DNA from: Streptomyces sp. 840.1
Lineage (GTDB): Bacteria; Actinomycetota; Actinomycetes; Streptomycetales; Streptomycetaceae
Length of the DNA: 64,000 nucleotides
Reading direction: 5' to 3'
Assembly (NCBI RefSeq): GCF_003751445.1
Contig: NZ_RJUU01000002.1
Location: forward strand, 1,302,001-1,366,000
Shown: positions 1 to 64,000 of the stretch, one piece after another
Layout: each line of letters opens with the position of its first letter
Position numbering within the stretch: position 1 is the first letter of the stretch
Program-made: the position numbers and the translations under genes
The notes under the pieces: generated by a model
Told to the model about the DNA's origin: nothing
Database searches by the model: none
Seen by the model: only the letters and a program-made list of their open reading frames with translations

Positions 1-1
1 C

Positions 2-457
2 GCCTACCACATGACCGGGCTGACCCCGGAGGGCCTGGAGATGGCCGAGGCCATCAACCGGGCGCTCGGCCACGCCAGGATCGACGCGTCGGACATCGAC
101 TACGTCAACGCGCACGGCTCGGGCACCAAGCAGAACGACCGGCACGAGACCGCCGCCGTGAAGCGGGCCCTCGGCGCGCACGCCCACGACGTGCCGATGA
201 GCTCCATCAAGTCGATGGTCGGCCACTCGCTCGGAGCGATCGGGGCGATAGAGATCGCGGCCTGCGTACTCGCGCTGGTCCACCAGACGGTCCCGCCGAC
301 GGCCAACTACGAGTCGCCGGACCCCGAGTGCGACCTCGACTACGTGCCGCGTACCGCACGTCCGCTGAAGCTGCGCAGTGTTCTCTCGGTCGGCAGTGGC
401 TTCGGCGGCTTCCAGTCCGCTGTCGCCCTGACCAGAACCGGTGGGAGGACATCATGA
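2..457 (+). CDS. Type II PKS ketosynthase alpha, C-terminal part (5' truncated by window)
   Basis: This is the C-terminal ~150 residues of KS-alpha, the condensing subunit of an aromatic polyketide synthase. The frame is open to the left edge, so the true start lies outside the window. Both catalytic histidine motifs of the thiolase fold are visible: HGSGTKQND and the later SIKSMVGHS. The active-site cysteine would lie upstream, out of view. The stop TGA overlaps the ATG of the next gene (ATGA), the usual translational coupling of KS-alpha with KS-beta. The order KS-alpha, KS-beta, ACP, single-domain aromatase, ~110-residue cyclase is that of whiE ORFIII-VII, so a grey spore pigment is inferred rather than an antibiotic. 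Other aromatic PKS clusters remain possible. Confidence 0.93.
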
Positions 458-1704
458 GTACCGACAAGTCCCTGCGCACCGTCGTGACCGGCATCGGCGT
501 CGTCGCCCCCAACGGCACGAGCACCGAAGCCTTCTGGAAGCGGACGCAGGAGGGTATGAGCGTCCTGGGCCGGGTCACCCGCGAAGGGTGCGAGGAGCTC
601 CCGCTCCGTGTGGCCGGCGAGGTCCGGGGCTTCGACCCGGTCAGCCTCATCGAGGAGCGCTACCTCGTCCAGACCGACCGGTTCACGCACTTCGCGATGG
701 CCGCGGCGGACATGGCCCTGGACGACGCCCGGCTGGGGCGCGCCGACTACGAGGACAAGCCGTTCAGCGTGGGCGTGGTGACGGCTGCCGGGTCCGGCGG
801 CGGCGAGTTCGGCCAGCGCGAGCTGCAACGGCTGTGGGGCCAGGGCTCCAAGTACGTCGGCCCCTACCAGTCCATCGCCTGGTTCTACGCCGCGAGCACC
901 GGCCAGATCTCCATCCGGGGCGGCTTCAAGGGGCCGTGTGCGGTGGTGGCCAGCGACGAGGCCGGCGGCCTGGACGCCCTGGCCCACGCCGCCAGGTCCG
1001 TCCGGCGCGGCACCGACGCGGTGGTGGTCGGCGCGGCGGAGGCACCGCTCGCGCCGTACTCCGTCGTCTGCCAGCTCGGCTACCGGGACCTGAGCGCGTG
1101 CGAGGACCCGACCCGGGCCTACCGCCCGTTCACCTCGGACGCCTGCGGATTCGTGCCCGCCGAGGGCGGCGCGATGTTCGTGGTCGAGGAGGAGAACGCC
1201 GCCCGGGAGCGCGGTGCCCGGGTCAGGGCCGAGATCGCCGGTCACGCCGCCACCTTCACCACCGCGATGCGCTGGGAGGAGTCCCGCGAGGGCCTCGCCC
1301 ACGCCATCGAGGGGGCGCTGCGGGAGGCCGGCTGCGCGCCCGAGGAGATCGACGTGGTCTTCGCGGACGCCCTCGGGGTCCCGGCCGCCGACCGGGCCGA
1401 GGCGCTGGCACTGGCCGACGCGCTCGGCGCGCACGGCGGGCGGGTGCCGGTGACGGCGCCCAAGACCGGCACCGGGCGGGCGTACTGCGGTGCCCCCGTG
1501 CTGGACGCGGCCGCCGCCGTACTCGCCATGGAGAACGGCCTGGTCCCGCCCACGCCCAACGTGTTCGAGGTGTGCCACGACCTCGACCTCGTCACCGGAC
1601 GGGCCCGTCCCGCGGAACTGCGGACCGCGCTCGTGCTCAGCCGCGGCCTCATGGGCTCCAACGCGGCGATGGTGCTGCGCCGGCCCGCCGGCCGCGGCGC
1701 GTGA
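454..1704 (+). CDS. Type II PKS ketosynthase beta (chain length factor)
   Basis: This 416-residue chain-length factor pairs with KS-alpha to set polyketide length. The start is the ATG overlapping the KS-alpha stop, preceded by GGGAGGAC. The KS fold is intact, but the cysteine position is not cysteine: around residue 169 the sequence reads SDEAGGLD, where most antibiotic-type chain length factors have EQAGG. The decarboxylase-associated Gln is therefore replaced by Glu169. I recall Glu at this position in spore-pigment KS-beta proteins, which would fit whiE, but I cannot verify that here. The gene runs into the ACP gene after 38 bp with a GAGAAGGAG ribosome site, so it is part of one operon. 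Confidence 0.95.
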
Positions 1705-1742
1705 GAGCCCACCGATACCCCTCGTGAGAAGGAGAGCCCCTC

Positions 1743-2481
<739 letters not shown>

Positions 2482-2556
2482 CGTCCCGTCCGCCGACGGT
2501 CCGGCCACCCGGCCCCGCGCCGGGTACCGGGCCGGGTACCAGAAAGGCACCACCCG

Positions 2557-2889
2557 ATGCACCACGCACTGATCGTCGCCCGGATGGCACCGGGGTCGGC
2601 GCCGGACATCGCCGAACTCTTCGCCGCCTCCGACAGCAGCGAGCTGCCGCACCTGGTCGGCGTCACCCGGCGCAAGCTCTTCCAGTTCGGCGACGTCTAC
2701 CTGCACATGATCGAGTCCGAGCGGCCGCCCGGCCCGGAGATCGCCAAGGTGACCGAGCACCCGGCGTTCAAGGACATCAGCGACCGGCTCACCGCCTTCG
2801 TCAGCCCGTACGACCCGCAGACCTGGCGGGGCCCCAAGGACGCGATGGCCCACGAGTTCTACCGCTGGGAGAGCGGCGCCTCCGCCTGA
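2557..2889 (+). CDS. TcmI-family polyketide cyclase
   Basis: This 110-residue protein is of the TcmI/WhiE ORFVII type (dimeric ferredoxin-like fold), which closes later rings of the polyketide. It starts at ATG after a GAAAGG ribosome site. The sequence is compact and soluble, with no signal peptide, and of normal family length. It is the last gene of the rightward PKS operon, and a long perfect hairpin follows six bases after the stop. The usual whiE ORFVIII hydroxylase is not seen here; a methyltransferase gene converges instead. Confidence 0.9.
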   Translation: MHHALIVARMAPGSAPDIAELFAASDSSELPHLVGVTRRKLFQFGDVYLHMIESERPPGPEIAKVTEHPAFKDISDRLTAFVSPYDPQTWRGPKDAMAHEFYRWESGASA

Positions 2890-2894
2890 CGACG

Positions 2895-2942
2895 GCGAAT
2901 CGCCCCGGGCCCGGCCGCAAGGCCGGGCCCGGGGCGATTCGC
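2895..2942. terminator. Bidirectional hairpin terminator between PKS operon and O-methyltransferase
   Basis: A perfect 22-bp inverted repeat (2895-2916 with 2921-2942) encloses a GCAA tetraloop. It lies six bases after the cyclase stop and 36 bases from the stop of the convergent methyltransferase gene. There is no U-tract, which is common for Streptomyces terminators. Confidence 0.85.
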
Positions 2943-2977
2943 GTGCTGCCCGGGGGTGTGCTCCCGGAGCGGCGGAA

Positions 2978-4045
2978 TCAGTCCGGGACCACGCATTCGA
3001 AGGCGTGGAGGTAGGGGTTGACCTGCCGGATCTCCCCGATGAGCAGACCCGCATCGGACAGCCGGTCCACCAGACTCTGCCGGGTGTGCTTGGCACCGCC
3101 GACGTTCAGCAGGAGAAGCAGGTCCATGGCGGTGGTGAACCGCATCGACGGCGTGTCGTCCACGAGGTTCTCGATGACGACGACCCGGGCCCCGGGACGC
3201 GCCGCCGCGACGACGCTGCGCAACGCCCGGCGGGTGCTGTCGTCGTCCCACTCCAGGATGTTCTTGATGATGTAGAGGTCGGCCGCCACCGGGATGCCCT
3301 CACGGCAGTCCCCGGCCACGATGGCCGCCCGGCCGGCCAGCTGACCGCCGTCCCGCAGGCGTTCGTCGGCCCGTGCCACCACACCGGGCAGATCCATCAG
3401 GGTGCCGCTCACCGAGGGGTGCTTCTCCAGCAGGCTCGCCAGTACGTGCCCCTGGCCGCCGCCGATGTCGGCGACCACGGACACCCCGGTGAGGTCGAGG
3501 AGGGCCGCGACGTCCAGCGCGGACTGCACGCTGGACGTGGTCATGGCCCGGTTGAACACTTGGGCCGACTCGTGGGCGTTCTGGTGGAGGTAGTCGAAGA
3601 ACTCCTTGCCGTGCACGTCCTCGAAGACATTGCGCCCCGAGCGCACCGCGTCGTCCAGGCGCGGCCAGACCTCCCAGGTCCAGGGCTCGGTGCACCAGAG
3701 CGAGATGTAGCGGAGGCTGTTCGGGTCGTCCTCGCGCAGCAGCCGTGACATCTCGGTGTGGGCGAACGTGCCGTCCGGGGTCTCGGTGAAGACGCCGTAG
3801 CAGGACAGGGCGCGCAGCAGGCGCTCCATCGGTGCCGGCTCGGTCTTCACCGCCGCGGCCAGCTCGGCCGCGGTGGCCGGCGTCTCGCCCAGCGCGTCGG
3901 CGACACCGAGCCGGCAGGCGGCACGCACCGCGGCGGCGCAGGCGGCACCGAACACGATCTCGCGCAGTCGCATCGCGGGCTGCGGGGCGGCCGAGGGCGG
4001 GTCGGGAGCGGTGGCGGGGGTGGGGGTGGTACTCACGGTGGTCAT
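2978..4045 (-). CDS. SAM-dependent O-methyltransferase (plant/hydroxyindole OMT type)
   Basis: This 355-residue methyltransferase has an N-terminal winged-helix dimerisation domain (about 25-110) and a C-terminal Rossmann domain with the SAM motif DIGGGQG at about 193-199, followed by the acidic LPGVV region. These enzymes methylate phenolic hydroxyls of aromatic polyketides. The ATG at 4045 is preferred because GAGGAGAAG precedes it; an upstream ATG at 4087 would overlap the neighbouring gene. It converges on the spore-pigment-type PKS operon, so pigment tailoring is a reasonable inference. It lies 35 bp downstream of the beta-helix gene on the same strand and may be co-transcribed with it. 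Confidence 0.87.
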   Translation of the reverse strand: MTTVSTTPTPATAPDPPSAAPQPAMRLREIVFGAACAAAVRAACRLGVADALGETPATAAELAAAVKTEPAPMERLLRALSCYGVFTETPDGTFAHTEMSRLLREDDPNSLRYISLWCTEPWTWEVWPRLDDAVRSGRNVFEDVHGKEFFDYLHQNAHESAQVFNRAMTTSSVQSALDVAALLDLTGVSVVADIGGGQGHVLASLLEKHPSVSGTLMDLPGVVARADERLRDGGQLAGRAAIVAGDCREGIPVAADLYIIKNILEWDDDSTRRALRSVVAAARPGARVVVIENLVDDTPSMRFTTAMDLLLLLNVGGAKHTRQSLVDRLSDAGLLIGEIRQVNPYLHAFECVVPD

Positions 4046-4080
4046 GCCGTCTCGCTTCTCCTCGTACGGGGGCGCACCGG

Positions 4081-5154
4081 TCAGCACATTCCGGCCGGTG
4101 CGGACGTCGTGCAGACATTGCCGGTGAAGTCGTTGCCCGTGCCGGTGTCCTCGTTGGCCAGGTCGGCCGGCCGGTTGCCCGTGACCACGTTGCCGGTGAT
4201 GGTGTTGTCGGTGTTCTTCGCTCCGACGAAGCTCTTGAACAGCACGACGCCGCCCGAGAGCGGTGTGGCACCCACGTTGTCCCGGATCACGTTGGAGCGC
4301 ACCTGGGTGGTCTCGGTGCCGGTGAGGACGATGCCGGAGCCCTGGAGCGCGGGCAGCCGGTCGGTGGCGGCGCAGAACTTGTTGTTCCCGGTGATCCGGT
4401 TGGACCGGATGGTCATGGCGCCGGCCTTCGGCGTTCCCTCGTCGCCGACGACGAACACGCCGGTGCAGTTGGCGGTGAGGGTGTTGTCGTGGACGAGCAG
4501 GTTCCGCACGCGGCGTGCGGTGAACCCGATCCGGTTGTCGGTGAGTGTGTTGCCCCGGACACGGGTGCCCCGGGTGTCGGTCGCGCCGCCCTCCTCGTCG
4601 ACGCTGTTGGCGACGAAGATGCCCGCGTCGCCGTTGGCGCGGGCGGTGTTGTCACGGAGGTCGGAGCGGGTGGAGCGCTGCTCGGCGATGCCCCAGGTGC
4701 CGTTGGACCGGGCGGCCACGTCCCGGACCTCCAGCCGGTCCGTCCAGGACGCCCAGACGCCGTTCCTGGCGAACCCGGTGACCGCGAGGGACCGGACGGA
4801 CACGCCGTCCACGGTGTGCTGGGCCGTGCCCAGGACGCAGACGCCGTTGCCGGCCTTCGCGCACGCGTTGTCCGGCTGCGCGCGCCCGGTGCCCGGCACG
4901 ATGACCGTACGGTCCCCGGAGCCGCGCAGGGTCAGGCCCGGCGTGCTGATCAGCACGCTCTCGCGGTAGGTGCCTGGCCGGACGACGATGGTGTCACCCG
5001 GCCGTGCGGCGTCCACGGCGGCCTGGATCGACTGGCCCGGATACACCACACGGCCGCCGGCCGCAGCGGCCGAGGCCGTCGGCACGGCCGCGCCCAGTCC
5101 GGCGGCCGAGACGGCTGCGATGCTCACGAGGCATGTGAAGTGTCGTTTCCTCAT
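4081..5154 (-). CDS. Secreted right-handed parallel beta-helix protein
   Basis: This 357-residue protein has a Sec signal peptide (MRKRH, hydrophobic core, cleavage near TASA-AAAG). The opening YPGQSIQAAVDAARPGDTIVV is typical of pectate-lyase-like and NosD-like beta-helix proteins. After it come many short N-x-I/V-x-x-N turns such as NTITGN and NRITGNNK, each one coil of a right-handed helix. No catalytic residues of a named polysaccharide lyase family can be assigned by eye, so the substrate is unknown. It lies directly upstream of the O-methyltransferase gene on the same strand; the functional link is unclear. The ribosome site before ATG 5154 is weak. Confidence 0.82.
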   Translation of the reverse strand: MRKRHFTCLVSIAAVSAAGLGAAVPTASAAAAGGRVVYPGQSIQAAVDAARPGDTIVVRPGTYRESVLISTPGLTLRGSGDRTVIVPGTGRAQPDNACAKAGNGVCVLGTAQHTVDGVSVRSLAVTGFARNGVWASWTDRLEVRDVAARSNGTWGIAEQRSTRSDLRDNTARANGDAGIFVANSVDEEGGATDTRGTRVRGNTLTDNRIGFTARRVRNLLVHDNTLTANCTGVFVVGDEGTPKAGAMTIRSNRITGNNKFCAATDRLPALQGSGIVLTGTETTQVRSNVIRDNVGATPLSGGVVLFKSFVGAKNTDNTITGNVVTGNRPADLANEDTGTGNDFTGNVCTTSAPAGMC

Positions 5155-5314
5155 GAGCCGACGCTATGGGCGATCACCCCCCGATGCCACGCAGGGTGAG
5201 CGGTTGGGCACCGGACGTGCCCGAATGGCTTACGCGGTGCCCCGCGGGCCGTGTCCGCCGCGCACGCGGGGCCGCGCACTCGGGTGATACGGGCGCTCGT
5301 CCACCGCTCCCGGC

Positions 5315-6943
5315 TCAGGCCTCGGCCGGGCCTGCGGGGGCGACGACCGAGCGCGCCCAGCGGTAGTCCGCCTTGCCGCTCGGGGAGCGCCGGATCTGCG
5401 GGGCGATCACCAGGTGCCGGGGGATCTTGTAGCCGGCCAGCCGGGTCCGGCAGTGCGCCTGGACGTCGTCGAGCGAGGGGGTGTCGGCGCCTTCGCGCAG
5501 CTGCACCACGGCGGCGACCTGGCTGCCCCAGCGTGCGTCGGGCGCGCCGGCGACCAGCGCGTCGTACACGTCCGGATGGGCCTTGAGTGCCTGCTCGACC
5601 TCCTCGGGATACACCTTCTCGCCCCCGGTGTTGATGCACTGAGACCCCCGCCCGAGCACGGTCACGATGCCCTCGGCGTCGACCGTGGCCATGTCCCCGA
5701 GCAGCACCCACCGCTCCTCGCCCTTGCGGAAGAACGTCTCGGCCGTCTTGCGCGGGTCGTTGTAGTAGCCGAGCGGTACGTGACCGCGCTGGGCTATCCG
5801 CCCCGGCACGCCCGGCGCCGCGAGCTCGAAGGTTGCCGGATCGACCACCGCGGTACGGGAGTTCATCCGCAGCCGGAAGCCGTTCTTCGGCCCGGAGTCG
5901 GCCGTCGCGGTGCCGTTGAAGCCGGACTCCGACGAGCCGAAGTTGTTCAGCAGCATCACGTTGGGCACCAGTGCCTGGAACTCCGCCCGCACCGAGTCGG
6001 ACATCACGGCGCCCGAGCTGGAGACGGAGAACATCGACGAGCAGTCGGTGCCCTTCAGGGGTCCCTTCAGGGCGTCGATCAGCGGCCGCAGCATCGCGTC
6101 GCCGACCAGCGACACGCTGGTGACCTTCTCCCGCTCGATCGTGCGAAGGACCTCGTGCGGCACGAACTTGCGGTGCAGCACGACCCGCTGCCCGAAGTTG
6201 AAGCCGATGAACGCCGTGAGCGTCGAGGTGCCGTGCATCAGCGGGGGAGTGGGGAAGAAGGTGATGCCCTCCCCGCCCGCCGCGACCCGCTCGGCCAGCT
6301 CCTGCGGGGTCTTCACCGCCTCACCGGTCGGCGCGCCGCCGCCGAGGCCGGAGAAGAAGAGGTCCTCCTGGCGCCACATCACGCCCTTGGGCATGCCCGT
6401 GGTGCCGCCCGTGTAGATGATGAACTGGTCGTCGGGCGAGCGGGGGGCGAAGCCGCGCCCCGGATCCCCCTCGGCCTCGGCCGCCGCGAAGGCGACGGCG
6501 TCCGGACCCGCGACCCCCTGTTCGGACGCTCCCACCCGGATGAGATGGCGGAGCTCGGGCGCCTGCGGCGCGGCCGCCGCGACGCGCTCGTCGAACTCGG
6601 CGTCGAAGACGAGTGCCGCCAGGTCCGCGTCCCGGTAGAGGTAGACCAGTTCCTCCTCCACGTAGCGGTAGTTGACGTTGACCGGGACGATGCGGGCCTT
6701 CAGGCAGGCCAGGACCGTCTGGAGGTACTCGACGCCGTTGTACAGGTGCAGCCCCAGGTGCTCGCCGGGGGCGATGCCGGCCTCGGTCAGATGATGGGCG
6801 ACGCGGTTCGCCGCCGCGTCGAGCTCCGCGTAGGTGAGCCGGCGCTCGGCGCCCGTCCCCGGGTGGTCGAGGTAGACGAGCGCCTCGCGTTCCGGGACAG
6901 CGTCCACGACCGATTCGAACAGGTCGGCAAGGTTGTACTCCAC
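5315..6943 (-). CDS. Acyl-CoA synthetase (FadD-type, resembles steroid side-chain ligase FadD19)
   Basis: This 542-residue AMP-forming ligase activates a carboxylic acid to its CoA thioester through an acyl-adenylate. The AMP-binding P-loop YTGGTTGMPKG is at 177-187, the TGD-like hinge region reads LLGDMA, and the C-terminal catalytic lysine sits in SPSGKADYR near residue 524. It is divergent from a gene set whose order (echA, double DUF35, ltp, ltp) mirrors fadD19-echA19-Rv3521-ltp4-ltp3 of Mycobacterium tuberculosis, and the length is close to FadD19 (about 548). A steroid C24/C26-acid ligase role is inferred from context; a generic fatty-acid ligase is the alternative. Confidence 0.88.
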   Translation of the reverse strand: MEYNLADLFESVVDAVPEREALVYLDHPGTGAERRLTYAELDAAANRVAHHLTEAGIAPGEHLGLHLYNGVEYLQTVLACLKARIVPVNVNYRYVEEELVYLYRDADLAALVFDAEFDERVAAAAPQAPELRHLIRVGASEQGVAGPDAVAFAAAEAEGDPGRGFAPRSPDDQFIIYTGGTTGMPKGVMWRQEDLFFSGLGGGAPTGEAVKTPQELAERVAAGGEGITFFPTPPLMHGTSTLTAFIGFNFGQRVVLHRKFVPHEVLRTIEREKVTSVSLVGDAMLRPLIDALKGPLKGTDCSSMFSVSSSGAVMSDSVRAEFQALVPNVMLLNNFGSSESGFNGTATADSGPKNGFRLRMNSRTAVVDPATFELAAPGVPGRIAQRGHVPLGYYNDPRKTAETFFRKGEERWVLLGDMATVDAEGIVTVLGRGSQCINTGGEKVYPEEVEQALKAHPDVYDALVAGAPDARWGSQVAAVVQLREGADTPSLDDVQAHCRTRLAGYKIPRHLVIAPQIRRSPSGKADYRWARSVVAPAGPAEA

Positions 6944-7030
6944 CGTTCCTCCTGACCCCGGTTGCTGAGTGGCCCGGCGGTCATTAGAGCGCCGACCGGC
7001 ACAAGTGGGAAGGGGGCCCGGCGAAGAAAA

Positions 7031-7045
7031 CTGACTGACTGTCAG
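7031..7045. promoter_or_regulatory. Inverted repeat CTGAC-N5-GTCAG in the divergent ligase/hydratase promoter
   Basis: A 5-bp inverted repeat with a 5-bp spacer, flanked on both sides by A-runs, lies between the divergent acyl-CoA ligase (start 6943) and enoyl-CoA hydratase (start 7110) genes. It could be a second regulator site or part of the ligase promoter. The short arms make this tentative. Confidence 0.35.
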
Positions 7046-7073
7046 AAAACTATTGAACTGCCTCCCCGACTAC

Positions 7074-7087
7074 TGCAACCTGTTCTA
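7074..7087 (+). promoter_or_regulatory. KstR-like TetR operator (matches TNNAACNNGTTNNA)
   Basis: The 14 bases TGCAACCTGTTCTA match the published KstR consensus TNNAACNNGTTNNA at all fixed positions. The site lies 22 bases upstream of the enoyl-CoA hydratase ATG, inside the 166-bp divergent promoter. KstR is the TetR-family repressor of cholesterol catabolism in mycobacteria and rhodococci. No kstR gene is in the window, so the regulator would act in trans. Confidence 0.55.
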
Positions 7088-7109
7088 GCCTTACGACGGG
7101 AGACAGACC

Positions 7110-7910
7110 ATGGGCGGTACGGAACACCTCACCGTGCAGCGCGAAGGCGCCACACTGGTGCTCACCTTGAACAGGCCGGAAGCCAAGAACGCGCTCTCGC
7201 TGCCGATGCTGGTCGGCCTGTACGACGGCTGGCTGGCCGCCGACGCGGACGACGGGATCCGCTCCGTCGTCCTCACCGGCTCCGGCGGCTGCTTCTGCGC
7301 CGGCATGGACCTCAAGGCCCTCGCGGGCGGCTCCATGGACGGCGAGCAGTACCGGGACCGGATGAAGGCCGATCCCGATCTGCACTGGAAGGCCATGCTG
7401 CGTCACCACCGCCCCCGCAAACCGGTCATCGCCGCGGTCGAGGGCCACTGCGTGGCGGGCGGCACCGAGATCCTCCAGGGCACCGACATCCGCATCGCGG
7501 GGGAGAGCGCCACCTTCGGCCTCTTCGAGGTCAGGCGCGGGCTCTTCCCCATCGGCGGCTCCACCGTCCGGCTGCCCCGCCAGATCGCCCGGACCCACGC
7601 ACTGGAGATGCTGCTCACCGGCCGCCCGTACGACGCCCGCGAGGCGGCGGCGATCGGACTGATCGGCCGGGTCGTCCCCGACGGCACCGCGCTGGAAGCG
7701 GCCCTCGCGGTCGCCGAACAGATCAACGCCTGCGGCCCGCTCGCCGTCGAAGAGGTCAAGGCGTCGGTGTACGAGAGCGCCGAGATGACCGAGACCGACG
7801 GCCTGGCCGCCGAACTCAAGCGCGGCTGGCCGGTCTTCGCCACCGCCGACGCCAAGGAGGGCGCCCGCGCCTTCGCCGAGAAGCGCCCGCCCGTCTACCG
7901 GCGGGCCTAG
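7110..7910 (+). CDS. Enoyl-CoA hydratase/isomerase (crotonase family, EchA19-like)
   Basis: This 266-residue crotonase hydrates an enoyl-CoA. The oxyanion-hole motifs are present: GCFCAGMDLKAL (about 58-70) and the second loop around EGHCVAGGTE (about 110-120). A glutamate-bearing segment (FEVRRGLFP) follows, where crotonases place catalytic Glu residues. It starts at ATG after GGGAGACAG. It is the first gene of a tight rightward operon with DUF35 and two thiolase-type genes. The length (EchA19 is about 263) and the position opposite a FadD gene suggest a role in steroid side-chain beta-oxidation. Confidence 0.9.
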   Translation: MGGTEHLTVQREGATLVLTLNRPEAKNALSLPMLVGLYDGWLAADADDGIRSVVLTGSGGCFCAGMDLKALAGGSMDGEQYRDRMKADPDLHWKAMLRHHRPRKPVIAAVEGHCVAGGTEILQGTDIRIAGESATFGLFEVRRGLFPIGGSTVRLPRQIARTHALEMLLTGRPYDAREAAAIGLIGRVVPDGTALEAALAVAEQINACGPLAVEEVKASVYESAEMTETDGLAAELKRGWPVFATADAKEGARAFAEKRPPVYRRA

Positions 7911-7937
7911 GCCGTGTCCGTAGCCAAGGAGGCAACC

Positions 7938-8879
7938 GTGCCCGACGTCCTCAGCGCACCGCTGGTGGTCGAATTCCCCTTCACCCGCTCCCTCGGACCG
8001 GTCCAGAGCGCGTTCCTCACCGGACTGCGCGAACGCACCGTGCTGGGTGTGCGGACCGGCGACGGAAAGGTCCTGGTCCCACCCGTCGAGTACGACCCCG
8101 TCACCGCGGAGGAGATCCACGACCTGGTCGAGGTCGCCGCCACCGGCGCCGTCACCACCTGGGCCTGGAACCAGCACCCCCGCCGCGACCAGCCCCTGGA
8201 CACCCCCTTCGCCTGGGTGCTCGTCCGCCTCGACGGAGCCGACACCGCGCTCCTGCACGTCCTGGACGCACCCGGCCCCGAGGCCGTCCGCACCGGCATG
8301 CGCGTCCGCGTCCGCTGGGCCGAAGGCCGCACCGGAGCCATCACGGACATCGCCTGCTTCGAGCCGTTCGACAGCGAACCCGGCGAAACCTCCCCGCACG
8401 ACGGCAAGTTCGACGAGCCCGTCACCGGGATCGTCACCCCCGCCCGCCTCGACTACACCTACTCCCCGGGCCGCGCCCAGAGCGCCTACCTGGAAGCCCT
8501 GGCGGACCGGCGGGTCGTCGGCGAGCGCTGCCCGTCCTGCCGCAAGGTGTACGTACCACCGCGCGGCGCCTGCCCCACCTGCGGCGTCGCCACCGACGAA
8601 CGGGTCGAGGTCGGACCCCGCGGCACGGTCACCACCTACTGCGTCGTCAACATCAAGGCCAAGAACCTCGACATCGAGGTCCCCTACGTCTACGCGCACA
8701 TCGCCCTGGACGGCGCCGACCTCGCCCTGCACGCACGGATCGGCGGCATCCCCTACGACCAGGTGCGGATGGGCCTGCGCGTCGAACCCGTATGGACCGA
8801 GGGAAGCCGCCACCCCGACCACTACCGGCCGACCGGTGAACCGGACGCCGACTACGACGCGTACAAGGAGCTGGTCTAG
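7938..8879 (+). CDS. Tandem DUF35 OB-fold protein (acyl-CoA-associated, ltp partner)
   Basis: This 313-residue protein contains two DUF35 units. The C-terminal unit has a rubredoxin-like zinc ribbon (CPSC ... CPTC) followed by an OB fold. The N-terminal unit has the same layout (SLGPVQSAFLTGLRER) but has lost the cysteines. DUF35 proteins pair with thiolase-like lipid-transfer proteins; in actinobacteria the ChsH2/Ltp partnership makes a retro-aldolase of steroid side chains. The start GTG at 7938 is chosen because AAGGAGG lies seven bases upstream; a weaker in-frame GTG at 7914 exists. The stop TAG abuts the ATG of the next gene. The closest remembered counterpart is Rv3521 (303 residues). 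Confidence 0.85.
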   Translation: MPDVLSAPLVVEFPFTRSLGPVQSAFLTGLRERTVLGVRTGDGKVLVPPVEYDPVTAEEIHDLVEVAATGAVTTWAWNQHPRRDQPLDTPFAWVLVRLDGADTALLHVLDAPGPEAVRTGMRVRVRWAEGRTGAITDIACFEPFDSEPGETSPHDGKFDEPVTGIVTPARLDYTYSPGRAQSAYLEALADRRVVGERCPSCRKVYVPPRGACPTCGVATDERVEVGPRGTVTTYCVVNIKAKNLDIEVPYVYAHIALDGADLALHARIGGIPYDQVRMGLRVEPVWTEGSRHPDHYRPTGEPDADYDAYKELV

Positions 8880-9932
8880 ATGCGGGACGTAGCGATCGTC
8901 GCCTTCGCGCAGACCGACCATCTGCGCCGCACCGACGAACTCTCCGAAGTCGAGATGCTGATGCCCGTCCTGCACCAGGTCCTCGACGCGACAGGCCTGC
9001 GGACCAGCGGCATCGACTTCACCTGCTCCGGCTCCAGCGACTACCTCGCCGGCCGCGCCTTCTCCTTCACCATGGCGCTCGACGGCGTCGGCGCGCACCC
9101 GCCGATCTCCGAGTCCCACGTCGAGATGGACGGGGCCTGGGCCCTGTACGAGGCCTGGGTGAAGATCCAGACCGGCGAGGCGGACACCGCACTCGTCTAC
9201 GCCTACGGCAAGTCCTCGCCCGGCCAGGTGCGCGACGTACTCACCCGCCAGCTCGACCCCTACTACACCGCCCCGCTCTGGCCCGACTCCGTCGCACTCG
9301 CCGCCCTCCAGGCCCAGGCGCTCATCGACGCGGGCGACACCGACGAGAGCGCGCTCACGGCCATCGCCACCCGCAGCCGCGCGGCCGCGGCGGACAACCC
9401 GCACGCCCAGCTCAGCGGCGAAGTGCCGGCCGGTGACTACCTCGTGCGGCCGCTGCGCACCGGCGACTGCCCGCCCATCGGTGACGGCGCCGCCGCCGTG
9501 ATCCTCGCCGCCGGCGACACCGCGCGGGCGCTGTGCGAGCGGCCCGCCTGGATCCGCGGCATCGACCACCGCATCGAGGCCCACGGCCTCGGGGTGCGCG
9601 AGCTGACCGAGTCACCGTCGACCCGGCTCGCCGCCGAACGCGCCGGGGTCTTCGAACGGCCCGTCGACACCGCCGAGCTGCACGCCCCGTTCAGCTCCCA
9701 GGAAGTGGTGCTGCGCAAGGCGCTCGGCCTCGGGGACGAGGTCAGCGTCAACCCGTCCGGCGGCGCGCTCGCCGCCAACCCGGTGATGGCCGCCGGGCTG
9801 ATCCGCCTCGGTGAGGCCGCCGCCCGCATCCACCGCGGCGAGTCCGACCGGGCGCTCGCCCACGCCACGTCCGGCCCCTGCCTCCAGCAGAACCTGGTCG
9901 CCGTCCTCGAAGGGGAGAGCACCCATGCCTAA
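8880..9932 (+). CDS. Thiolase-superfamily lipid-transfer protein / aldolase (Ltp4-like)
   Basis: This 350-residue thiolase-fold protein is of the SCP2-thiolase/lipid-transfer type. The segment at the nucleophile position reads TCSGSSDYL, and the C-terminal NPSGG glycine motif is present. Such Ltp proteins act with DUF35 partners as retro-aldolases on steroid side-chain CoA esters. The ATG follows the DUF35 stop directly, and the stop overlaps the next gene by eight bases, so three genes are translationally coupled. The length matches Ltp4 (about 354). The exact substrate is an inference from gene order. Confidence 0.85.
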   Translation: MRDVAIVAFAQTDHLRRTDELSEVEMLMPVLHQVLDATGLRTSGIDFTCSGSSDYLAGRAFSFTMALDGVGAHPPISESHVEMDGAWALYEAWVKIQTGEADTALVYAYGKSSPGQVRDVLTRQLDPYYTAPLWPDSVALAALQAQALIDAGDTDESALTAIATRSRAAAADNPHAQLSGEVPAGDYLVRPLRTGDCPPIGDGAAAVILAAGDTARALCERPAWIRGIDHRIEAHGLGVRELTESPSTRLAAERAGVFERPVDTAELHAPFSSQEVVLRKALGLGDEVSVNPSGGALAANPVMAAGLIRLGEAAARIHRGESDRALAHATSGPCLQQNLVAVLEGESTHA

Positions 9933-11091
9933 GGAGCCCGTGGCCGTCGTCGGCGTCGGCCAGACCAAGCACGTCGCCGCCCGCCACGACGTCTCGCTCG
10001 CCGGACTCGTCCGCGAGGCCGCCGTCGCCGCCCTGAAGGACGCCGGACTGACCTGGGCGGACATCGACGCCGTGGTCATCGGCAAGGCCCCCGACTTCTT
10101 CGAGGGCGTGATGATGCCGGAGTTGTACCTGGCCGACGCCCTCGGCGCGGTCGGCAAACCCATGCTCCGGGTCCACACCGCGGGCTCCGTCGGCGGCTCG
10201 ACGGCCCTCGTCGCCGCCAACCTCGTCGCCGCCCGGGTGCACCGCACCGTTCTCACCCTCGCCTTCGAGAAGCAGTCCGAGTCCAACGCGATGTGGGGCC
10301 TCTCGCTGCCCATCCCGTTCCAGCAGCCGCTGCTCGCCGGCGCGGGCGGGTTCTTCGCCCCGCACGTGCGCGCCTACATGCGCCGCACCGGCGCGCCCGA
10401 CACCGTCGGCTCGCTCGTCGCGTACAAGGACCGGCGCAACGCGCTGAAGAACCCGTACGCGCACATCCACGACCCCGGCATCACCCTGGAGAAGGTCCAG
10501 TCGGCGCCGATGCTCTGGGACCCGATCCGCTACTCGGAGACGTGCCCGTCATCCGACGGGGCCTGCGCGATGATCCTCACCGACCGGGCGGGCGCCGGGC
10601 GGTCACCGCACCCGCCCGCCTGGGTGCACGGCGGTGCGATGCGCAGCGAACCGACCCTCTTCGCCGGCAAGGACTTCGTCTCGCCGCAGGCCGGCAAGGA
10701 CTGCGCCGCCGACGTCTACCGGCAGGCCGGGATCAGTGACCCCCGCCGGGAGATCGACGCCGTCGAGATGTACGTCCCGTTCTCCTGGTACGAGCCGATG
10801 TGGCTGGAGAACCTCGGCTTCGCGGACGAGGGAGAGGGCTGGAAGCTCACCGAGGCCGGCGTCACCGAACTCGACGGCGACCTGCCGGTGAACCCCTCGG
10901 GCGGAGTGCTCTCCACCAATCCCATCGGCGCCTCCGGCATGATCCGCTTCGCCGAGGCGGCCCTCCAGGTACGCGGCGGAGCGGGGGAGCACCAGGTGGA
11001 CGGCGCCCGCCGGGCGCTCGGCCACGCCTACGGGGGCGGGGCGCAGTTCTTCTCGATGTGGCTGGTCGGAGCCGAACCGCCCACGCGCTGA
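9925..11091 (+). CDS. Thiolase-superfamily lipid-transfer protein / aldolase (Ltp3-like)
   Basis: This 388-residue SCP2-thiolase-like protein is the last gene of the block. At the position of the thiolase nucleophile it reads HTAGSVGGSTAL, with serine instead of cysteine, as in lipid-transfer-type members; NPSGGVLSTNP is at the C-terminus. The start ATG lies inside the end of the preceding gene, after GGGGAGAG. It is slightly longer than its neighbour, as Ltp3 (about 394) is longer than Ltp4. A hairpin follows the stop. The likely role is C-C bond cleavage with the DUF35 protein during side-chain removal. Confidence 0.85.
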   Translation: MPKEPVAVVGVGQTKHVAARHDVSLAGLVREAAVAALKDAGLTWADIDAVVIGKAPDFFEGVMMPELYLADALGAVGKPMLRVHTAGSVGGSTALVAANLVAARVHRTVLTLAFEKQSESNAMWGLSLPIPFQQPLLAGAGGFFAPHVRAYMRRTGAPDTVGSLVAYKDRRNALKNPYAHIHDPGITLEKVQSAPMLWDPIRYSETCPSSDGACAMILTDRAGAGRSPHPPAWVHGGAMRSEPTLFAGKDFVSPQAGKDCAADVYRQAGISDPRREIDAVEMYVPFSWYEPMWLENLGFADEGEGWKLTEAGVTELDGDLPVNPSGGVLSTNPIGASGMIRFAEAALQVRGGAGEHQVDGARRALGHAYGGGAQFFSMWLVGAEPPTR

Positions 11092-11105
11092 CCGCGCGCC
11101 GTCCC

Positions 11106-11135
11106 GGGCGGGCCACCGAGTCCCGTGGCCCGTCC
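11106..11135. terminator. Hairpin between convergent ltp and pdxH-like genes
   Basis: An 11-bp stem with one mismatch (11106-11116 with 11125-11135) and an eight-base loop lies between the two convergent stops. It fits a bidirectional terminator. Confidence 0.6.
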
Positions 11136-11149
11136 GGCAGGCGGCCCGC

Positions 11150-11803
11150 TCACGGCCACAGCAGCTCGCGCATCCAGCCGCCCTGCTGGAAGCGGTAGTT
11201 GAGCCGGGTGTGCTTGCGCTGCGGATCTCCCTGCCAGAACTCCACGCTCTGCGGCCGCACGGTGTGCAGCGTCCAGTCCGGCGGTACGAGATCCGGCTCC
11301 CGCTCCAGCCGCTCCAGCGACCGGCGCACGGCCGCGTCGCGCTCGGCGGGGTCACTCAGCGGGCTGCTCCGGCGGCCGACGAGCGTCTCCGCCCTCGCCG
11401 CCGCACCGCGGGCCCGGAAGTCGGCGGCGCTCAGCTCGGCGCTCTCCGCTGTCACCGGGCCGCGCACCCTGACCTGCCGGGCCAGCGGCGACCAGTAGAA
11501 CGTGAGCGCGGCGAAGGGCCGGACCGCCAGATCGCGCCCCTTGACGCCGCCCGAGTCCGAGGCGAACTGCCAGCCCTGTGCCGTGACGTCCTTGAGGATG
11601 AGGGTGCGGGCCGTCGGATTCCCGTCCGCGCCCGCCGTGGACAGGGTCATCGCATGCGGCTCCCGCACCCCGGCGCCCATCGCGTGCAGCAGCCACTGGG
11701 TGAACAGCTCGGCCGGGTCCTCCGGCGTAGTCCGAGGATCGAAAACGGGCAACTCGCCCTCGAACACCTCGATGTCGCGCAGCAGCTTCCGCAGTCCGGT
11801 CAT
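11150..11803 (-). CDS. PdxH-like pyridoxamine/pyridoxine 5'-phosphate oxidase family flavoprotein
   Basis: This 217-residue protein has the full PNPOx architecture: an FMN-binding split barrel with PTARTLILKDV near residue 65, and the C-terminal dimerisation/substrate segment with SVEFWQG and KHTRLNYRF. PdxH makes pyridoxal phosphate. Its identity as the housekeeping enzyme is not certain, because paralogues with different flavin or F420 substrates exist. The ATG at 11803 has AGAGGA upstream. It is divergent from the CGNR regulator, and the intergenic inverted repeat could control both genes. Confidence 0.82.
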   Translation of the reverse strand: MTGLRKLLRDIEVFEGELPVFDPRTTPEDPAELFTQWLLHAMGAGVREPHAMTLSTAGADGNPTARTLILKDVTAQGWQFASDSGGVKGRDLAVRPFAALTFYWSPLARQVRVRGPVTAESAELSAADFRARGAAARAETLVGRRSSPLSDPAERDAAVRRSLERLEREPDLVPPDWTLHTVRPQSVEFWQGDPQRKHTRLNYRFQQGGWMRELLWP

Positions 11804-11853
11804 GCCGTCCTCTCCGTGGTGCCGCGATGACCGCACCAGCGGACGGCCTTCGG

Positions 11854-11882
11854 CTAATGGTTCAGCGCGACGCTACCATTAG
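11854..11882. promoter_or_regulatory. Inverted-repeat operator CTAATGGT-N13-ACCATTAG between pdxH-like and CGNR genes
   Basis: Two perfect 8-bp inverted arms (11854-11861 and 11875-11882) sit 4 bases before the CGNR ATG and 50 bases before the pdxH-like start. The arms are AT-rich against a GC-rich background. The position favours autoregulation by the CGNR protein and joint control of the divergent gene. Confidence 0.6.
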
Positions 11883-11886
11883 CGAC

Positions 11887-12513
11887 ATGCCTGACAGCAG
11901 CACGCCCGACAGCCGGACCGCCGGAACCCGGCTCGCGCTCGATCTGACCCTCACGATCCGGCACGACGGGCAGGGCGGGGTCGCGGACGACCTCGACAGC
12001 CCGGCCGGCCTGACCCGGTGGGTCCGCGAACGGCCGGACCTGCTCGCCCGGGTCCGGGCCCCCGCCGGCTGGACGGCGAACGGCGCGGACCTCGCCGCCG
12101 TACGGTCCCTGCGCGATGCCGCACGGGCGCTCTTCGCGCGTGCGGTGCGCCCCGGTGACCCGAGCCCCGCCGACGCGGCACGGCTGATCCCCGTCGAGAC
12201 GGCGCTCGGCCGGCTGAACGGGGCCGCCGCGGCCGTGCCCGCCGTGCCGCGCCTGGAGTGGCCGCGGGGCGGGGAACCCGTCGCCCACGACCATCCGGCC
12301 GGGGGGTCGGCCGCCGACGCGCTTCCCGCCGCCCTCGCCCGCGCCGTCATCGGCTTCCTGGCCGGGCCCGGCCGGGCGGACCTGCGTGCCTGCCACGCCC
12401 CCCGCTGCGTGCGCTACTTCGTCAAGGAGCACCCGCGCCAGGAGTGGTGCAAGCCGTCCTGCGGCAACCGCGCCCGTGTCGCACGCCATCACGAGCGGCA
12501 CCGCACGCCGTAG
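11887..12513 (+). CDS. CGNR zinc-finger (ABATE-type) regulator
   Basis: This 208-residue protein has an N-terminal ABATE-like alpha-helical stress-sensing domain and a C-terminal treble-clef CGNR zinc finger: CHAPRC, then CKPSCGNR near residues 171-195, with the basic tail RARVARHHERHR. Members are thought to be transcription factors linked to stress or ligand sensing. The ATG at 11887 is chosen because the inverted repeat ends just upstream and an RBS is lacking, so a leaderless or very short leader is likely. The pdxH-like gene is divergent; the ACT gene follows after 13 bp. Confidence 0.85.
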   Translation: MPDSSTPDSRTAGTRLALDLTLTIRHDGQGGVADDLDSPAGLTRWVRERPDLLARVRAPAGWTANGADLAAVRSLRDAARALFARAVRPGDPSPADAARLIPVETALGRLNGAAAAVPAVPRLEWPRGGEPVAHDHPAGGSAADALPAALARAVIGFLAGPGRADLRACHAPRCVRYFVKEHPRQEWCKPSCGNRARVARHHERHRTP

Positions 12514-12526
12514 GTAGCCTGGTGCC

Positions 12527-12934
12527 GTGACCGCCGAGAGCGACCTCCGTACCCTGCTGAGCGACCTGCGCCCCGAGCTCCACCCCGGCCGCTACGTCTT
12601 CGCGACCGTGCCCGGCGGCGCGGTGCCCGCCGGTGCCTCTCCCGTTGTCACGGTCGGTGAGGCCGAGGGGCTGACGCTGGTGCTGCCGGAGCAGGAGGCC
12701 GTGGCCGCCGGGCTCGACCACTCCTACCCGTCGGGCTGGATCACGCTCCGTGTGCACTCGGCGCTGGAAGCCGTCGGACTCACCGCGGCCGTCTCGCTCG
12801 CCCTCACCGACGCGGGGATCAGCTGCAACGTGGTGGCCGGATTCCACCACGACCACCTCTTCGTGCCGTACGGCCGGGCGGCCGAGGCCGTCACCGTACT
12901 GGAGAGGCTGGCGGCGGAGTCGCACGCGGGGTGA
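12527..12934 (+). CDS. ACT-domain protein
   Basis: This 135-residue cytoplasmic protein has an N-terminal LRPELHPGRYVF segment typical of the DUF2241/ACT family. The C-terminal ACT-like half (SALEAVGLTAAVSLALTDAG) ends with the pattern HHDHLFVPY. ACT domains usually bind amino acids and regulate enzymes, but no ligand can be named here. It starts at GTG, 13 bp after the CGNR gene, so the two may be co-transcribed. No membrane or export signal is seen. Confidence 0.8.
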   Translation: MTAESDLRTLLSDLRPELHPGRYVFATVPGGAVPAGASPVVTVGEAEGLTLVLPEQEAVAAGLDHSYPSGWITLRVHSALEAVGLTAAVSLALTDAGISCNVVAGFHHDHLFVPYGRAAEAVTVLERLAAESHAG

Positions 12935-13049
12935 CCGGATGCCGGGCGGGTACCCCTGCGGCATAGGCCGGCGGGTGCCCCTCCGGCATGCGCCCGGGGC
13001 CTGCGGGACCGGGCTCCGCGAGGTGAGCCCGGCCACGTAACATGGCCGC

Positions 13050-13550
13050 ATGTCCTTCCTCCGCCGCCGTAGCGCCGCCACACCCGCGGGCCCCGACTTC
13101 GACGTCCTGGCCATGGACCCCGGGGACTGGCCCGGAAACCTCGGCGCCGGCCTCCTGCCCGCCCCCGACGGGAGCTGTCAGGGCGTCTTCCTCCGTTACG
13201 ACCTGTTCGGCGGCCGCGGCCCCGCGATGATCATCGGCAACCTCCCGGAGGGCTCACCCGCCCGCGAGACCGAGGAGGGCCAGGTGCCCTTCGAGGTGGC
13301 CCAGCTGCTGCTCGCGCTGGAGAACGACGAGCCGGTCGAGGTCACCGGGACCGAGGACATGCCTGTCATGCAGGGCGACAACCTGCTGATCGTCCGCCGC
13401 GTCAAGCTCTCCGAGAGCCGGATCGCCTGCGTCCAGTTCGACCGCAGCGACGGCGTGCTCGTCACGATCGCCAGCTGGGACCGTCCGATCACCGATGACC
13501 TCTACACGCTCCTGAAGCCGCTGCCCGCGGAACTCTTCCAGCAGGGCTGA
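13050..13550 (+). CDS. Conserved hypothetical protein, 166 residues
   Basis: I do not recognise a family. The protein is soluble, acidic and without signal peptide or membrane segment, with a short basic start (MSFLRRRS). It has alternating beta-type stretches such as [17 protein letters not shown] and [11 protein letters not shown], which suggest a small alpha/beta fold. It stands alone: 115 bp separate it from the ACT gene, and the GH95 gene follows after 145 bp with its own promoter region. The codon use matches the neighbours, so the frame is likely real. Confidence 0.72.
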
Positions 13551-13695
13551 GCCGCACCCCCGCCGGGCCGTCGCAGGGCCCGCGCCGTCCGGTCCGGCGG
13601 CGGCACCTCCGTCCGAAGTCATTGGCCTCCGTCCAGGAGGCGACTTTGTCACGCGTCTTGTTTTATTAGTCGTCGGACCTCTACCGTCACTCGGC

Positions 13696-18574
<4,879 letters not shown>

Positions 18575-19906
18575 ATGACGTCCAAGCAGAGGACCGGAAT
18601 CGCGGTCGCGTTCACCACTGTCGGCGCGCTGAGTCTCGCGCTGCTCAGTCCCACCGCGCAGGCCGGTGCGGACGGGGTACGGCCCGAATGCCCGCGCGGC
18701 CTCGAATGCGACTGGGTCCCGGCGGCCTACCAGCAGACCGGCGACCCGGCCGACAAGGAGACGTACGGCAACTACGACACCGCTGACCGGCCGCACAGCA
18801 ACAAGATCAAGTTCATCGTCCTCCACGACACCGAGGAGGACTTCGACACCACCCTGGACATCTTCCAGAACCCGCTGAAGCAGACCTCCGCCCACTACGT
18901 GGTGCGTTCCGGCGACGGCCACGTCACGCAGATGGTGAAGGGCAAGGACGTCGCCTGGCAGGCCGGGAACTGGTACCTCAACTCCAACTCCATCGGCATC
19001 GAGCAGGAGGGCGTCGCCGTGGACGGCGCCAAGTGGTACACCCCCGAGATGTACCGCTCGACCGCCGCACTGGTGCGCTACCTCGCCGCCAAGTACGACA
19101 TCCCGCTCGACCGCCAGCACATCATCGGCCACGATGGGGTACCGCCCACCAGCGCCGCCGGCACCGCCGGCATGCACTGGGACCCGGGCACCTACTGGGA
19201 CTGGAACCGCTTCATGGCCCTGCTCGGCAGGCCCACCCTGCCAACAGCCCGCAAGAACAGTGAACTCGTCACCGTCAGTCCGCGGTTCAAGGAGAACAAG
19301 CAGGCCTTCCGCGACTGCGAGAAGAACGTGGACCTGCCCGTCCAGGGCTCCAGCGCCGTCCCGCTCCACACGGAGCCCGCCACCGACGCACCCCTCTTCT
19401 CCGACCCCGGCCTGCACAAGGACGGCTCGCCCGGCACCAACTGCGCCGCCGACTGGGGCAGCAAGATCAGCGCGACCCAGCAGGCCGTCGTCGCGGGCCA
19501 CGCGCCCGGCTGGACGGCGATCTGGTGGTACGGCCGGAAGGCCTGGTTCGAGACACCGGCCGGCGCCCGCACCACCACCCCCACCGCGGGCTACGTCGTG
19601 CGGCCGAAGGCGGGCCGGGCCGAGGTGCCGGTGTACGGCGTGGCCTACCCGGAGAAGTCCGAGTACCCCGAGGGCTTCGCGGACAAGCGGGTCGGCGCGC
19701 CGCTCCAGTACACGATCAAGGCGGGCCAGTCCTACCCGGGCGGCGGCGAGGCCCCCACCGGCTTCTACTACGCCCCGACGATCGACGCCTCGCTCCCGCT
19801 GGACCACTCCTTCTTCCGGGGCAAGGAGAAGTACGTGACCGTCCAGATCGGGCACCGCATCGCCTTCGTGAAGGCCGCCGACGTGGACATCGTCCGCGCG
19901 CACTGA
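18575..19906 (+). CDS. Secreted N-acetylmuramoyl-L-alanine amidase (Amidase_2 / PGRP type)
   Basis: This 443-residue exported protein is predicted to cut the amide bond between muramic acid and L-Ala in peptidoglycan. The Sec signal peptide (MTSKQRTGIAVAF, ending near AQAGA) is followed by a zinc amidase domain: the first ligand lies in KFIVLHDTEE, the substrate-cleft segment reads SNSIGIEQEG, and later ligand candidates lie in HIIGHDG and MHWDPG. The C-terminal ~190 residues look like SH3-type or wall-binding repeats but cannot be assigned. The ATG 18575 has AAGAAGGG upstream. A DasR-like box in the promoter suggests induction or repression by aminosugars. Confidence 0.9.
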   Translation: MTSKQRTGIAVAFTTVGALSLALLSPTAQAGADGVRPECPRGLECDWVPAAYQQTGDPADKETYGNYDTADRPHSNKIKFIVLHDTEEDFDTTLDIFQNPLKQTSAHYVVRSGDGHVTQMVKGKDVAWQAGNWYLNSNSIGIEQEGVAVDGAKWYTPEMYRSTAALVRYLAAKYDIPLDRQHIIGHDGVPPTSAAGTAGMHWDPGTYWDWNRFMALLGRPTLPTARKNSELVTVSPRFKENKQAFRDCEKNVDLPVQGSSAVPLHTEPATDAPLFSDPGLHKDGSPGTNCAADWGSKISATQQAVVAGHAPGWTAIWWYGRKAWFETPAGARTTTPTAGYVVRPKAGRAEVPVYGVAYPEKSEYPEGFADKRVGAPLQYTIKAGQSYPGGGEAPTGFYYAPTIDASLPLDHSFFRGKEKYVTVQIGHRIAFVKAADVDIVRAH

Positions 19907-19966
19907 GAGCGCGTGGATTGAGCGCGCGTCCACTGAGCGCGCCTGTCCGGGGGCGGGCGTGACACA

Positions 19967-20010
19967 GCGCGCTGCGGGCCCGGTGTGTCGGCACCGGGCC
20001 CGCAGCGCGC
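19967..20010. terminator. Hairpin between convergent amidase and APH-family genes
   Basis: A perfect 19-bp stem (19967-19985 with 19992-20010) and six-base loop lie between the two convergent stops. It is a strong bidirectional terminator candidate. Confidence 0.82.
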
Positions 20011-20024
20011 GTCCCCCGGGAGGG

Positions 20025-21161
20025 TCAGCGAGTGCCGACCGCGGCTCGTACGGCCCGCCTGGCGAGCGCGCAGTCGTCATGCAGCCTGCGCAGCAGCAGG
20101 CGCTGCTCCTCGCCCGAGGAGAGGGCGCCCGGCCGGTCCTGGCCGGCCCGGGGGGCCGCGGTGTCCCGCATGGCCCGCTGCACGGCCGTCTCGTAGGTAC
20201 GGATCTCCCGCGTCAGTACGAGCATCAGGTTGACGAGGAAGGCGTCCCGCGCCGCCGGGCCCGCGACCTGGGCGAGCTGGCTGATCTGACGCCGGGCCAC
20301 CGGCGCGTCGCCCAGCACCGTCCACAGCGTCGCCAGGTCGTACCCCGGCAGATACCAGCCGGCGTGCTCCCAGTCGACCAGCACCGGACCGGTGGGCGAC
20401 AGCAGGATGTTGGAGAGCAGCGCGTCACCGTGACAGAACTGCCCCATCCCCTGACGGCCGCCCGCGTGGGCCAGACCGTGCAGGAGCTTCTGCAGATCGC
20501 CCAGGTCGCGATCGGTGAACAGCCCCAGCTCGTGGTAGCGCGAGATGCGCGCCGCGTAGTCCAGCGGGGCCTCGAAGAGGCCGGGCGGCGGCCGCCAGGC
20601 GTTGACCCGGCTGACCGCTCCGAGCACCGCCCGCAGGTCGGCCCGCGGTGGCGCCTCCGACGGATGCCTCGTCAGTGCCGCTACCCGGCCGGGCATCCGT
20701 TCGATGACCAGGGTGCAGTTCTCCGGGTCCGCCGCGATGAGCCGGGGCACCCGTACCGGCGGGCGGTGCCGGACGAACGCCCGGTATGCCGCTATTTCGT
20801 GCCGGAACCGCTCCGACCACGCCGGGGAGTGGTCGAGTAAGCACTTGGCCACCGCGGTCGCCCGTCCGGTGGAACCGACGAGCAGCACCGAACGGCCGCT
20901 GCGCCGCAGCACCTGTACCGGGTTGAACTCCGGGCAGATCCGGTGCACCGAGGCGATCGCCATCCTCAGCTGCGCGCCCTGCGGGCCGGACAGGTCCAGT
21001 CTTCCGCTGAGCGAGTGGGCGCCCGGCCCTGCCATGCGCCGGGCCCGACCCATGCCGGGCGCCGGAACAGCGGCGCGGGGGTCGAGATACGGTCCGCCGC
21101 CCGACCCGAGAGGACGGAGCGGCCGGGGCGGGGCGGACACGGAGGACGATGCTGTGTACAT
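20025..21161 (-). CDS. Aminoglycoside phosphotransferase (APH/choline kinase) family protein
   Basis: This 378-residue protein has a protein-kinase-like APH fold. The nucleotide-site segments are [16 protein letters not shown] (lysine) and TLVIERMPG (hinge). The Brenner-type catalytic motif is CHGDALLSN, followed by the metal-binding VDWEHAGW. Substrates of such chromosomal APH proteins range from small metabolites to antibiotics; none is indicated here. The first ~80 residues are low-complexity and poorly conserved-looking. The ATG at 21161 is chosen because AAGGGA precedes it; the frame is open further upstream. It is divergent from the NsdA-like regulator across 231 bp. Confidence 0.8.
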
Positions 21162-21392
21162 GGGCGAGACAGATCCCTTCGTGCGCCGACAAGTTGCGTG
21201 CGCCGCCCCGGCCGGCGGCCGTTCGGCACCCTGGGGAGTACCTAGGGCTGCCGGGCGGGGTGGCGCTTTCCTACCTGACACCGGTGCGAGGGTGGCAGAC
21301 CATCTGGCGGACCCTGGCGAACCCTGGCGAATAGTCGCAGGGCATCTGACAGGGGGTTACTGTCAACACAGCCGAGAACCTGGGGGCTTGAC

Positions 21393-22892
21393 GTGACCGG
21401 AGAACCCAACACCCGTCTGTCGGACCTGTTCGGCCTTGCCGGCTGGTCCAAGGGCGAACTCGCGAGAATGGTGAACAGGCAGGCGGCGGCCATGGGCCAC
21501 CCCCAGCTCGCCACCGACACCTCGCGGGTGAGACGCTGGATCGACATGGGGGAATCCCCCCGCGATCCCGTTCCCAAAGTGCTGGCAGCCCTGTTCACCG
21601 AGCGGCTCGGTCGTGTCGTGACCATCGAGGACCTCGGGTTCGGCCGACGCGGGCGTGTGGGGAAACGGCGAGAGACCGGGACGGAAGACAATCCCGACCA
21701 ACTCCCCTGGGCGCCCGAGCGGACGGCAGCGGTCCTCACCGAATTCACGGGAATGGACCTCATGCTCAACCGACGCGGCTTGGTGAGCGCGGGCGCCGCG
21801 CTCGCCGCCGGCTCCACCATCGCCGGCCCCATGCACGACTGGCTGCACACCGACCCCGTACTGGCGGCCGACGCGCCACGCACCGACGATCCCGTGCACG
21901 CGGACCCGGCCGGTTTCGACCGGTACGAGGCCGCGCCCATCGGTTCGCAGGAGATCGAGGCGCTGGAGCGGTCCGTGGAGGTGTTCCGCGCCTGGGACGC
22001 CTCCCGGGGCGGCGGTCTCCAGCGCAAGGCCGTGGTGGGCCAGCTCAACGAGGTGGGCGGCATGCTGGCCTACCGCCACCCCGACCATCTGCAGCGCCGC
22101 CTCTGGGGCGTCGCTGCCAATCTCGCCGTACTCGCGGGGTGGATGTCGCACGACATCGGCCTCGAACCGACGGCCCAGAAGTACTTCGTCATCGCGGCGC
22201 ACGCGGCGCGCGAGGGCGGTGACCGCCCGCGCGCGGGCGAGGCCCTGTCCAGGGCGGCCCGCCAGATGTGCCACCTGGGCCGCCCGGACGACGCGCTCGA
22301 CCTCATGAAGCTCGCCAAGTCCGGCTCGGGCGACATGGTCCTGCCGCGCACCCAGGCCATGCTGCACACCATCGAGGCCTGGGCACAGGCCGCCATGGGC
22401 CGGGGCCAGGCCATGCGGCGCACGCTGGGCCTGGCCGAGGAGCTCTTCATCTCGGACAAGGGCGATGTCCCGGCGCCCAGCTGGATGCAGATGTTCGACG
22501 AGGCGGATCTGCACGGTATGCAGGCACTCGCGTTCCGCACCCTGGCCGAGCACGAGCCCGCCGCGGCCGTCATCGCCCAGCGGCACGCGAAGCAGGCACT
22601 CGAACTGCGGGTCAACGGGCGCCAGCGGTCCAAGATCTTCGACTACATCTCGCTCGCCTCGGCGTGCTTCATCGCCGACGACCCGGAGCAGGCCGACCGC
22701 TATGCCCGGCTCGCCCTGGTGACGATGGGGGAGACCTCCTCGCACCGCACCTGGGACCGGCTGCGCGAGATGTACCGGCTCACCGGCCAGTTCGCGGGGT
22801 ACGCGAAGATCGAGGACCTGCGCGAGGAGATCGAGCGTTCCCTGCCGCAAAGGTCCCTCATCAAGCAGCGGACCAGGAGCTCCGAGATCTGA
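21393..22892 (+). CDS. NsdA-like XRE/TPR regulator of differentiation
   Basis: This 499-residue protein resembles the NsdA family of Streptomyces regulators (NsdA is about 500 residues), which negatively affect sporulation and antibiotic production. It has an N-terminal helix-turn-helix-like segment (LSDLFGLAGWSKGELARMV, then VRRWIDMGESPRDP), a short hydrophobic stretch near 130-145 (GLVSAGAALAAGS), and a long helical C-terminal half with TPR-like repeats. The GTG start has only a weak GGGGG ribosome site, and an upstream ACCCTGGCGA direct repeat lies around 21300-21330. NsdA itself or a paralogue cannot be told apart by eye. Confidence 0.78.
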   Translation: MTGEPNTRLSDLFGLAGWSKGELARMVNRQAAAMGHPQLATDTSRVRRWIDMGESPRDPVPKVLAALFTERLGRVVTIEDLGFGRRGRVGKRRETGTEDNPDQLPWAPERTAAVLTEFTGMDLMLNRRGLVSAGAALAAGSTIAGPMHDWLHTDPVLAADAPRTDDPVHADPAGFDRYEAAPIGSQEIEALERSVEVFRAWDASRGGGLQRKAVVGQLNEVGGMLAYRHPDHLQRRLWGVAANLAVLAGWMSHDIGLEPTAQKYFVIAAHAAREGGDRPRAGEALSRAARQMCHLGRPDDALDLMKLAKSGSGDMVLPRTQAMLHTIEAWAQAAMGRGQAMRRTLGLAEELFISDKGDVPAPSWMQMFDEADLHGMQALAFRTLAEHEPAAAVIAQRHAKQALELRVNGRQRSKIFDYISLASACFIADDPEQADRYARLALVTMGETSSHRTWDRLREMYRLTGQFAGYAKIEDLREEIERSLPQRSLIKQRTRSSEI

Positions 22893-22896
22893 CCCC

Positions 22897-22916
22897 GGGC
22901 GCAGCTCGGTGCGCCC
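22897..22916. terminator. Small hairpin between convergent NsdA-like and phosphatase genes
   Basis: A perfect 7-bp stem GGGCGCA/TGCGCCC with a six-base loop starts five bases after the NsdA-like stop and faces the convergent phosphatase gene. Confidence 0.5.
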
Positions 22917-22943
22917 TTGCCGCAATACGCCGTGTGCCGGTGC

Positions 22944-24401
22944 CTACGCGCCGATGCGGGCGATCAGCACACATGCGTCGTCCAGCCGAGGGCTGCCGCC
23001 GAACTCCTCGGCGACGGTGCGTACACAGTCCTGCGCCGAACGGGCCCCGGCGAAACGCGGCGCGAGTTCGAGCAGTGCCTCGGTGCCCGGACGGAGTCCG
23101 CCGCGCCCGTCATCGGTCCGGGCCAGGCCGTCGGTGTGGAGCACCAGCACATCGCCGGGCAGCAGGTGAGCCTCGTCCTGCTCGTAGGCGACGCCCGAGG
23201 CCGCGCCGAGCAGGACGCCGTCGGGCTGGGGCAGCGGGCGCCCGGTTCCGTCGCGGAACAGCAGCGGCGCGGGGTGCCCGGCCTGCGCCCAGTCCAGGGT
23301 GCGGGTCCCGGGGTCGAACCGGCAGCACACCGCGCTGCCGAGGGCGGGCTGGACCGACGTCTCCAGCAGCTGGTTCAGATGGCCCATCAGCGCCCCGGGG
23401 TCGATGCCGGCCATCGCCATGCCGCGCAGGGCTCCGAGGATCATTGTCATGGCCGAGGTGGCCTGGATGCCGTGACCGGTCAGATCGCCGACGGTGAGCA
23501 GCGTCCTGCCGTCCGGGAGTTCCATGGCGTCGTACCAGCCGCCGCCGATCAGGTCGCTGGACCCGGAAGGGAGGTAGTGGGCCGCGATGTCCAGAACCCC
23601 GGGCCCCTGGTCCGGGAGGCGCAGTGAACCCCGCCACGGCGGGAGCACGGCCTGCTGCAGTTCGACCGCGATCCGGTGCTCCGTGCGGTCGATGTGCTGC
23701 TGGCGGCGGAGCGAGTCCTGGGTGCGGCGCACCGTCTGCTGGCTGCGCCGCAGCTCGCTCACGTCGCGCAGGACCGCCCACATGGATGCGGTGCAGCCGT
23801 CGGCGTCGAGGACGGGTTCGCCCATCATGTGCAGGGTGCGGGTCCCGCCGTCGGGGCGGTTGATCCGGAACTCCCCGTCTATCGGCTTCCCGTCGACCAG
23901 GCAGTCCGTCACCAGGGCGGTGAGCGCCGGCTGGTCCTCGGGGAAGAGCACGGTGGGCAGATCGTCCAGGGAGAGGGGTCCGGCCTCCGCGGTCCGGCCG
24001 AAGATCTGGAGCAGCTCGTCGGACCAGCTGACCTCGTCCGTCAGCAGATTCCACTCCGCGCTGCCCACCCGGCCGATCAGCGATCCCGGCCGCTCCTCGC
24101 TGAGGGGAACCTGCCCCGTTCCCAGCGACAACTCGGCCGCGAGCTGCTCCGCGGCCTCGGGCGGCAGCCCCTCCTTGAGCTGTCCCAGGTGCGCCCCGAG
24201 ATCGTCCAGGTGATGGACCGCCAGATCGCAGAGCGCGCGCTGCCAGCGCATCTGCGGATCGTCCTCGTCGACCGCCACGGCATCGCGCCGCACCGCGTCC
24301 ACATCGCCGCGCAGCCGACGCGTCCGGCTGATCAACGCGTCGACGGCATCGCGCTCGGGCGGCTGGGGGGCGGGGCGGTCCGCGGACAGGTGGGACGGCA
24401 T
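22944..24401 (-). CDS. PAS-domain PP2C (SpoIIE-type) phosphatase
   Basis: This 485-residue protein is predicted to dephosphorylate anti-sigma-factor antagonists (STAS proteins) in partner-switching control. It has an N-terminal helical region (1-105) and a PAS sensor (about 110-215; SAEWNLLTDEVSWS, GEFRINRPDGG). A coiled linker (SQQTVRRTQDSLRR) leads to the SpoIIE phosphatase domain (about 250-480) with metal-site segments GGGWYDAM, VGDLTGHG and RLDDACVL. No membrane segment is seen, so sensing is cytoplasmic. No cognate anti-sigma gene is adjacent. It stands alone, and a 14-bp palindrome lies 116 bp upstream of its start. Confidence 0.9.
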   Translation of the reverse strand: MPSHLSADRPAPQPPERDAVDALISRTRRLRGDVDAVRRDAVAVDEDDPQMRWQRALCDLAVHHLDDLGAHLGQLKEGLPPEAAEQLAAELSLGTGQVPLSEERPGSLIGRVGSAEWNLLTDEVSWSDELLQIFGRTAEAGPLSLDDLPTVLFPEDQPALTALVTDCLVDGKPIDGEFRINRPDGGTRTLHMMGEPVLDADGCTASMWAVLRDVSELRRSQQTVRRTQDSLRRQQHIDRTEHRIAVELQQAVLPPWRGSLRLPDQGPGVLDIAAHYLPSGSSDLIGGGWYDAMELPDGRTLLTVGDLTGHGIQATSAMTMILGALRGMAMAGIDPGALMGHLNQLLETSVQPALGSAVCCRFDPGTRTLDWAQAGHPAPLLFRDGTGRPLPQPDGVLLGAASGVAYEQDEAHLLPGDVLVLHTDGLARTDDGRGGLRPGTEALLELAPRFAGARSAQDCVRTVAEEFGGSPRLDDACVLIARIGA

Positions 24402-24516
24402 GACGTACTCCGATACAGGCGCGGTACAACCAGGTCTGAGGGTGGACCGAATACGACTGTCGCACAGCCGGCTGGGGCCCGTAAGCGGTTTGGCAACACT
24501 CGATGCGTTCTTGCTT

Positions 24517-24530
24517 CTGGCATATGCCAG
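24517..24530. promoter_or_regulatory. Perfect 14-bp palindrome CTGGCATATGCCAG
   Basis: A self-complementary 14-mer lies in the long AT-richer intergenic stretch, about 116 bp upstream of the PAS-SpoIIE phosphatase start. The length and symmetry fit a dimeric repressor site. The regulator is unknown. Confidence 0.4.
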
Positions 24531-24672
24531 CGGCTGAACGGCGCGGCTGCCTTTCGAACAGCCTTTCTTTTCAAGGCCGTTGAGGCAAGTGATCCGGCGC
24601 GCCCAGGCCTTCGGCGCACCCGTTCGTGCCGGCTCCGCGCGGGGCGGGTGCGACGCGCCGGGGCATATGCGG

Positions 24673-24706
24673 GCCGGAGGCTCCGCGGGGTGGCGAGGCC
24701 TCCGGC
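24673..24706. terminator. Hairpin downstream of the small secreted protein gene
   Basis: Nine-base arms GCCGGAGGC/GCCTCCGGC with a 16-base loop lie about 40 bases past the stop of the leftward small secreted protein gene. Confidence 0.5.
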
Positions 24707-24746
24707 CGGGTGTCGCGGGCCGCCGGGACGGGCCCGGCCGCCCGCC

Positions 24747-25040
24747 TCAGCAGACGGCGATGCGGCCGTACGAGCCCACCTTCCACGTCCACTTGAGGGT
24801 CTCGCCGGGGAACGTGGTCCAGCACTGCTTGTCGGGTCCGTGGTCGATGACGAGCTTGATGTGCATGTTCCGGCCGCAGTTGTTCGTCGTCCAGGCCGTC
24901 TTGTCCTGCTTGACGACCTCGCGCGCCACGCACGCGGGAGCGGTGCCGCCGGCGGCTGCCGCCGGGCCCGCCGCCGTCATCGCGCAGGCGGTGATCATCG
25001 CGGTGGCCGCGATGGCGGAAAGGGTGTTCTTCAGGTGCAT
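24747..25040 (-). CDS. Small secreted four-cysteine protein (tendamistat-like cysteine layout)
   Basis: This 97-residue protein has a clear Sec signal peptide ([21 protein letters not shown], cleavage near PAAA-AGG). The mature part is about 67 residues with four cysteines: APACV, NNCGR, KQCWT and a C-terminal IAVC. The size, beta-rich look and two-disulfide spacing resemble the Streptomyces alpha-amylase inhibitor tendamistat (74 residues, four cysteines), but the inhibitory Trp-Arg-Tyr triad is not seen. It may be another small secreted beta-protein. The ATG at 25040 has GAGGA upstream. Its neighbours give no functional hint. Confidence 0.72.
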
Positions 25041-25211
25041 GGTCACATTCCTCGGGCAGTCGTTCGCTGTGCCGGGCACTGCGGTCAACGATCGTGACGC
25101 CCTGGCGTGACGGCTCGCGGGGGAGTGCCGGACCTGCGGCCGGCGGCTTCGGGGTCCGGGCTCGGAGCGGGCGGGAATGCGGCCGGGCGGTGCGGCGTTG
25201 GACGGGCAGAA

Positions 25212-25226
25212 CGAAAACGAATCCCG
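25212..25226 (+). promoter_or_regulatory. Possible Zur box upstream of rpmG
   Basis: The 15-mer CGAAAACGAATCCCG matches the actinobacterial Zur core TGAAAATGATTTTCA at about nine positions, and lies 44 bp before the L33 start. Cysteine-free L33 paralogues are classic Zur targets, which is the main reason to propose it; the match itself is weak. Confidence 0.35.
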
Positions 25227-25270
25227 TTACCGTCTTGGTGCGGATTCGGTTCGCGAGCACGGAGGTAACC

Positions 25271-25435
25271 ATGGCCCGAAGTGAGTCCCGTCCCCTCGTC
25301 ACGCTCCGCTCGACCGCGGGCACGGGGCAGACGTATGTGACGCGCAAGAGTCGTCGCAACAGCCCCGACCGGCTGGTCCTGCGCAAGTACGACCCCGCCG
25401 CCGGGGAGCACGTCCTCTTCCGCGAGGAGCGCTGA
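25271..25435 (+). CDS. rpmG: 50S ribosomal protein L33, zinc-independent (C-minus) paralogue
   Basis: This 54-residue L33 begins [19 protein letters not shown] and contains YVTRKSRRN and LRKYDP, the hallmarks of L33. It lacks the CxxC pairs of the zinc-ribbon form. In Streptomyces such C-minus copies replace the zinc form under zinc starvation, usually under Zur control and often clustered with L28, S14 or L31 copies. No partner is present here, so it is a solitary paralogue. The ATG follows a near-perfect GGAGGTAACC ribosome site. Confidence 0.93.
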
Positions 25436-25575
25436 GTGCGGAGCGGTCCGCCGTGCCCGCGTCCCCGTGCCCGTGCTCCGGATCACAGTCCGGAGGGCGG
25501 ATTCCCGGGAACGCGAGGCAATGGTTTATCGTTCACCTATATGTGATGGCGCGCTGAGCGCACACACCAAGAACC

Positions 25576-25608
25576 GCCCCGGCTGGATTCCCCCGATCCG
25601 GCCGGGGC
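25576..25608. terminator. Hairpin with T-tract between rpmG and DUF1275 gene
   Basis: An 11-bp stem with one mismatch (25576-25586 with 25598-25608) is followed on the plus strand by a pyrimidine run containing TTTTT. It lies between the convergent rpmG and DUF1275 genes and probably serves both. It could also end a short transcript from the AT-rich sequence near 25525-25545, for which there is no other evidence. Confidence 0.7.
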
Positions 25609-25645
25609 TTCCCCTTTTTCCGGAGCTCGGTACTCCCGTCGCGGC

Positions 25646-26314
25646 TCACCGCCGACGCGGTGCGGCCTCGATCAGCAGCGCCGCCGCCGCGAGGGCGGCC
25701 GCCGCCACGGCCCCGGTCTCCGGCCGCTCGCGCACGGCAAGTGCGGCTGCCGCCGCACCCGCCACCACGGCCGCGAGGCGGCCGGCCACCCAGCCGTCGC
25801 CCCGCCGCCACGACCCCACGGCCAGCCGGCCGACGAGCGAGGTCAGCGTGCCGGTGAAGTAGTTCGTCGGCGTGGCCCGCAGCCGGCCCTGGACCCCCAT
25901 CGCGAGCCCCATGAGAGCCAGCAGCCCCAGCCGGTCCGCGCCCGACGTGATCACACCCAGCCCCCACAGCACCGCACCCGCGGCGAGCAGCACCACCTCG
26001 GCCGTCAGCATGACCGGCAGCCGCCGCCACACCCGCTCACCGGTCACCGCACCCCAGGCCACCCCGCATCCGTACGAGACGAGCGCGGTGACGACACGCA
26101 GCGCCACCCCCTCCTCGCCCGCCCCGGCCGCCGACGCGCCCAGCAGGACCAGGTTCCCCGTCATCACCCCGGCGAAGACCTGGCCCACGCAGATGAACAC
26201 GAACGCGTCCGCCGCCCCGGACGCCGCCGACAGCAGGAGCAGGGCCGCATGGCCGCGCGACCCGTCCACGGTGTCACGGCCGGCCGGGGCGGAGGGGGCG
26301 TCGGTAGTCGGCAT
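25646..26314 (-). CDS. DUF1275 (YoaK-type) integral membrane protein
   Basis: This 222-residue protein has about six hydrophobic segments. The opening LLLLSAASGAADAFVFICVGQVFAGVMTGN matches the family start (an S-G-x-D-A motif and a following TGN). The transported substrate of DUF1275 proteins is not established. The ATG at 26314 gives a short cytoplasmic N-terminus (MPTTDAPSAPAG) before the first helix; the frame stays open upstream but looks non-coding there. It lies downstream of the photolyase gene on the same strand, separated by a perfect hairpin, so it is probably a separate unit. Confidence 0.85.
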   Translation of the reverse strand: MPTTDAPSAPAGRDTVDGSRGHAALLLLSAASGAADAFVFICVGQVFAGVMTGNLVLLGASAAGAGEEGVALRVVTALVSYGCGVAWGAVTGERVWRRLPVMLTAEVVLLAAGAVLWGLGVITSGADRLGLLALMGLAMGVQGRLRATPTNYFTGTLTSLVGRLAVGSWRRGDGWVAGRLAAVVAGAAAAALAVRERPETGAVAAAALAAAALLIEAAPRRR

Positions 26315-26380
26315 GGCGGCATTTTCGCTGCCGCCGGGCCCGGCGGGGCGCGTTGTCCCCGGTGCGGCGCGCCGTGCCAT

Positions 26381-26424
26381 GCCGTTGTGCCTGCGCGGGC
26401 GCGCACCCGCGCAGGCACAACGGC
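26381..26424. terminator. Perfect 19-bp hairpin terminator after the photolyase gene
   Basis: Arms 26381-26399 and 26406-26424 pair perfectly around a six-base loop, starting two bases after the photolyase stop on the minus strand. It ends the leftward light-response operon. Confidence 0.85.
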
Positions 26425-26426
26425 GT

Positions 26427-27800
26427 TCACTCCAGGCCGCGTGCCTGCTTGAACCGGGCCAGCGCGTCGGGCAGCTCCACCACCGGATCCGGATACTCCA
26501 GCCGGGCGCGCTCCGCCCCGCGCAGCTTCCACGGCTCGTGCACGGCGGGTCCGGCAACGGAAGCCAGCTCCGGCACCCACCGCCGGACGTAGTCGCCGTC
26601 CGGGTCGTAGCGCTTGGCCTGGAGCACCGGGTTGAGCACCCGGTTGGGGCGGCTGTCCGTCCCGGTGCCGGCCATCCACTGCCAGTTCAGCTGGTTGTTG
26701 GCGACGTCTCCGTCCACCAGCAGATCCAGGAAGTGCCGGGCGCCGACGCGCCAGTCCACGTACAGGGTCTTGGTCAGGAAGCCCGCCGCGAGCAGCCGTC
26801 CTCGGTTGTGCATCCAGCCCTCGTGCCGCAGCTGGCGCATCGCGGCGTCGACCACCGGGTAGCCGGTGTGCCCCTGCCGCCAGGCCTCGGTCTCCTCGGC
26901 GGCAGCGGCCCCGGACCGCCAGTGGTCGTGCCGGGTGCGGTAGTCCAGCCGGGCGGCCGCGGGCCTGGCGGCCAGGACCTGGTGATGGAACTCGCGCCAG
27001 CACAGCTGCCGGACGAACGCGTCGGCCCCGGCGCCACCTGCCGTACGGGCCCGGTGGATCAGCTCTGCCGGCGAGAGGGTGCCGAAGTGCAGGTGCGGGG
27101 AGAGCCGGGACGTGGCGTCGCCCGGCAGGTCGTCGTGGCGGTCCTCGTACGACGCGAGCCCGTGGCGTCGCCAGGCCGTGAACCGCTTGCGGGCCTCCTG
27201 CTCACCGCCCTCGGCGAGCCCCGCCGAGACGCCCGGCACACGGGAGCGGACCGGCACGTCCTCGGACCTCGGACCGTCCGGCACCCGGACCGTTCGGGGC
27301 GCGCCGAACGGGTCACGCACGCGCTCCCCGGACCAGCGCCTGAAGTACGGGGTGAACACCGCGAAGTGGTCCGAACCCGCGGGGGTCACCGCGCCCGGCG
27401 CGACCGCGGTGACCACGCCGTCGTGGACGTGCAGCCGGGCTCCGCCGGACTCCAGGGCCGCCCGCAGCCGCTCCTCGCGGCCATGGGCGTAGGCGCTGAC
27501 CCCGGCGGCCACGTGGACGTCGCCCGCACCGCTCTCGGAGACGACCCGGCACACCTCGGTGACCACGTCGCCCGAGCGGATCACCAGCCGGCCGCCCCGT
27601 TCGCGCAGCCCCTCGTCGAGATCCCGCAGGCAGTCGGCGAGGAACGCGCGGCGGTTCGGGGCGCCGAACCCCGCCGCCTCGATCCCCGTGTCGCGGACGA
27701 ACAGGGGCACGATCTCGTCCGACGACGCGAGCGCGGCGTGCAACGGCGGATGGTCGTGCAGACGGAGATCGGCGGTGAAGAGGACGACCGCTACGGTCAT
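26427..27800 (-). CDS. phr: DNA photolyase (deoxyribodipyrimidine photo-lyase)
   Basis: This 457-residue class I photolyase repairs UV-induced cyclobutane dimers with blue light. The N-terminal antenna domain (about 1-130, VVLFTADLRLHDHPPL) is followed by the FAD-binding helical domain, with SRLSPHLHFGTLSP near 230, REFHHQVL, and the conserved C-terminal stretches GYPVVDAAMRQL and WMHNR. The length is normal. It lies 69 bp after the SDR/DUF2867 gene on the same strand and near ECF and B12-MerR regulators, an arrangement like the Streptomyces lit loci, so light-induced expression is expected. The gene ends at a strong hairpin. Confidence 0.94.
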   Translation of the reverse strand: MTVAVVLFTADLRLHDHPPLHAALASSDEIVPLFVRDTGIEAAGFGAPNRRAFLADCLRDLDEGLRERGGRLVIRSGDVVTEVCRVVSESGAGDVHVAAGVSAYAHGREERLRAALESGGARLHVHDGVVTAVAPGAVTPAGSDHFAVFTPYFRRWSGERVRDPFGAPRTVRVPDGPRSEDVPVRSRVPGVSAGLAEGGEQEARKRFTAWRRHGLASYEDRHDDLPGDATSRLSPHLHFGTLSPAELIHRARTAGGAGADAFVRQLCWREFHHQVLAARPAAARLDYRTRHDHWRSGAAAAEETEAWRQGHTGYPVVDAAMRQLRHEGWMHNRGRLLAAGFLTKTLYVDWRVGARHFLDLLVDGDVANNQLNWQWMAGTGTDSRPNRVLNPVLQAKRYDPDGDYVRRWVPELASVAGPAVHEPWKLRGAERARLEYPDPVVELPDALARFKQARGLE

Positions 27801-27869
27801 GGCGCAACTCCTGGTCGGGGGCGTGGATATGCCCCTGTTCCGTCTGCGGGCCCCCGGCGGATGCGCCGG

Positions 27870-29420
27870 TCACCGGGACAGTGCGCCGCGTTCCTCCGCA
27901 GGCGCGGCGGACGCCTGCCCCGTGGCCGCCCGCGCGATGTTGCGGGCCATGCCGCCGAACACGACCGCGTGGAACGGCGACACGCTCCACCAGTACGCGT
28001 GACCGAGCAGCCCGCGGGGATGGAACAGCGCCCGCTGCCGGTAGTGCGCCCGGCCCCGGTCGTCCTGTTCCGCGTACATCTCCAGCCAGGCCAGGCCCGG
28101 CAGCCGCATCTCCGCGCGCAGCCGCAGCAGATGGCCGGGCTCGATCTCCTCGACGCGCCAGAAGTCCAGGGAGTCGCCCACCCGGAGCCGGTCGGTGTCC
28201 CGCCGCCCCCGGCGCAGGCCCACCCCTCCCACCAGCCGGTCGAGCCAGCCGCGCACCGCCCACGCCAGCGGGAACGAGTACCAGCCGTGATCGCCGCCGA
28301 TGCCCTCGACGACCTTCCACAGGGCCTGCGGCGACGCCTCGACATCGAGTTCCCGCACATCCGTGTACAGGCTGCCACCGGCCCAGTCGGGGTCCGTGGG
28401 CAGCGGGTCGCTCGGCACCCCGGGCACCGACGCCGAGGACCACCGGGTGGTGACCTTGGCCTCGCGCACCCGCTGGAGGGCGAGGCGCAGGGCCCGCTCG
28501 AACGTGAAGGGCTGCCCCGGCCCGTCGGGCACGTACCGCACGATGTCGTGCTCCTGGCACACGACCTCGTACCGCAGCGACTCCGCGAGCGGCCGTGCGA
28601 TCGACCTGGGAACGGGGGTGACGAGCCCGATCCAGTGGCTGGACAGCCGGGGCGTCAGCATCGGGACGGGCAGGATCAGCCGGTGCGGGAGGGCCGCGAT
28701 CTCCGCGTACCGCTGCATCATGTCGCGGTAGGTGATGACGTCCGGGCCCCCGATGTCGAAGGCGCGGTTCACGTCCCGGGGCATCCTGGCGCTGCCGACC
28801 AGGTAGCGCAGCACGTCCCGGACCGCGATCGGCTGGATCCGGGTCGACACCCAGCTGGGCGTCACCATGACCGGCAGCCGTTCGGTGAGGTAGCGCAGCA
28901 TCTCGAACGAGGCCGAACCGGATCCGATGATCACGGCGGCCCGCAGGGCGGTGGTCGGGACCCCGGAATCCAGCAGGATCCTGCCGACCTCGGCGCGCGA
29001 ACGCAGATGCGGCGAGAGTTCCCCCTCGGGTACGCCCGGCGGCGTGAGTCCGCCGAGGTAGACGATCCGGCCGACGCCCCGCGAAACGGCCGACTCCGCG
29101 AAGACCGTGGCCGACCTGCGGTCCGTCTCCTCGAAGTCGGCCCCGGTCGTCAGCGCGTGCACCAGGTAGTAGGCCACGTCGATATCGGCCATGGCCGATG
29201 CGACCGAGTCCGCGTCGGTGACATCGCCCCGGACGATCTCCACGTCCTGGGCCCACGGGTAGTCCCGCAGCTTGTGGGGGCTGCGCACCATGCACCGCAC
29301 CCGGTGCCCGGCTTCCAGGAGCTCGGGCACCAGCCGGCCCCCGATGTATCCGGTGGCCCCCGTCACCAGGCAGTGCAAGGGCTTCCCGGTCTTCTTCTCC
29401 GCGCTGTCGCTGCTCGTCAT
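27870..29420 (-). CDS. SDR (NAD(P)-binding) / DUF2867 fusion protein
   Basis: This 516-residue protein has two parts. Residues about 15-300 form an extended/atypical SDR Rossmann domain with CLVTGATGYIGGRLV (NAD(P) glycine motif) and LVHALTTG (YxxxK-like region altered to YYLVHA). Residues about 340-500 match DUF2867, an SRPBCC-like domain (WYSFPLAWAVRGWLDRL). Such fusions are common in actinobacterial light or stress loci; their substrate is unknown. It begins an operon with the photolyase gene. Direct repeats with 11-bp period lie about 130 bp upstream of its ATG and are shared with the litR/litS promoter. Confidence 0.87.
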   Translation of the reverse strand: MTSSDSAEKKTGKPLHCLVTGATGYIGGRLVPELLEAGHRVRCMVRSPHKLRDYPWAQDVEIVRGDVTDADSVASAMADIDVAYYLVHALTTGADFEETDRRSATVFAESAVSRGVGRIVYLGGLTPPGVPEGELSPHLRSRAEVGRILLDSGVPTTALRAAVIIGSGSASFEMLRYLTERLPVMVTPSWVSTRIQPIAVRDVLRYLVGSARMPRDVNRAFDIGGPDVITYRDMMQRYAEIAALPHRLILPVPMLTPRLSSHWIGLVTPVPRSIARPLAESLRYEVVCQEHDIVRYVPDGPGQPFTFERALRLALQRVREAKVTTRWSSASVPGVPSDPLPTDPDWAGGSLYTDVRELDVEASPQALWKVVEGIGGDHGWYSFPLAWAVRGWLDRLVGGVGLRRGRRDTDRLRVGDSLDFWRVEEIEPGHLLRLRAEMRLPGLAWLEMYAEQDDRGRAHYRQRALFHPRGLLGHAYWWSVSPFHAVVFGGMARNIARAATGQASAAPAEERGALSR

Positions 29421-29550
29421 GGGATCTCCGCATCGGCTGGGGTACCCGCTCGGTTCACCGTGCCTCGTCGTCGCGCATCACGCGCTTCGAGGCGCCCGGA
29501 TGCGGTGGACGCACCCCCCTCATGTTCCCATTCGCGGGGCTGTTGGGCGT

Positions 29551-29583
29551 TGCGCGTCGATTCTGCGTCGGTACTGCGGCCGG
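29551..29583. promoter_or_regulatory. 11-bp-period direct repeats (CarH/LitR-type operator), copy 1
   Basis: Three consecutive 11-mers, TGCGCGTCGAT, TCTGCGTCGGT and ACTGCGGCCGG, lie between the ECF sigma gene stop and the SDR/DUF2867 start. The same unit occurs twice at 30374-30395. B12-binding MerR proteins of the CarH/LitR family bind tandem 11-bp repeats head to tail, so this fits an operator for the adjacent MerR protein. Confidence 0.5.
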
Positions 29584-29621
29584 GCGGCGGGCCGCCTGCC
29601 GCGAGGGCCGCGCGGTCCCGG

Positions 29622-30233
29622 CTACCGCTCGGCGTCGCCGGACATCGAGCGCCGGATCCGGTGCAGCGCGCGGCGTACGTGGCTCTTGACCGTGCCGAGG
29701 GGGAGCCCGGTCAGCTCCGCGATGCGGGTCTGGGGGAGACCGTCGTAGTAGGCCATGTGCAGGATGCGGCGCTGTACCTGGGGCAGCTTGCCCAGTTCCG
29801 TACCGACCAGGACCCGGTCCAGCGCCGACTCCGGGCCGGCCGCGCCGGTCTCCACGAGCCGCAGCCGCGCCGCCGTCGCGGCTGCCAGTTCCGTGCGGCG
29901 GGTACGGGCGGCCAGGGCGTCCGCGATCTTGCGGCGGGTGATGCCGACGAGCCAGCCGGGGAGCGGGCCGCGCTCGGGGCGGTAGCCGAGTCTGCCGCGC
30001 CAGGCGGCCATGAAGACCTGCTGCGTGACGTCCTCGGCCTCGCGGCTGTCACCGAGGGACCGGGCGGCCAGGGAGTGCACGAGCGCGCCCCACCTGCGGT
30101 AGGCGGCGGCGAAACAGTCCTCGCTGCCGCGCATCAGACCGGCGGCCAGCTCCTCGTCGGCGAGGTCCTGCGCGGCGCACGGTCGCGGGCCCGGTGCGCC
30201 GGGCAGCGTGTCCTGCGGTGCGAGCGCGGTCAT
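29622..30233 (-). CDS. litS: ECF-type RNA polymerase sigma factor (LitS-like)
   Basis: This 203-residue sigma factor has a region 2 core in the ~60-115 range (VTQQVFMAAWRGRLGYR) and a region 4 helix-turn-helix (IAELTGLPLGTVKSHVRRAL) near the C-terminus; the linker is short, as in ECF sigmas. No anti-sigma gene is adjacent. The ATG at 30233 is supported by GGAGGAAGG. It is divergent from the B12-binding MerR gene, with 11-bp repeats between them. In S. coelicolor LitR switches on litS for light-induced carotenoid genes; no crt genes are seen here, so the target set may be the photolyase operon. The symbol is assigned by context. Confidence 0.82.
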   Translation of the reverse strand: MTALAPQDTLPGAPGPRPCAAQDLADEELAAGLMRGSEDCFAAAYRRWGALVHSLAARSLGDSREAEDVTQQVFMAAWRGRLGYRPERGPLPGWLVGITRRKIADALAARTRRTELAAATAARLRLVETGAAGPESALDRVLVGTELGKLPQVQRRILHMAYYDGLPQTRIAELTGLPLGTVKSHVRRALHRIRRSMSGDAER

Positions 30234-30373
30234 GGCTGTCCTTCCTCCGGGCGCCCCGGCCCAGGAGCTGTCTCCCGCCCCGGCCGGCCGGGGTCGTCCG
30301 GGATGCTCTCCGGCGCACCCTCCGACGGGCGCCCGTGACCGGCAGCGTTCCAATAGCCGACCCGCCCGGACAA

Positions 30374-30399
30374 CCTGCGTCGGTTCTGCGTCGTATGAT
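30374..30399. promoter_or_regulatory. 11-bp-period repeats and leaderless litR promoter, operator copy 2
   Basis: The repeats CCTGCGTCGGT and TCTGCGTCGTA (30374-30395) share GCGTCG-N5-GCGTCG with the site at 29551. They run into a good -10 hexamer TATGAT (30394-30399). Seven bases later is the ATG at 30407, so the litR mRNA would be leaderless and the operator would cover its own promoter, as expected for autorepression. Confidence 0.55.
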
Positions 30400-30406
30400 C
30401 AAACGC

Positions 30407-31405
30407 ATGCCGTCCTCCACGGAACGGGCCCCGGTGGGAACCACCGGCCACGGCCTGACCACCGGCACAGTGGCACGCCGGCTCGGCGTCGCGCCGACGA
30501 CACTCCGGACCTGGGACCGCCGCTACGGCATCGGCCCCGTTCGCCGGCAGGGCGGTGCGCACCGGCGGTGGACTGCCGAGGACATTGCCGTACTGGAACG
30601 CATGTGTGAGCTGACGAGTGCCGGGGTGCCCCCTGCGGAGGCCGCCCGCACGGCACTCGGCACGACTTCCGGCTCCCGGGCCCCAGCCGCCACACACCCG
30701 GTGCGCCCGGCGCTTCCGGCAGCTCCGGTGCGCTCCGGCGCGGAGCCGGAGGGGCCGGCCGCTGACGTGGCGCGCCACGAACGCCGGGGGCTGACGAGTG
30801 CGGCGCTGCGGCTGGACTCCCGGACCATCGACGAGCGGCTGAGCGCCGCGATCGGCCGGTACGGACTGGTGGCCGCCTGGGACCAGGTGATCATGCCGAC
30901 ACTGCACGCGGTGGGACGCAAGTGGCAGACCTCGGGCGAGCGTTACGTGGAGGTCGAGCACCTGCTGTCCTGGCACGTCTCCAGTGCCCTGCGGCGGGTC
31001 GCCGTACCGCCCGCCGCGGGTGACGACGGAGCCGGGCCCGCCCTGCTGGCCTGCACCCCGGGCGAGACGCACACGCTTCCGCTGGAGGCGCTCGCCGCCG
31101 GGCTCGCCGAACGCGGCCTGGGCGTGCGGATGTTCGGAGCGTCGGTGCCGGGCGAGGCGCTGAGCGAGGCCGTGCGCCGGACCGGCCCGTCGGCCGTGGT
31201 GCTGTGGTCCCAGTCGCGGAACACGGCCGCACGGCCCCTGGCGCACCACGTGACGTCCATCGAACGCGGAGTACGGGGGGCCAGGACCCGCCCGGCGGTC
31301 CTGATCGCCGGACCGGGCTGGGCGGGCGCCCCCCTGCCCGGCACCCACCGCCCCCGTGAGCTGGGCGAGGCGATCAGGATGCTCACCGGATTGTGCGCGC
31401 GGTGA
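30407..31405 (+). CDS. litR: B12-binding MerR-family light-responsive regulator (LitR/CarH type)
   Basis: This 332-residue regulator has an N-terminal MerR winged helix (LTTGTVARRLGVAPTTLRTWDRRYG, about 17-75) and a helical cap with a W-x(10)-EH variant of the CarH W-x(9)-EH motif (WQTSGERYVEVEH). A Rossmann-like cobalamin domain follows, with the histidine motif GETHTLP, the likely lower axial His. CarH-type proteins repress in the dark with adenosylcobalamin and release DNA on photolysis. ATG 30407 is chosen because a TATGAT -10 box ends seven bases before it (leaderless); ATG 30395 falls inside that box. It is divergent from the ECF gene. Confidence 0.85.
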   Translation: MPSSTERAPVGTTGHGLTTGTVARRLGVAPTTLRTWDRRYGIGPVRRQGGAHRRWTAEDIAVLERMCELTSAGVPPAEAARTALGTTSGSRAPAATHPVRPALPAAPVRSGAEPEGPAADVARHERRGLTSAALRLDSRTIDERLSAAIGRYGLVAAWDQVIMPTLHAVGRKWQTSGERYVEVEHLLSWHVSSALRRVAVPPAAGDDGAGPALLACTPGETHTLPLEALAAGLAERGLGVRMFGASVPGEALSEAVRRTGPSAVVLWSQSRNTAARPLAHHVTSIERGVRGARTRPAVLIAGPGWAGAPLPGTHRPRELGEAIRMLTGLCAR

Positions 31406-31420
31406 GTCGTCCCGTGAGCC

Positions 31421-31500
31421 GTCCGGTGAATCGTGCGGTGAGGCGTCCGGCGAGATGTCCGGTGAATCGTGCGGTGAGGCGTCCGGCGAGATGTCCGGTG
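31421..31500. repeat. Tandem 36-bp repeat, two perfect copies plus partial
   Basis: Two identical 36-bp units (31421-31456 and 31457-31492) are followed by eight bases of a third copy. The unit begins GTCCGGTGAATCGTGCGG and is itself built of related GTGAG/GGCGAG blocks of about 12 bp. It lies in the 277-bp gap between the MerR and amine-oxidase genes. The short open frame through it (a repeated SGE/CGEASGEM peptide) has no ribosome site or family, so it is treated as non-coding. Confidence 0.8.
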
Positions 31501-31682
31501 CGGCACGGGGTGAGACACGCTGTGCGGCGCGCGCCCACCGCCTGCCGTGCTGGAGGGGTTTGAGCTGGGAGCATGCGCGGTGAGCCCGGCCCGGACCGGC
31601 CAGGTCGCACGACCCGGTCGCACGGCCCGGCTCCCGGCCGGGCCCCGGCCGAGGTCATCAGCCCGTGCGAAAGGCGAATTCC

Positions 31683-32933
31683 ATGGTGAAACCTGCTGAG
31701 CCACGGCCCGATGTCATCGTGATCGGAGCGGGCGCGGCGGGCCTCGCCTGTGCGACCGACCTGAGCACAGCCGGACTCTCGGTCCGCCTCCTGGAGGCAT
31801 CGGACGAGGTGGGCGGCCGCATGCGCACCGACCGGCGGGACGGCTTCCTCCTCGACCGGGGCTTCCAGGTGTTCAACACGTCCTACCCCCAGGTCAGGAA
31901 GCGCCTGACACTGCGTGAGCTGCGGCTGCACCCCTTCACACCGGGCGTGCTCGTGCAGACGGGGACCGGCGCCACCGGCCGGGTACGGTTCAGCGATCCG
32001 ACCCGCCGCCCGGCCTCCGCCGGGGATCTGTTGCCCGGACGGCTGGCCTCAGGTCGCGATCTGCTGGCGCTCGGGGTGCTCTCGGCCCGGGACATGTTCG
32101 GCCCGGTGAGCGCGATCCTGCGACGCGCCGACCGCACGACCCGCACCGAACTCGCCGACGCGGGCATCTCCGACGAGCTCGTGCGGACCCTGTTCCGGCC
32201 GTTCCTGTCGGGCGTTTTCCTGGAGGACGAACTGGAGACCTCCTCCCGCGTCTTCCACCTCGTCTGGCGCAGCATGCTGCGCGGCAGCCTCTGCCTGCCC
32301 GCCGCAGGCATCGGCGCCGTGCCGGCGGCGCTCGCCGCAGCCCTGCCGCCGCGCGCCCTGTCCGTCGAGACCCCCGTGCACAGCCTGACCGACGACGGCG
32401 TGCTCGGTGAGGACGGGACGGAGCGTCCCGCGCCCGTGGTGGTGGTGGCCACGGGCCCCGAACGGGCCGCGCGGCTGCTGCCCGGCCTGACGGTCCCGGA
32501 GACCCGGACCGTCACGACGTACTACCACGTGGCCGGCGCTTCCCCGCTGCGGGAGCCGACCCTGCTCGTCGACAGCAGGCGCCGCTTCCTGAACACGGTG
32601 GTCCTCAGCGAGGCCGTACCGTCCTGCGCGCCCGCCGGGTACGCGCTGATCTCGACCTCCGTGGCGGGCCCGGACGCCCCGGGCCGGGAGGCGCGGGTCC
32701 GGCGGGATCTCGCCGAGGTCCACGCCACCGACACCGCCGCCTGGGACCTGCTCGCCACCTGCTCGGTGCCGGGAGCTCTGCCCGCCATGCCGCCGCCCTG
32801 GCCGTTGTCCCGCACCTCACGCGTCGGGCCGGGCCGGTACGTGTGCGGGGACCACCGGGCGACCGGCTCGTTGCAGGGGGCGCTCGCCTCCGGGGCACGT
32901 GCGGCCCGTGAGGTTCTCGCGGACCGGGGCTGA
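31683..32933 (+). CDS. FAD-dependent amine oxidase/protoporphyrinogen-oxidase-like flavoprotein
   Basis: This 416-residue flavoenzyme has the FAD-binding motif VIVIGAGAAGLACATDL near residues 11-27 and the linked RMRTDRRDGFLLDRG segment. The C-terminal FAD motif reads YVCGDHRATGSLQGAL. The family covers monoamine oxidases, phytoene desaturases and PPO-like enzymes; the substrate is not clear. A flavoprotein of this type (LitB-like) is often found in Streptomyces lit loci. ATG 31683 has GAAAGGCG upstream; an in-frame GTG at 31665 is weaker. It follows the MerR gene after a repeat-bearing gap. Confidence 0.87.
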   Translation: MVKPAEPRPDVIVIGAGAAGLACATDLSTAGLSVRLLEASDEVGGRMRTDRRDGFLLDRGFQVFNTSYPQVRKRLTLRELRLHPFTPGVLVQTGTGATGRVRFSDPTRRPASAGDLLPGRLASGRDLLALGVLSARDMFGPVSAILRRADRTTRTELADAGISDELVRTLFRPFLSGVFLEDELETSSRVFHLVWRSMLRGSLCLPAAGIGAVPAALAAALPPRALSVETPVHSLTDDGVLGEDGTERPAPVVVVATGPERAARLLPGLTVPETRTVTTYYHVAGASPLREPTLLVDSRRRFLNTVVLSEAVPSCAPAGYALISTSVAGPDAPGREARVRRDLAEVHATDTAAWDLLATCSVPGALPAMPPPWPLSRTSRVGPGRYVCGDHRATGSLQGALASGARAAREVLADRG

Positions 32934-33056
32934 CCCGAGCGATCACGGCTGCCCCGCCCCCAAGACGGCGGTTCCACGGCCCCGAAGCGGTGAGACGAAC
33001 GAGGGCCGGCCCGGCCGGCCAGGTGTGGTCCGACCGGACGGGGGCACTTGTCGCCC

Positions 33057-33977
33057 ATGAACGCAGAGGCTGAGAGTGGTACGCAGAACGGAACGCGGCG
33101 CAGAACATGGGGAAGCGTTCTCCTGCAGGTGACCTTTCTGGTGTTGGCCTTCCTGGCCATGGTCGGTTTCTCGGTTGTGCTGGCGAAGGTGACGCTCACA
33201 CCGTCGCCGGCCTCCGAGGAGCTCGTGAAGTCGAATCTGCGTCCCGGCCGCTCGCTGCGGCAGTACGCCGAGGACTACACCTTCCTCGCGGCCTGCAAGC
33301 AGGCGGGCGGAAACCTGGTGCTGGGCATGCCGTTCGGCGTGCTCCTGCCCATTCTCGTACCGCGCCGGCTGCGGATGGTCCGGATGGTCCTGCTGACCGT
33401 AATGGTCATAGCGATCGTCGAACTCGTCCAGGGAGCGCTCGTGGCCGGGCGTGCCTTCGACGTCGACGACGTCATCCTCAACACCGCGGGCGCGCTTCTC
33501 GGCTATCTGCTGCTGGGCCGTCGTCTGAGCCACCGCTACCACGTACTCGCGGCCGGACCGGAGCCGGTGCCCGAACGCACCCGGGCGCCGGAACCGGCCG
33601 GACGCGACGAGCGCGGGACCGAGCCGCGCCGCCGGCCCTGGCAGGAGAAATGGGCGAAGGCCGCGGCACGGACGAAGCCGGCGGCGAAACCCCTGGAGAA
33701 GCCGGAGCGGAAACCGGCGATGAAGCCGGTGCGGAAGACGGAGAAGACGGCGGGGCCGGACGCCGAGCCCAAGCCGGCCCCGGTGTCCAAGGCCGAGCCC
33801 AGGCCGAAGACGGCCAAGACGTCCAAGCCCAGGGCCGGGACCGCTGCGACGTCCAAGCCCAAGGCCCGGCCGAAGCCCTCGGCCGCGAGTGGCAGGACGC
33901 CGCGCGGGGACCGAGACGGAGACGGGGACCGAACCGGTCCGGGCCGCGCGCTGCTGGACCGGTTCCGCGGGCGCTGA
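33057..33977 (+). CDS. VanZ-like membrane protein with basic Lys/Pro/Ala-rich tail
   Basis: This 306-residue protein has four or five membrane segments in the first ~160 residues, with VanZ family features: NLVLGMPFGVLLP, and the fourth segment AFDVDDVILNTAGALLGYLL. VanZ confers low-level teicoplanin resistance in vancomycin elements; most homologues have unknown roles in the envelope. Unusually, the last ~130 residues form a cytoplasmic tail of repeated KPxxKP/KPKA-type motifs, highly basic and probably disordered. ATG 33057 is preferred over the upstream in-frame TTG at 33048. It stands alone, followed by a DUF4389 gene. Confidence 0.85.
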   Translation: MNAEAESGTQNGTRRRTWGSVLLQVTFLVLAFLAMVGFSVVLAKVTLTPSPASEELVKSNLRPGRSLRQYAEDYTFLAACKQAGGNLVLGMPFGVLLPILVPRRLRMVRMVLLTVMVIAIVELVQGALVAGRAFDVDDVILNTAGALLGYLLLGRRLSHRYHVLAAGPEPVPERTRAPEPAGRDERGTEPRRRPWQEKWAKAAARTKPAAKPLEKPERKPAMKPVRKTEKTAGPDAEPKPAPVSKAEPRPKTAKTSKPRAGTAATSKPKARPKPSAASGRTPRGDRDGDGDRTGPGRALLDRFRGR

Positions 33978-34135
33978 CCGTGCGGGCCGGGGGAGCGCCC
34001 CGGCCCGCACGGCCCCGGGCCGGCGGGGCACCCGATCGGCCTGTGGCCGTTTGCGGGCCGCTCTCCGGGGCCCGAGCGTGAGGTGACGCGGAGTGCGCAG
34101 AGGGCGTACGCGATCACCTGCCGAAGGGGAGCGCC

Positions 34136-34963
34136 ATGGCCGACGCCCAGTGGAGCCCGGGGCGCAGGGCGGGGGACGCGGGCGAGTTCCTGCCCGTGCT
34201 CGACCTCATCGAGCCCACCCGTCAGCGCCGGCTCACCGTCCTGTTCCGGCTGCTGCTGCTGATTCCGCATTTCGTCGTGCTGCTGTTCCTGGAGATCGCG
34301 GCCTTCTTCACCGCCGTGTTCGGCTGGTTCGCGGCCCTGGTGCTGGGCCGGCTGCCGGAGCCCGTCTTCCGCTTCCTCGCCGGAGTGCTCGGCTACCGTA
34401 CGAGGGTCGCAGCGAGCGCCTTGCTCCTCATCGACCGCTACCCGCCGTTCGCGCTGGACCCGCCGTCCGGCTATCCGGTCCAGATCGACGTCCGCCCGAC
34501 GAGGCTCAACTGGCTGGCTGTCTTCTTCCGGCTGATCCTGGTGATTCCCGCAGCGATCGTGCAGAGCCTGGTCACATCGGGCTGGTACGTCCTGGCGATC
34601 GTGTGGTGGCTGATCACGCTGATCCTGGGACGTATGCCCCGCCCGCTCTTCGAGGCCACGGCTGCCACGCTGCGCTACGACATGCGCGTGTCCGCCTATA
34701 TGTCGTTGCTCAGCCCCGCCTACCCCAAGGGCCTCTTCGGCGAGGACGCGCTCTCCGTGCCTGAGCGGCAGGGGCGCTCCGCCACCCGGCCGCTGGTCAT
34801 CAGCGGCGCGGGCAAGGCACTGCTGGTGTTCTTCCTGGTACTCGGGCTCGTCAGCGCCGTCACGACCTCCGTGACCAGCTCGTCGTCCGACGACAGCGAC
34901 ATGTGGATGCATCGACAAAGCGCTCGCATCGTGTACCCGCCAACAGGCATGATCGGGCGATGA
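34136..34963 (+). CDS. DUF4389 integral membrane protein
   Basis: This 275-residue protein has paired repeats of the DUF4389 family. Each half has a hydrophobic hairpin (LTVLFRLLLLIPHFVVLLFL and NWLAVFFRLILVIP) followed by FxWxxxLxLGRxP (FAALVLGRLPEP; WWLITLILGRMPRP) and a conserved R-TRV/YDMRV stretch. A further membrane segment lies near residue 235. Function is unknown. The ATG has AGGGGAGCGCC upstream. Its stop overlaps the start of the DinB gene by four bases, so the two are co-translated. Confidence 0.87.
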   Translation: MADAQWSPGRRAGDAGEFLPVLDLIEPTRQRRLTVLFRLLLLIPHFVVLLFLEIAAFFTAVFGWFAALVLGRLPEPVFRFLAGVLGYRTRVAASALLLIDRYPPFALDPPSGYPVQIDVRPTRLNWLAVFFRLILVIPAAIVQSLVTSGWYVLAIVWWLITLILGRMPRPLFEATAATLRYDMRVSAYMSLLSPAYPKGLFGEDALSVPERQGRSATRPLVISGAGKALLVFFLVLGLVSAVTTSVTSSSSDDSDMWMHRQSARIVYPPTGMIGR

Positions 34964-35475
34964 CATGGACAGCTCCAGAGGTAGAACGCGCCGGCGGATC
35001 GCTCGTCGCCGGTGAGCGCGAGATGCTCATCGGGTATCTCGGATGGTTCCGCGGCACCCTCCTGATGAAGTGCGCCGGCCTGACCGGTGAGCAGCTCGCC
35101 GAGCGGACCGTGGAGCCGTCCAACCTCTCGCTCCTCGGCCTCGTACGCCATATGGCCAAGGTCGAACGCACCTGGTTCAGGCAGCGCTTCGCCGGGCAGC
35201 CGATCGAGCCCATGTACGACCCCGGCGACGGCAAGGACGCCGACTTCGAGAAGCTCGATCCGGCCACCGCCGCCGAGGACTACGCCCGGCTGGTGGAGGA
35301 GTCCCGGCTGGCGGACGAGGTCGTCGCCGGTGCCTCGTTCGACGACACCTTCACCCACGACGGTGAGGTCTACAACCTGCGGATGGTGCACATCCACCTG
35401 ATCAGCGAGTACGCGCGACACATCGGCCACGCCGACCTGGTGCGCGAGCGGCTGGACGGCGTCACAGGGGCGTGA
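34960..35475 (+). CDS. DinB-family (DUF664) metal-dependent four-helix protein
   Basis: This 171-residue protein is of the DinB/DUF664 group. It has LLGLVRHMAKVERTWF near residues 60-75 (first histidine of the metal site) and a C-terminal HIHLISEYARHIGHADLVRE carrying two more histidines. Actinobacterial members include mycothiol-dependent transferases, so a bacillithiol/mycothiol S-transferase-like role is possible but unproven. The ATG overlaps the TGA of the DUF4389 gene (ATGA). Confidence 0.87.
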   Translation: MTWTAPEVERAGGSLVAGEREMLIGYLGWFRGTLLMKCAGLTGEQLAERTVEPSNLSLLGLVRHMAKVERTWFRQRFAGQPIEPMYDPGDGKDADFEKLDPATAAEDYARLVEESRLADEVVAGASFDDTFTHDGEVYNLRMVHIHLISEYARHIGHADLVRERLDGVTGA

Positions 35476-35577
35476 GTGCCGGTCCGGCGAAAACGGCCGT
35501 CTGTATCAACGTACGGAATCGGCCGGATCCGGGGCGGTGGGCGGAGTGAATCCGGACAGCCGGGTCACACGGGGAGT

Positions 35578-36300
35578 ATGACTTCCACCGACTTACCTAC
35601 AGACGCACCGGGCAAGTCCGACGGACAAGCGGGCGGCGGCCGCGACAACGGTCCCCGCCGCAGCCGGCGATGGGGGAGGGCGGCCGCGATCGGCGTGGTC
35701 GCCGTCGTGCTGCTCCTCCTGGGCACACGGCTCAGCCTGCTGCCGGGGCTGGGTGACATCTTCGGCGAGAAGACCCATGACCGCTCGGGCCCCGCCGTGC
35801 TCAAGTCGATCCGTGACATGAGCCGGTACGAGGCGGCGGCGGGCAATTTCCAGGTCGTCGTCGATCTGGAGAAGGACACGAAGTTCGTCCCGGACGCGAT
35901 CCGAGGCTCCCGCACGCTGTACGTCGGCGCGGGCACGGTAGGTGCCTCCGTCGACCTGGGCGATGTCGCGGACAACGGAGTCGTCGTCAACGAGGACCGG
36001 ACCAAGGCCGAGCTCCGGCTGCCGCACGCCGTCCTCGGCAAACCGGCGCTCGATCCCGACCGCTCGTACGCGGTGTCCAAGCAGCGCGGGCTCTTCGACC
36101 GGATCGGGGACTTCTTCTCCGACAATCCCGGCAGCGAGCAGGCGGTGAACAAGCTGGCGGCCCAGCACATCGGCGAGGCGGCGAAGGAGAGCGGGCTCAC
36201 CCAGCGCGCCGAGAAGAACACCACCGCCATGCTGCAGGGGCTGCTCGGCTCGCTCGGCTTCACGGAGGTCACCGTCAGTTACGGTGACGCCCGCAAGTAG
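35578..36300 (+). CDS. DUF4230 membrane-anchored protein
   Basis: This 240-residue protein has a cytoplasmic, Gly/Asp-rich N-terminus, a single membrane segment (AAAIGVVAVVLLLLGTRL, about 38-55) and an extracytoplasmic DUF4230 domain. The domain begins near SGPAVLKSIRDMSRYEAA and includes FQVVVDLEKD and VGASVDLGDV. The family function is unknown. ATG 35578 has GGGGAG directly upstream; the frame is open before it, but an N-terminus ahead of the anchor would be unusually long. It is followed by a 335-bp gap. Confidence 0.83.
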   Translation: MTSTDLPTDAPGKSDGQAGGGRDNGPRRSRRWGRAAAIGVVAVVLLLLGTRLSLLPGLGDIFGEKTHDRSGPAVLKSIRDMSRYEAAAGNFQVVVDLEKDTKFVPDAIRGSRTLYVGAGTVGASVDLGDVADNGVVVNEDRTKAELRLPHAVLGKPALDPDRSYAVSKQRGLFDRIGDFFSDNPGSEQAVNKLAAQHIGEAAKESGLTQRAEKNTTAMLQGLLGSLGFTEVTVSYGDARK

Positions 36301-36635
36301 GCGCGGTCATCGAGCGGACCCGCCCGGCTCCCGGGTCCGCTCCCCGGCCTTTCCGCTCGGCCTTTCTCCCGTGCGGTCCGGCCCGGTGGACCTCTCCTTC
36401 CTCCCCTTCCTCAACTCCCTTGCGGTTCCGCACCCTTGACGGCGACGCCTCGATAGGTATGGTCTAGTCCAAGTGCAGGGACGGCGCCGGACACCGCGTT
36501 CGCGGGGTGTTTCCGGTCATGGATCCTGCCGTTCCCTTCGCGCCTCTTGGCCCCACACTCGAGAGGCTGGACTGCCGCTATCGGGCTCCCCACGGTCCGC
36601 CCGCGTCGCAGCGATGCCTCATGTGAAGGAGAAGC
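36301..36635. other. 335-bp intergenic region, LPMO promoter and long leader
   Basis: This region holds the LPMO promoter with a DasR-like box (36436-36473) and a leader of about 160 bases ending in GAAGGAGAAGC before the LPMO ATG. C/T-rich sequence follows the DUF4230 stop. No further gene is supported. Confidence 0.6.
36436..36473 (+). promoter_or_regulatory. LPMO promoter with DasR-like dre box over the -10
   Basis: The promoter reads -35 TTGACG (36436-36441), a 16-bp spacer and -10 TATGGT (36458-36463). The -10 is the start of TATGGTCTAGTCCAAG (36458-36473), which matches the DasR consensus at about 11 of 16 positions with the central GGTCTAG intact. Binding would block the promoter, in line with GlcNAc-relieved control of chitin-degradation genes. 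Confidence 0.6.
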
Positions 36636-37151
36636 ATGCACGCGAAAAGGAAGACCGCCGTAGCCGTCGGTGCCGTACTCGCACCGGTACTCGCCCTGAC
36701 CCTTCCGGCAGGCTCGGCCAGCGCCCACGGTTACATCTCGTCACCCCCGAGCAGGCAGGCGCAGTGTGCCGCCGGAACGGTCAGCTGCGGCTCCATCACC
36801 TACGAGCCCCAGAGCGTGGAAGGCCCCAAGGGGCTGACCAGCTGCAGCGGCGGCAACAGCGCGTTCGCCGAGCTCGACGACGACGCCAAGGGCTGGAAGG
36901 TCACTCCGGTGAGTTCCAGCACCTCGTTCCAGTGGAAGCTGACCGCTCGTCACTCCACCAGCACCTGGCAGTACTTCGCGAGCGGCCAGAAGATCGCGGA
37001 GTTCAACGACAACGGTGCCCAGCCCGGCGCGACCGTCACCCACCAGGTGAACTTCGGCAGCCTCAAGGGCCAGCAGAAGGTCCTCGCGGTCTGGAACATC
37101 GCCGACACGGCCAACGCCTTCTACGCGTGCATCGACGTCAACGTCAGCTGA
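36636..37151 (+). CDS. Lytic polysaccharide monooxygenase, AA10 (chitin-type)
   Basis: This 171-residue secreted copper enzyme oxidatively cleaves chitin chains. The signal peptide ends SASA, so the mature protein begins with His31 (HGYISSPPSRQ), the first half of the histidine brace. The second copper histidine is His106 in LTARHSTSTW, and the axial Phe lies in NAFYACID (Phe162). It is a single catalytic domain with no carbohydrate-binding module, the compact size seen in several Streptomyces AA10 proteins. The ATG follows GAAGGAGAAGC. Regulation by DasR is suggested by the box over the -10. A hairpin follows 54 bp after the stop. Confidence 0.95.
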   Translation: MHAKRKTAVAVGAVLAPVLALTLPAGSASAHGYISSPPSRQAQCAAGTVSCGSITYEPQSVEGPKGLTSCSGGNSAFAELDDDAKGWKVTPVSSSTSFQWKLTARHSTSTWQYFASGQKIAEFNDNGAQPGATVTHQVNFGSLKGQQKVLAVWNIADTANAFYACIDVNVS

Positions 37152-37205
37152 TCCCCGCACGCACCGTCCGGCCGCCGCGACCACCGGCGACCGGTGGACG
37201 ATGAG

Positions 37206-37239
37206 AGGGACCCCTGCCCTGTACCGGGCGGGGGTCCCT
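37206..37239. terminator. Terminator hairpin after the LPMO gene
   Basis: A 14-bp stem with one mismatch (37206-37219 with 37226-37239) and a six-base loop lies 54 bp after the LPMO stop. Confidence 0.75.
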
Positions 37240-37397
37240 GTCGTGACACCGTGAACCGGCCGCTACCGCTCCCGGGGGTACCGGGCACGGACACCCGGTT
37301 GGTCGGTCCCGTCACCCACATGCTGCCGGGGCCGCGCAGAATCGGCCGGGCGCGGCAACGCTGATTGCGTCACCGCGTCTGCAGAATCGGGATCAGC

Positions 37398-37817
37398 ATG
37401 CTCATATCCAGCATCCTCGGCCTCGGCCCCGGAGCGTCGGGCCGTTCGCGTAGCGGGTACGCCTTCGCGGCCGTTCTCACCGCGGCGGTGTACGCCGGAG
37501 CGGTGCCGGCCGCCGCTGAGGGGGCATCCCCCACCGTCGCGGGCGGGAGCGGCGTCGCCGAGCGGCCCGCGCATCCCGTCGTCGCCCCGGCCCCGCCGTC
37601 CGGAGCGCCGGTCGACACCGCTGCGGTCGGCCCGGACCGTGGCGAGGTCATCGGCTCCCGGTTGCCGGGCGCGCCCGAGCCGCTCGCGCCCGGGGGAGCC
37701 AGGACGCTGGTGCCCGCCGTGATAGGGGGCGCCGTCGGGCTGGCCCTGTTCGCGGCCGGCGGCGTGCTGGCCGCCGCCCGCAGACGCGGCGGCCACGCAG
37801 GCCGCCGGCACGGCTGA
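37398..37817 (+). CDS. Small exported, membrane-anchored hypothetical protein
   Basis: This 139-residue protein is not in a family I recognise. It has a Sec-type N-terminus with a hydrophobic core (GYAFAAVLTAAVYAGAVPAAAE), a Pro/Ala-rich low-complexity linker (AHPVVAPAPPSGAP), and a C-terminal membrane anchor (LVPAVIGGAVGLALFAAGGVLAAARRRGG) with an arginine stop-transfer tail. There is no LPxTG box. The layout suggests a small wall-spanning surface protein. ATG 37398 is preferred over an earlier non-ATG start. It lies between the LPMO and nitroreductase genes on the same strand but is spaced from both. Confidence 0.6.
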   Translation: MLISSILGLGPGASGRSRSGYAFAAVLTAAVYAGAVPAAAEGASPTVAGGSGVAERPAHPVVAPAPPSGAPVDTAAVGPDRGEVIGSRLPGAPEPLAPGGARTLVPAVIGGAVGLALFAAGGVLAAARRRGGHAGRRHG

Positions 37818-37941
37818 CACCGTCCGGCGCGACACGTCGGACGCCCCCGGGATTCGGGGCGGCCGATGGTGTTGAAGCCATGATGAGGTAGCGCGGCCGA
37901 TGAAGTGTCACGGCCGGATCGTCGACGACGGGACAGACGTC

Positions 37942-38388
37942 ATGCCTCTCCAGGGTGAGTACGAACCGAGCCCCTCCCAGTGGGTTCGGGACCAGGTCGA
38001 GAAGTACGAGAGCTCGGGCGGTACGGAAGGGACCACGATGCGGGACCTGCCCGTCATCATCCTGACCACGCGTGGAGCCAAGAGCGGGAAGATCCGCAAG
38101 ACGCCGCTCATGCGCGTCGAGCACAACGGCGTGTACGCGGTGGTCGCCTCGCAGGGCGGAGCCCCCAAGCACCCGGTCTGGTACCACAACCTCACCGCCG
38201 ACCCGCGTGCCGAACTGCAGGACGGCCCGGTGCGCCAGGACATGAACGTCCGGGAGGTGACCGGGGACGAGAAGGCGGTCTGGTGGGAGCGCGCCGTCGA
38301 GGCGTTCCCCGACTACGCCGACTACCAGAAGAAGACCGACCGGCAGATCCCGGTGTTCGTCCTGGAACCGGCGGAGACCAGCCACTGA
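37942..38388 (+). CDS. DDN/F420-dependent nitroreductase-family protein (DUF385)
   Basis: This 148-residue protein has the split-barrel fold of the deazaflavin-dependent nitroreductase family. It begins [23 protein letters not shown], with the F420-type segment [21 protein letters not shown] near 36-56, the [17 protein letters not shown] core and the [19 protein letters not shown] end. These enzymes reduce nitro or quinone compounds with F420H2; the substrate is unknown. ATG 37942 is chosen because family members start at this MPL-GEY motif; an upstream ATG at 37900 would add 14 residues. Confidence 0.87.
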
Positions 38389-38439
38389 CCAGCCGGACAC
38401 GGCACGAGGACGGGGCGCGGCAGCACTCCTGAGCGCGCC

Positions 38440-38484
38440 CCGGAGGCCCCACCGGTTCCCCTGCGGAACCCGTGGGGCCTCCGG
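38440..38484. terminator. Long hairpin terminator after the nitroreductase-family gene
   Basis: A 20-bp stem with one mismatch (38440-38459 with 38465-38484) and a five-base loop lies 51 bases after the stop. Confidence 0.8.
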
Positions 38485-38669
38485 CCGTCCCCCCGGCATG
38501 GCCGGCGGGCCGCCTCCGCGGCCGCCCCGGACACGTCACCCGGCGGCTCCGCGCGCGGCCGGCGGACACACGGCCGGCGGCGAACCGCTACGGGGCACAG
38601 GGCGCGGCGGGATACCCTCCAGCACGGCCCCTTGAGGTGCGGGGCCGAGTGGGAAGGATTCAGAACCAG

Positions 38670-39068
38670 ATGACAGACAATTCCTACCTGGTCGCGTTCG
38701 TCCGGGCGCGTCTCGACGAGGAAGAAGAGGTCGCACGTGCGGCAGGCGGCCAGGGGTGGCGATGTCCGGCCGAGGTGCCGGGCGAGATCCACGACCGCAC
38801 CGGCGCCATCGCGTTCAGTCTGAGGACGCACGGCTACAACCACCACATCGCCCGCCAGGACCCCGCCCGCACCCTCCAGCGCATCGAGACGAGTCGCGTC
38901 CTCCTGGACGAGTACGCCGAGGTCGCCGGGCTGGACACCGACCGCCCCGAGCGGGACTTCGCATCGGGGCGCGCCTTCGGGCTGGGGTTCGTGGTCAGGC
39001 AGATGGCCGCGGAGCACGCGGGGCATCCTGACTACCAGGTGAAGTGGCTGCCCCGGTTCACGCAGTAG
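38670..39068 (+). CDS. DUF6221-type conserved Streptomyces protein
   Basis: This 132-residue soluble protein begins MTDNSYLVAFVRARLDEEEEVARAA, a start typical of a family widespread in streptomycetes (DUF6221). Later it carries the ARTLQRIETSR segment and ends LPRFTQ. The function is unknown; no motif, signal or membrane segment is seen. ATG 38670 has GGGAAGGA upstream. Its stop is followed by a hairpin facing the convergent small DUF6381 gene. Confidence 0.72.
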   Translation: MTDNSYLVAFVRARLDEEEEVARAAGGQGWRCPAEVPGEIHDRTGAIAFSLRTHGYNHHIARQDPARTLQRIETSRVLLDEYAEVAGLDTDRPERDFASGRAFGLGFVVRQMAAEHAGHPDYQVKWLPRFTQ

Positions 39069-39120
39069 CGCCGCGGCCGGGTCCGCGCGGCACTCGCGCC
39101 CGGCCGCTTCCGCCCCCTGT

Positions 39121-39146
39121 GGCCGCCGCACCCGGGCGCGGCGGCC
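39121..39146. terminator. Hairpin between convergent small genes
   Basis: A perfect 9-bp stem (39121-39129 with 39138-39146) and an eight-base loop lie between the DUF6221-type and DUF6381-type genes, which converge. Confidence 0.45.
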
Positions 39147-39168
39147 GACCGGATCCCGACGGCGGTGC

Positions 39169-39357
39169 TCAGAGGGGATTCATGCTCCCGTCGCCCTTCG
39201 TGCTCACCTGATCGCTCCGCTCCTGGAGCCGGCGCGCCTTGTCCTTCAGGCGCTCCCGCTCCTGTGGGTCGGAGGCCCGCTCGGCGGCCTCCTGCATTTC
39301 CTGCGCCTTGGCGCGAATACGCTCGGCGCGGCCTCCGGATTCATCCGCAACGCTCAT
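39169..39357 (-). CDS. DUF6381-type small helical charged protein
   Basis: This 62-residue protein (start MSVADESGGRAERIRAKAQ) is almost entirely charged helix with heptad-like repeats of Ala, Glu, Arg and Lys (EMQEAAERASDPQERER). It is probably a helical hairpin or coiled coil. Similar short proteins are frequent in streptomycetes and some are grouped as DUF6381. The ATG has AGGAGTGATC upstream. The gene lies just left of tRNA-fMet and reads away from it. Confidence 0.7.
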   Translation of the reverse strand: MSVADESGGRAERIRAKAQEMQEAAERASDPQERERLKDKARRLQERSDQVSTKGDGSMNPL

Positions 39358-39535
39358 GATCACTCCTGGATCTCGGGGAGCCGACGCCACCAGCGAATCA
39401 GCGCTCCCGCGCACCTGCATCTCGAACGGTGACCGACTGCGACGAATACCCGCGGTGCGGGGTGCGGGCGTACCGCGCCGGCCCGGAGGTGGTCGGAGCG
39501 GCCGCCGACGTGGCGTAGGGTGGTGATCACAACGA

Positions 39536-39609
39536 CGCGGGGTGGAGCAGCTCGGTAGCTCGCTGGGCTCATAACCCAGAGGTCGCAGGTTCAAATCCTG
39601 TCCCCGCTA
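39536..39609 (+). tRNA. Initiator tRNA-fMet (CAT)
   Basis: A complete cloverleaf is seen: acceptor CGCGGGG with C1 unpaired against U72 (initiator hallmark), D arm AGCTCGGTAGCT, and an anticodon loop CTCATAA on a stem with three G-C pairs (GGG/CCC), the second initiator hallmark. The T arm GCAGG TTCAAAT CCTGT follows, and the discriminator is A. CCA is not encoded. A strong terminator follows directly. Confidence 0.96.
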
Positions 39610-39617
39610 CTTTTGAG

Positions 39618-39651
39618 GCAGGGCCCGGAACCACACGGTTCCGGGCCCTGC
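39618..39651 (+). terminator. Terminator of tRNA-fMet
   Basis: A perfect 15-bp stem (39618-39632 with 39637-39651) and an ACAC loop begin eight bases after the tRNA and are followed by TGGTTTTCT. It may also serve the convergent small membrane protein gene. Confidence 0.85.
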
Positions 39652-39692
39652 TGGTTTTCTCCGAACGTTCTGGGAGCCGGCCCGTGGGCGGG

Positions 39693-39983
39693 TCAGCCGA
39701 AGGGGCTGTTGCCCGGTGAGCCGTCCTCGGTGCGGTCCCCGAAGATCGTGGAGTACGCGATGAGCGCGATGAACGGGAAGACGATGGCATCGACCCACAT
39801 CCACGTGTTCGCACCCACCACCAGCGGCCAGATGACGGACGCCGCGTAGGTCACGAGCACGGTCACGAGGAAGACGGCGAGCGCGGGCCGGACGCGGTGC
39901 CGGCGGACCGGCCTCGCCGGATATCCCCGTGGGCCGCCGGTACGTGCCGTCCCGTTGCCTCTCGTGCCTCTCGTGCCTTTCAC
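39693..39983 (-). CDS. Small two-TM membrane protein
   Basis: This 96-residue protein has a basic N-terminus (TGGPRGYPARPVRRHRVRP), two hydrophobic segments (ALAVFLVTVLVTYAASVIWPLVV and MWVDAIVFPFIALIAYSTIF) and a short polar tail. No family is recognised. Its ATG overlaps the stop of the MerR gene (ATGA), so it is the second gene of a leftward two-gene operon and is probably co-translated with the regulator. A role in sensing or sequestering whatever the MerR/old-yellow-enzyme pair handles is conceivable but unsupported. Confidence 0.75.
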   Translation of the reverse strand: MKGTRGTRGNGTARTGGPRGYPARPVRRHRVRPALAVFLVTVLVTYAASVIWPLVVGANTWMWVDAIVFPFIALIAYSTIFGDRTEDGSPGNSPFG

Positions 39984-40381
39984 CGTCGGGACCGCTCCTT
40001 GTCCGCCGGGCCGGCAGGGGCGGCCTCGTCAGCCGCCGTGCTGATGACCTGTTCCAGGACGTCACGTGAGCGGAGCAGGTCGTTGACGGTCCGGTCGATC
40101 CGGTCCCGTTCGGTGGTGAGTTCGGCGACCAGCGCCGGGGTGGCGTTCATCGACGGGCCGCCGTCGTTGTCACGCATGCAGGGCAGGATCCGCGCGATCC
40201 TCGAGCTGTGGAGCCCGGCCGCGTAGAGCTCCTGGATGCGGATGACGCGATCGACCGCGCCGTCGGGGAAGTCCCGGTGACCGCCGGGCGTCCGGCCGGA
40301 TGTCAGCAGGCCCTGTTCCTCGTAATAACGCAGTGACCGCTCGCTGACACCAGTACGTGACGCCAGTTCCCCGATGCGCAT
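39980..40381 (-). CDS. MerR-family transcriptional regulator
   Basis: This 133-residue regulator has the MerR winged helix (MRIGELASRTGVSERSLRYYEEQGLL) followed by LHSSRIARILPCM and a C-terminal coiled dimerisation helix (LTTERDRIDRTVNDLLRSRD). A single cysteine in ILPCMRD is a possible sensor. Length and layout fit the small MerR activators controlling oxidoreductases. ATG 40381 (rather than 40393) is chosen from the conserved MRIGELA start. It is divergent from an old-yellow-enzyme gene whose promoter has the stretched 19-bp spacer typical of MerR targets. Confidence 0.9.
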   Translation of the reverse strand: MRIGELASRTGVSERSLRYYEEQGLLTSGRTPGGHRDFPDGAVDRVIRIQELYAAGLHSSRIARILPCMRDNDGGPSMNATPALVAELTTERDRIDRTVNDLLRSRDVLEQVISTAADEAAPAGPADKERSRR

Positions 40382-40396
40382 GTCCCACCCCACGAC

Positions 40397-40427
40397 TTGA
40401 ATGTGACACCAATGTCAGGTTCTACGT
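40397..40427 (+). promoter_or_regulatory. MerR-type promoter, 19-bp spacer with TGACA-N4-TGTCA operator
   Basis: -35 TTGAAT (40397-40402) and -10 TACGTT (40422-40427) are separated by 19 bp. The spacer contains the inverted repeat TGACA-CCAA-TGTCA (40404-40417). Long spacers are the signature of promoters that MerR proteins remodel. The old-yellow-enzyme ATG lies seven bases after the -10, so the transcript is probably leaderless. Confidence 0.7.
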
Positions 40428-40434
40428 TACCGGC

Positions 40435-41547
40435 ATGACGAACACACAACAGGTCCCCGCCGTCTCCCGGCTGTTCGAGCCCGCCCGCCTCGGCACCCTG
40501 GAACTGCCCAACCGACTGGTGATGGCACCGCTCACCCGCAACCGGGCCGGGGCCGACGGGGTCCCCGGCCGGCTGATGGCGACCCACTACGCGCAGCGCG
40601 CCTCGGCCGGTCTGATCATCGCCGAGGGCACGACGCCGAACCCCGTGGGCCAGACCTATCCCCACATCCCCGGCATCCACAGTGCCGCGCAGATCGCCGG
40701 CTGGCGGCGGGTCACCGATGCGGTGCGCGAGGCCTCCGGCACCCGGATGTTTCTCCAGTTGCAGCACGGGGGCCGGGTCGGCCACCCCGACACCAGCGGC
40801 CGCATTCCGCTCGCCCCGTCCGCCGTACGGTTCCCGGAGGAGCTCCACACCCCCGGCGGACTGCGGAGCACTGTCGTGCCCCGTGCGATGAGCGCCGGGG
40901 ACATCAGGTCCACCATCGCCGACTTCGCCACCGCCGCACGCAACGCCGTCGAGGCCGGCTTCGCCGGTGTGGAGGTGCATTCCGCCAACGGCCATCTGCT
41001 CCACCAGTTCCTGGCGCAGAACACCAACCGCAGGACCGACGGCTGGGGCGGACCGGTTCAGGGGCGGATCCGGTTCACCACCGAGGTGGTCCGCGCCGTC
41101 ACCGAAGCCATCGGCCCGGACCGGGTCGGCGTACGGATATCGCCCGGAGCGGGCGTCAACAGCATCGAGGAGGGCGACACGGAGGACATCTACCGGGCGC
41201 TCGTCCCCGCCCTCGCGGGCATCGGCCCGGCCTATCTGCACCTGATCCACGCGGACCCCGACAGCGCGCTCTTCACCCGGATCCGCAAGGCCTGGCCCGG
41301 CACGCTGATGGCCAACCCCGTCCTCTCCCGTGAGGAGGGCGCGGCCGACGGCGGCAAGCGGCGGGGGGAGCGGCTGATGGCCGAGGGCGCCGATCTCGTC
41401 GCGCTGGGCCGCGGCTTCCTCGCCAACCCCGACTTCGTCGAGAGGCTGCGAACCGGCGCGCCGCTCAACGAGATCCGCCCGGAGCTGCTGATGCACGTGC
41501 ACGGGGCGCAGGGCTACAACGACTACCCCGCGCTGGTCCGCCGGTGA
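40435..41547 (+). CDS. Old yellow enzyme family alkene reductase
   Basis: This 370-residue FMN-dependent ene-reductase (NemA/OYE group) reduces activated double bonds such as enones, quinones or nitro compounds with NAD(P)H. It shows NRLVMAPLTRNRA (phosphate/FMN segment), LQLQHGGRVGH and the flavin-binding end GADLVALGRGFLANPDFVERL. The usual H-x-x-N substrate pair reads HSANGHLLHQF, and histidines replace the common Tyr and Asp there. It is the apparent target of the divergent MerR regulator and is probably induced by electrophiles. It starts at ATG without a ribosome site because it is leaderless. Confidence 0.93.
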   Translation: MTNTQQVPAVSRLFEPARLGTLELPNRLVMAPLTRNRAGADGVPGRLMATHYAQRASAGLIIAEGTTPNPVGQTYPHIPGIHSAAQIAGWRRVTDAVREASGTRMFLQLQHGGRVGHPDTSGRIPLAPSAVRFPEELHTPGGLRSTVVPRAMSAGDIRSTIADFATAARNAVEAGFAGVEVHSANGHLLHQFLAQNTNRRTDGWGGPVQGRIRFTTEVVRAVTEAIGPDRVGVRISPGAGVNSIEEGDTEDIYRALVPALAGIGPAYLHLIHADPDSALFTRIRKAWPGTLMANPVLSREEGAADGGKRRGERLMAEGADLVALGRGFLANPDFVERLRTGAPLNEIRPELLMHVHGAQGYNDYPALVRR

Positions 41548-41595
41548 CCCGGGCAGGGCTGCTCCCGGCGGCGGGCGCGCCGGGAGCACGGCCCG

Positions 41596-42168
41596 TCAGC
41601 GAAGGTCGAGCCGCATCAGGACGCGGGGGTGACCGGCGAGCACCGAGGTGGTGTCGGCGGCGTGGGTGAACCCCGCGCGCTCGAAGTTCTTCCGGATTCC
41701 GGCGTACGCCATCGTCAGGTCGACCTTGGCGTCACCGTTGTCGAGGGGATAAGCCTCGATCACCGGTGCGCCCTGGGCGCGGGCGAAGTCCACCGCACCG
41801 GCGATGAGGGCATGCGAGATCCCCTTCCTGCGATGGCCGGGGCGGACTCGGATGCACCAGAGGGACCAGACGGGCAGGTCGTCGAGGTGCGGAACCTTGC
41901 GGCTGCGCGCGAAGATCGTGTCCGAGCGCGGTCCCACGGCGGCCCAGCCGACCGGCTCCTCGCCGTCGTAGGCGAGGACCCCCGGAGGGGGCTGCTCGCG
42001 GCACAGGCCGGCCACGTAGTCACCCCGGGCCCGCCCCCGTAGCTCGTTGTTCAGCTTCGAGGGGATGCGGTGGCTCAGGCACCAGCAGACGTTGGAATCA
42101 GGCGACTTGGGGCCGATCAGGGTGCGGGTGTCCCCGAAGACCGTGGCCGGACGAACCTCGATGGTCAT
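41596..42168 (-). CDS. GNAT family N-acetyltransferase
   Basis: This 190-residue acetyltransferase has the GNAT acetyl-CoA motif in RVRPGHRRKGISHALIAGAVDFA (R-x-x-G-x-G/A loop as RRKGIS) and the later strand PVIEAYPLDNGDA. The N-terminal half with CWCLSHRIP and GWAAVGPRSD places it in the same group as many short actinobacterial GNATs with unknown amine substrates. ATG 42168 is preferred because it gives the common MTIEVRPAT start; longer in-frame options are low-complexity. It is leftward and alone between the ene-reductase and an AraC gene. Confidence 0.85.
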   Translation of the reverse strand: MTIEVRPATVFGDTRTLIGPKSPDSNVCWCLSHRIPSKLNNELRGRARGDYVAGLCREQPPPGVLAYDGEEPVGWAAVGPRSDTIFARSRKVPHLDDLPVWSLWCIRVRPGHRRKGISHALIAGAVDFARAQGAPVIEAYPLDNGDAKVDLTMAYAGIRKNFERAGFTHAADTTSVLAGHPRVLMRLDLR

Positions 42169-42259
42169 GCCACCACAGTGCCACGGGCCGGACGGCGAGG
42201 CAGGCGGACGGCGAGGCCGCCGTACGAAGGGGGACCCGGCACGAGGCAGCGCGAGGCGG

Positions 42260-43003
42260 TCAGCGGGGACGGTGCGTTCCCGGCGTGTGCCCGAAGGCGC
42301 GCCGGAAGACATCGATGAACGCACTGGCGGACGACCAGCCGCACCGGTGGGCCACGGTGGTCACCGGGACGTTCTCGGCCAGCAGGACCAGTGCCTGATA
42401 CAGGCGCAGTTGGGTGCGCCACTGCGGGAACGTCATGCCGAGATCGGCTCGGAAGCGGCGCGAGAGCGTGCGGTCGCTGGCGCCGACCTCCCTGCCCAGG
42501 GCGGCCAGAGTACGGTCGTCCGCCGGATCGGCGCGCAGGATCTCGCACACCGCCCTGAGCTGAGGGGCCGTCGGGGTGGGCAGGTGCAGGGGCTCCTGGG
42601 GCGAGACCCGCAGCTGGTCGAGCAACACGGCCCGCAGCCTGCCGCGTTCGGGGCCGTCCTCGTACGGGGTGCGCGTGTGGGCGAGGATCAGTTCACGAAG
42701 GAGAGGGCCGACCGCGAGCACGGCCGGCTCGCCCAGGCCGAGCGGGTTGTCACCCGCGTCCAGACCGACCAGGTGCAGTTCGAGTTCGCCATGGGCCTGG
42801 TGGGCGTGCACGGTGCCGGCGGGCACCCAGATCGCGCGGGTGCCCGGTGCGATCCAGGTGCCCGTACTCGTCGTCACGGCCAGCACGCCCCGGCCCGCGT
42901 AGACGATCTGGTGGCCGTCGTGGCGGTGGGCGTCGATGGCGGCTCCGGACGCCAGCCACTGGGTGCGGGTCGGCGCCACGGGCTCGTGGCGGATTTCCGT
43001 CAT
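42260..43003 (-). CDS. AraC-family transcriptional regulator (cupin sensor)
   Basis: This 247-residue regulator has an N-terminal cupin-like sensor (DAHRHDGHQIVYAGRGVLAV with a metal-type HRHDGH motif) and two C-terminal helix-turn-helices (AALGREVGASDRTLSRRF; VTTVAHRCGWSSASAFIDVFRRAFG). The divergent efflux-type MFS gene starts 54 bp away, and the shared promoter is the likely target. ATG 43003 is the obvious start. Confidence 0.9.
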   Translation of the reverse strand: MTEIRHEPVAPTRTQWLASGAAIDAHRHDGHQIVYAGRGVLAVTTSTGTWIAPGTRAIWVPAGTVHAHQAHGELELHLVGLDAGDNPLGLGEPAVLAVGPLLRELILAHTRTPYEDGPERGRLRAVLLDQLRVSPQEPLHLPTPTAPQLRAVCEILRADPADDRTLAALGREVGASDRTLSRRFRADLGMTFPQWRTQLRLYQALVLLAENVPVTTVAHRCGWSSASAFIDVFRRAFGHTPGTHRPR

Positions 43004-43057
43004 TGGTTGGCAGCATATCGGAAGCGCGTCACACCGCTCGGCGATGAACATGGCGAT

Positions 43058-44290
43058 GTGCCAAGGAACCGGACCATCCTCATGCTGTCGGTCGGCCACG
43101 CCTGCGTGGACATCTACCAGGGCGCCGTGGCGTCGCTCGTCCCGTTCTTCGTCGCCGAGCGCGCCTACAGCTACGCCGCCGTCTCGGGCGTCGTGCTCGC
43201 CGCGTCCCTGCTGTCCTCGGTCGCCCAGCCGGTGTTCGGCGTCCTCACCGACCGGTGGGCGATGCCCTGGCTGCTGCCCGTGAGCACGATCCTCGGAGGG
43301 CTGGGCATCGCCCTGAGCTGCGTGAGCGGCTCCTACCCCCTGACCCTGGCCTTCGTTGCCGTGTCCGGTGTCGGCGTGGCCGCCTACCACCCCGAGTCCG
43401 CCCGCGTCGCCCGGCTCGTCAGCCGGGGCAGCCACACCGCGATGGGCTGGTTCTCGCTCGGCGGCAACCTCGGCTTCGCCGCCGCACCCCTCATGGTCAC
43501 CGCGGTCGTCGCGTCCGGCGGACTGCGCCTGGCGCCCCTGTTCGTGGTGCCCGCCCTGGTCGGCAGCGTGCTGTGCCTGCCCGTGCTGCGCGCGCTGGAG
43601 AAGACGGCACACGACGGCGGCCCCGGCAGCACGATCGGCACCGGCACCGACGACAAGGCCTCGTTCGTGAAACTGTCGCTGGCCGTCGTCTGCCGGTCCA
43701 TCGCCTTCATCGGGCTGAGCACGTTCATCTCCCTCTACGTCAAGCAGCGTCTCGGCGGCAGCACGGCGGCCGGCACCGCCGCGCTGTTCGTCCTTTACCT
43801 CGGCGGCGCGGTGGGCTCCGTACTGGGCGGCGCCCTGGCCAACCGCTGGGACCGGGTCGCCGTCGCCCGCTGGTCCTACCTCGTCTCGGTCGCCGCCGTC
43901 GCGGGGGTCGTGTACGTACCCGGCCCGGCGGTCTACGCATGCGTGGTGCTGACGTCGGCCGGCCTGTACGTCCCCTTCTCGCTCCAGGTCACGCTCGGCC
44001 AGGACTACCTGCCCACCCGGGTCGGCACGGCGAGCGGGATCACCCTCGGGCTGACGGTCAGCATCGGCGGCCTGGCCAGCCCCCTCATCGGCAGCATCGC
44101 CGACGCGACCTCGCTGCGCACCGCCCTGACCCCACTGATCCTGATGCCCGCCCTGAGCTGGCTGCTGCTGCGCACACTGCCCGAGCCCGCAGCGCCGAAG
44201 CCCGCCGCCGCTGCCGAGCCCGTGGCGGCAGCGCGGCAGACCGGAGACGACACGGATGCCGAACTCTCACCCTCCCGCGACCACCGCTGA
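43058..44290 (+). CDS. MFS transporter, fosmidomycin-resistance (FSR) type
   Basis: This 410-residue carrier has about 12 membrane segments. It begins RTILMLSVGHACVDIYQGAVASLVPFF, the typical FSR/Fsr start (HxxxDxYxG), and contains the conserved FGVLTDRW loop motif and the mid-protein AYHPESARVA. It probably exports a small toxic or waste compound under control of the divergent AraC regulator. The start GTG 43058 is the only good in-frame choice before the first helix; no clear ribosome site is seen. The end overlaps the next small gene by 35 bp. Confidence 0.88.
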   Translation: MPRNRTILMLSVGHACVDIYQGAVASLVPFFVAERAYSYAAVSGVVLAASLLSSVAQPVFGVLTDRWAMPWLLPVSTILGGLGIALSCVSGSYPLTLAFVAVSGVGVAAYHPESARVARLVSRGSHTAMGWFSLGGNLGFAAAPLMVTAVVASGGLRLAPLFVVPALVGSVLCLPVLRALEKTAHDGGPGSTIGTGTDDKASFVKLSLAVVCRSIAFIGLSTFISLYVKQRLGGSTAAGTAALFVLYLGGAVGSVLGGALANRWDRVAVARWSYLVSVAAVAGVVYVPGPAVYACVVLTSAGLYVPFSLQVTLGQDYLPTRVGTASGITLGLTVSIGGLASPLIGSIADATSLRTALTPLILMPALSWLLLRTLPEPAAPKPAAAAEPVAAARQTGDDTDAELSPSRDHR

Positions 44291-44516
44291 CCCGGACCGT
44301 TCGGCCGGCGCGCGGTCGCAGGACGCGTGCCCCCTTCAGGACTGGGGCTGCCCGGCCGCTCGTCGGCAGCCTTCGTGGCAGTTGCTGTCGAGCCACCGGA
44401 CGTCGGCCGGAGAGGTCGAGTACTGCCGGTGCACCTGTGACGCCGTGGTGGTCCTCCACCGGGGCGAACTCGCGGCGTACATCGGGCCCCGGCCCGGCCG
44501 GCGCGCCTCCCCCTGA
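44256..44516 (+). CDS. Small cysteine-containing hypothetical protein
   Basis: This 86-residue protein has five cysteines, including the CRCTC cluster and QDACPLQDWGCP, in a short soluble sequence without signal peptide. The core LLSSHRTSAGEVEYCRCTCD followed by AVVVLHRGELAAY looks like a small beta-sheet domain, perhaps a metal site. I recognise no family. ATG 44256 has CGGAGACGACACGG upstream and lies inside the end of the transporter gene; the stop touches the next convergent AraC gene. Possible translational coupling to the transporter supports a real gene. Confidence 0.58.
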   Translation: MPNSHPPATTADPDRSAGARSQDACPLQDWGCPAARRQPSWQLLSSHRTSAGEVEYCRCTCDAVVVLHRGELAAYIGPRPGRRASP

Positions 44517-45302
44517 TCAGGAGCTGCGGCTGCGCCCGGCACCCTGGGCGGCGAAGCGGGACGGCGGCAGGCCGAAGGTGCGCGTGAAGGCCGCGGTGAA
44601 CGCCGCGGGGGAGGCGTAGCCAAGCCGCCCGCCGACCTCGCTCACCGACGCGGTCCGCAGCAGCGCAACGGCGGCGAGCAGCCGGGCGCGGGCCCGCCAG
44701 ACCGCAGGGCTGTCGCCCGTCTCCGCGCGGAAGCGCCGGGTGAAGGCCCGCTCGCTCATGGCCGTCCGGGCGGCCCACGCCGTGTTGGTGACACCCGCGT
44801 CCGGGGCGGCCAGATACTCGCGGCAGAGCCTCGCGAGGTCGGTGGAGGCGGGGATCGCGACATGGAACGGCAGTGGGGCGCGCTCGGCGATCTCGTGGAG
44901 GAGGAGCGCCGCGACAGCTCCCTCCCGCCCGGACAGGCCGTAGTCGCTCCCGAACTCCACCGCGACCAGGAGCAGTTCGCGCAGCAGCGCGGATACGTCC
45001 ACCACCGTGCAGTTCACGGGCCACCAGGGGACCGCGTCCGGCTCGATGTACAGACTCCTGGTGCTCACTCCCAGCATGTGGACCCGATGCCGGGTCGCGG
45101 CCGGAATCAGAACCGCCCGCTCCGGCGGAACCGTCCAGGTGCCGTCGGCGGTGTCGACGACCATGACCCCGGTGGCGCCGTAGAGGAACTGAGCGCGCCG
45201 GTGCTCGTGCCAGTCCAGCACGTGGCCGGGCGGGTAGTCGGTGCCGATCGGCAGGACGGCCCGGTCGACGTGGTCGACGTCCGCGAGAGGAACGTTCTTC
45301 AC
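44517..45302 (-). CDS. AraC-family transcriptional regulator
   Basis: This 261-residue regulator has an N-terminal cupin sensor (VLDWHEHRRAQFLYGATGVMVV, metal-type His pattern) and a C-terminal AraC DNA-binding domain with MSERAFTRRFRAETG and LGYASPAAFTAAFTRTFGLPP. The start GTG 45302 has GAAGGG upstream. The divergent TauE/SafE-type transporter gene starts 93 bp away and is the probable target. It is the second AraC-transporter pair in 3 kb, but the two regulators differ in sequence. Confidence 0.88.
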   Translation of the reverse strand: MKNVPLADVDHVDRAVLPIGTDYPPGHVLDWHEHRRAQFLYGATGVMVVDTADGTWTVPPERAVLIPAATRHRVHMLGVSTRSLYIEPDAVPWWPVNCTVVDVSALLRELLLVAVEFGSDYGLSGREGAVAALLLHEIAERAPLPFHVAIPASTDLARLCREYLAAPDAGVTNTAWAARTAMSERAFTRRFRAETGDSPAVWRARARLLAAVALLRTASVSEVGGRLGYASPAAFTAAFTRTFGLPPSRFAAQGAGRSRSS

Positions 45303-45395
45303 CCCTTCACCCTTCCACGCCGGTGGCCGAAACGCGAAGGAATGCTGCCGGATATCGAATGCGGGCACCGCGTCCGCGCTGGTGGAGTGGTGCCC

Positions 45396-46196
45396 ATGGA
45401 CGTTGTGGCATTGGCAGGGATCGGTCTCCTCACAGGGATGACGACGGTGTTGTTCGGGTTCGGCGGCGGATTCGTCGCGGTGCCCGTCGTGGTGTGGGCC
45501 GACGCCGCACTCGGCGTGGACGCGATGCGGGTGGCGACGGCCACCTCGGCTCTGGTGATGGTGGTGAACGCGGGCTTCGCGACGGCCGTCACGCCGTGGC
45601 GGGTGCTCCGCGCGCTGCGCGGCAGCGGCCGGCTGCTCCTCCTCCTGGCGGCGGGCGCGTCGGCGGGAGCCGCCGCCGCGAGGTTCGCCCCGGCCGGTCC
45701 GGCCCGCTGGGCCTTCGTCGCGTACGTCGCCCTCACTGTCGTCGATCTGCTGCTGCGTCCCGGATTCCTGCGCCCCCGCGCCCGCGAGGCGGTTCCCGTC
45801 ACTCCGCGTCCGCTGCCCGCGCTCCTCGGCGCGCCGGTCGGGGCGGTCGCGGCCTTCCTGGGCGTCGGGGGAAGTGTGATGACCGTCCCCGCGATGCGGC
45901 GCGCCGGACACACGATGCGGGTGGCGGCTGCCCTGGCCAACCCGCTCACCCTCGCGATCGCGCTGCCGGCCACCGCGGTGGCCCTCTGCGGCGCCGCGCT
46001 CCCCGCCGCCGCGGACGCGCATGTGCACCTGGTCGGTCTCGTCGACGTCCGTGCCGCCTCGGCGCTGCTCCTCGGAGCGCTGCCGGTGATCGCTGTGCTG
46101 CGCCGGCGTCCGCCGAGGATCTCCGACCGCACCCACGCCTGGGCGTACATCGGGCTGCTGGCCACGGTGACGGTGGCGATGCCGCTGGCGGGCTGA
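45396..46196 (+). CDS. TauE/SafE (DUF81) family anion exporter
   Basis: This 266-residue membrane protein has seven or eight hydrophobic segments and the two-repeat TauE/SafE layout. Each half begins with a glycine-rich motif (LTGMTTVLFGFGGGFVAVP; VGAVAAFLGVGGSVMTVP), as in sulfite or organosulfonate exporters. The substrate cannot be told from sequence. It is paired with the divergent AraC regulator. ATG 45396 has GGTGGAGTGG upstream. Confidence 0.9.
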   Translation: MDVVALAGIGLLTGMTTVLFGFGGGFVAVPVVVWADAALGVDAMRVATATSALVMVVNAGFATAVTPWRVLRALRGSGRLLLLLAAGASAGAAAARFAPAGPARWAFVAYVALTVVDLLLRPGFLRPRAREAVPVTPRPLPALLGAPVGAVAAFLGVGGSVMTVPAMRRAGHTMRVAAALANPLTLAIALPATAVALCGAALPAAADAHVHLVGLVDVRAASALLLGALPVIAVLRRRPPRISDRTHAWAYIGLLATVTVAMPLAG

Positions 46197-46287
46197 GGCG
46201 GCAGGCGGGGCCGGGAGTTCGTCCGCCCGTGTTCGCCGTGAGCCGAGAGGGTCGCGAACGGCGGGGAAAGGCAGCAGGGTTGGCCGT

Positions 46288-46992
46288 ATGGAGCCGATTC
46301 TCGTACTCGTGCACAGCCCGTCCGTGGGTCCTGCCACCTGGAGTCCGGTGGCGGACCGGCTGACCGCCGAGGGGTATCAGGTACGCGTCCCGTCCCTGCT
46401 GCACGTGGGCGCCGGTGAACCACCGTTCTGGCCCACGGCCGCCGAAGCCGTCCGGGCGGACCTCCGCGGCATTCCCACGGACCACCCGCTCGTCCTGGTG
46501 GCGCACAGCAACGCGGGCCTGTTCCTCCCGGCTGTCCGCTCGGTGCTCGACCATCCTGTGGCCGCATCGGTCTTCGTCGACGCCGCGCTGCCCGCCCGTA
46601 GCGGACCGACTCCCGTCGCCCCGCCCGAACTGCTCGAACTCCTCCGCCCGATGGCGGTGAACGGCATCCTGCCGCGCTGGACCGACTGGTGGGACGAGGC
46701 GGACATCGCGCCCATGTTCTCCGATCCGGCGATGCGCCGGAAGGTCGTCGCCGAACAGCCCAGGCTTCCGCTCGCCTACTACGAGCAGCACATCCCGGTC
46801 CCCGCCGGCTGGGACGACCACCCCTGTTCGTACCTGTTGTTCGGCCCTCCGTACGAGGAGACGGCCGCCGAGGCACGCGCCCGCGGCTGGCGGACCGCGC
46901 ACCTGCCCGGGGAGCACCTGCACCAGACCGTCGATCCGGCCGGCACCGCGCGGCAGCTCATCGAACTCACCGCCGGGGAAGCCCGGCCGTAG
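46288..46992 (+). CDS. Alpha/beta hydrolase
   Basis: This 234-residue alpha/beta hydrolase opens with the strand and HSPSVGPATW oxyanion loop (PILVLVHSPSVGP). The nucleophile elbow reads VAHSNAGLF (Ser in H-S-N-A-G). A late histidine in HLPGEHLHQTVDP completes the triad; the acid is not assigned by eye. A cap segment (RWTDWWDEADIAPMF) lies between. The elbow G-x-S-x-G has Ala in its first position. It may hydrolyse a small ester or lactone. It is 9 bp from the next gene on the same strand, so they probably form an operon. Confidence 0.85.
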   Translation: MEPILVLVHSPSVGPATWSPVADRLTAEGYQVRVPSLLHVGAGEPPFWPTAAEAVRADLRGIPTDHPLVLVAHSNAGLFLPAVRSVLDHPVAASVFVDAALPARSGPTPVAPPELLELLRPMAVNGILPRWTDWWDEADIAPMFSDPAMRRKVVAEQPRLPLAYYEQHIPVPAGWDDHPCSYLLFGPPYEETAAEARARGWRTAHLPGEHLHQTVDPAGTARQLIELTAGEARP

Positions 46993-47001
46993 GATGCCGG
47001 A

Positions 47002-47541
47002 ATGCGTGCACAGGACAACGGGGCTGCGTCCGCCCTTCTGATGAACGGCACCGTCGGTGTGGGCAAGACGACCGTCGCCGAGGCGGTGGGCGATCTCCTC
47101 GCCGATGCCGGGGTCCCTCATGCGGTGCTCGACCTTGACAGCCTCAGGCAGTCGTGGCCCGCGCCGCCCGGTGACCGATTCAACTTCGGCGTGCTGCTGC
47201 GCAACGTCCGAAGCATCGCCGCCAACTACCTCGACGCGGGAGCGGTGCGTCTCGTGCTCGCGGGCGTGATCGAGCAGCCGGACGAGCGGCGACGACTGGC
47301 CGACGCGGTGGGTGCCGGACTCACGGTGTGCCGCCTGAGGGCCGAACCCGCCGTCCTTCGCGAGCGCCTGACCCGCCGGCACGAAGGCGAACCCGAAGCA
47401 CTGCGATGGCATCTGGACCGGTCCGGTGAACTGGACGCAATCCTCGACCGTTCCACGGTCGACGACTTCGTCGTCGACACGACCACGGGTCCGCTCACCG
47501 GCATCGCCGCGTCCGTCGTCGAGCGAGCCGGGTGGCAGTGA
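47002..47541 (+). CDS. P-loop small-molecule kinase/AAA-type nucleotide-binding protein
   Basis: This 179-residue protein starts with a Walker A motif LLMNGTVGVGKTTVAEAVG and a Walker-B-like HAVLDLDSLRQ, with no lid or membrane parts. It resembles the shikimate-kinase/adenylate-kinase-like small kinase group often annotated as an AAA-family ATPase in streptomycetes. The phosphoryl acceptor is unknown. It lies 9 bp after the alpha/beta hydrolase gene. Confidence 0.8.
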   Translation: MRAQDNGAASALLMNGTVGVGKTTVAEAVGDLLADAGVPHAVLDLDSLRQSWPAPPGDRFNFGVLLRNVRSIAANYLDAGAVRLVLAGVIEQPDERRRLADAVGAGLTVCRLRAEPAVLRERLTRRHEGEPEALRWHLDRSGELDAILDRSTVDDFVVDTTTGPLTGIAASVVERAGWQ

Positions 47542-47589
47542 CCGGGCTCTGACCGGGCGCCGGCCCGTTCCCGCCGCGTGACAGCGACG

Positions 47590-47618
47590 CGGCCCGCCCC
47601 GCGCGAGGACGCGGGCCG
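47590..47618. terminator. Hairpin between convergent kinase and MHS transporter genes
   Basis: Perfect 8-bp arms CGGCCCGC/GCGGGCCG with a 13-base loop lie between the two convergent stops; a short GGGCC repeat follows. Confidence 0.45.
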
Positions 47619-47649
47619 GGCCGGGCCGGGCCGGATGAGTGGTCGGCTG

Positions 47650-49026
47650 TCAGCTGCCGGTGGTGACCGCGGTCGCCGGCGTCTGCGGCGCCGGGCGGGC
47701 GGGGGCGGCGGACTCGGCGGTGAGGCGGAGCTGGTGGTAGGTCCGCAGCCGCAGGGTGCACCAGATGCCGATGACGGAGACGATCATCAGCGCCACCGCG
47801 GGCGGCCAGTACGCGCCGCCCGCCAGGGACGAGAGCCACACCGCCGTGACGGGTGCGAAGCCGGCGAAGATCATGTTGCAGATCTGGTAGGAGAGCGAGA
47901 TGCCGGTGTAGCGCACGTGCGGTGCGAAGCCGTCGGCGAGGATCGCCGCGATCGGCCCGTACAGCGCGGACATCACCAGTCGCATGGCCAGCATCGACAG
48001 GTAGATCAGCACGACGCTGCCGGTGCCCATCACCATGAACTGCGGCAGTGAGAACAGCACGACTCCGCTCAGGCCCGCGACGACGACCCGGTGCGCTCCG
48101 ATCCGGTCCCCGAGCAGTGCCAGGAACGGGGTGACGACGAGTTCCAGGAACGCGGCCAGTGAGAGCCCGTTGAGCAGCATCGACTCGGACAGATGCAGTT
48201 CGTCGGTGCCGTACGAGAGCAGATAGCTGGTCACGACGTAGTAGCCGCCGGTGGCCGTGGCGAGGGCGAACACGCCCACCAGGACCGTCTTCCAGTCCTT
48301 GCTCAGCACCTCGGCGACGGGCAGCCGGCTGCCGCCCTTGCCGGGCTCGGGCTGCGAGGCGTGGATGTCGTCCATCACCGGGGAGTCCTCGAGCTTCGTG
48401 CGGACCACGAGACCGATGATGACGAGGATCGACGAGGCGAGGAACGGCACGCGCCAGCCCCAGCTGTGGAACGCCTCGCTGCCGAACAGGTTCATCAGGC
48501 TGAACGCGCCGGTCGACAGCAGCGCGCCGACTGAGGAGCCGAGCTGGGCGAAGGAGCCGAAGAAGGTGGCCCTGCCCTTGGGCGCGTTCTCGACCGCGAT
48601 GAGAACTGCGCCGCCCCACTCGCCGCCGATCGCTATGCCCTGGACCAGGCGGAGCGTGATCAGCAGGATCGGGGAGAGGGCGCCGACCTGCGCGTAGGTG
48701 GGCAGCAGGCCGATGGCGAACGAGGCGATGCCCATCATCAGCAACGTGATGACCAGGGTCTTCTTGCGGCCGACGCGGTCACCGATGTGGCCGAAGACGA
48801 TGCCGCCGAGCGGCCGCAGCAGGAAGCCCACGGCGAAGGTGGCGAAGGCGGCGATCGTCCTGAGCGCCGGCGGCATGTCGGAGGGGAAGAACACGTCGTC
48901 GAACACGATCGCCGCGGCGGTGGCGAAGGCGTAGAAGTCGTACCACTCGATCGACGTGCCGGCCAGGGCGGCCAGGGCCGACCGGTACGGGCTCTGGGGC
49001 TTGCTCGGGGTGGTGCGGTCCGGCAT
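47650..49026 (-). CDS. MHS-family (metabolite:H+ symporter) MFS transporter
   Basis: This 458-residue transporter has 12 membrane segments and the MHS signatures: SIEWYDFYAFATAAAIVF near residue 22-39 and GHIGDRVGRKKTLV in the loop between helices 2 and 3. Family members import organic acids or osmolytes (citrate, alpha-ketoglutarate, proline/betaine, shikimate). It is the second gene of a leftward pair with the amidohydrolase (gap 187 bp), near a hydroxyacid dehydrogenase and aldolase. Import of the substrate of that local catabolic set is the natural inference. Confidence 0.9.
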   Translation of the reverse strand: MPDRTTPSKPQSPYRSALAALAGTSIEWYDFYAFATAAAIVFDDVFFPSDMPPALRTIAAFATFAVGFLLRPLGGIVFGHIGDRVGRKKTLVITLLMMGIASFAIGLLPTYAQVGALSPILLITLRLVQGIAIGGEWGGAVLIAVENAPKGRATFFGSFAQLGSSVGALLSTGAFSLMNLFGSEAFHSWGWRVPFLASSILVIIGLVVRTKLEDSPVMDDIHASQPEPGKGGSRLPVAEVLSKDWKTVLVGVFALATATGGYYVVTSYLLSYGTDELHLSESMLLNGLSLAAFLELVVTPFLALLGDRIGAHRVVVAGLSGVVLFSLPQFMVMGTGSVVLIYLSMLAMRLVMSALYGPIAAILADGFAPHVRYTGISLSYQICNMIFAGFAPVTAVWLSSLAGGAYWPPAVALMIVSVIGIWCTLRLRTYHQLRLTAESAAPARPAPQTPATAVTTGS

Positions 49027-49213
49027 GGGGACCTCCGGCAGGAAGGGTTACGGGGACGGGGAGGGGCGGACCCGGCAGGCGGCCGTTGGCCGCCGGGCGA
49101 GCGGAAGTGCGGGCGGAACGCGGCCCACGGGGGGCCGGGCGGCCGGACAGGTGGCGTGTCGGCCGTACCCGTCCGGCCGGTCCGCGGCGGCTCGGGCGTG
49201 GCCGCCGCAGCGG

Positions 49214-50866
49214 TCAGCGACCGGGTGCGGCCCAGGCGCGGCGGCCGCCGACCCAGGTCTCGCGCACCCGGATGCCGGTGAGCTCGTCGGCCGGGACCGT
49301 CAGCGGATCGGCGTCCAGGACCGTGAAGTCGGCGAGCATGCCGGGGGCGAGGGCGCCGACCGCGTCCTCCCGGTGCAGGGCGTGGGCGGCGGCCGCCGTG
49401 TGGGCGTGGAGACCCGCCTCGACCGGCAGCCTCAGCGCCTCGTCACCGAGGACCGTGCCGAGCACGGTGCGACGGGTCGCGGCGGCGGCGACGGCCTCCA
49501 GCGGGGCGGGCGGCGCGACCGGCGCGTCGGAGGAGAAGACCACCGGGACATCCGCCTCGGGGCAGCGGCCGGCCGGGTTGTAGCGGTGGCCGAGATCGCC
49601 GACGGCGGTCAGGGTGCCGTCGCCGGTGCGCAGGTGGTGCTGGGGCTGCATGACGGGGACGACACCGAGCTCGCCCATGCGGTCGATCTGCTCGTCGGTC
49701 GGCAGGCCGCAGTGCTCGATACGGTGCCGCATGCCGGGCCGCTCCCGGTCCGCCTGGGCCTTCTCGACCGCGTCGAGGACCATACCGATGGCGTACGGGG
49801 ACTGGGCGTGGGTGGCTGTCTGCAGACCCGCCGCGTGCGCGCGCCGGACGATGTCCGCGTACTCCTCGACCGAGTGGTAGAGCTGTCCGTGGTGGCAGCA
49901 GTCCGCGGCGTAGCCCTCGGGGAAGTAGGCGGTCCAGCCGCCGAGCGTGCCGTCGGCGTAGAACTTCACGCCCTGGATGCGGAAGTGGTCGTCGCCGAAG
50001 CCGCGTACCGCGCCGAGTTCCAGCGCGGTGTCGAGCAGCGCCGACGTCAGGTACGCCGAGACGCGCATCCGCAGACTGCCGTCGTCGTTCGCCCGCAGAT
50101 ACGTCTCCATCTCGCGCCGCGACACCTGGGCGTCCCCGACCGTGGTGACACCTGCGGCCAGGAACACCTCCTGGGCGCGCAGCAGATGGTCGGCCATGAT
50201 CTCCTCGGGCTCCGAGAGGTGGAAGTTCGGCCCGTGGTTGCCGATCTTCACCCCGGCGGGTCCGGTGAGCAGGTCGCAGGCGGCGTCCCACAGCTGCCCG
50301 TCCGGTTCGCCGTCCTCGAAGTGGCCGATGCTGCCGCCCTCGGGCGACGCGGTGCCGGCGCTGATGCCGCAGGTGCGCAGGGTGTGGGAGTTCACGACGC
50401 CGCCGTGTCCGGAGGCGTTCATCACGTAGACCTCGCGGTCGTCCGCGACCAGGTCCAGGTCGTGGCAGGTGGGGTGGCGCTGCTCCGCGAGCCGCCGGTG
50501 CTCGTAGCCGAAGCCCCGGACCGGGACCCCGGCCGGCAGCTCCCGTCCGGCCTCGCGCAGTACCTCCACCAGCGTCGCGATGTCCGGCACGCGCTCCGGC
50601 CGCAGGTCGACCCAGGCCAGGGCCTGCCCGTACATCACGGGGTGGCAGTGGGCGTCGATGAAGCCGGGGTGGATGAGGCCGCCGTCCAGACGGAGTTCCT
50701 CGTCGACCCGGCCGAGCGCCGCACGGGCCTCCTCGGCGGTGCCGACGTGCACGATGCGGTCGCCGCGCACGGCCAGCGCCTCGGCGCGGACCGAGGTGCC
50801 CGCGGCGGCGACGGCGGCACCGGTGACGAGCAGGGTGCGGTCGGGGTTGTCGGGATGACGGGGCAT
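49214..50866 (-). CDS. Metal-dependent amidohydrolase, YtcJ type
   Basis: This 550-residue enzyme is of the amidohydrolase_3/YtcJ group. It has the metal-binding HPGFIDAHCHPVMYG near 75-89, the mid-protein GVKFYADGTLGGW lysine segment, HRIEHC, and the catalytic aspartate in FSSDAPVAPPAPL near the C-terminus. Likely substrates are N-acyl or amide compounds. It is transcribed toward the MHS transporter gene and preceded by an AT-rich promoter and the double AsnC regulator gene. ATG 50866 is chosen; the open frame upstream of it lies over the promoter. Confidence 0.9.
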   Translation of the reverse strand: MPRHPDNPDRTLLVTGAAVAAAGTSVRAEALAVRGDRIVHVGTAEEARAALGRVDEELRLDGGLIHPGFIDAHCHPVMYGQALAWVDLRPERVPDIATLVEVLREAGRELPAGVPVRGFGYEHRRLAEQRHPTCHDLDLVADDREVYVMNASGHGGVVNSHTLRTCGISAGTASPEGGSIGHFEDGEPDGQLWDAACDLLTGPAGVKIGNHGPNFHLSEPEEIMADHLLRAQEVFLAAGVTTVGDAQVSRREMETYLRANDDGSLRMRVSAYLTSALLDTALELGAVRGFGDDHFRIQGVKFYADGTLGGWTAYFPEGYAADCCHHGQLYHSVEEYADIVRRAHAAGLQTATHAQSPYAIGMVLDAVEKAQADRERPGMRHRIEHCGLPTDEQIDRMGELGVVPVMQPQHHLRTGDGTLTAVGDLGHRYNPAGRCPEADVPVVFSSDAPVAPPAPLEAVAAAATRRTVLGTVLGDEALRLPVEAGLHAHTAAAAHALHREDAVGALAPGMLADFTVLDADPLTVPADELTGIRVRETWVGGRRAWAAPGR

Positions 50867-50953
50867 GGCAGGCCTGCTTTCGACCGGAGAGGTACAGGGG
50901 AGCGCCGACAGACGATTCGGCTCGCTGAACGATATGAAACGAACGAAGGATTG

Positions 50954-50983
50954 ACCATAGGGAGAGGTGGGCAATTTTTGTAA
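50954..50983 (-). promoter_or_regulatory. Candidate promoter of the amidohydrolase-transporter operon
   Basis: On the minus strand, TTACAA (50983-50978) is followed after 18 bp by TATGGT (50959-50954). The surrounding 50930-51012 region is strikingly AT-rich, and imperfect inverted arms at about 50988-51011 could be an AsnC-type site. Confidence 0.4.
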
Positions 50984-51071
50984 AGTTCAATCGTTAGCTT
51001 GATTACGAATCAGCTGTGGCGGCCCCGGCGGGGAGGTGGTCTGTCCGCCGCACGCCGTCGCGGCCGGCCGT

Positions 51072-51971
51072 TCAGGCCGGGCGCGGAGCGGTGTCGTAGC
51101 GCTCCTTCACCAGTTCCAGGTGCAGCCAGCTCTCGACCTCGCGCACCGCCGGCAGCGCCCGCATCTCCTCCAGCGTGGCGCGTACCGCGTCGAAGGACTC
51201 CGCGGTGATCGTGCCCACCAGCTCCGCCCTGCCCAGGCACGTCGACAGGAAGGTCACCCGTTCGAACCGTTCCACCTGTGCGGCGACGGCCGCGGCCTCG
51301 CCGGCGACCCGGAGGCTGAATCCGCACAGGAAGCCCAGACCCAGCACATCGGGCCGCACCAGGGCGACCACCTTCGCCACCCCGCCGTCGAGCAGGCGCA
51401 GGGTCCGGGACCGGGTGGCCCCGGCGGACAGACCCACCCGCACCGCCAGTTCGGCGAAGGGCAGCCGCCCGTCGGCCTCCAGTGCGGCCAGGATCCGCTC
51501 GTCGACGTCGTCCTGCAGCGTCACGGTCGGCTCGTCGGTCAGCAGGTACGGGTCCTTGACGTGCCGGGTGGCGATCAGGGGATCCACGGTCCGCACTCCG
51601 GGAAGGGCACGGATGTGCTCGATGGTCCGCTCCAGTTCCTGGAATCCCGCGGTCCGCAGTTCGCTCATGATGGCCCGGCGCCCGCTCGTCAGGGTGACGA
51701 ACGGGGCCTGCGGGAGCGCGGCGATCTCCCGGGCGACCGGCGCAGCCGCCCCCTCGGTGTCGATCGCGAGATGGGCCGACGCCGACAGCTGGCGCACCGC
51801 CGGGTGCACGATCGCCACCACGCGCACCGCCCCGGACTCCGTCAGCCGCTGGACCCGCATCCGGGCCGCCGGGCGGGACAGGCCCACCCGCTGGGCCAGC
51901 GTCTCGTAGGTGAGCCGCCCGTCGCCCTGCAGCTCCCGCACGATTCTCAGATCGGTCCCGTCCAGTTCCAT
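51072..51971 (-). CDS. Double-length Lrp/AsnC-family regulator
   Basis: This 299-residue protein contains two AsnC units in tandem. Helix-turn-helix 1 (LDGTDLRIVRELQGDGRLTYETLAQRVGL, about 3-50) is followed by a ligand-binding domain. Helix-turn-helix 2 (LQDDVDERILAALEADGRLPFAELAVRVGL, about 150-200) is followed by a second ligand domain. Classical Lrp/AsnC proteins are about 150 residues, so this is a natural fusion. It lies between a leftward amidohydrolase/transporter pair and a rightward dehydrogenase/aldolase pair, so it probably controls both. The ATG at 51971 is preceded by AGGGGACAGC. Confidence 0.9.
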   Translation of the reverse strand: MELDGTDLRIVRELQGDGRLTYETLAQRVGLSRPAARMRVQRLTESGAVRVVAIVHPAVRQLSASAHLAIDTEGAAAPVAREIAALPQAPFVTLTSGRRAIMSELRTAGFQELERTIEHIRALPGVRTVDPLIATRHVKDPYLLTDEPTVTLQDDVDERILAALEADGRLPFAELAVRVGLSAGATRSRTLRLLDGGVAKVVALVRPDVLGLGFLCGFSLRVAGEAAAVAAQVERFERVTFLSTCLGRAELVGTITAESFDAVRATLEEMRALPAVREVESWLHLELVKERYDTAPRPA

Positions 51972-52179
51972 GTGCTGTCCCCTCGGTGGCTCGGTGCCAC
52001 CCGGCCGTACCCGCCGGGCGCCCGCTCATTGTCGGTCAGCGCCTCCGGTGCTCCGGCGGGGGAGTGCGGAGGTCGCCGCAGGCTGTTCAGGCAACCATGT
52101 CGGCAGCCATGGACAAATAATGCAGCGGAAACGTAAGTTTGGCAGCATCGCAACGATCGAATCATCCATGGAGACCCAA

Positions 52180-53202
52180 ATGACGCGACCCGTCGCCGTG
52201 ATCACCGACCCGGAGGAGCTCGACCCGGAGCCGGCTGTCCGGCTCCTGAGCGAGAGCGGCTTCGAGGTCCGGGTGGTGGGAAGCCGCGATCCGGAGGCGA
52301 TCGCCGCGGCCGCGCACGACGCCGACGCACTGATCGTCGGCTACGCACGGATCGACGCCGCTCTCCTGGACCGCATGCCCAAGGTGCGGCTCCTCGCGAC
52401 CATGTCCGCGGGTTACGACATGATCGACACCGCCGAGGCCGCCCGCCGCGGCCTGTGGGTCACCAATCTGCCTCACTCGGCCACCGAGGACGTCGCCGTC
52501 CACGCGCTGGCCGCGGCACTCTCGCTGATCCGCCACCTCCCGCAGGCGGACGCGGTGGTGCGCTCCGGCGGCTGGAACCGCGACTTCACGCAGGTGCCGC
52601 GCCGGGCGAGCGAGCTGACCCTCGGCCTGATCGGCTTCGGCCGCATCGCCCGCGCCCTCGCCCGCATCGCCGGCCCGGTCTTCGGCCGCGTCGTCGCCTT
52701 CGACCCGCACGCCACCGCCGCCGACTGGCCCGAGGGCGTCGAACGGCTCGAGCTGGACGCCCTCGTCGCCCAGGCCGACGTCCTCTCCCTGCACACCCCG
52801 TCCACCCCGGCCACCCGGGGGATGGTCAACGCGGATCTGCTCGCCCGGACGCGTCCGGGCAGCATGCTCGTCAACGTGTCCCGAGGCGACCTCGTCGACC
52901 CGCAGGCGCTGCTCGACGCCCTCGACAGCGGCCGGCTGGACGGCGCCGCCCTCGACGTCTTCCCCGTCGAACCCCCGGCCCGGGACGACCCCCTGCGCTC
53001 CCACCCGCGCCTGCGGCTGTCGCCGCACAGCGCGTTCCTCACCGACGCGTCCCTGCGCGCCTACGTCCTCGAACCCGCCCGCAACGTAGTGGCGTGGTGG
53101 ACCACAGGACGCCCGTACACCCCCGTCGTCGTCCCGGCCGGGGCAGCTGCCCCGGCCGGTGCACCGCAGCAGGCCACCGGCCGGCAAGGAGTATCCGCGT
53201 GA
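52180..53202 (+). CDS. D-2-hydroxyacid dehydrogenase (NAD-binding)
   Basis: This 340-residue dehydrogenase has the C-terminal/central NAD domain with LGLIGFGRIARALARIAGPVFGRVVAFDPHA near 150-180. Family catalytic residues include SRGDLVD (Arg), DVFPVEPPA (Glu) and SPHSAFLTD (His). The N-terminal substrate segment has VRLLATMSAGYDMID. Such enzymes interconvert 2-oxo and 2-hydroxy acids. The start ATG 52180 is chosen because GGAG lies seven bases upstream; ATG 52168 has no ribosome site. The stop overlaps the class II aldolase start (GTGA), so the two are co-translated. Confidence 0.9.
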   Translation: MTRPVAVITDPEELDPEPAVRLLSESGFEVRVVGSRDPEAIAAAAHDADALIVGYARIDAALLDRMPKVRLLATMSAGYDMIDTAEAARRGLWVTNLPHSATEDVAVHALAAALSLIRHLPQADAVVRSGGWNRDFTQVPRRASELTLGLIGFGRIARALARIAGPVFGRVVAFDPHATAADWPEGVERLELDALVAQADVLSLHTPSTPATRGMVNADLLARTRPGSMLVNVSRGDLVDPQALLDALDSGRLDGAALDVFPVEPPARDDPLRSHPRLRLSPHSAFLTDASLRAYVLEPARNVVAWWTTGRPYTPVVVPAGAAAPAGAPQQATGRQGVSA

Positions 53203-54002
53203 CCGAGACCCTCACCACCCCCGTCGACACACCCGTCCCCGCCACGGCCGATGCCCTCGCGGCCGAGGAACTGCGCCTGCGGCGCGAACTGGCCGCCGTC
53301 TACCGCCTCGTCGCGCACTTCCGCATGACGGACCTGATCTTCACGCACATCTCGCAGCGGCTGCCCGGCCCGGACAACCACTTCCTGATCAATCCCTACG
53401 GGCTGCTGTTCGAGGAGATCACCGCGTCCAGCCTGGTCAAGATCGACCTCGACGGCAATCCCGTCGGCGACTCCCCGTACCCGGTCAACCCGGCCGGATT
53501 CGTGATCCACAGCGCGATCCACAGGGCCCGCCCGGACGCCCACTGCGTCCTGCACACCCACACCAGGGCGGGCTGCGCAGTGGCCGCCCAGCAAGGCGGA
53601 CTGCTCCCGCTCAACCAGATGTCGATGGAGTTCCACAACCGCGTCGGCTACCACGACTACGAGGGCGTCGCGCTCAACCTCGACGAGCAGGAGCGCCTGG
53701 TCACGGACCTCGGCGGACACCCGGCACTCGTCCTGCGCAACCACGGTCTGCTCACCGTCGGCGAGAGCGCCGCCCAGGCGTTCCTGCGGATGTACTACCT
53801 GGAGAAGGCCTGCGAGATCCAGGTCACCGCACAGGCGGCGGGCGCCGCGCTCGTGCTGCCCCCCGAGGAGATCTGCGAGTACACCGCGCAGCAGCTGGCG
53901 GGGGAGGCCGCCGCGGACTTCCAGGACGACATCGCCTACGACCTGGCATGGGCGGCGCTGCTGCGCCTCGTCGAGCGGATCGCCCCCGATCACAAGGACT
54001 GA
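53199..54002 (+). CDS. Class II aldolase/adducin-family protein
   Basis: This 267-residue protein has the class II aldolase fold: FRMTDLIFTHISQRLPGPDNHFLINPYG, a metal-type histidine pair in CVLHTHTRAG, and NHGLLTVGESAAQAF near 185-200. It may cleave or decarboxylate a sugar-acid, as araD/fucA-like family members do, or act as an oxoacid decarboxylase; the substrate is unknown. The start is GTG, inside the end of the dehydrogenase gene, after AAGGAG. A perfect hairpin follows the stop. Confidence 0.88.
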   Translation: MTETLTTPVDTPVPATADALAAEELRLRRELAAVYRLVAHFRMTDLIFTHISQRLPGPDNHFLINPYGLLFEEITASSLVKIDLDGNPVGDSPYPVNPAGFVIHSAIHRARPDAHCVLHTHTRAGCAVAAQQGGLLPLNQMSMEFHNRVGYHDYEGVALNLDEQERLVTDLGGHPALVLRNHGLLTVGESAAQAFLRMYYLEKACEIQVTAQAAGAALVLPPEEICEYTAQQLAGEAAADFQDDIAYDLAWAALLRLVERIAPDHKD

Positions 54003-54013
54003 CGGCACGCGCG

Positions 54014-54045
54014 GGGGCCCGCGGCCGGATCCGGCCGCGGGCCCC
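54014..54045. terminator. Perfect hairpin between aldolase and M4 protease genes
   Basis: A 14-bp perfect stem (54014-54027 with 54032-54045) encloses a GATC loop, 12 bases after the aldolase stop and 25 bases from the stop of the convergent protease gene. It is probably a bidirectional terminator. Confidence 0.85.
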
Positions 54046-54069
54046 TTCGAGCAGTGTGGTGCGACAGGT

Positions 54070-56916
54070 TCAGCAGTTGCCCGCCGGACGCTCCCGCGTC
54101 ACCAGGTCGGTGTAGCCGGTCGTGCCGTCCAGCCACACGACCCGCTTGCCGGTGTCGGCGGACGGGAGTATCTGGTCACCGCGGTTGCAGGAGACGCGCT
54201 GCGCGCCGCCCTTGCCGTCCGGGGCCACCTGGTACAGCTTCGGCATGGTCTCGTTGGCGTAGCTGGTGGCCATCGGGACGCTCATCACGGTGACCGCGTC
54301 GTCGGAGGCCGTCAGCGAGTACGTGAACACCGGGTCCTTGCTCGCCTCGGGCAGCACGGTGATGGGGTCCGAGCCGTCGAGGGCGGAGCGCTCCACGGAG
54401 GCCCGGCCCTCGTCGGTCAGGTCCTGGTCGAGGATCCAGAAGACGCCGTCGTCGGTGATGGCCGTCTGGCCGATCCCCATCGCGGTGTTCTTGTCGACGG
54501 AGGGCATCAGCTTCTTGGCCCCGGTGTCGGTGTCGAAGACCTCGACGCCGAGCTTGTAGCCGTCGCTCTCCGCCCACAGCTTGGCGTACGCGATCTTCCC
54601 GTCCTTCACCGACGGCATGGCGGTGGAGAACTGGTAGCCGCCGCCGTCCACCTTGCCGATGGCACCGGTCCTGATGTTGATGTACCCGACGTGCCCGCCG
54701 CCCGTGTACGGGTCCATCTCGGTGTAGACGAGGTAGTCGCCGTCGATGGCGAGCGCGGAGACATCCGTCCCGGAGGCGCCCACGACCTTGTCGATACCAC
54801 CGGAGACCGGATGCACGTGGAACTTGATGCTCGTCGCGGTGTACTCCGCCCAGGCGACGGTCTTGCCGTCGGTGTCGGCGTACACGTTGTAGTTGCCGTT
54901 GTTGCCGCTGACCAGGGTTGTGCCGCCCTTGCCGCTGGTCCTGCCGGTCCAGACCGAGTACGGTTCGCTGCCGTCCTCGTTGGTCCGCGAGGTGGCGTAG
55001 CGCCCGCTGCCCGCGCCCGCCCCGGTGCCGGCGATGTTGACCTTGCCGAGCAGCGTGTCGCTGTCGACGCCGATCGCCTTCTCCCAGCCCGGCACGATGC
55101 CGTGCGCGTCGAAGGAGCGCTTCACGAGCTTCAGCTGCGCCTTGGAGACCCCCAGCTCCTGTGCTGCGGCGATGACCGCGGCGCGGCCCTCGGTGAAGCC
55201 GTCCAGGGGCGTCATGTACGCGGTCAGCGCGCGGTAAACGATCTTGTCGGCCAGGTCGGCGCCGAGGTCCTGGCGCATGTCCCACAGGGCGCCGGAGAAG
55301 ATCGTGGAGTTGAGGTGGACGCCGCCGTTGTCGGAACGGTAGGAGGCCCCGAGGAAGTTCTTCGACGTGGTCGCGCCGTCGTCCAGGTCGCGCAGCGCGC
55401 ACTCGCGGGGTCCCGCCGTGGTGCACAGGTCCTCACCCAGCAGCGCGGCGTCCGGGTCGTCCATGGAGATGTGATTGGCCGCCAGGTCGATCGCGTTGCC
55501 GAAGTAGTCGGCCAGCGCCTCGTTCATGGCGCCGGACTGGCCCGCGTACACCAGGTTCGCACTGTGCTCGATGACGCCGTGGGTCATCTCGTGGCCCACC
55601 ACGTCGGTGTCGGCGGAGAAGGTGCGGTAGTCGCCGCCGCCCTGCCCGTACACCATCTTGCTGCCGTCCCAGAAGGCGTTGTTGTACGGCCGGCCGTTGC
55701 TCACGACGCCGACGAGGGAGTAGATGAAGCCGCCCTGGCCGTCGAGGCTGTCCCGGCCGAACGTCGAGTGGTAGTAGTCGTAGACCTGGCCGGCCGCCCA
55801 GTGGGCGTCCACCGCGCCGGAGTTCGTGTACTCGGGACCGAGCTCCGGGCTGGCGGGCCGGAACGTCTTGATGCCGCTGGGCCAGGCGCCGGACGCCGAG
55901 GAGGCCTCACGGCCGCGGGCGTCGTAGGTGGCGATCATGACGTTGCTGTCGCCGGCGGCGCGGCGCGAGTAGTCGATCGTCTGCAGGGCGCCGGAGGTGT
56001 CCCGGTAGAGGTTGACCTCGGTGCTCTCGCCGTTGTACCGGGTGCCGGTGCCCTTGACCACCAGTTCGTCCGACGCGGCGGTGCCCGCGTCGGGCACGCT
56101 GCCCGTCGCACCCGCCGCGCCGGCTGCCGCGGTGCCGGCGCCGAACGTCTGCAGGGCGCTGTACTGGAGCAGCGGGTAGCCGGAGTGCGCGTCTACGTAG
56201 ACCTCCTGCGCCAGCGGCTCACCGGTCGCCGGGTCGACACCCGTGACCGTGATGTGGCGGGTCAGCACGCCTTCGCCCTGCGGCAGGATCGTCAGCCCGT
56301 TCGACTTGCCCGTCAGCGCGGGGGCGGTCGGGTCCTTCTCGGTGGCCGGGGCCCGCAGCGGGGCGTCGCCGAGACCGGACGTCACCGCGCCGACGGCCCG
56401 CGAGATCGCCGTCTTCTCGGACACCGCCGCCGTGGTCGTGGCGACCTTCAGGTCCGTGAAGTACTTGCCCGACGTGCCGGTGACGGTCCGTCGGCCGTCA
56501 CCGTCGGTCATACGTACGACATACTGGCCGCCGAGTACGGTGACGCCCTTGTACTTCTGCTGGAGCCGGACGGTCTCGTCCTTGCCGGTCTTCTGGGTGG
56601 CGACGGCCGTGAGGTCGCGCCCCGGATCGGCGATGTGGTAGCGGCTCTTCCTGGTGGCCAGGTGCCCGCGCGCCGCGTCGGCCGCGCTGCCGGTGGCAGC
56701 CGCCCTCTCGCTGAGCCCGGTGACGAGGGCCGGGGTGTCCGTCCCGGTGCCGGACGCCGCGACGACGGGGCCGGGCTCCGTGTCGTCGGCGTGGGCGCCG
56801 GACACACCGGCGAGCATCATGCCGGCGGTGGCCAGCAGGACCGCTATGCCCTGCCCGGGGCGTATGCCGGAAGCCGGCGAGGTGCCCGATGATCTCCGAC
56901 GTGCTGAAGTACGCAA
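54070..56916 (-). CDS. Secreted M4 (thermolysin-type) metalloprotease with C-terminal beta-propeller-like extension
   Basis: This exported neutral protease (about 948 residues) has a signal-like N-terminus (SGIRPGQGIAVLLATAGMMLAG, cleavage near GAHA). A propeptide with FTP/PepSY features follows (RKSRYHIADPGRDLTAVA). The catalytic domain carries HEMTH at 442-446 (zinc and catalytic Glu), with the third zinc ligand Glu466 in NEALADYFGN. The last ~390 residues do not belong to M4; they contain repeated W/Y-rich beta motifs (NYNVYADTDGKTVAWAEY, DYLVYTEMDPYTGG, GVFWILDQDLT) like a TolB-type propeller. The start is uncertain: TTG 56916 has GAGAGG upstream; GTG 56937 is the alternative. Confidence 0.88.
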   Translation of the reverse strand: MRTSARRRSSGTSPASGIRPGQGIAVLLATAGMMLAGVSGAHADDTEPGPVVAASGTGTDTPALVTGLSERAAATGSAADAARGHLATRKSRYHIADPGRDLTAVATQKTGKDETVRLQQKYKGVTVLGGQYVVRMTDGDGRRTVTGTSGKYFTDLKVATTTAAVSEKTAISRAVGAVTSGLGDAPLRAPATEKDPTAPALTGKSNGLTILPQGEGVLTRHITVTGVDPATGEPLAQEVYVDAHSGYPLLQYSALQTFGAGTAAAGAAGATGSVPDAGTAASDELVVKGTGTRYNGESTEVNLYRDTSGALQTIDYSRRAAGDSNVMIATYDARGREASSASGAWPSGIKTFRPASPELGPEYTNSGAVDAHWAAGQVYDYYHSTFGRDSLDGQGGFIYSLVGVVSNGRPYNNAFWDGSKMVYGQGGGDYRTFSADTDVVGHEMTHGVIEHSANLVYAGQSGAMNEALADYFGNAIDLAANHISMDDPDAALLGEDLCTTAGPRECALRDLDDGATTSKNFLGASYRSDNGGVHLNSTIFSGALWDMRQDLGADLADKIVYRALTAYMTPLDGFTEGRAAVIAAAQELGVSKAQLKLVKRSFDAHGIVPGWEKAIGVDSDTLLGKVNIAGTGAGAGSGRYATSRTNEDGSEPYSVWTGRTSGKGGTTLVSGNNGNYNVYADTDGKTVAWAEYTATSIKFHVHPVSGGIDKVVGASGTDVSALAIDGDYLVYTEMDPYTGGGHVGYINIRTGAIGKVDGGGYQFSTAMPSVKDGKIAYAKLWAESDGYKLGVEVFDTDTGAKKLMPSVDKNTAMGIGQTAITDDGVFWILDQDLTDEGRASVERSALDGSDPITVLPEASKDPVFTYSLTASDDAVTVMSVPMATSYANETMPKLYQVAPDGKGGAQRVSCNRGDQILPSADTGKRVVWLDGTTGYTDLVTRERPAGNC

Positions 56917-57006
56917 GGTGTTGCCTCTCGTAGGCACCGACGGTGGTTGTGGGGGACATGCAATACCGGGGTTCGCCCCTGAACAATGAGTTGCCGGTGC
57001 CGATTT

Positions 57007-57020
57007 GTGGACGTGTCCAC
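57007..57020. promoter_or_regulatory. Palindrome GTGGAC-GT-GTCCAC in the protease/HTH divergent promoter
   Basis: Perfect 6-bp arms with a 2-bp centre lie 35 bases before the HTH gene start and 91 bases before the protease start. It is a likely dimer site for the divergent HTH regulator or another repressor. Confidence 0.5.
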
Positions 57021-57054
57021 TTGTGTGGCAGCAGGTTCGACGGAGGATCGGGAC

Positions 57055-58059
57055 GTGCGGAAGAACGCAGCTGACTGGCAGGCCCTCGGCCTGGACGGCA
57101 AGGAACTGGGTCTCTACGAGGCCCTGTTGAATCCCACCGGACACCGTGATCCGGAAGCGCTCGCCGCCGCGCTCGCACTGACACCGGCTCAGTTCGACGA
57201 AGCGTGTGCGCGGTTGGAGAAGCTCGGCTTCATCCGGTCCGCCCCCGCCGGCAGACTTCCCGCAGCCGTCAGTCCCGCCATCGCGATCCGCAACCGGATC
57301 CACCTGCGCAAGGCCGAACTCCTGCGCACATCGGCCGAACTGGAGACGCTCACCGCGTCCGTGGGCCGCCTGGCCGCGGAGATGCTGGGCGGGATGGCGG
57401 CTGCCCGGACGACCGGCATCGAGACGGTGCGCGGCCGCCTGGCCATAGCGGAGCGCGTCGCCTCCCTGCTGGCCTCGGCGACCAGCCGGGTCAGCCTTCT
57501 CGACCGGCCGCCGTACGCCGCGAGCGACCCCGCGGGCACGCCCGCGCCGCTGGCCGTGGGCGATCTGGTCGCGCGGGGCGTGGAGGTCCGGGTGGTGGTG
57601 GACCGTGAGGGGCTGAGCTTCCCCGGCCGCGCCAGGGGACTGGGCGAGCTGGCCGGACAAGGGGTGCAGATCCGGCTCGCGGCAGACCTGCCGACCAAGC
57701 TGATCACCGTGGACGACCAGGTGACCCTGCTGCCACCGACCGACGTCGCCGATCCGACGGCCGCCGCGCTCGTCGTCAGCGACGCGCTGCTGGGAAACGC
57801 TCTGGTGCCGCTGTTCGAGGCGGTCTGGGAGCGCTCCATGCCCATCGGACCCGGCGGCTCGGGAGAACTGGACCACGAGCGCAGCGAGTTGCTCACCCTG
57901 CTCGCCTCGGGCCTGAAGGACGAGGCGATCGCCCGAAGGCTCGGGGTCCACGTGCACACGGCCCGCCGCCGGATCAGCCGCCTGCTGGTGGAGCTGAACG
58001 CCGAGACCCGGTTCCAGGCCGGGGTCCAGGCGCTGCGCAGGGGGTGGCTGACGCCCTGA
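57055..58059 (+). CDS. HTH regulator with TrmB-like N-terminus and LuxR-type C-terminal HTH
   Basis: This 334-residue regulator begins with a winged-helix segment of the TrmB type (GLDGKELGLYEALLNPTGHRDPEALAAALALTPAQFDEACARLEKLG). It has a middle domain resembling phospholipase-D/TrmB effector regions (VSLLDRPPYA, GVEVRVVVDREGL) and ends in a LuxR-type helix-turn-helix (LLTLLASGLKDEAIARRLGVHVHTARRRISRLLVEL). The two-HTH layout is common in actinobacterial regulators of unknown ligand. The start is GTG after ACGGAGGAT. It is divergent from the M4 protease gene, so protease control is the obvious hypothesis. Confidence 0.82.
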   Translation: MRKNAADWQALGLDGKELGLYEALLNPTGHRDPEALAAALALTPAQFDEACARLEKLGFIRSAPAGRLPAAVSPAIAIRNRIHLRKAELLRTSAELETLTASVGRLAAEMLGGMAAARTTGIETVRGRLAIAERVASLLASATSRVSLLDRPPYAASDPAGTPAPLAVGDLVARGVEVRVVVDREGLSFPGRARGLGELAGQGVQIRLAADLPTKLITVDDQVTLLPPTDVADPTAAALVVSDALLGNALVPLFEAVWERSMPIGPGGSGELDHERSELLTLLASGLKDEAIARRLGVHVHTARRRISRLLVELNAETRFQAGVQALRRGWLTP

Positions 58060-58078
58060 GCCGGGGCGGGCGGCGCCT

Positions 58079-58330
58079 TCAGGCGGTGCGGGAGCGGGCC
58101 GGGGGCCAGGGCGCGGACAGGACGGGCACGATGTCGTACTGGTAACACGGCGTGGTGAAGCACTGCTTGGGCGCCGGGACGCAGACGGAGCCGAGAGGCG
58201 CGACGACGGTGGCGCACGGGTTCGCCGAGGACGCCCCCGGACCCTCCACGGCGTGTGCGGGGCCGGTCGGCGCGAGGGACAGGGCGGCGAGAGCGACCGG
58301 CACTCCGGCGCGCAGCAGGTTCTTGAGCAT
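58079..58330 (-). CDS. Small secreted cysteine-containing protein
   Basis: This 83-residue protein has a Sec signal peptide (MLKNLLRAGVPVALAALSLAPTGPAHAVE, cleavage near AHA). The mature part is about 57 residues with four cysteines: NPCATVV, GSVCVPA, KQCFTTPCYQYD. No family is recognised; size and cysteines suggest a stable extracellular peptide, inhibitor or wall-associated factor. It lies 20 bp from the convergent HTH gene stop. ATG 58330 is preferred to an in-frame TTG two codons upstream; the ribosome site is weak. Confidence 0.58.
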   Translation of the reverse strand: MLKNLLRAGVPVALAALSLAPTGPAHAVEGPGASSANPCATVVAPLGSVCVPAPKQCFTTPCYQYDIVPVLSAPWPPARSRTA

Positions 58331-58458
58331 GGGCAACAGGCATAGCCGCTCGGCCGCCCCCGGGGAAGGCTGTCGCGGCTCACGTCACCCGTCCGGGTTC
58401 CCGATCGGCCCGAGGCCGCCGCTGCGGACGTGCCGGACCGTCGGCCGGTGTGCCGCGC

Positions 58459-59700
58459 TCAGGCGGCGCGGCGGCCCGTGTGCAGCGGAGTGCCGCCGGC
58501 GAGGCCCTCCGGGTCCAGCGCCAGCGACAGGGCGGCCGTCGCGCCCACGTCCGCCAGGCTGTGCGCGTCCGGGAGGAGTTCCACGCCGTCCGCGCCGGGC
58601 CGGTGGATCAGCACCGGGACGTACTCCCGGGTGTGGTGGGCGTGACCGATCGTGGGGTCGTTGCCGTGGTCGCCGGTGACGATCAGCCGGTCGCCGTGGT
58701 CAGCGAGCAGTGCCACGAGCCCGGCGAGCCCGGCATCCACCTGTTCCAGCAGCTGTCCGTACCGCTCCGTGTCCTGCTGATGCCCTGCCAGGTCCGTCTC
58801 CTGGACGTTCGCGACCACGAGGGCGTCGCCCTCGGCGCGTACCGCGTCCAGGGTGTACGACAGGACGTCGGCCGTGGCGACGGCCGGATGGCGGGTGGCC
58901 GCCTCGCACACCAGGATGTCGGCCGCCTTGCCCACCAGGGTGACCGGGATCCCGGCCCGTGCCGCCAGCTCGGGGAGCTGGCGGGTGTGGTCGAGCGGGG
59001 CGCCCAGGTGCTGCACCTGGAGGCCCCCGTTGCGGTAGAAGCCGGTGGCGGGGGTGTCGAGCCCGACCGTCCCCCCGTCGCCGGGGCGGACGAAGTCGCG
59101 GAGCGGGCCGTCCGCGTGGCCGCCGACCGCGATGACCCGCGCGACCGGGGCCACGTTGCGCACGGTGCGGGCGACGGCGAGGATTCCGCCGGGCCCGTCG
59201 AACGGGAGGTCGTCCAGGCGGCCCGAGGCGTTCCAGTTGATGCCGGGATCGGCCTCCAGGTTGTCGTGGACCAGGACCGCCCCGTCGACCACGAGCAGCG
59301 GCCTGCCGTCCAGGCGCTCGACCCGGTGACCGGCCGCCGTGAGCGCGTCGGACACCTCGTCCAGGTGGTCGGCGAGCCGGGCCACCGTCACCCGGCTGAA
59401 GTCGGCGCCCATCATGGTCTGGTGGCCCGCGAAGGTGTCGGCGCCCGGATAGCCGAGCGCGGCCCTGCCCGCGGCGACGGGCAGATGCGTGCGTCGCACC
59501 AGGTCCGGATGCTGGTGGACGAGGCCGAGCCCCAGCGCCCCGAGCACCGGCAGGCGCAACGGCCGCCCGAACGCGGCGCGGCAGTGGTCGAGTACGTGTC
59601 CGCAGGTGTCGGCGGTGAGGTCGCCGGGGCGCAGGCTGCCCGCGTCGGGCATGGCGCCGACGCCGAATCCGTCGATGACGACAATGACGGTCTTGGCCAT
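58459..59700 (-). CDS. Phosphopentomutase-like protein (YhfW family)
   Basis: This 413-residue enzyme is of the alkaline-phosphatase superfamily, phosphopentomutase branch. It has KTVIVVIDGFGVGAMPDAG at the N-terminus (first metal-site Asp), AGHQTMMGADFSR near 91-103 (Thr-type nucleophile region), and the later metal segments NVQETDLAGHQQD and TGDHGNDPTIGHAHHTRE. YhfW homologues are encoded in yhf operons and are thought to move a phosphate on an unknown sugar phosphate. It is the last gene of the leftward five-gene set (YhfT, PHP, YhfS, YhfX, YhfW). A 10-bp gap separates it from YhfX. Confidence 0.88.
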   Translation of the reverse strand: MAKTVIVVIDGFGVGAMPDAGSLRPGDLTADTCGHVLDHCRAAFGRPLRLPVLGALGLGLVHQHPDLVRRTHLPVAAGRAALGYPGADTFAGHQTMMGADFSRVTVARLADHLDEVSDALTAAGHRVERLDGRPLLVVDGAVLVHDNLEADPGINWNASGRLDDLPFDGPGGILAVARTVRNVAPVARVIAVGGHADGPLRDFVRPGDGGTVGLDTPATGFYRNGGLQVQHLGAPLDHTRQLPELAARAGIPVTLVGKAADILVCEAATRHPAVATADVLSYTLDAVRAEGDALVVANVQETDLAGHQQDTERYGQLLEQVDAGLAGLVALLADHGDRLIVTGDHGNDPTIGHAHHTREYVPVLIHRPGADGVELLPDAHSLADVGATAALSLALDPEGLAGGTPLHTGRRAA

Positions 59701-59710
59701 GAGGTGCTCC

Positions 59711-60874
59711 TTACAGGGCTCGGCCGTGTGCGTCGTAGAGCCCGTTCAGCCGGGGGGCGCCCGAGGCGAGCCCGGAGACGACGGCGACGGTCGAGCGGGT
59801 GACGAAGATCTGGGTACGGAAGGCGAGCAGCGCGGTGTCCCCGACCCGGGCGTCCGCCGCGCGGCCGGGCGCTTCGAGCAGCCGGTAGTAGTCGATGTTC
59901 TCGGCGGGCGCGTCCTGCACGCCCAGGCGGACGCCCGTGCGCGGCAGGAGGGCGCTGCGGATGTGCGCACGGCTGTAGAAGCCGCCGCCGAATATCGCGG
60001 GACGGCCGTCGTCGAGGGTGTGGGCGACCTCGCTCACGTACACGTACGCGGGCTGCTCGGGCTGGGCCGGATCGACGGCGTGCAGCGGGGTCGTGCCGGT
60101 GAGGGCGTGGCCGGGCTCGCCGTGGGTCGCTCCCAGTTCGGCGAGCAGCGGGAGGGACGCCATCGAGGTGGCGCTGGGGGCGCTGAGCTTGAGGTCGTGG
60201 TGCCCGCGCGCGGCCAGCAGTTCTCGGGCCCGGATCGCCAGGCCGAAGTTGGGGGTCGCGGCGGGCACGCCCGTCGCCGGGTCGCACAGCACGCAGGGGA
60301 AGGCGGTAACGCCCGCGATCCGGATGCCGTCCAGCGCTTCGGCCTCCTTGGCGAAGGCGTCCAGACGCTCGAGCGGCACGCCGCCCTCCTGGCCGGGGTA
60401 GACGTCGCCCTCGGCGCCTGCGAGCCGGATCAGGACGGGCTGGACGAAGCCCAGTTCGCGGGCCGCGTCCGAGACGGCACGGGCGTTGGCCAGGTCAAAG
60501 ACCGTCACGGTCTCCGGACGCCAGGCCAGCATCTCGGGCAGCGCGCGCCGCGGGATCTGGACCAGGTGCCCGAGGTTGCCGGGCCGCGCCCCGGCGGCGT
60601 GCAGGGTACGGGCCTCCGCCGGGTCGATGGCGGCCGAGCGGGGGATGTGCCGGGCGATGGCCCGGATCAGTTCGGGGTTGCGGCCCAGCTGCTTGACGAC
60701 GAACCAGAGGCTGATGCCCAGGCGGCCGGCCTCGGCCGCGAGCAGCGCGGCGTTGGCCTCGACGGCGTCCAGGTCGACGACGTAGGTGTCGGGCGGGATG
60801 TCGCCGTTCCGGTGCAGCGCGGCCGCTGCGTCCACGAGCCCGGGATTGCGGGTGAGTACGGTGTCGAGGAACAC
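59711..60874 (-). CDS. PLP-dependent alanine-racemase-like protein (YhfX family)
   Basis: This 387-residue protein has an alanine-racemase N-terminal TIM barrel. DTYVVDLDAVEANAALLAAEAG precedes the PLP-lysine segment WFVVKQLGRNPEL (Lys near 59), and PNFGLAIRARELLAAR and the phosphate-binding GDTALLAF lie later. YhfX-like proteins act with YhfS and YhfW on an unknown amino-compound. The start is GTG 60874, with AAGGAC upstream; the gap to YhfS is two bases. A longer open frame upstream overlaps YhfS and is rejected. Confidence 0.87.
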   Translation of the reverse strand: MFLDTVLTRNPGLVDAAAALHRNGDIPPDTYVVDLDAVEANAALLAAEAGRLGISLWFVVKQLGRNPELIRAIARHIPRSAAIDPAEARTLHAAGARPGNLGHLVQIPRRALPEMLAWRPETVTVFDLANARAVSDAARELGFVQPVLIRLAGAEGDVYPGQEGGVPLERLDAFAKEAEALDGIRIAGVTAFPCVLCDPATGVPAATPNFGLAIRARELLAARGHHDLKLSAPSATSMASLPLLAELGATHGEPGHALTGTTPLHAVDPAQPEQPAYVYVSEVAHTLDDGRPAIFGGGFYSRAHIRSALLPRTGVRLGVQDAPAENIDYYRLLEAPGRAADARVGDTALLAFRTQIFVTRSTVAVVSGLASGAPRLNGLYDAHGRAL

Positions 60875-60876
60875 GG

Positions 60877-62001
60877 TCAGTCGTCCTTCGGGTCGTCCAG
60901 GGCGGCGAGCGAGCGGCGCAGGATGTCGATGACGAGGTCCGCGCCCGCCCGCATCGGGTTGATGCGTACGGTCCAGTCGGCCAGCTCGGGGGAGTCGTCC
61001 AGCGCGGAGCTGGACATCCGGTAGAAGAGCGGCGCGATCTCGTACCTGGAGTTGGAGCCGACGGGGTAGGGGGCGGCGCCGAACCGGGCGGCGACGGCGG
61101 GCAGCCCGGCCGCGACGGGCCGGTCGAGCCGCACGAGCAGGCAGCGGTCCTGGGCGTTGGCGATGCGCACCTCGGCCACCCCGTCCACCTCGCCGGCCGC
61201 CAGCCGCTGCGCGACCTCGGCGCCCACCCGCGACTGCACGGACCACATCACGGGCACGTGGGTGAGGGCGCGCAGGGCGTCGAGCGCCTGATGGCCCTGG
61301 ACCTGCCCGCCGCCGGAGTAGTTGTCGCGGCGGACGTGCTCGACCAGGTCGCCGGCGCCGACGACGAGACCGACGCCCTCCGGGCCGTGCAGCTTGAAGA
61401 GGGAGAAGCAGGAGGCGTCGGCCCCCAGCTCCACACCGGCGGCGGGCGTGCGCATCACGGCGTAGTTGTCGTCGACGATCGTGCGGACCCCGGCGGCCCG
61501 GCAGGCCGCGATGACTCCGGCCGGATCGTAGGAGTCCGCGAGCCGCTGACGCGTGTGCTGGATGTACGCCCACAGGAACCGGCCGGAGGCCAGGGCCTCG
61601 CGCAGCGCCGCGCCGTCGTTGAAGTCGGCCTCGACGGTGTCCACGCCGATGCCCCGCAGGGTGACCTCGGTGGTGCGGTAGACCGGGGCGCGGTGGATGA
61701 GCAGCGGGTCGCCCGCCCGCACGGCGGCGTTGAGGGCGGCCCGGATCGCGCCGGTGCCCGCGCCCTGGACGAAGGCGGCGTCCTGCGCCCCGAAGAAGTC
61801 CGCCAGCACGGCCTCCACCCGGGCGGTGGTGCGCGGCCGGCCCAGACCGGGGACGACGCCCGCGTCGGACGAGAACAGCTGCTGGCCCTCGAAGTGCGCG
61901 GCGGTGGCCTCCAGCAGCCGGAACTGCCGGGTGACGGCGTCGTCCAGACCGACGGTCGCCAGCGGGTGTGTGACGGGAAGGACGGGAGGTACGGGGCTCA
62001 T
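60877..62001 (-). CDS. PLP-dependent fold-type I aminotransferase-like protein (YhfS family)
   Basis: This 374-residue PLP enzyme of the cysteine-desulfurase/cystathionine-synthase fold begins PPVLPVTHPLATVGLDDAVTRQFRLLEATAAHFEG. It has AFVQGAGTGAIRAAL near 80 (PLP phosphate loop) and the aspartate/lysine segments VRTIVDDNYAVMR and LFKLHGPEGVG (PLP lysine). YhfS is a conserved yhf-operon enzyme of unknown substrate. It lies one base after PHP and two before YhfX, so translation is coupled. It is one of several PLP-type enzymes handling what is probably an amino-sugar or amino acid derivative. Confidence 0.88.
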   Translation of the reverse strand: MSPVPPVLPVTHPLATVGLDDAVTRQFRLLEATAAHFEGQQLFSSDAGVVPGLGRPRTTARVEAVLADFFGAQDAAFVQGAGTGAIRAALNAAVRAGDPLLIHRAPVYRTTEVTLRGIGVDTVEADFNDGAALREALASGRFLWAYIQHTRQRLADSYDPAGVIAACRAAGVRTIVDDNYAVMRTPAAGVELGADASCFSLFKLHGPEGVGLVVGAGDLVEHVRRDNYSGGGQVQGHQALDALRALTHVPVMWSVQSRVGAEVAQRLAAGEVDGVAEVRIANAQDRCLLVRLDRPVAAGLPAVAARFGAAPYPVGSNSRYEIAPLFYRMSSSALDDSPELADWTVRINPMRAGADLVIDILRRSLAALDDPKDD

Positions 62002-62002
62002 G

Positions 62003-62959
62003 TCAGTTCTCCTCCACGCTCGCGCCGGTCAGGAAGCGCAGCGGGTTGCGGCGGGTCAGCAGGTCGATCAGATCGTCGTCGGCGCCCGCCGCGCGCAGCT
62101 CGGGCAGGAAGCTCCGGAACAGGTGCCCGTAGCCCTGGCCGCCCTCGTCCAGCAGGTAGCCGTGGCGGGAGATGTCGCAGCTGAGCAGGGCCCGGTCGGC
62201 GTGCCCGGCCTCCACCAGGGCGAGCAGCAGCCGCAGCCGGGTCCGGTCGCTCCGGTAGGCCGATTTGCCCACGGTGTCGAAGGCGACGTACGCCCCGCGC
62301 GCCGCGAGTTCCCGGTGGACGCCCGGGTCGTCGAGCAGGTCCTGGTGGCCGATGCTGACGCGGTGGGCGGGCAGCCCCTCACCGGTGAGCAGGTCCAGCT
62401 GGGCGAGCCCGCCCCGGCCCAGCTGCGCGTGGGTGGCGAGGGAGAGCCCGGTGGCCCGCGCGGCCCGTGCGCCGGCCCGCAGCACCTTGGCCTCGGGAGC
62501 CGTGGGGACGTCCCCGTGGCTGCCGATCTCGCCGAGGACGCCGGGCAGGATGCCGGTCGTGCCGATGCCGTCCTGGATCTCGCGGACGAGGACCTCGGTC
62601 AGCTGCTCCACGTCGGCGGTGTCGATCTCCGGGGTGTGGAACGGCTCGTAGTACCAGCCGGTCGCGGCGACCACCGCGACCCGCGACTGCCGGGCGATCT
62701 CCGCGAGGGCGGCGACATCGCGCCCCATGCCCCGGCAGGTCAGCTCGACGACGAGGGAGAGCCCGAACTCCTCCCGCAGCGCGCTCAGCTCGGCGGTGAC
62801 GGCCGCCGTGTGGCGCCGGGGGTCGAGGACGGCCGCACCGTCGCCCCGCTGGTCCAGATCGAGGACGAGGTGCTCGTGTGCGAGGGCCGGGCCGCGTACC
62901 GAAGCGGCCTGGATCTCGCCGGTGACGGTGCGCAGGGTGTGCGGAGCGGGGTGGTTCAT
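62003..62959 (-). CDS. php: Phosphotriesterase-homology protein (PHP / YhfV family)
   Basis: This 318-residue (beta/alpha)8 metal enzyme has the HxH metal motif LAHEHLVLD near 29-37 and a glutamate in VLGEIGS at the bridging position (PHP enzymes use Glu where phosphotriesterase has a carbamylated Lys). Further metal ligands lie in LATHAQLG, SIGHQDLL and LLSCDISRHGYL. PHP members in yhf operons probably hydrolyse a lactone or phosphoester intermediate. The start ATG 62959 has AAGGAACC upstream. It lies one base before YhfS. Confidence 0.88.
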   Translation of the reverse strand: MNHPAPHTLRTVTGEIQAASVRGPALAHEHLVLDLDQRGDGAAVLDPRRHTAAVTAELSALREEFGLSLVVELTCRGMGRDVAALAEIARQSRVAVVAATGWYYEPFHTPEIDTADVEQLTEVLVREIQDGIGTTGILPGVLGEIGSHGDVPTAPEAKVLRAGARAARATGLSLATHAQLGRGGLAQLDLLTGEGLPAHRVSIGHQDLLDDPGVHRELAARGAYVAFDTVGKSAYRSDRTRLRLLLALVEAGHADRALLSCDISRHGYLLDEGGQGYGHLFRSFLPELRAAGADDDLIDLLTRRNPLRFLTGASVEEN

Positions 62960-63049
62960 CGTGGGGTTCCTTCTACGTGTACGGGCCCGGTCCGGCCGGC
63001 GGCCTCGCGGCCCCGGCACGCGGGTGGACAGGTCCCGGTCCCGGGGGTG

Positions 63050-64000
63050 TCAGCCCTTGACCGGGGTGAACAGATCGAGCCAGTACAGGATGTTGAGCAG
63101 GATGCCGCCGATGATCACGGCCGCGGGTGCGGCGGCCATCTTCACGACGGGGCGGCCCATCGCCTCGTTCAGCAGGTAGAGCCCGCCGACGACGAGGATG
63201 CCCAGTCCGCCGCCCATCGCGTTCGCGGCCATCAGCGAACCGAAGAGGATCGCGAGCTGGAGGGTGTCACCGATCGCGCTGCGCAGGTGTTCGGAGGAGT
63301 CGCGGACGCTGGGCAGCTTGCCGAGGACCCGGCCGATCCAGGAGAGGGCCAGCACCTCGGCCGCGAACACGAGCGCACCGACGAGAGCGGCCAGGAACGG
63401 GTTCGGCATGAGGTAGCCGATCGGGTACACCAGCGTGAATCCGGCGATCCCGTACGCCCCGGAGGCGAGTGCGGTGGTCGCGATCAGCGGGATGAAGCCG
63501 AACACCCGGTAGAAGTCGACCTGGGCCGCCTCCGAGTACTGCCCCTTCGCGATGAGGAAGCTGGTGGCCTCGCCGCCGCCGAATATGTGCATCTGGGCAA
63601 GCACACAGACCCCGGCCCCGAGCACCATGAACAGCGGCAGGTACCTGCGCAGCCGGGCCGCGCTCGCGCTGAACAGCGACGCCATCGGGTCGTCCTCCAG
63701 GACGATCTCCTCGACGCCCGCCGCCCGGTCCGCCCGGCGCTGCCGGACGTCCTTGGCGACCGCGAGCCCGATGAGCATCAGCACGCCGACGGCCATGGCC
63801 AGCGCTCCGGCGAACATGTTCGGCCACAGCTTCATGGTCATGACGACGAGGGCCAGTTCGAGGACGCCCGCGATACCGCCCCACCGGCGGCCGAACTGCT
63901 TGGTGATGGCGAGCACCGGGAACAGCGAGAACAGGAACAGGATCGGCGTCGACATCTGCTGCATCGCGGTCAGGAAGTCGACCGGCAGGTCGTGGGCGAC
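63050..64000 (-). CDS. YhfT-family integral membrane transporter (5' truncated by window)
   Basis: This is the C-terminal ~316 residues of a polytopic membrane protein with about eight membrane helices visible, opening in-window near DLPVDFLTAMQQM. Notable segments are FPVLAITKQFGRRWGG, a cytoplasmic charged loop (VAKDVRQRRADRAAG), VFGFIPLIATTALASGAYGIAG and VIIGGILLNILYWLDLFTP. It matches the YhfT layout of E. coli yhf operons, presumably the importer of the pathway substrate. The start lies beyond the right edge; a YhfU-like partner and a regulator, if present, would be there too. The next gene, PHP, follows after 90 bp. Confidence 0.83.
   Translation of the reverse strand, partial: VAHDLPVDFLTAMQQMSTPILFLFSLFPVLAITKQFGRRWGGIAGVLELALVVMTMKLWPNMFAGALAMAVGVLMLIGLAVAKDVRQRRADRAAGVEEIVLEDDPMASLFSASAARLRRYLPLFMVLGAGVCVLAQMHIFGGGEATSFLIAKGQYSEAAQVDFYRVFGFIPLIATTALASGAYGIAGFTLVYPIGYLMPNPFLAALVGALVFAAEVLALSWIGRVLGKLPSVRDSSEHLRSAIGDTLQLAILFGSLMAANAMGGGLGILVVGGLYLLNEAMGRPVVKMAAAPAAVIIGGILLNILYWLDLFTPVKG

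What the first reader, a model, noticed from the sequence alone, without database searches (positions are those of the whole stretch)
58459..64000. yhf-type operon (YhfT-PHP-YhfS-YhfX-YhfW): conserved catabolic pathway of unknown substrate
Five leftward genes with gaps of 1, 2 and 10 bp among the last four encode a transporter, a phosphotriesterase-homology hydrolase, two different PLP enzymes and a phosphopentomutase-like enzyme. This is the gene set of the E. coli yhf operon, for which I know no defined substrate. The chemistry implied (import, hydrolysis, PLP-dependent steps, phosphate transfer) suggests use of a phosphorylated or lactonised amino compound. The order here (T, PHP, S, X, W) is compact and could be complete apart from genes beyond the right edge.
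Basis: partly seen in the sequence, partly recalled or inferred. Interest (0 to 1): 0.72.

Follow-up and report, generated by a model that had tools for sequence, protein, structure and literature searches.

The report
Complete yhf catabolic operon in Streptomyces
This is a complete Streptomyces version of an eight-gene E. coli operon whose purpose we could not find described, and the genes that join it in other bacteria suggest that it feeds an amino sugar into central metabolism.

Summary
The five genes are real, at the stated places and in the stated families. The operon is complete beyond the right edge: rest of yhfT, then yhfU (DUF2620), yhfY (PRD) and yhfZ (regulator). This is the E. coli yhfZYXW-php-yhfUTS set in another order (Z-Y-U-T-php-S-X-W). 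All eight families occur in 21 of 21 Streptomyces loci examined and, with losses, in Bacillota, Fusobacteriota, Enterobacterales and Vibrionaceae. Four results bear on function. (1) Glucosamine-6-phosphate deaminase (nagB) adjoins the operon in 6 of 137 loci, in several arrangements. (2) YhfU is predicted to have the RpiB isomerase fold, its invariant cysteine lying in RpiB's C-x-T-G-x-G loop. (3) YhfY keeps an invariant PRD histidine, and PTS genes HPr (2 loci) or EI (1) adjoin the operon. (4) Streptomyces carries two conserved operator-like sites. Best reading: a PTS-sensed pathway that imports an amino-sugar derivative, hydrolyses it, works on it with two PLP enzymes and a phosphomutase, and passes a hexosamine phosphate to NagB. 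The substrate is not identified. No functional study was found in the held library.

The parts
58459..59700 (-). yhfW, phosphopentomutase-like mutase (413 aa)
   Evidence: Metalloenzyme PF01676 9.5e-32; NF009049 458.8 bits; core catalytic residues kept in 31 of 31 relatives, Thr/Ser nucleophile position 26 T and 5 S
59711..60874 (-). yhfX, PLP enzyme with an alanine-racemase-type N-terminal domain (387 aa, GTG start)
   Evidence: YhfX-like_C 1.4e-24, Ala_racemase_N 1e-15; solved relative 4kbx E 3e-78; K64 of the 390-aa reading invariant in 32 of 32
60877..62001 (-). yhfS, PLP enzyme of aminotransferase V / Cys-Met type (374 aa)
   Evidence: YhfS-like_C 2.4e-42; solved relative 4j8l E 1.4e-97; K203 and D177 invariant in 26 of 26
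62003..62959 (-). php, phosphotriesterase-family hydrolase (318 aa, ATG start)
   Evidence: PTE PF02126 1.4e-62; six metal-ligand positions identical in 30 of 30 relatives
63050..64000 (-). yhfT, membrane protein, part inside the window; continues to 64384. Beyond the edge (window numbering extended; L009 + 56000): yhfU 64428-64784, yhfY 64840-65226, operator-like site 65246-65270, yhfZ 65322-66260, promoter/operator-like site about 66268-66292
   Evidence: PF10797 6.5e-108 in the window part, 4.7e-153 whole; neighbours

Best explanation
A complete, patchily spread catabolic operon that brings in an amino-sugar derivative and delivers a hexosamine phosphate to glucosamine-6-phosphate deaminase. 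Proposed order (inferred): YhfT imports the compound with its partner YhfU, an RpiB-fold protein. The metal hydrolase PHP opens a lactone, ester or phosphodiester. YhfX and YhfS act on the amino-acid-like part by PLP chemistry. YhfW moves a phosphate on the amino sugar, for example from C1 to C6. NagB, encoded beside the operon in some hosts and elsewhere in many others, deaminates the product to fructose-6-phosphate. YhfZ binds a ligand and controls two operator sites; the PRD protein YhfY reports PTS phosphorylation state. Shown: gene set, order, families, conserved active-site residues, recurrent nagB linkage, conserved operator-like sites. Inferred: substrate class, step order, phosphate position, every catalytic activity, the regulatory wiring.
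For: nagB is 6 of 78 adjacent same-strand non-core ORFs against 1 of 1430 other non-core ORFs in 137 loci, p 1.1e-7, after X, after W, between W and U, or before Z; all six pass the nagB cut-off of TIGR00502. One further locus (L137) has an AgaS-family sugar isomerase gene near the operon. In Bacillota nagB is over cut-off in 22 of 22 yhf+ and 7 of 18 yhf- genomes (p 1.4e-5). YhfW keeps the phosphopentomutase core but its middle region does not align. YhfU: RpiB fold. YhfY: PRD profile hits, H51 invariant in 28 of 28; HPr in 2 and EI in 1 adjacent place. In Photobacterium a protein follows yhfW whose tested member carries a CBM5/12 module, a type often chitin-binding (recalled).
Against: No direct biochemistry. 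nagB adjoins only 6 of 137 loci, and not the window's operon. In Fusobacteriota nagB presence does not differ: 15 of 16 yhf+ against 22 of 24 yhf-. The Bacillota comparison is not matched for phylogeny or completeness. The nagB adjacency test was made after nagB had been noticed. EI alone is not significant (p 0.052). Whether the Streptomyces host encodes nagB or PTS genes was not searched. The roles of YhfU and YhfS are not explained well by this scheme.
Confidence: 0.38

Rival explanations
1. A pentose pathway. YhfW is a true phosphopentomutase and YhfU a relative of ribose-5-phosphate isomerase; together they turn ribose-1-phosphate, freed from a ribosylated amino compound by PHP and the PLP enzymes, into ribulose-5-phosphate.
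For: YhfW passes NF009049, named phosphopentomutase; YhfU has the RpiB fold.
Against: YhfW is far below the DeoB cut-offs (123.4 against 341.2 bits) and its middle region does not align with phosphopentomutase. YhfU lacks any conserved His or Arg. nagB recruitment is unexplained.
Confidence: 0.15
2. Use of a phosphorylated or lactonised amino acid without a sugar. PHP opens it, YhfX epimerises it, YhfS eliminates or transaminates it.
For: Two PLP enzymes and a hydrolase of a family that includes lactonases. Acid phosphatase genes follow yhfT directly in L048, L054, L057 and L066.
Against: nagB linkage and the sugar-phosphate character of YhfW and of the YhfU fold.
Confidence: 0.14
3. A pathway for glycated amino acids (Amadori or Heyns products). 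NagB or a SIS protein acts as the deglycase, and the PLP enzymes process the released amino acid.
For: In E. coli yhfS lies beside the fructoselysine operon frlABCDR; nagB and one SIS gene recur as partners.
Against: The frl neighbourhood is not kept in other lineages' loci that I read (not counted). No kinase or FrlB-type deglycase is among the core families; a phosphomutase is not expected in such a pathway.
Confidence: 0.12
4. Recycling of cell-wall or teichoic-acid material: amidase, serine hydrolase and racemase remove aminoacyl parts, and the amino sugar goes to NagB.
For: Amidase-signature gene in 10 of 26 Bacillota and 9 of 17 Fusobacteriota loci; beta-lactamase-family gene between php and yhfS in five fusobacterial loci.
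Against: These partners are absent from the 21 Streptomyces loci (amidase 0 of 21) and from the gamma-proteobacterial loci (amidase 0 of 73); no muramic-acid enzyme was recognised.
Confidence: 0.1

Closest known systems
E. coli K-12 yhfZYXW-php-yhfUTS (b3383-b3376)
   Same: The same eight gene families, one strand, compact
   Different: Order: E. coli Z-Y-X-W-php-U-T-S; here Z-Y-U-T-php-S-X-W, the order of many Bacillota and Fusobacteriota loci apart from their inserted amidase gene
RpiB / LacAB sugar-phosphate isomerases (for YhfU)
   Different: No conserved His or Arg; about 25 residues shorter; sequence similarity too weak to be significant by itself
Phosphopentomutase DeoB (for YhfW)
   Same: Metal-ligand positions and Thr nucleophile motif
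   Different: Middle (cap) region, which holds the sugar in phosphopentomutase (recalled), does not align; below the DeoB cut-offs
Phosphotriesterase-family lactonases (for PHP)
   Same: Same Pfam family and metal-ligand positions; weak hit to a phospho-furanose lactonase model, 45.4 bits against a cut-off of 630
   Different: Nearest solved relatives are phosphotriesterase homology protein 4lef and 1bf6, for which no substrate was found here
D-glucosaminate / Dga-type amino-sugar acid catabolism
   Same: PLP chemistry on an amino-sugar-derived acid with PTS import (recalled)
   Different: Different enzyme families; only looked up by title and abstract

Membership tests
yhf operon | All eight families yhfZ, Y, X, W, php, U, T, S together on one strand | tested here: met
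yhf operon | Clustering conserved in other genomes | tested here: met
   137 loci, five groups, with losses of S, W and others
RpiB isomerase (YhfU) | RpiB fold | tested here: met
RpiB isomerase (YhfU) | Cys in the C-x-T-G-x-G loop | tested here: met
   Cys52 in 50 of 50; aligned with RpiB
RpiB isomerase (YhfU) | Conserved His (ring opening) and Arg (phosphate binding), roles recalled | tested here: not met
   No His or Arg at 90% or more in 50 sequences. YhfU is therefore not filed as an RpiB-type isomerase by function
Phosphopentomutase (YhfW) | Metal ligands and Thr/Ser nucleophile | tested here: met
   31 of 31 and T 26 / S 5
Phosphopentomutase (YhfW) | Score over the DeoB equivalog cut-offs | tested here: not met
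   TIGR01696 123.4 bits against 341.2; NF003766 135.2 against 256
PRD regulatory domain (YhfY) | Profile similarity to PRD domains | tested here: met
   Pfam 22.5 bits, just under the cut-off of 23; alignment profile finds LicT PRD at 1.8e-11 and six further PRD-type proteins up to 0.0015
PRD regulatory domain (YhfY) | Phosphorylatable His | tested here: inconclusive
   H51 and R58 invariant in 28 of 28; phosphorylation itself not testable
PTS permease (YhfT + YhfU) | YhfT has an EIIC fold | tested here: inconclusive
PTS permease (YhfT + YhfU) | YhfU is an EIIB with phospho-Cys after the first strand | tested here: not met
NagB (partner genes) | Over TIGR00502 cut-off | tested here: met
   Six of six adjacent proteins, 293.6 to 410.9 bits against 236.9
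PHP / phosphotriesterase family | Metal-ligand residues | tested here: met
   H29, H31, E145, H178, H206, D263 in 30 of 30; roles recalled

The most novel reading that the evidence does not exclude
YhfT and YhfU are a new kind of phosphotransferase permease. YhfU, an RpiB-fold protein that lacks the conserved isomerase His and Arg but keeps the Cys loop, carries phosphate on that Cys. It receives it from HPr, perhaps through the PRD histidine of YhfY acting as a phosphocarrier, and phosphorylates the amino-sugar substrate as YhfT imports it. This would explain why the phosphomutase and NagB have phosphorylated substrates though no kinase is among the core families, why yhfU lies directly upstream of yhfT in 134 of 137 loci, and why HPr and EI genes join the operon in three loci.
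Probability: 0.13. Interest if true: 0.9.

Novelty: new member of a known kind. Interest (0 to 1): 0.55.

Why it matters
The yhf operon is in the E. coli K-12 reference genome, and its YhfX, YhfS and PHP families have solved structures, yet no function for it was found in the held library. The comparative results make the question testable. They name a substrate class (amino-sugar phosphates), a first enzyme to assay (YhfW with hexosamine phosphates, coupled to NagB), a likely fold class for a domain of unknown function (DUF2620), a sensor input (PTS through the PRD protein) and DNA sites for a regulator binding test.

Tried and rejected

Genome-wide nagB presence: a difference in Bacillota, none in Fusobacteriota. 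Literature, held library only: 'yhf operon' 0 papers; DUF2620, PF10797, PF10941 and family names 2 papers, incidental; yhfW/S/X, yhfT/U/Z with frlR, PTE homology terms, YhfX, YhfU: in the rows listed no functional study of this operon; many hits are other uses of the letters, among them unrelated B. subtilis genes. Searches listed only 20, 20 and 10 of 64, 100 and 92 papers. Of PMC4448311 and PMC7513527 I saw passages; all other papers only as search listings with abstract starts. A D-glucosaminate dehydratase idea for YhfX was looked up (listing) and dropped. Simple sigma-70 and terminator scans found none, and the repeat finder missed the operator; it was read by eye output and then examined. 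re-drew the phylum and gave no new positive beyond its own centre. The first script read a file that was not there and was rerun.

Rows dropped before counts: alignments used dereplicated subsets (YhfU 50 of 111 candidates, YhfT 43 of 118; others from the lists, further thinned by hand). Of 26 Streptomyces positives, 20 regions were fetched besides nothing else but the window's own (G000, counted among the 26, is L009), so 21 of 26 were read. Genome contigs returned 80 of 484 relatives. Some of the 137 loci repeat or overlap: L022 and L151 seem to be one plasmid, L010 and L024 are both E. coli, L023 and L087 are one species, L079/L089 and L081/L095 overlap. Presence counts are for the whole fetched locus, so W in L089 and L095 belongs to the neighbouring copy and php in L088 is a partial hit at the locus end.
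Full report
OBSERVATION. The window belongs to an 8.84 Mb genome, G000, at contig C2:1302001-1366000. Its YhfU is 92% identical to Streptomyces proteins. The five genes are at the stated places with gaps of 1, 2 and 10 bp. Family searches confirm each one. I fetched the sequence beyond the edge as L009, where window coordinate = L009 + 56000. yhfT is 444 aa. Upstream of it, on the same strand, follow yhfU (DUF2620, E 2.1e-41), yhfY (PRD, 22.5 bits, just under the cut-off of 23) and yhfZ (YhfZ_C 5.3e-57, HTH_41 8.3e-13). The next gene, an MFS transporter, points the other way. The operon is yhfZ-Y-U-T-php-S-X-W.

ACTIVE SITES. PHP keeps H29, H31, E145, H178, H206 and D263 in 30 of 30 relatives, the positions of the metal ligands of phosphotriesterase homology protein (roles recalled; alignment). 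YhfW keeps D10, D303, H307, D344, H345 and H356 in 31 of 31 and T or S at 89 (26 and 5), matching the phosphopentomutase core; its middle region gives no confident alignment. YhfX keeps K64, aligned with an alanine racemase lysine; beyond 4kbx its nearest solved relatives are alanine racemases and D-threonine aldolases at weak E-values (5.8e-5 to 6.5e-4). YhfS keeps K203 and D177 and aligns with Cys/Met-type PLP enzymes. The enzymes look catalytically competent; none was assayed.

PARTNERS. Among 1508 non-core ORFs in the loci, nagB is 6 of 78 adjacent same-strand ORFs and 1 of 1430 others (p 1.1e-7; a test made after nagB had been noticed). The loci are L088 Vibrio comitans (between W and U), L096 Thalassobacillus and L101 Pullulanibacillus (after X), L140 and L224 (after W) and L156 (before Z, 137 bp); L225 has it one gene away. 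The different arrangements argue for repeated recruitment. All six pass TIGR00502. L137 has an AgaS-family SIS gene upstream, with one ORF between, 415.7 bits, under that model's cut-off of 529.2. Whole-genome test: nagB over cut-off in 22 of 22 yhf+ and 7 of 18 yhf- Bacillota, and in 15 of 16 yhf+ and 22 of 24 yhf- Fusobacteriota (p values): support in one phylum, none in the other, and not matched for kinship. Other partners: HPr after W in L098 and L145 (p 0.0026) and EI after W in L092 (p 0.052); an amidase-signature gene in 9 of 17 Fusobacteriota and 10 of 26 Bacillota loci, with invariant K60, S109, S111 and S133 in 13 aligned but only weak Pfam scores (one under, one over the cut-off); a beta-lactamase-family gene between php and S in five fusobacterial loci; acid phosphatase genes after yhfT in four enteric loci; and in four Photobacterium loci, directly after W, a protein whose tested member carries CBM5/12.

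REGULATION. YhfY aligns with PRD domains (LicT 1.8e-11) and keeps H51 and R58 in 28 of 28. Upstream of yhfZ the Streptomyces loci share a block like CTTGTCA-n-TATCCAGAATCCTGTTTACTGT that ends 6 to 8 bases before the start codon, while the sequence further upstream diverges; the core is recognisable in 21 of 21, and L177, L178 and L180 lack the TTGnCA part. It holds an imperfect inverted repeat, in the host CAGTATCCAG-AATC-CTGGTTACTG. I read it as a promoter with an operator in the spacer and a leaderless transcript (inference). A second copy lies in the Z-Y gap shortly before the yhfY start: best match 18 to 22 of 25 bases in 18 of 21 loci. L176 scored 12 because my called start was misplaced, but the end of the site is visible; L177 and L178 scored 11 and 12 and seem to lack it. 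Whether the sites occur elsewhere in the host genome was not searched. The YhfZ C-terminal domain has a solved relative, 2ozz.

MECHANISM. The parts fit a catabolic operon sensed by its ligand (YhfZ) and by the PTS (YhfY), with import by YhfT/YhfU, hydrolysis by PHP, PLP chemistry by YhfX and YhfS, phosphate transfer by YhfW and disposal of a hexosamine phosphate by NagB. Families, residues and linkages are shown; substrate and order are inferred. I rate the amino-sugar reading 0.38, with pentose, sugar-free amino acid, glycated amino acid and wall-recycling readings as rivals.

NOVELTY. The gene set is known as uncharacterised genes; this is another member. Not found in the held library are a function for the operon, the RpiB-fold assignment for DUF2620, the nagB and PTS linkage and the operator pair. 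Most subscription journals are missing from that library, so a published function cannot be excluded.

Noticed in passing
window 56986-58059 (+) and the minus-strand frame ending at 54070: A helix-turn-helix regulator (HTH_23 25.1 bits) lies convergent to yhfW. The neighbouring minus-strand frame reads like a secreted M4-type neutral protease by its HEMTH motif (recalled, not searched).
   Followed up: partly
L009 12815-16610 (about window 68815-72610, beyond the edge): An IclR-type regulator beside an OPT-family transporter and an S-Me-THD (DUF917) protein on the other strand: another small uptake cluster, not part of the yhf operon.
   Followed up: no
L023 7411-11486; also L070, L075, L079, L081, L086, L087, L089, L093, L095, L103: A PTS EIIC related to the one in L023 lies near the yhf operon in 11 Vibrionaceae loci, with a DUF7916 gene in 9 of them; in L023 a porin-type gene is also there.
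   Followed up: partly
L100 13855-16038; related genes in L075, L079, L081, L054, L048, L057, L089, L095: A large protein without a Pfam match over most of its length, ending in a CBM5/12 module in L100, lies next to the operon in five loci and near it in four.
   Followed up: partly
L089 and L095 (Photobacterium): A second yhf copy with only yhfZ, php, yhfU and yhfT, a few genes from a larger copy on the same contig: a natural minimal set.
   Followed up: no
window 58459-59700: NCBIfam NF009049 names YhfW phosphopentomutase although it fails the DeoB equivalog cut-offs; the name may mislead annotation.
   Followed up: yes
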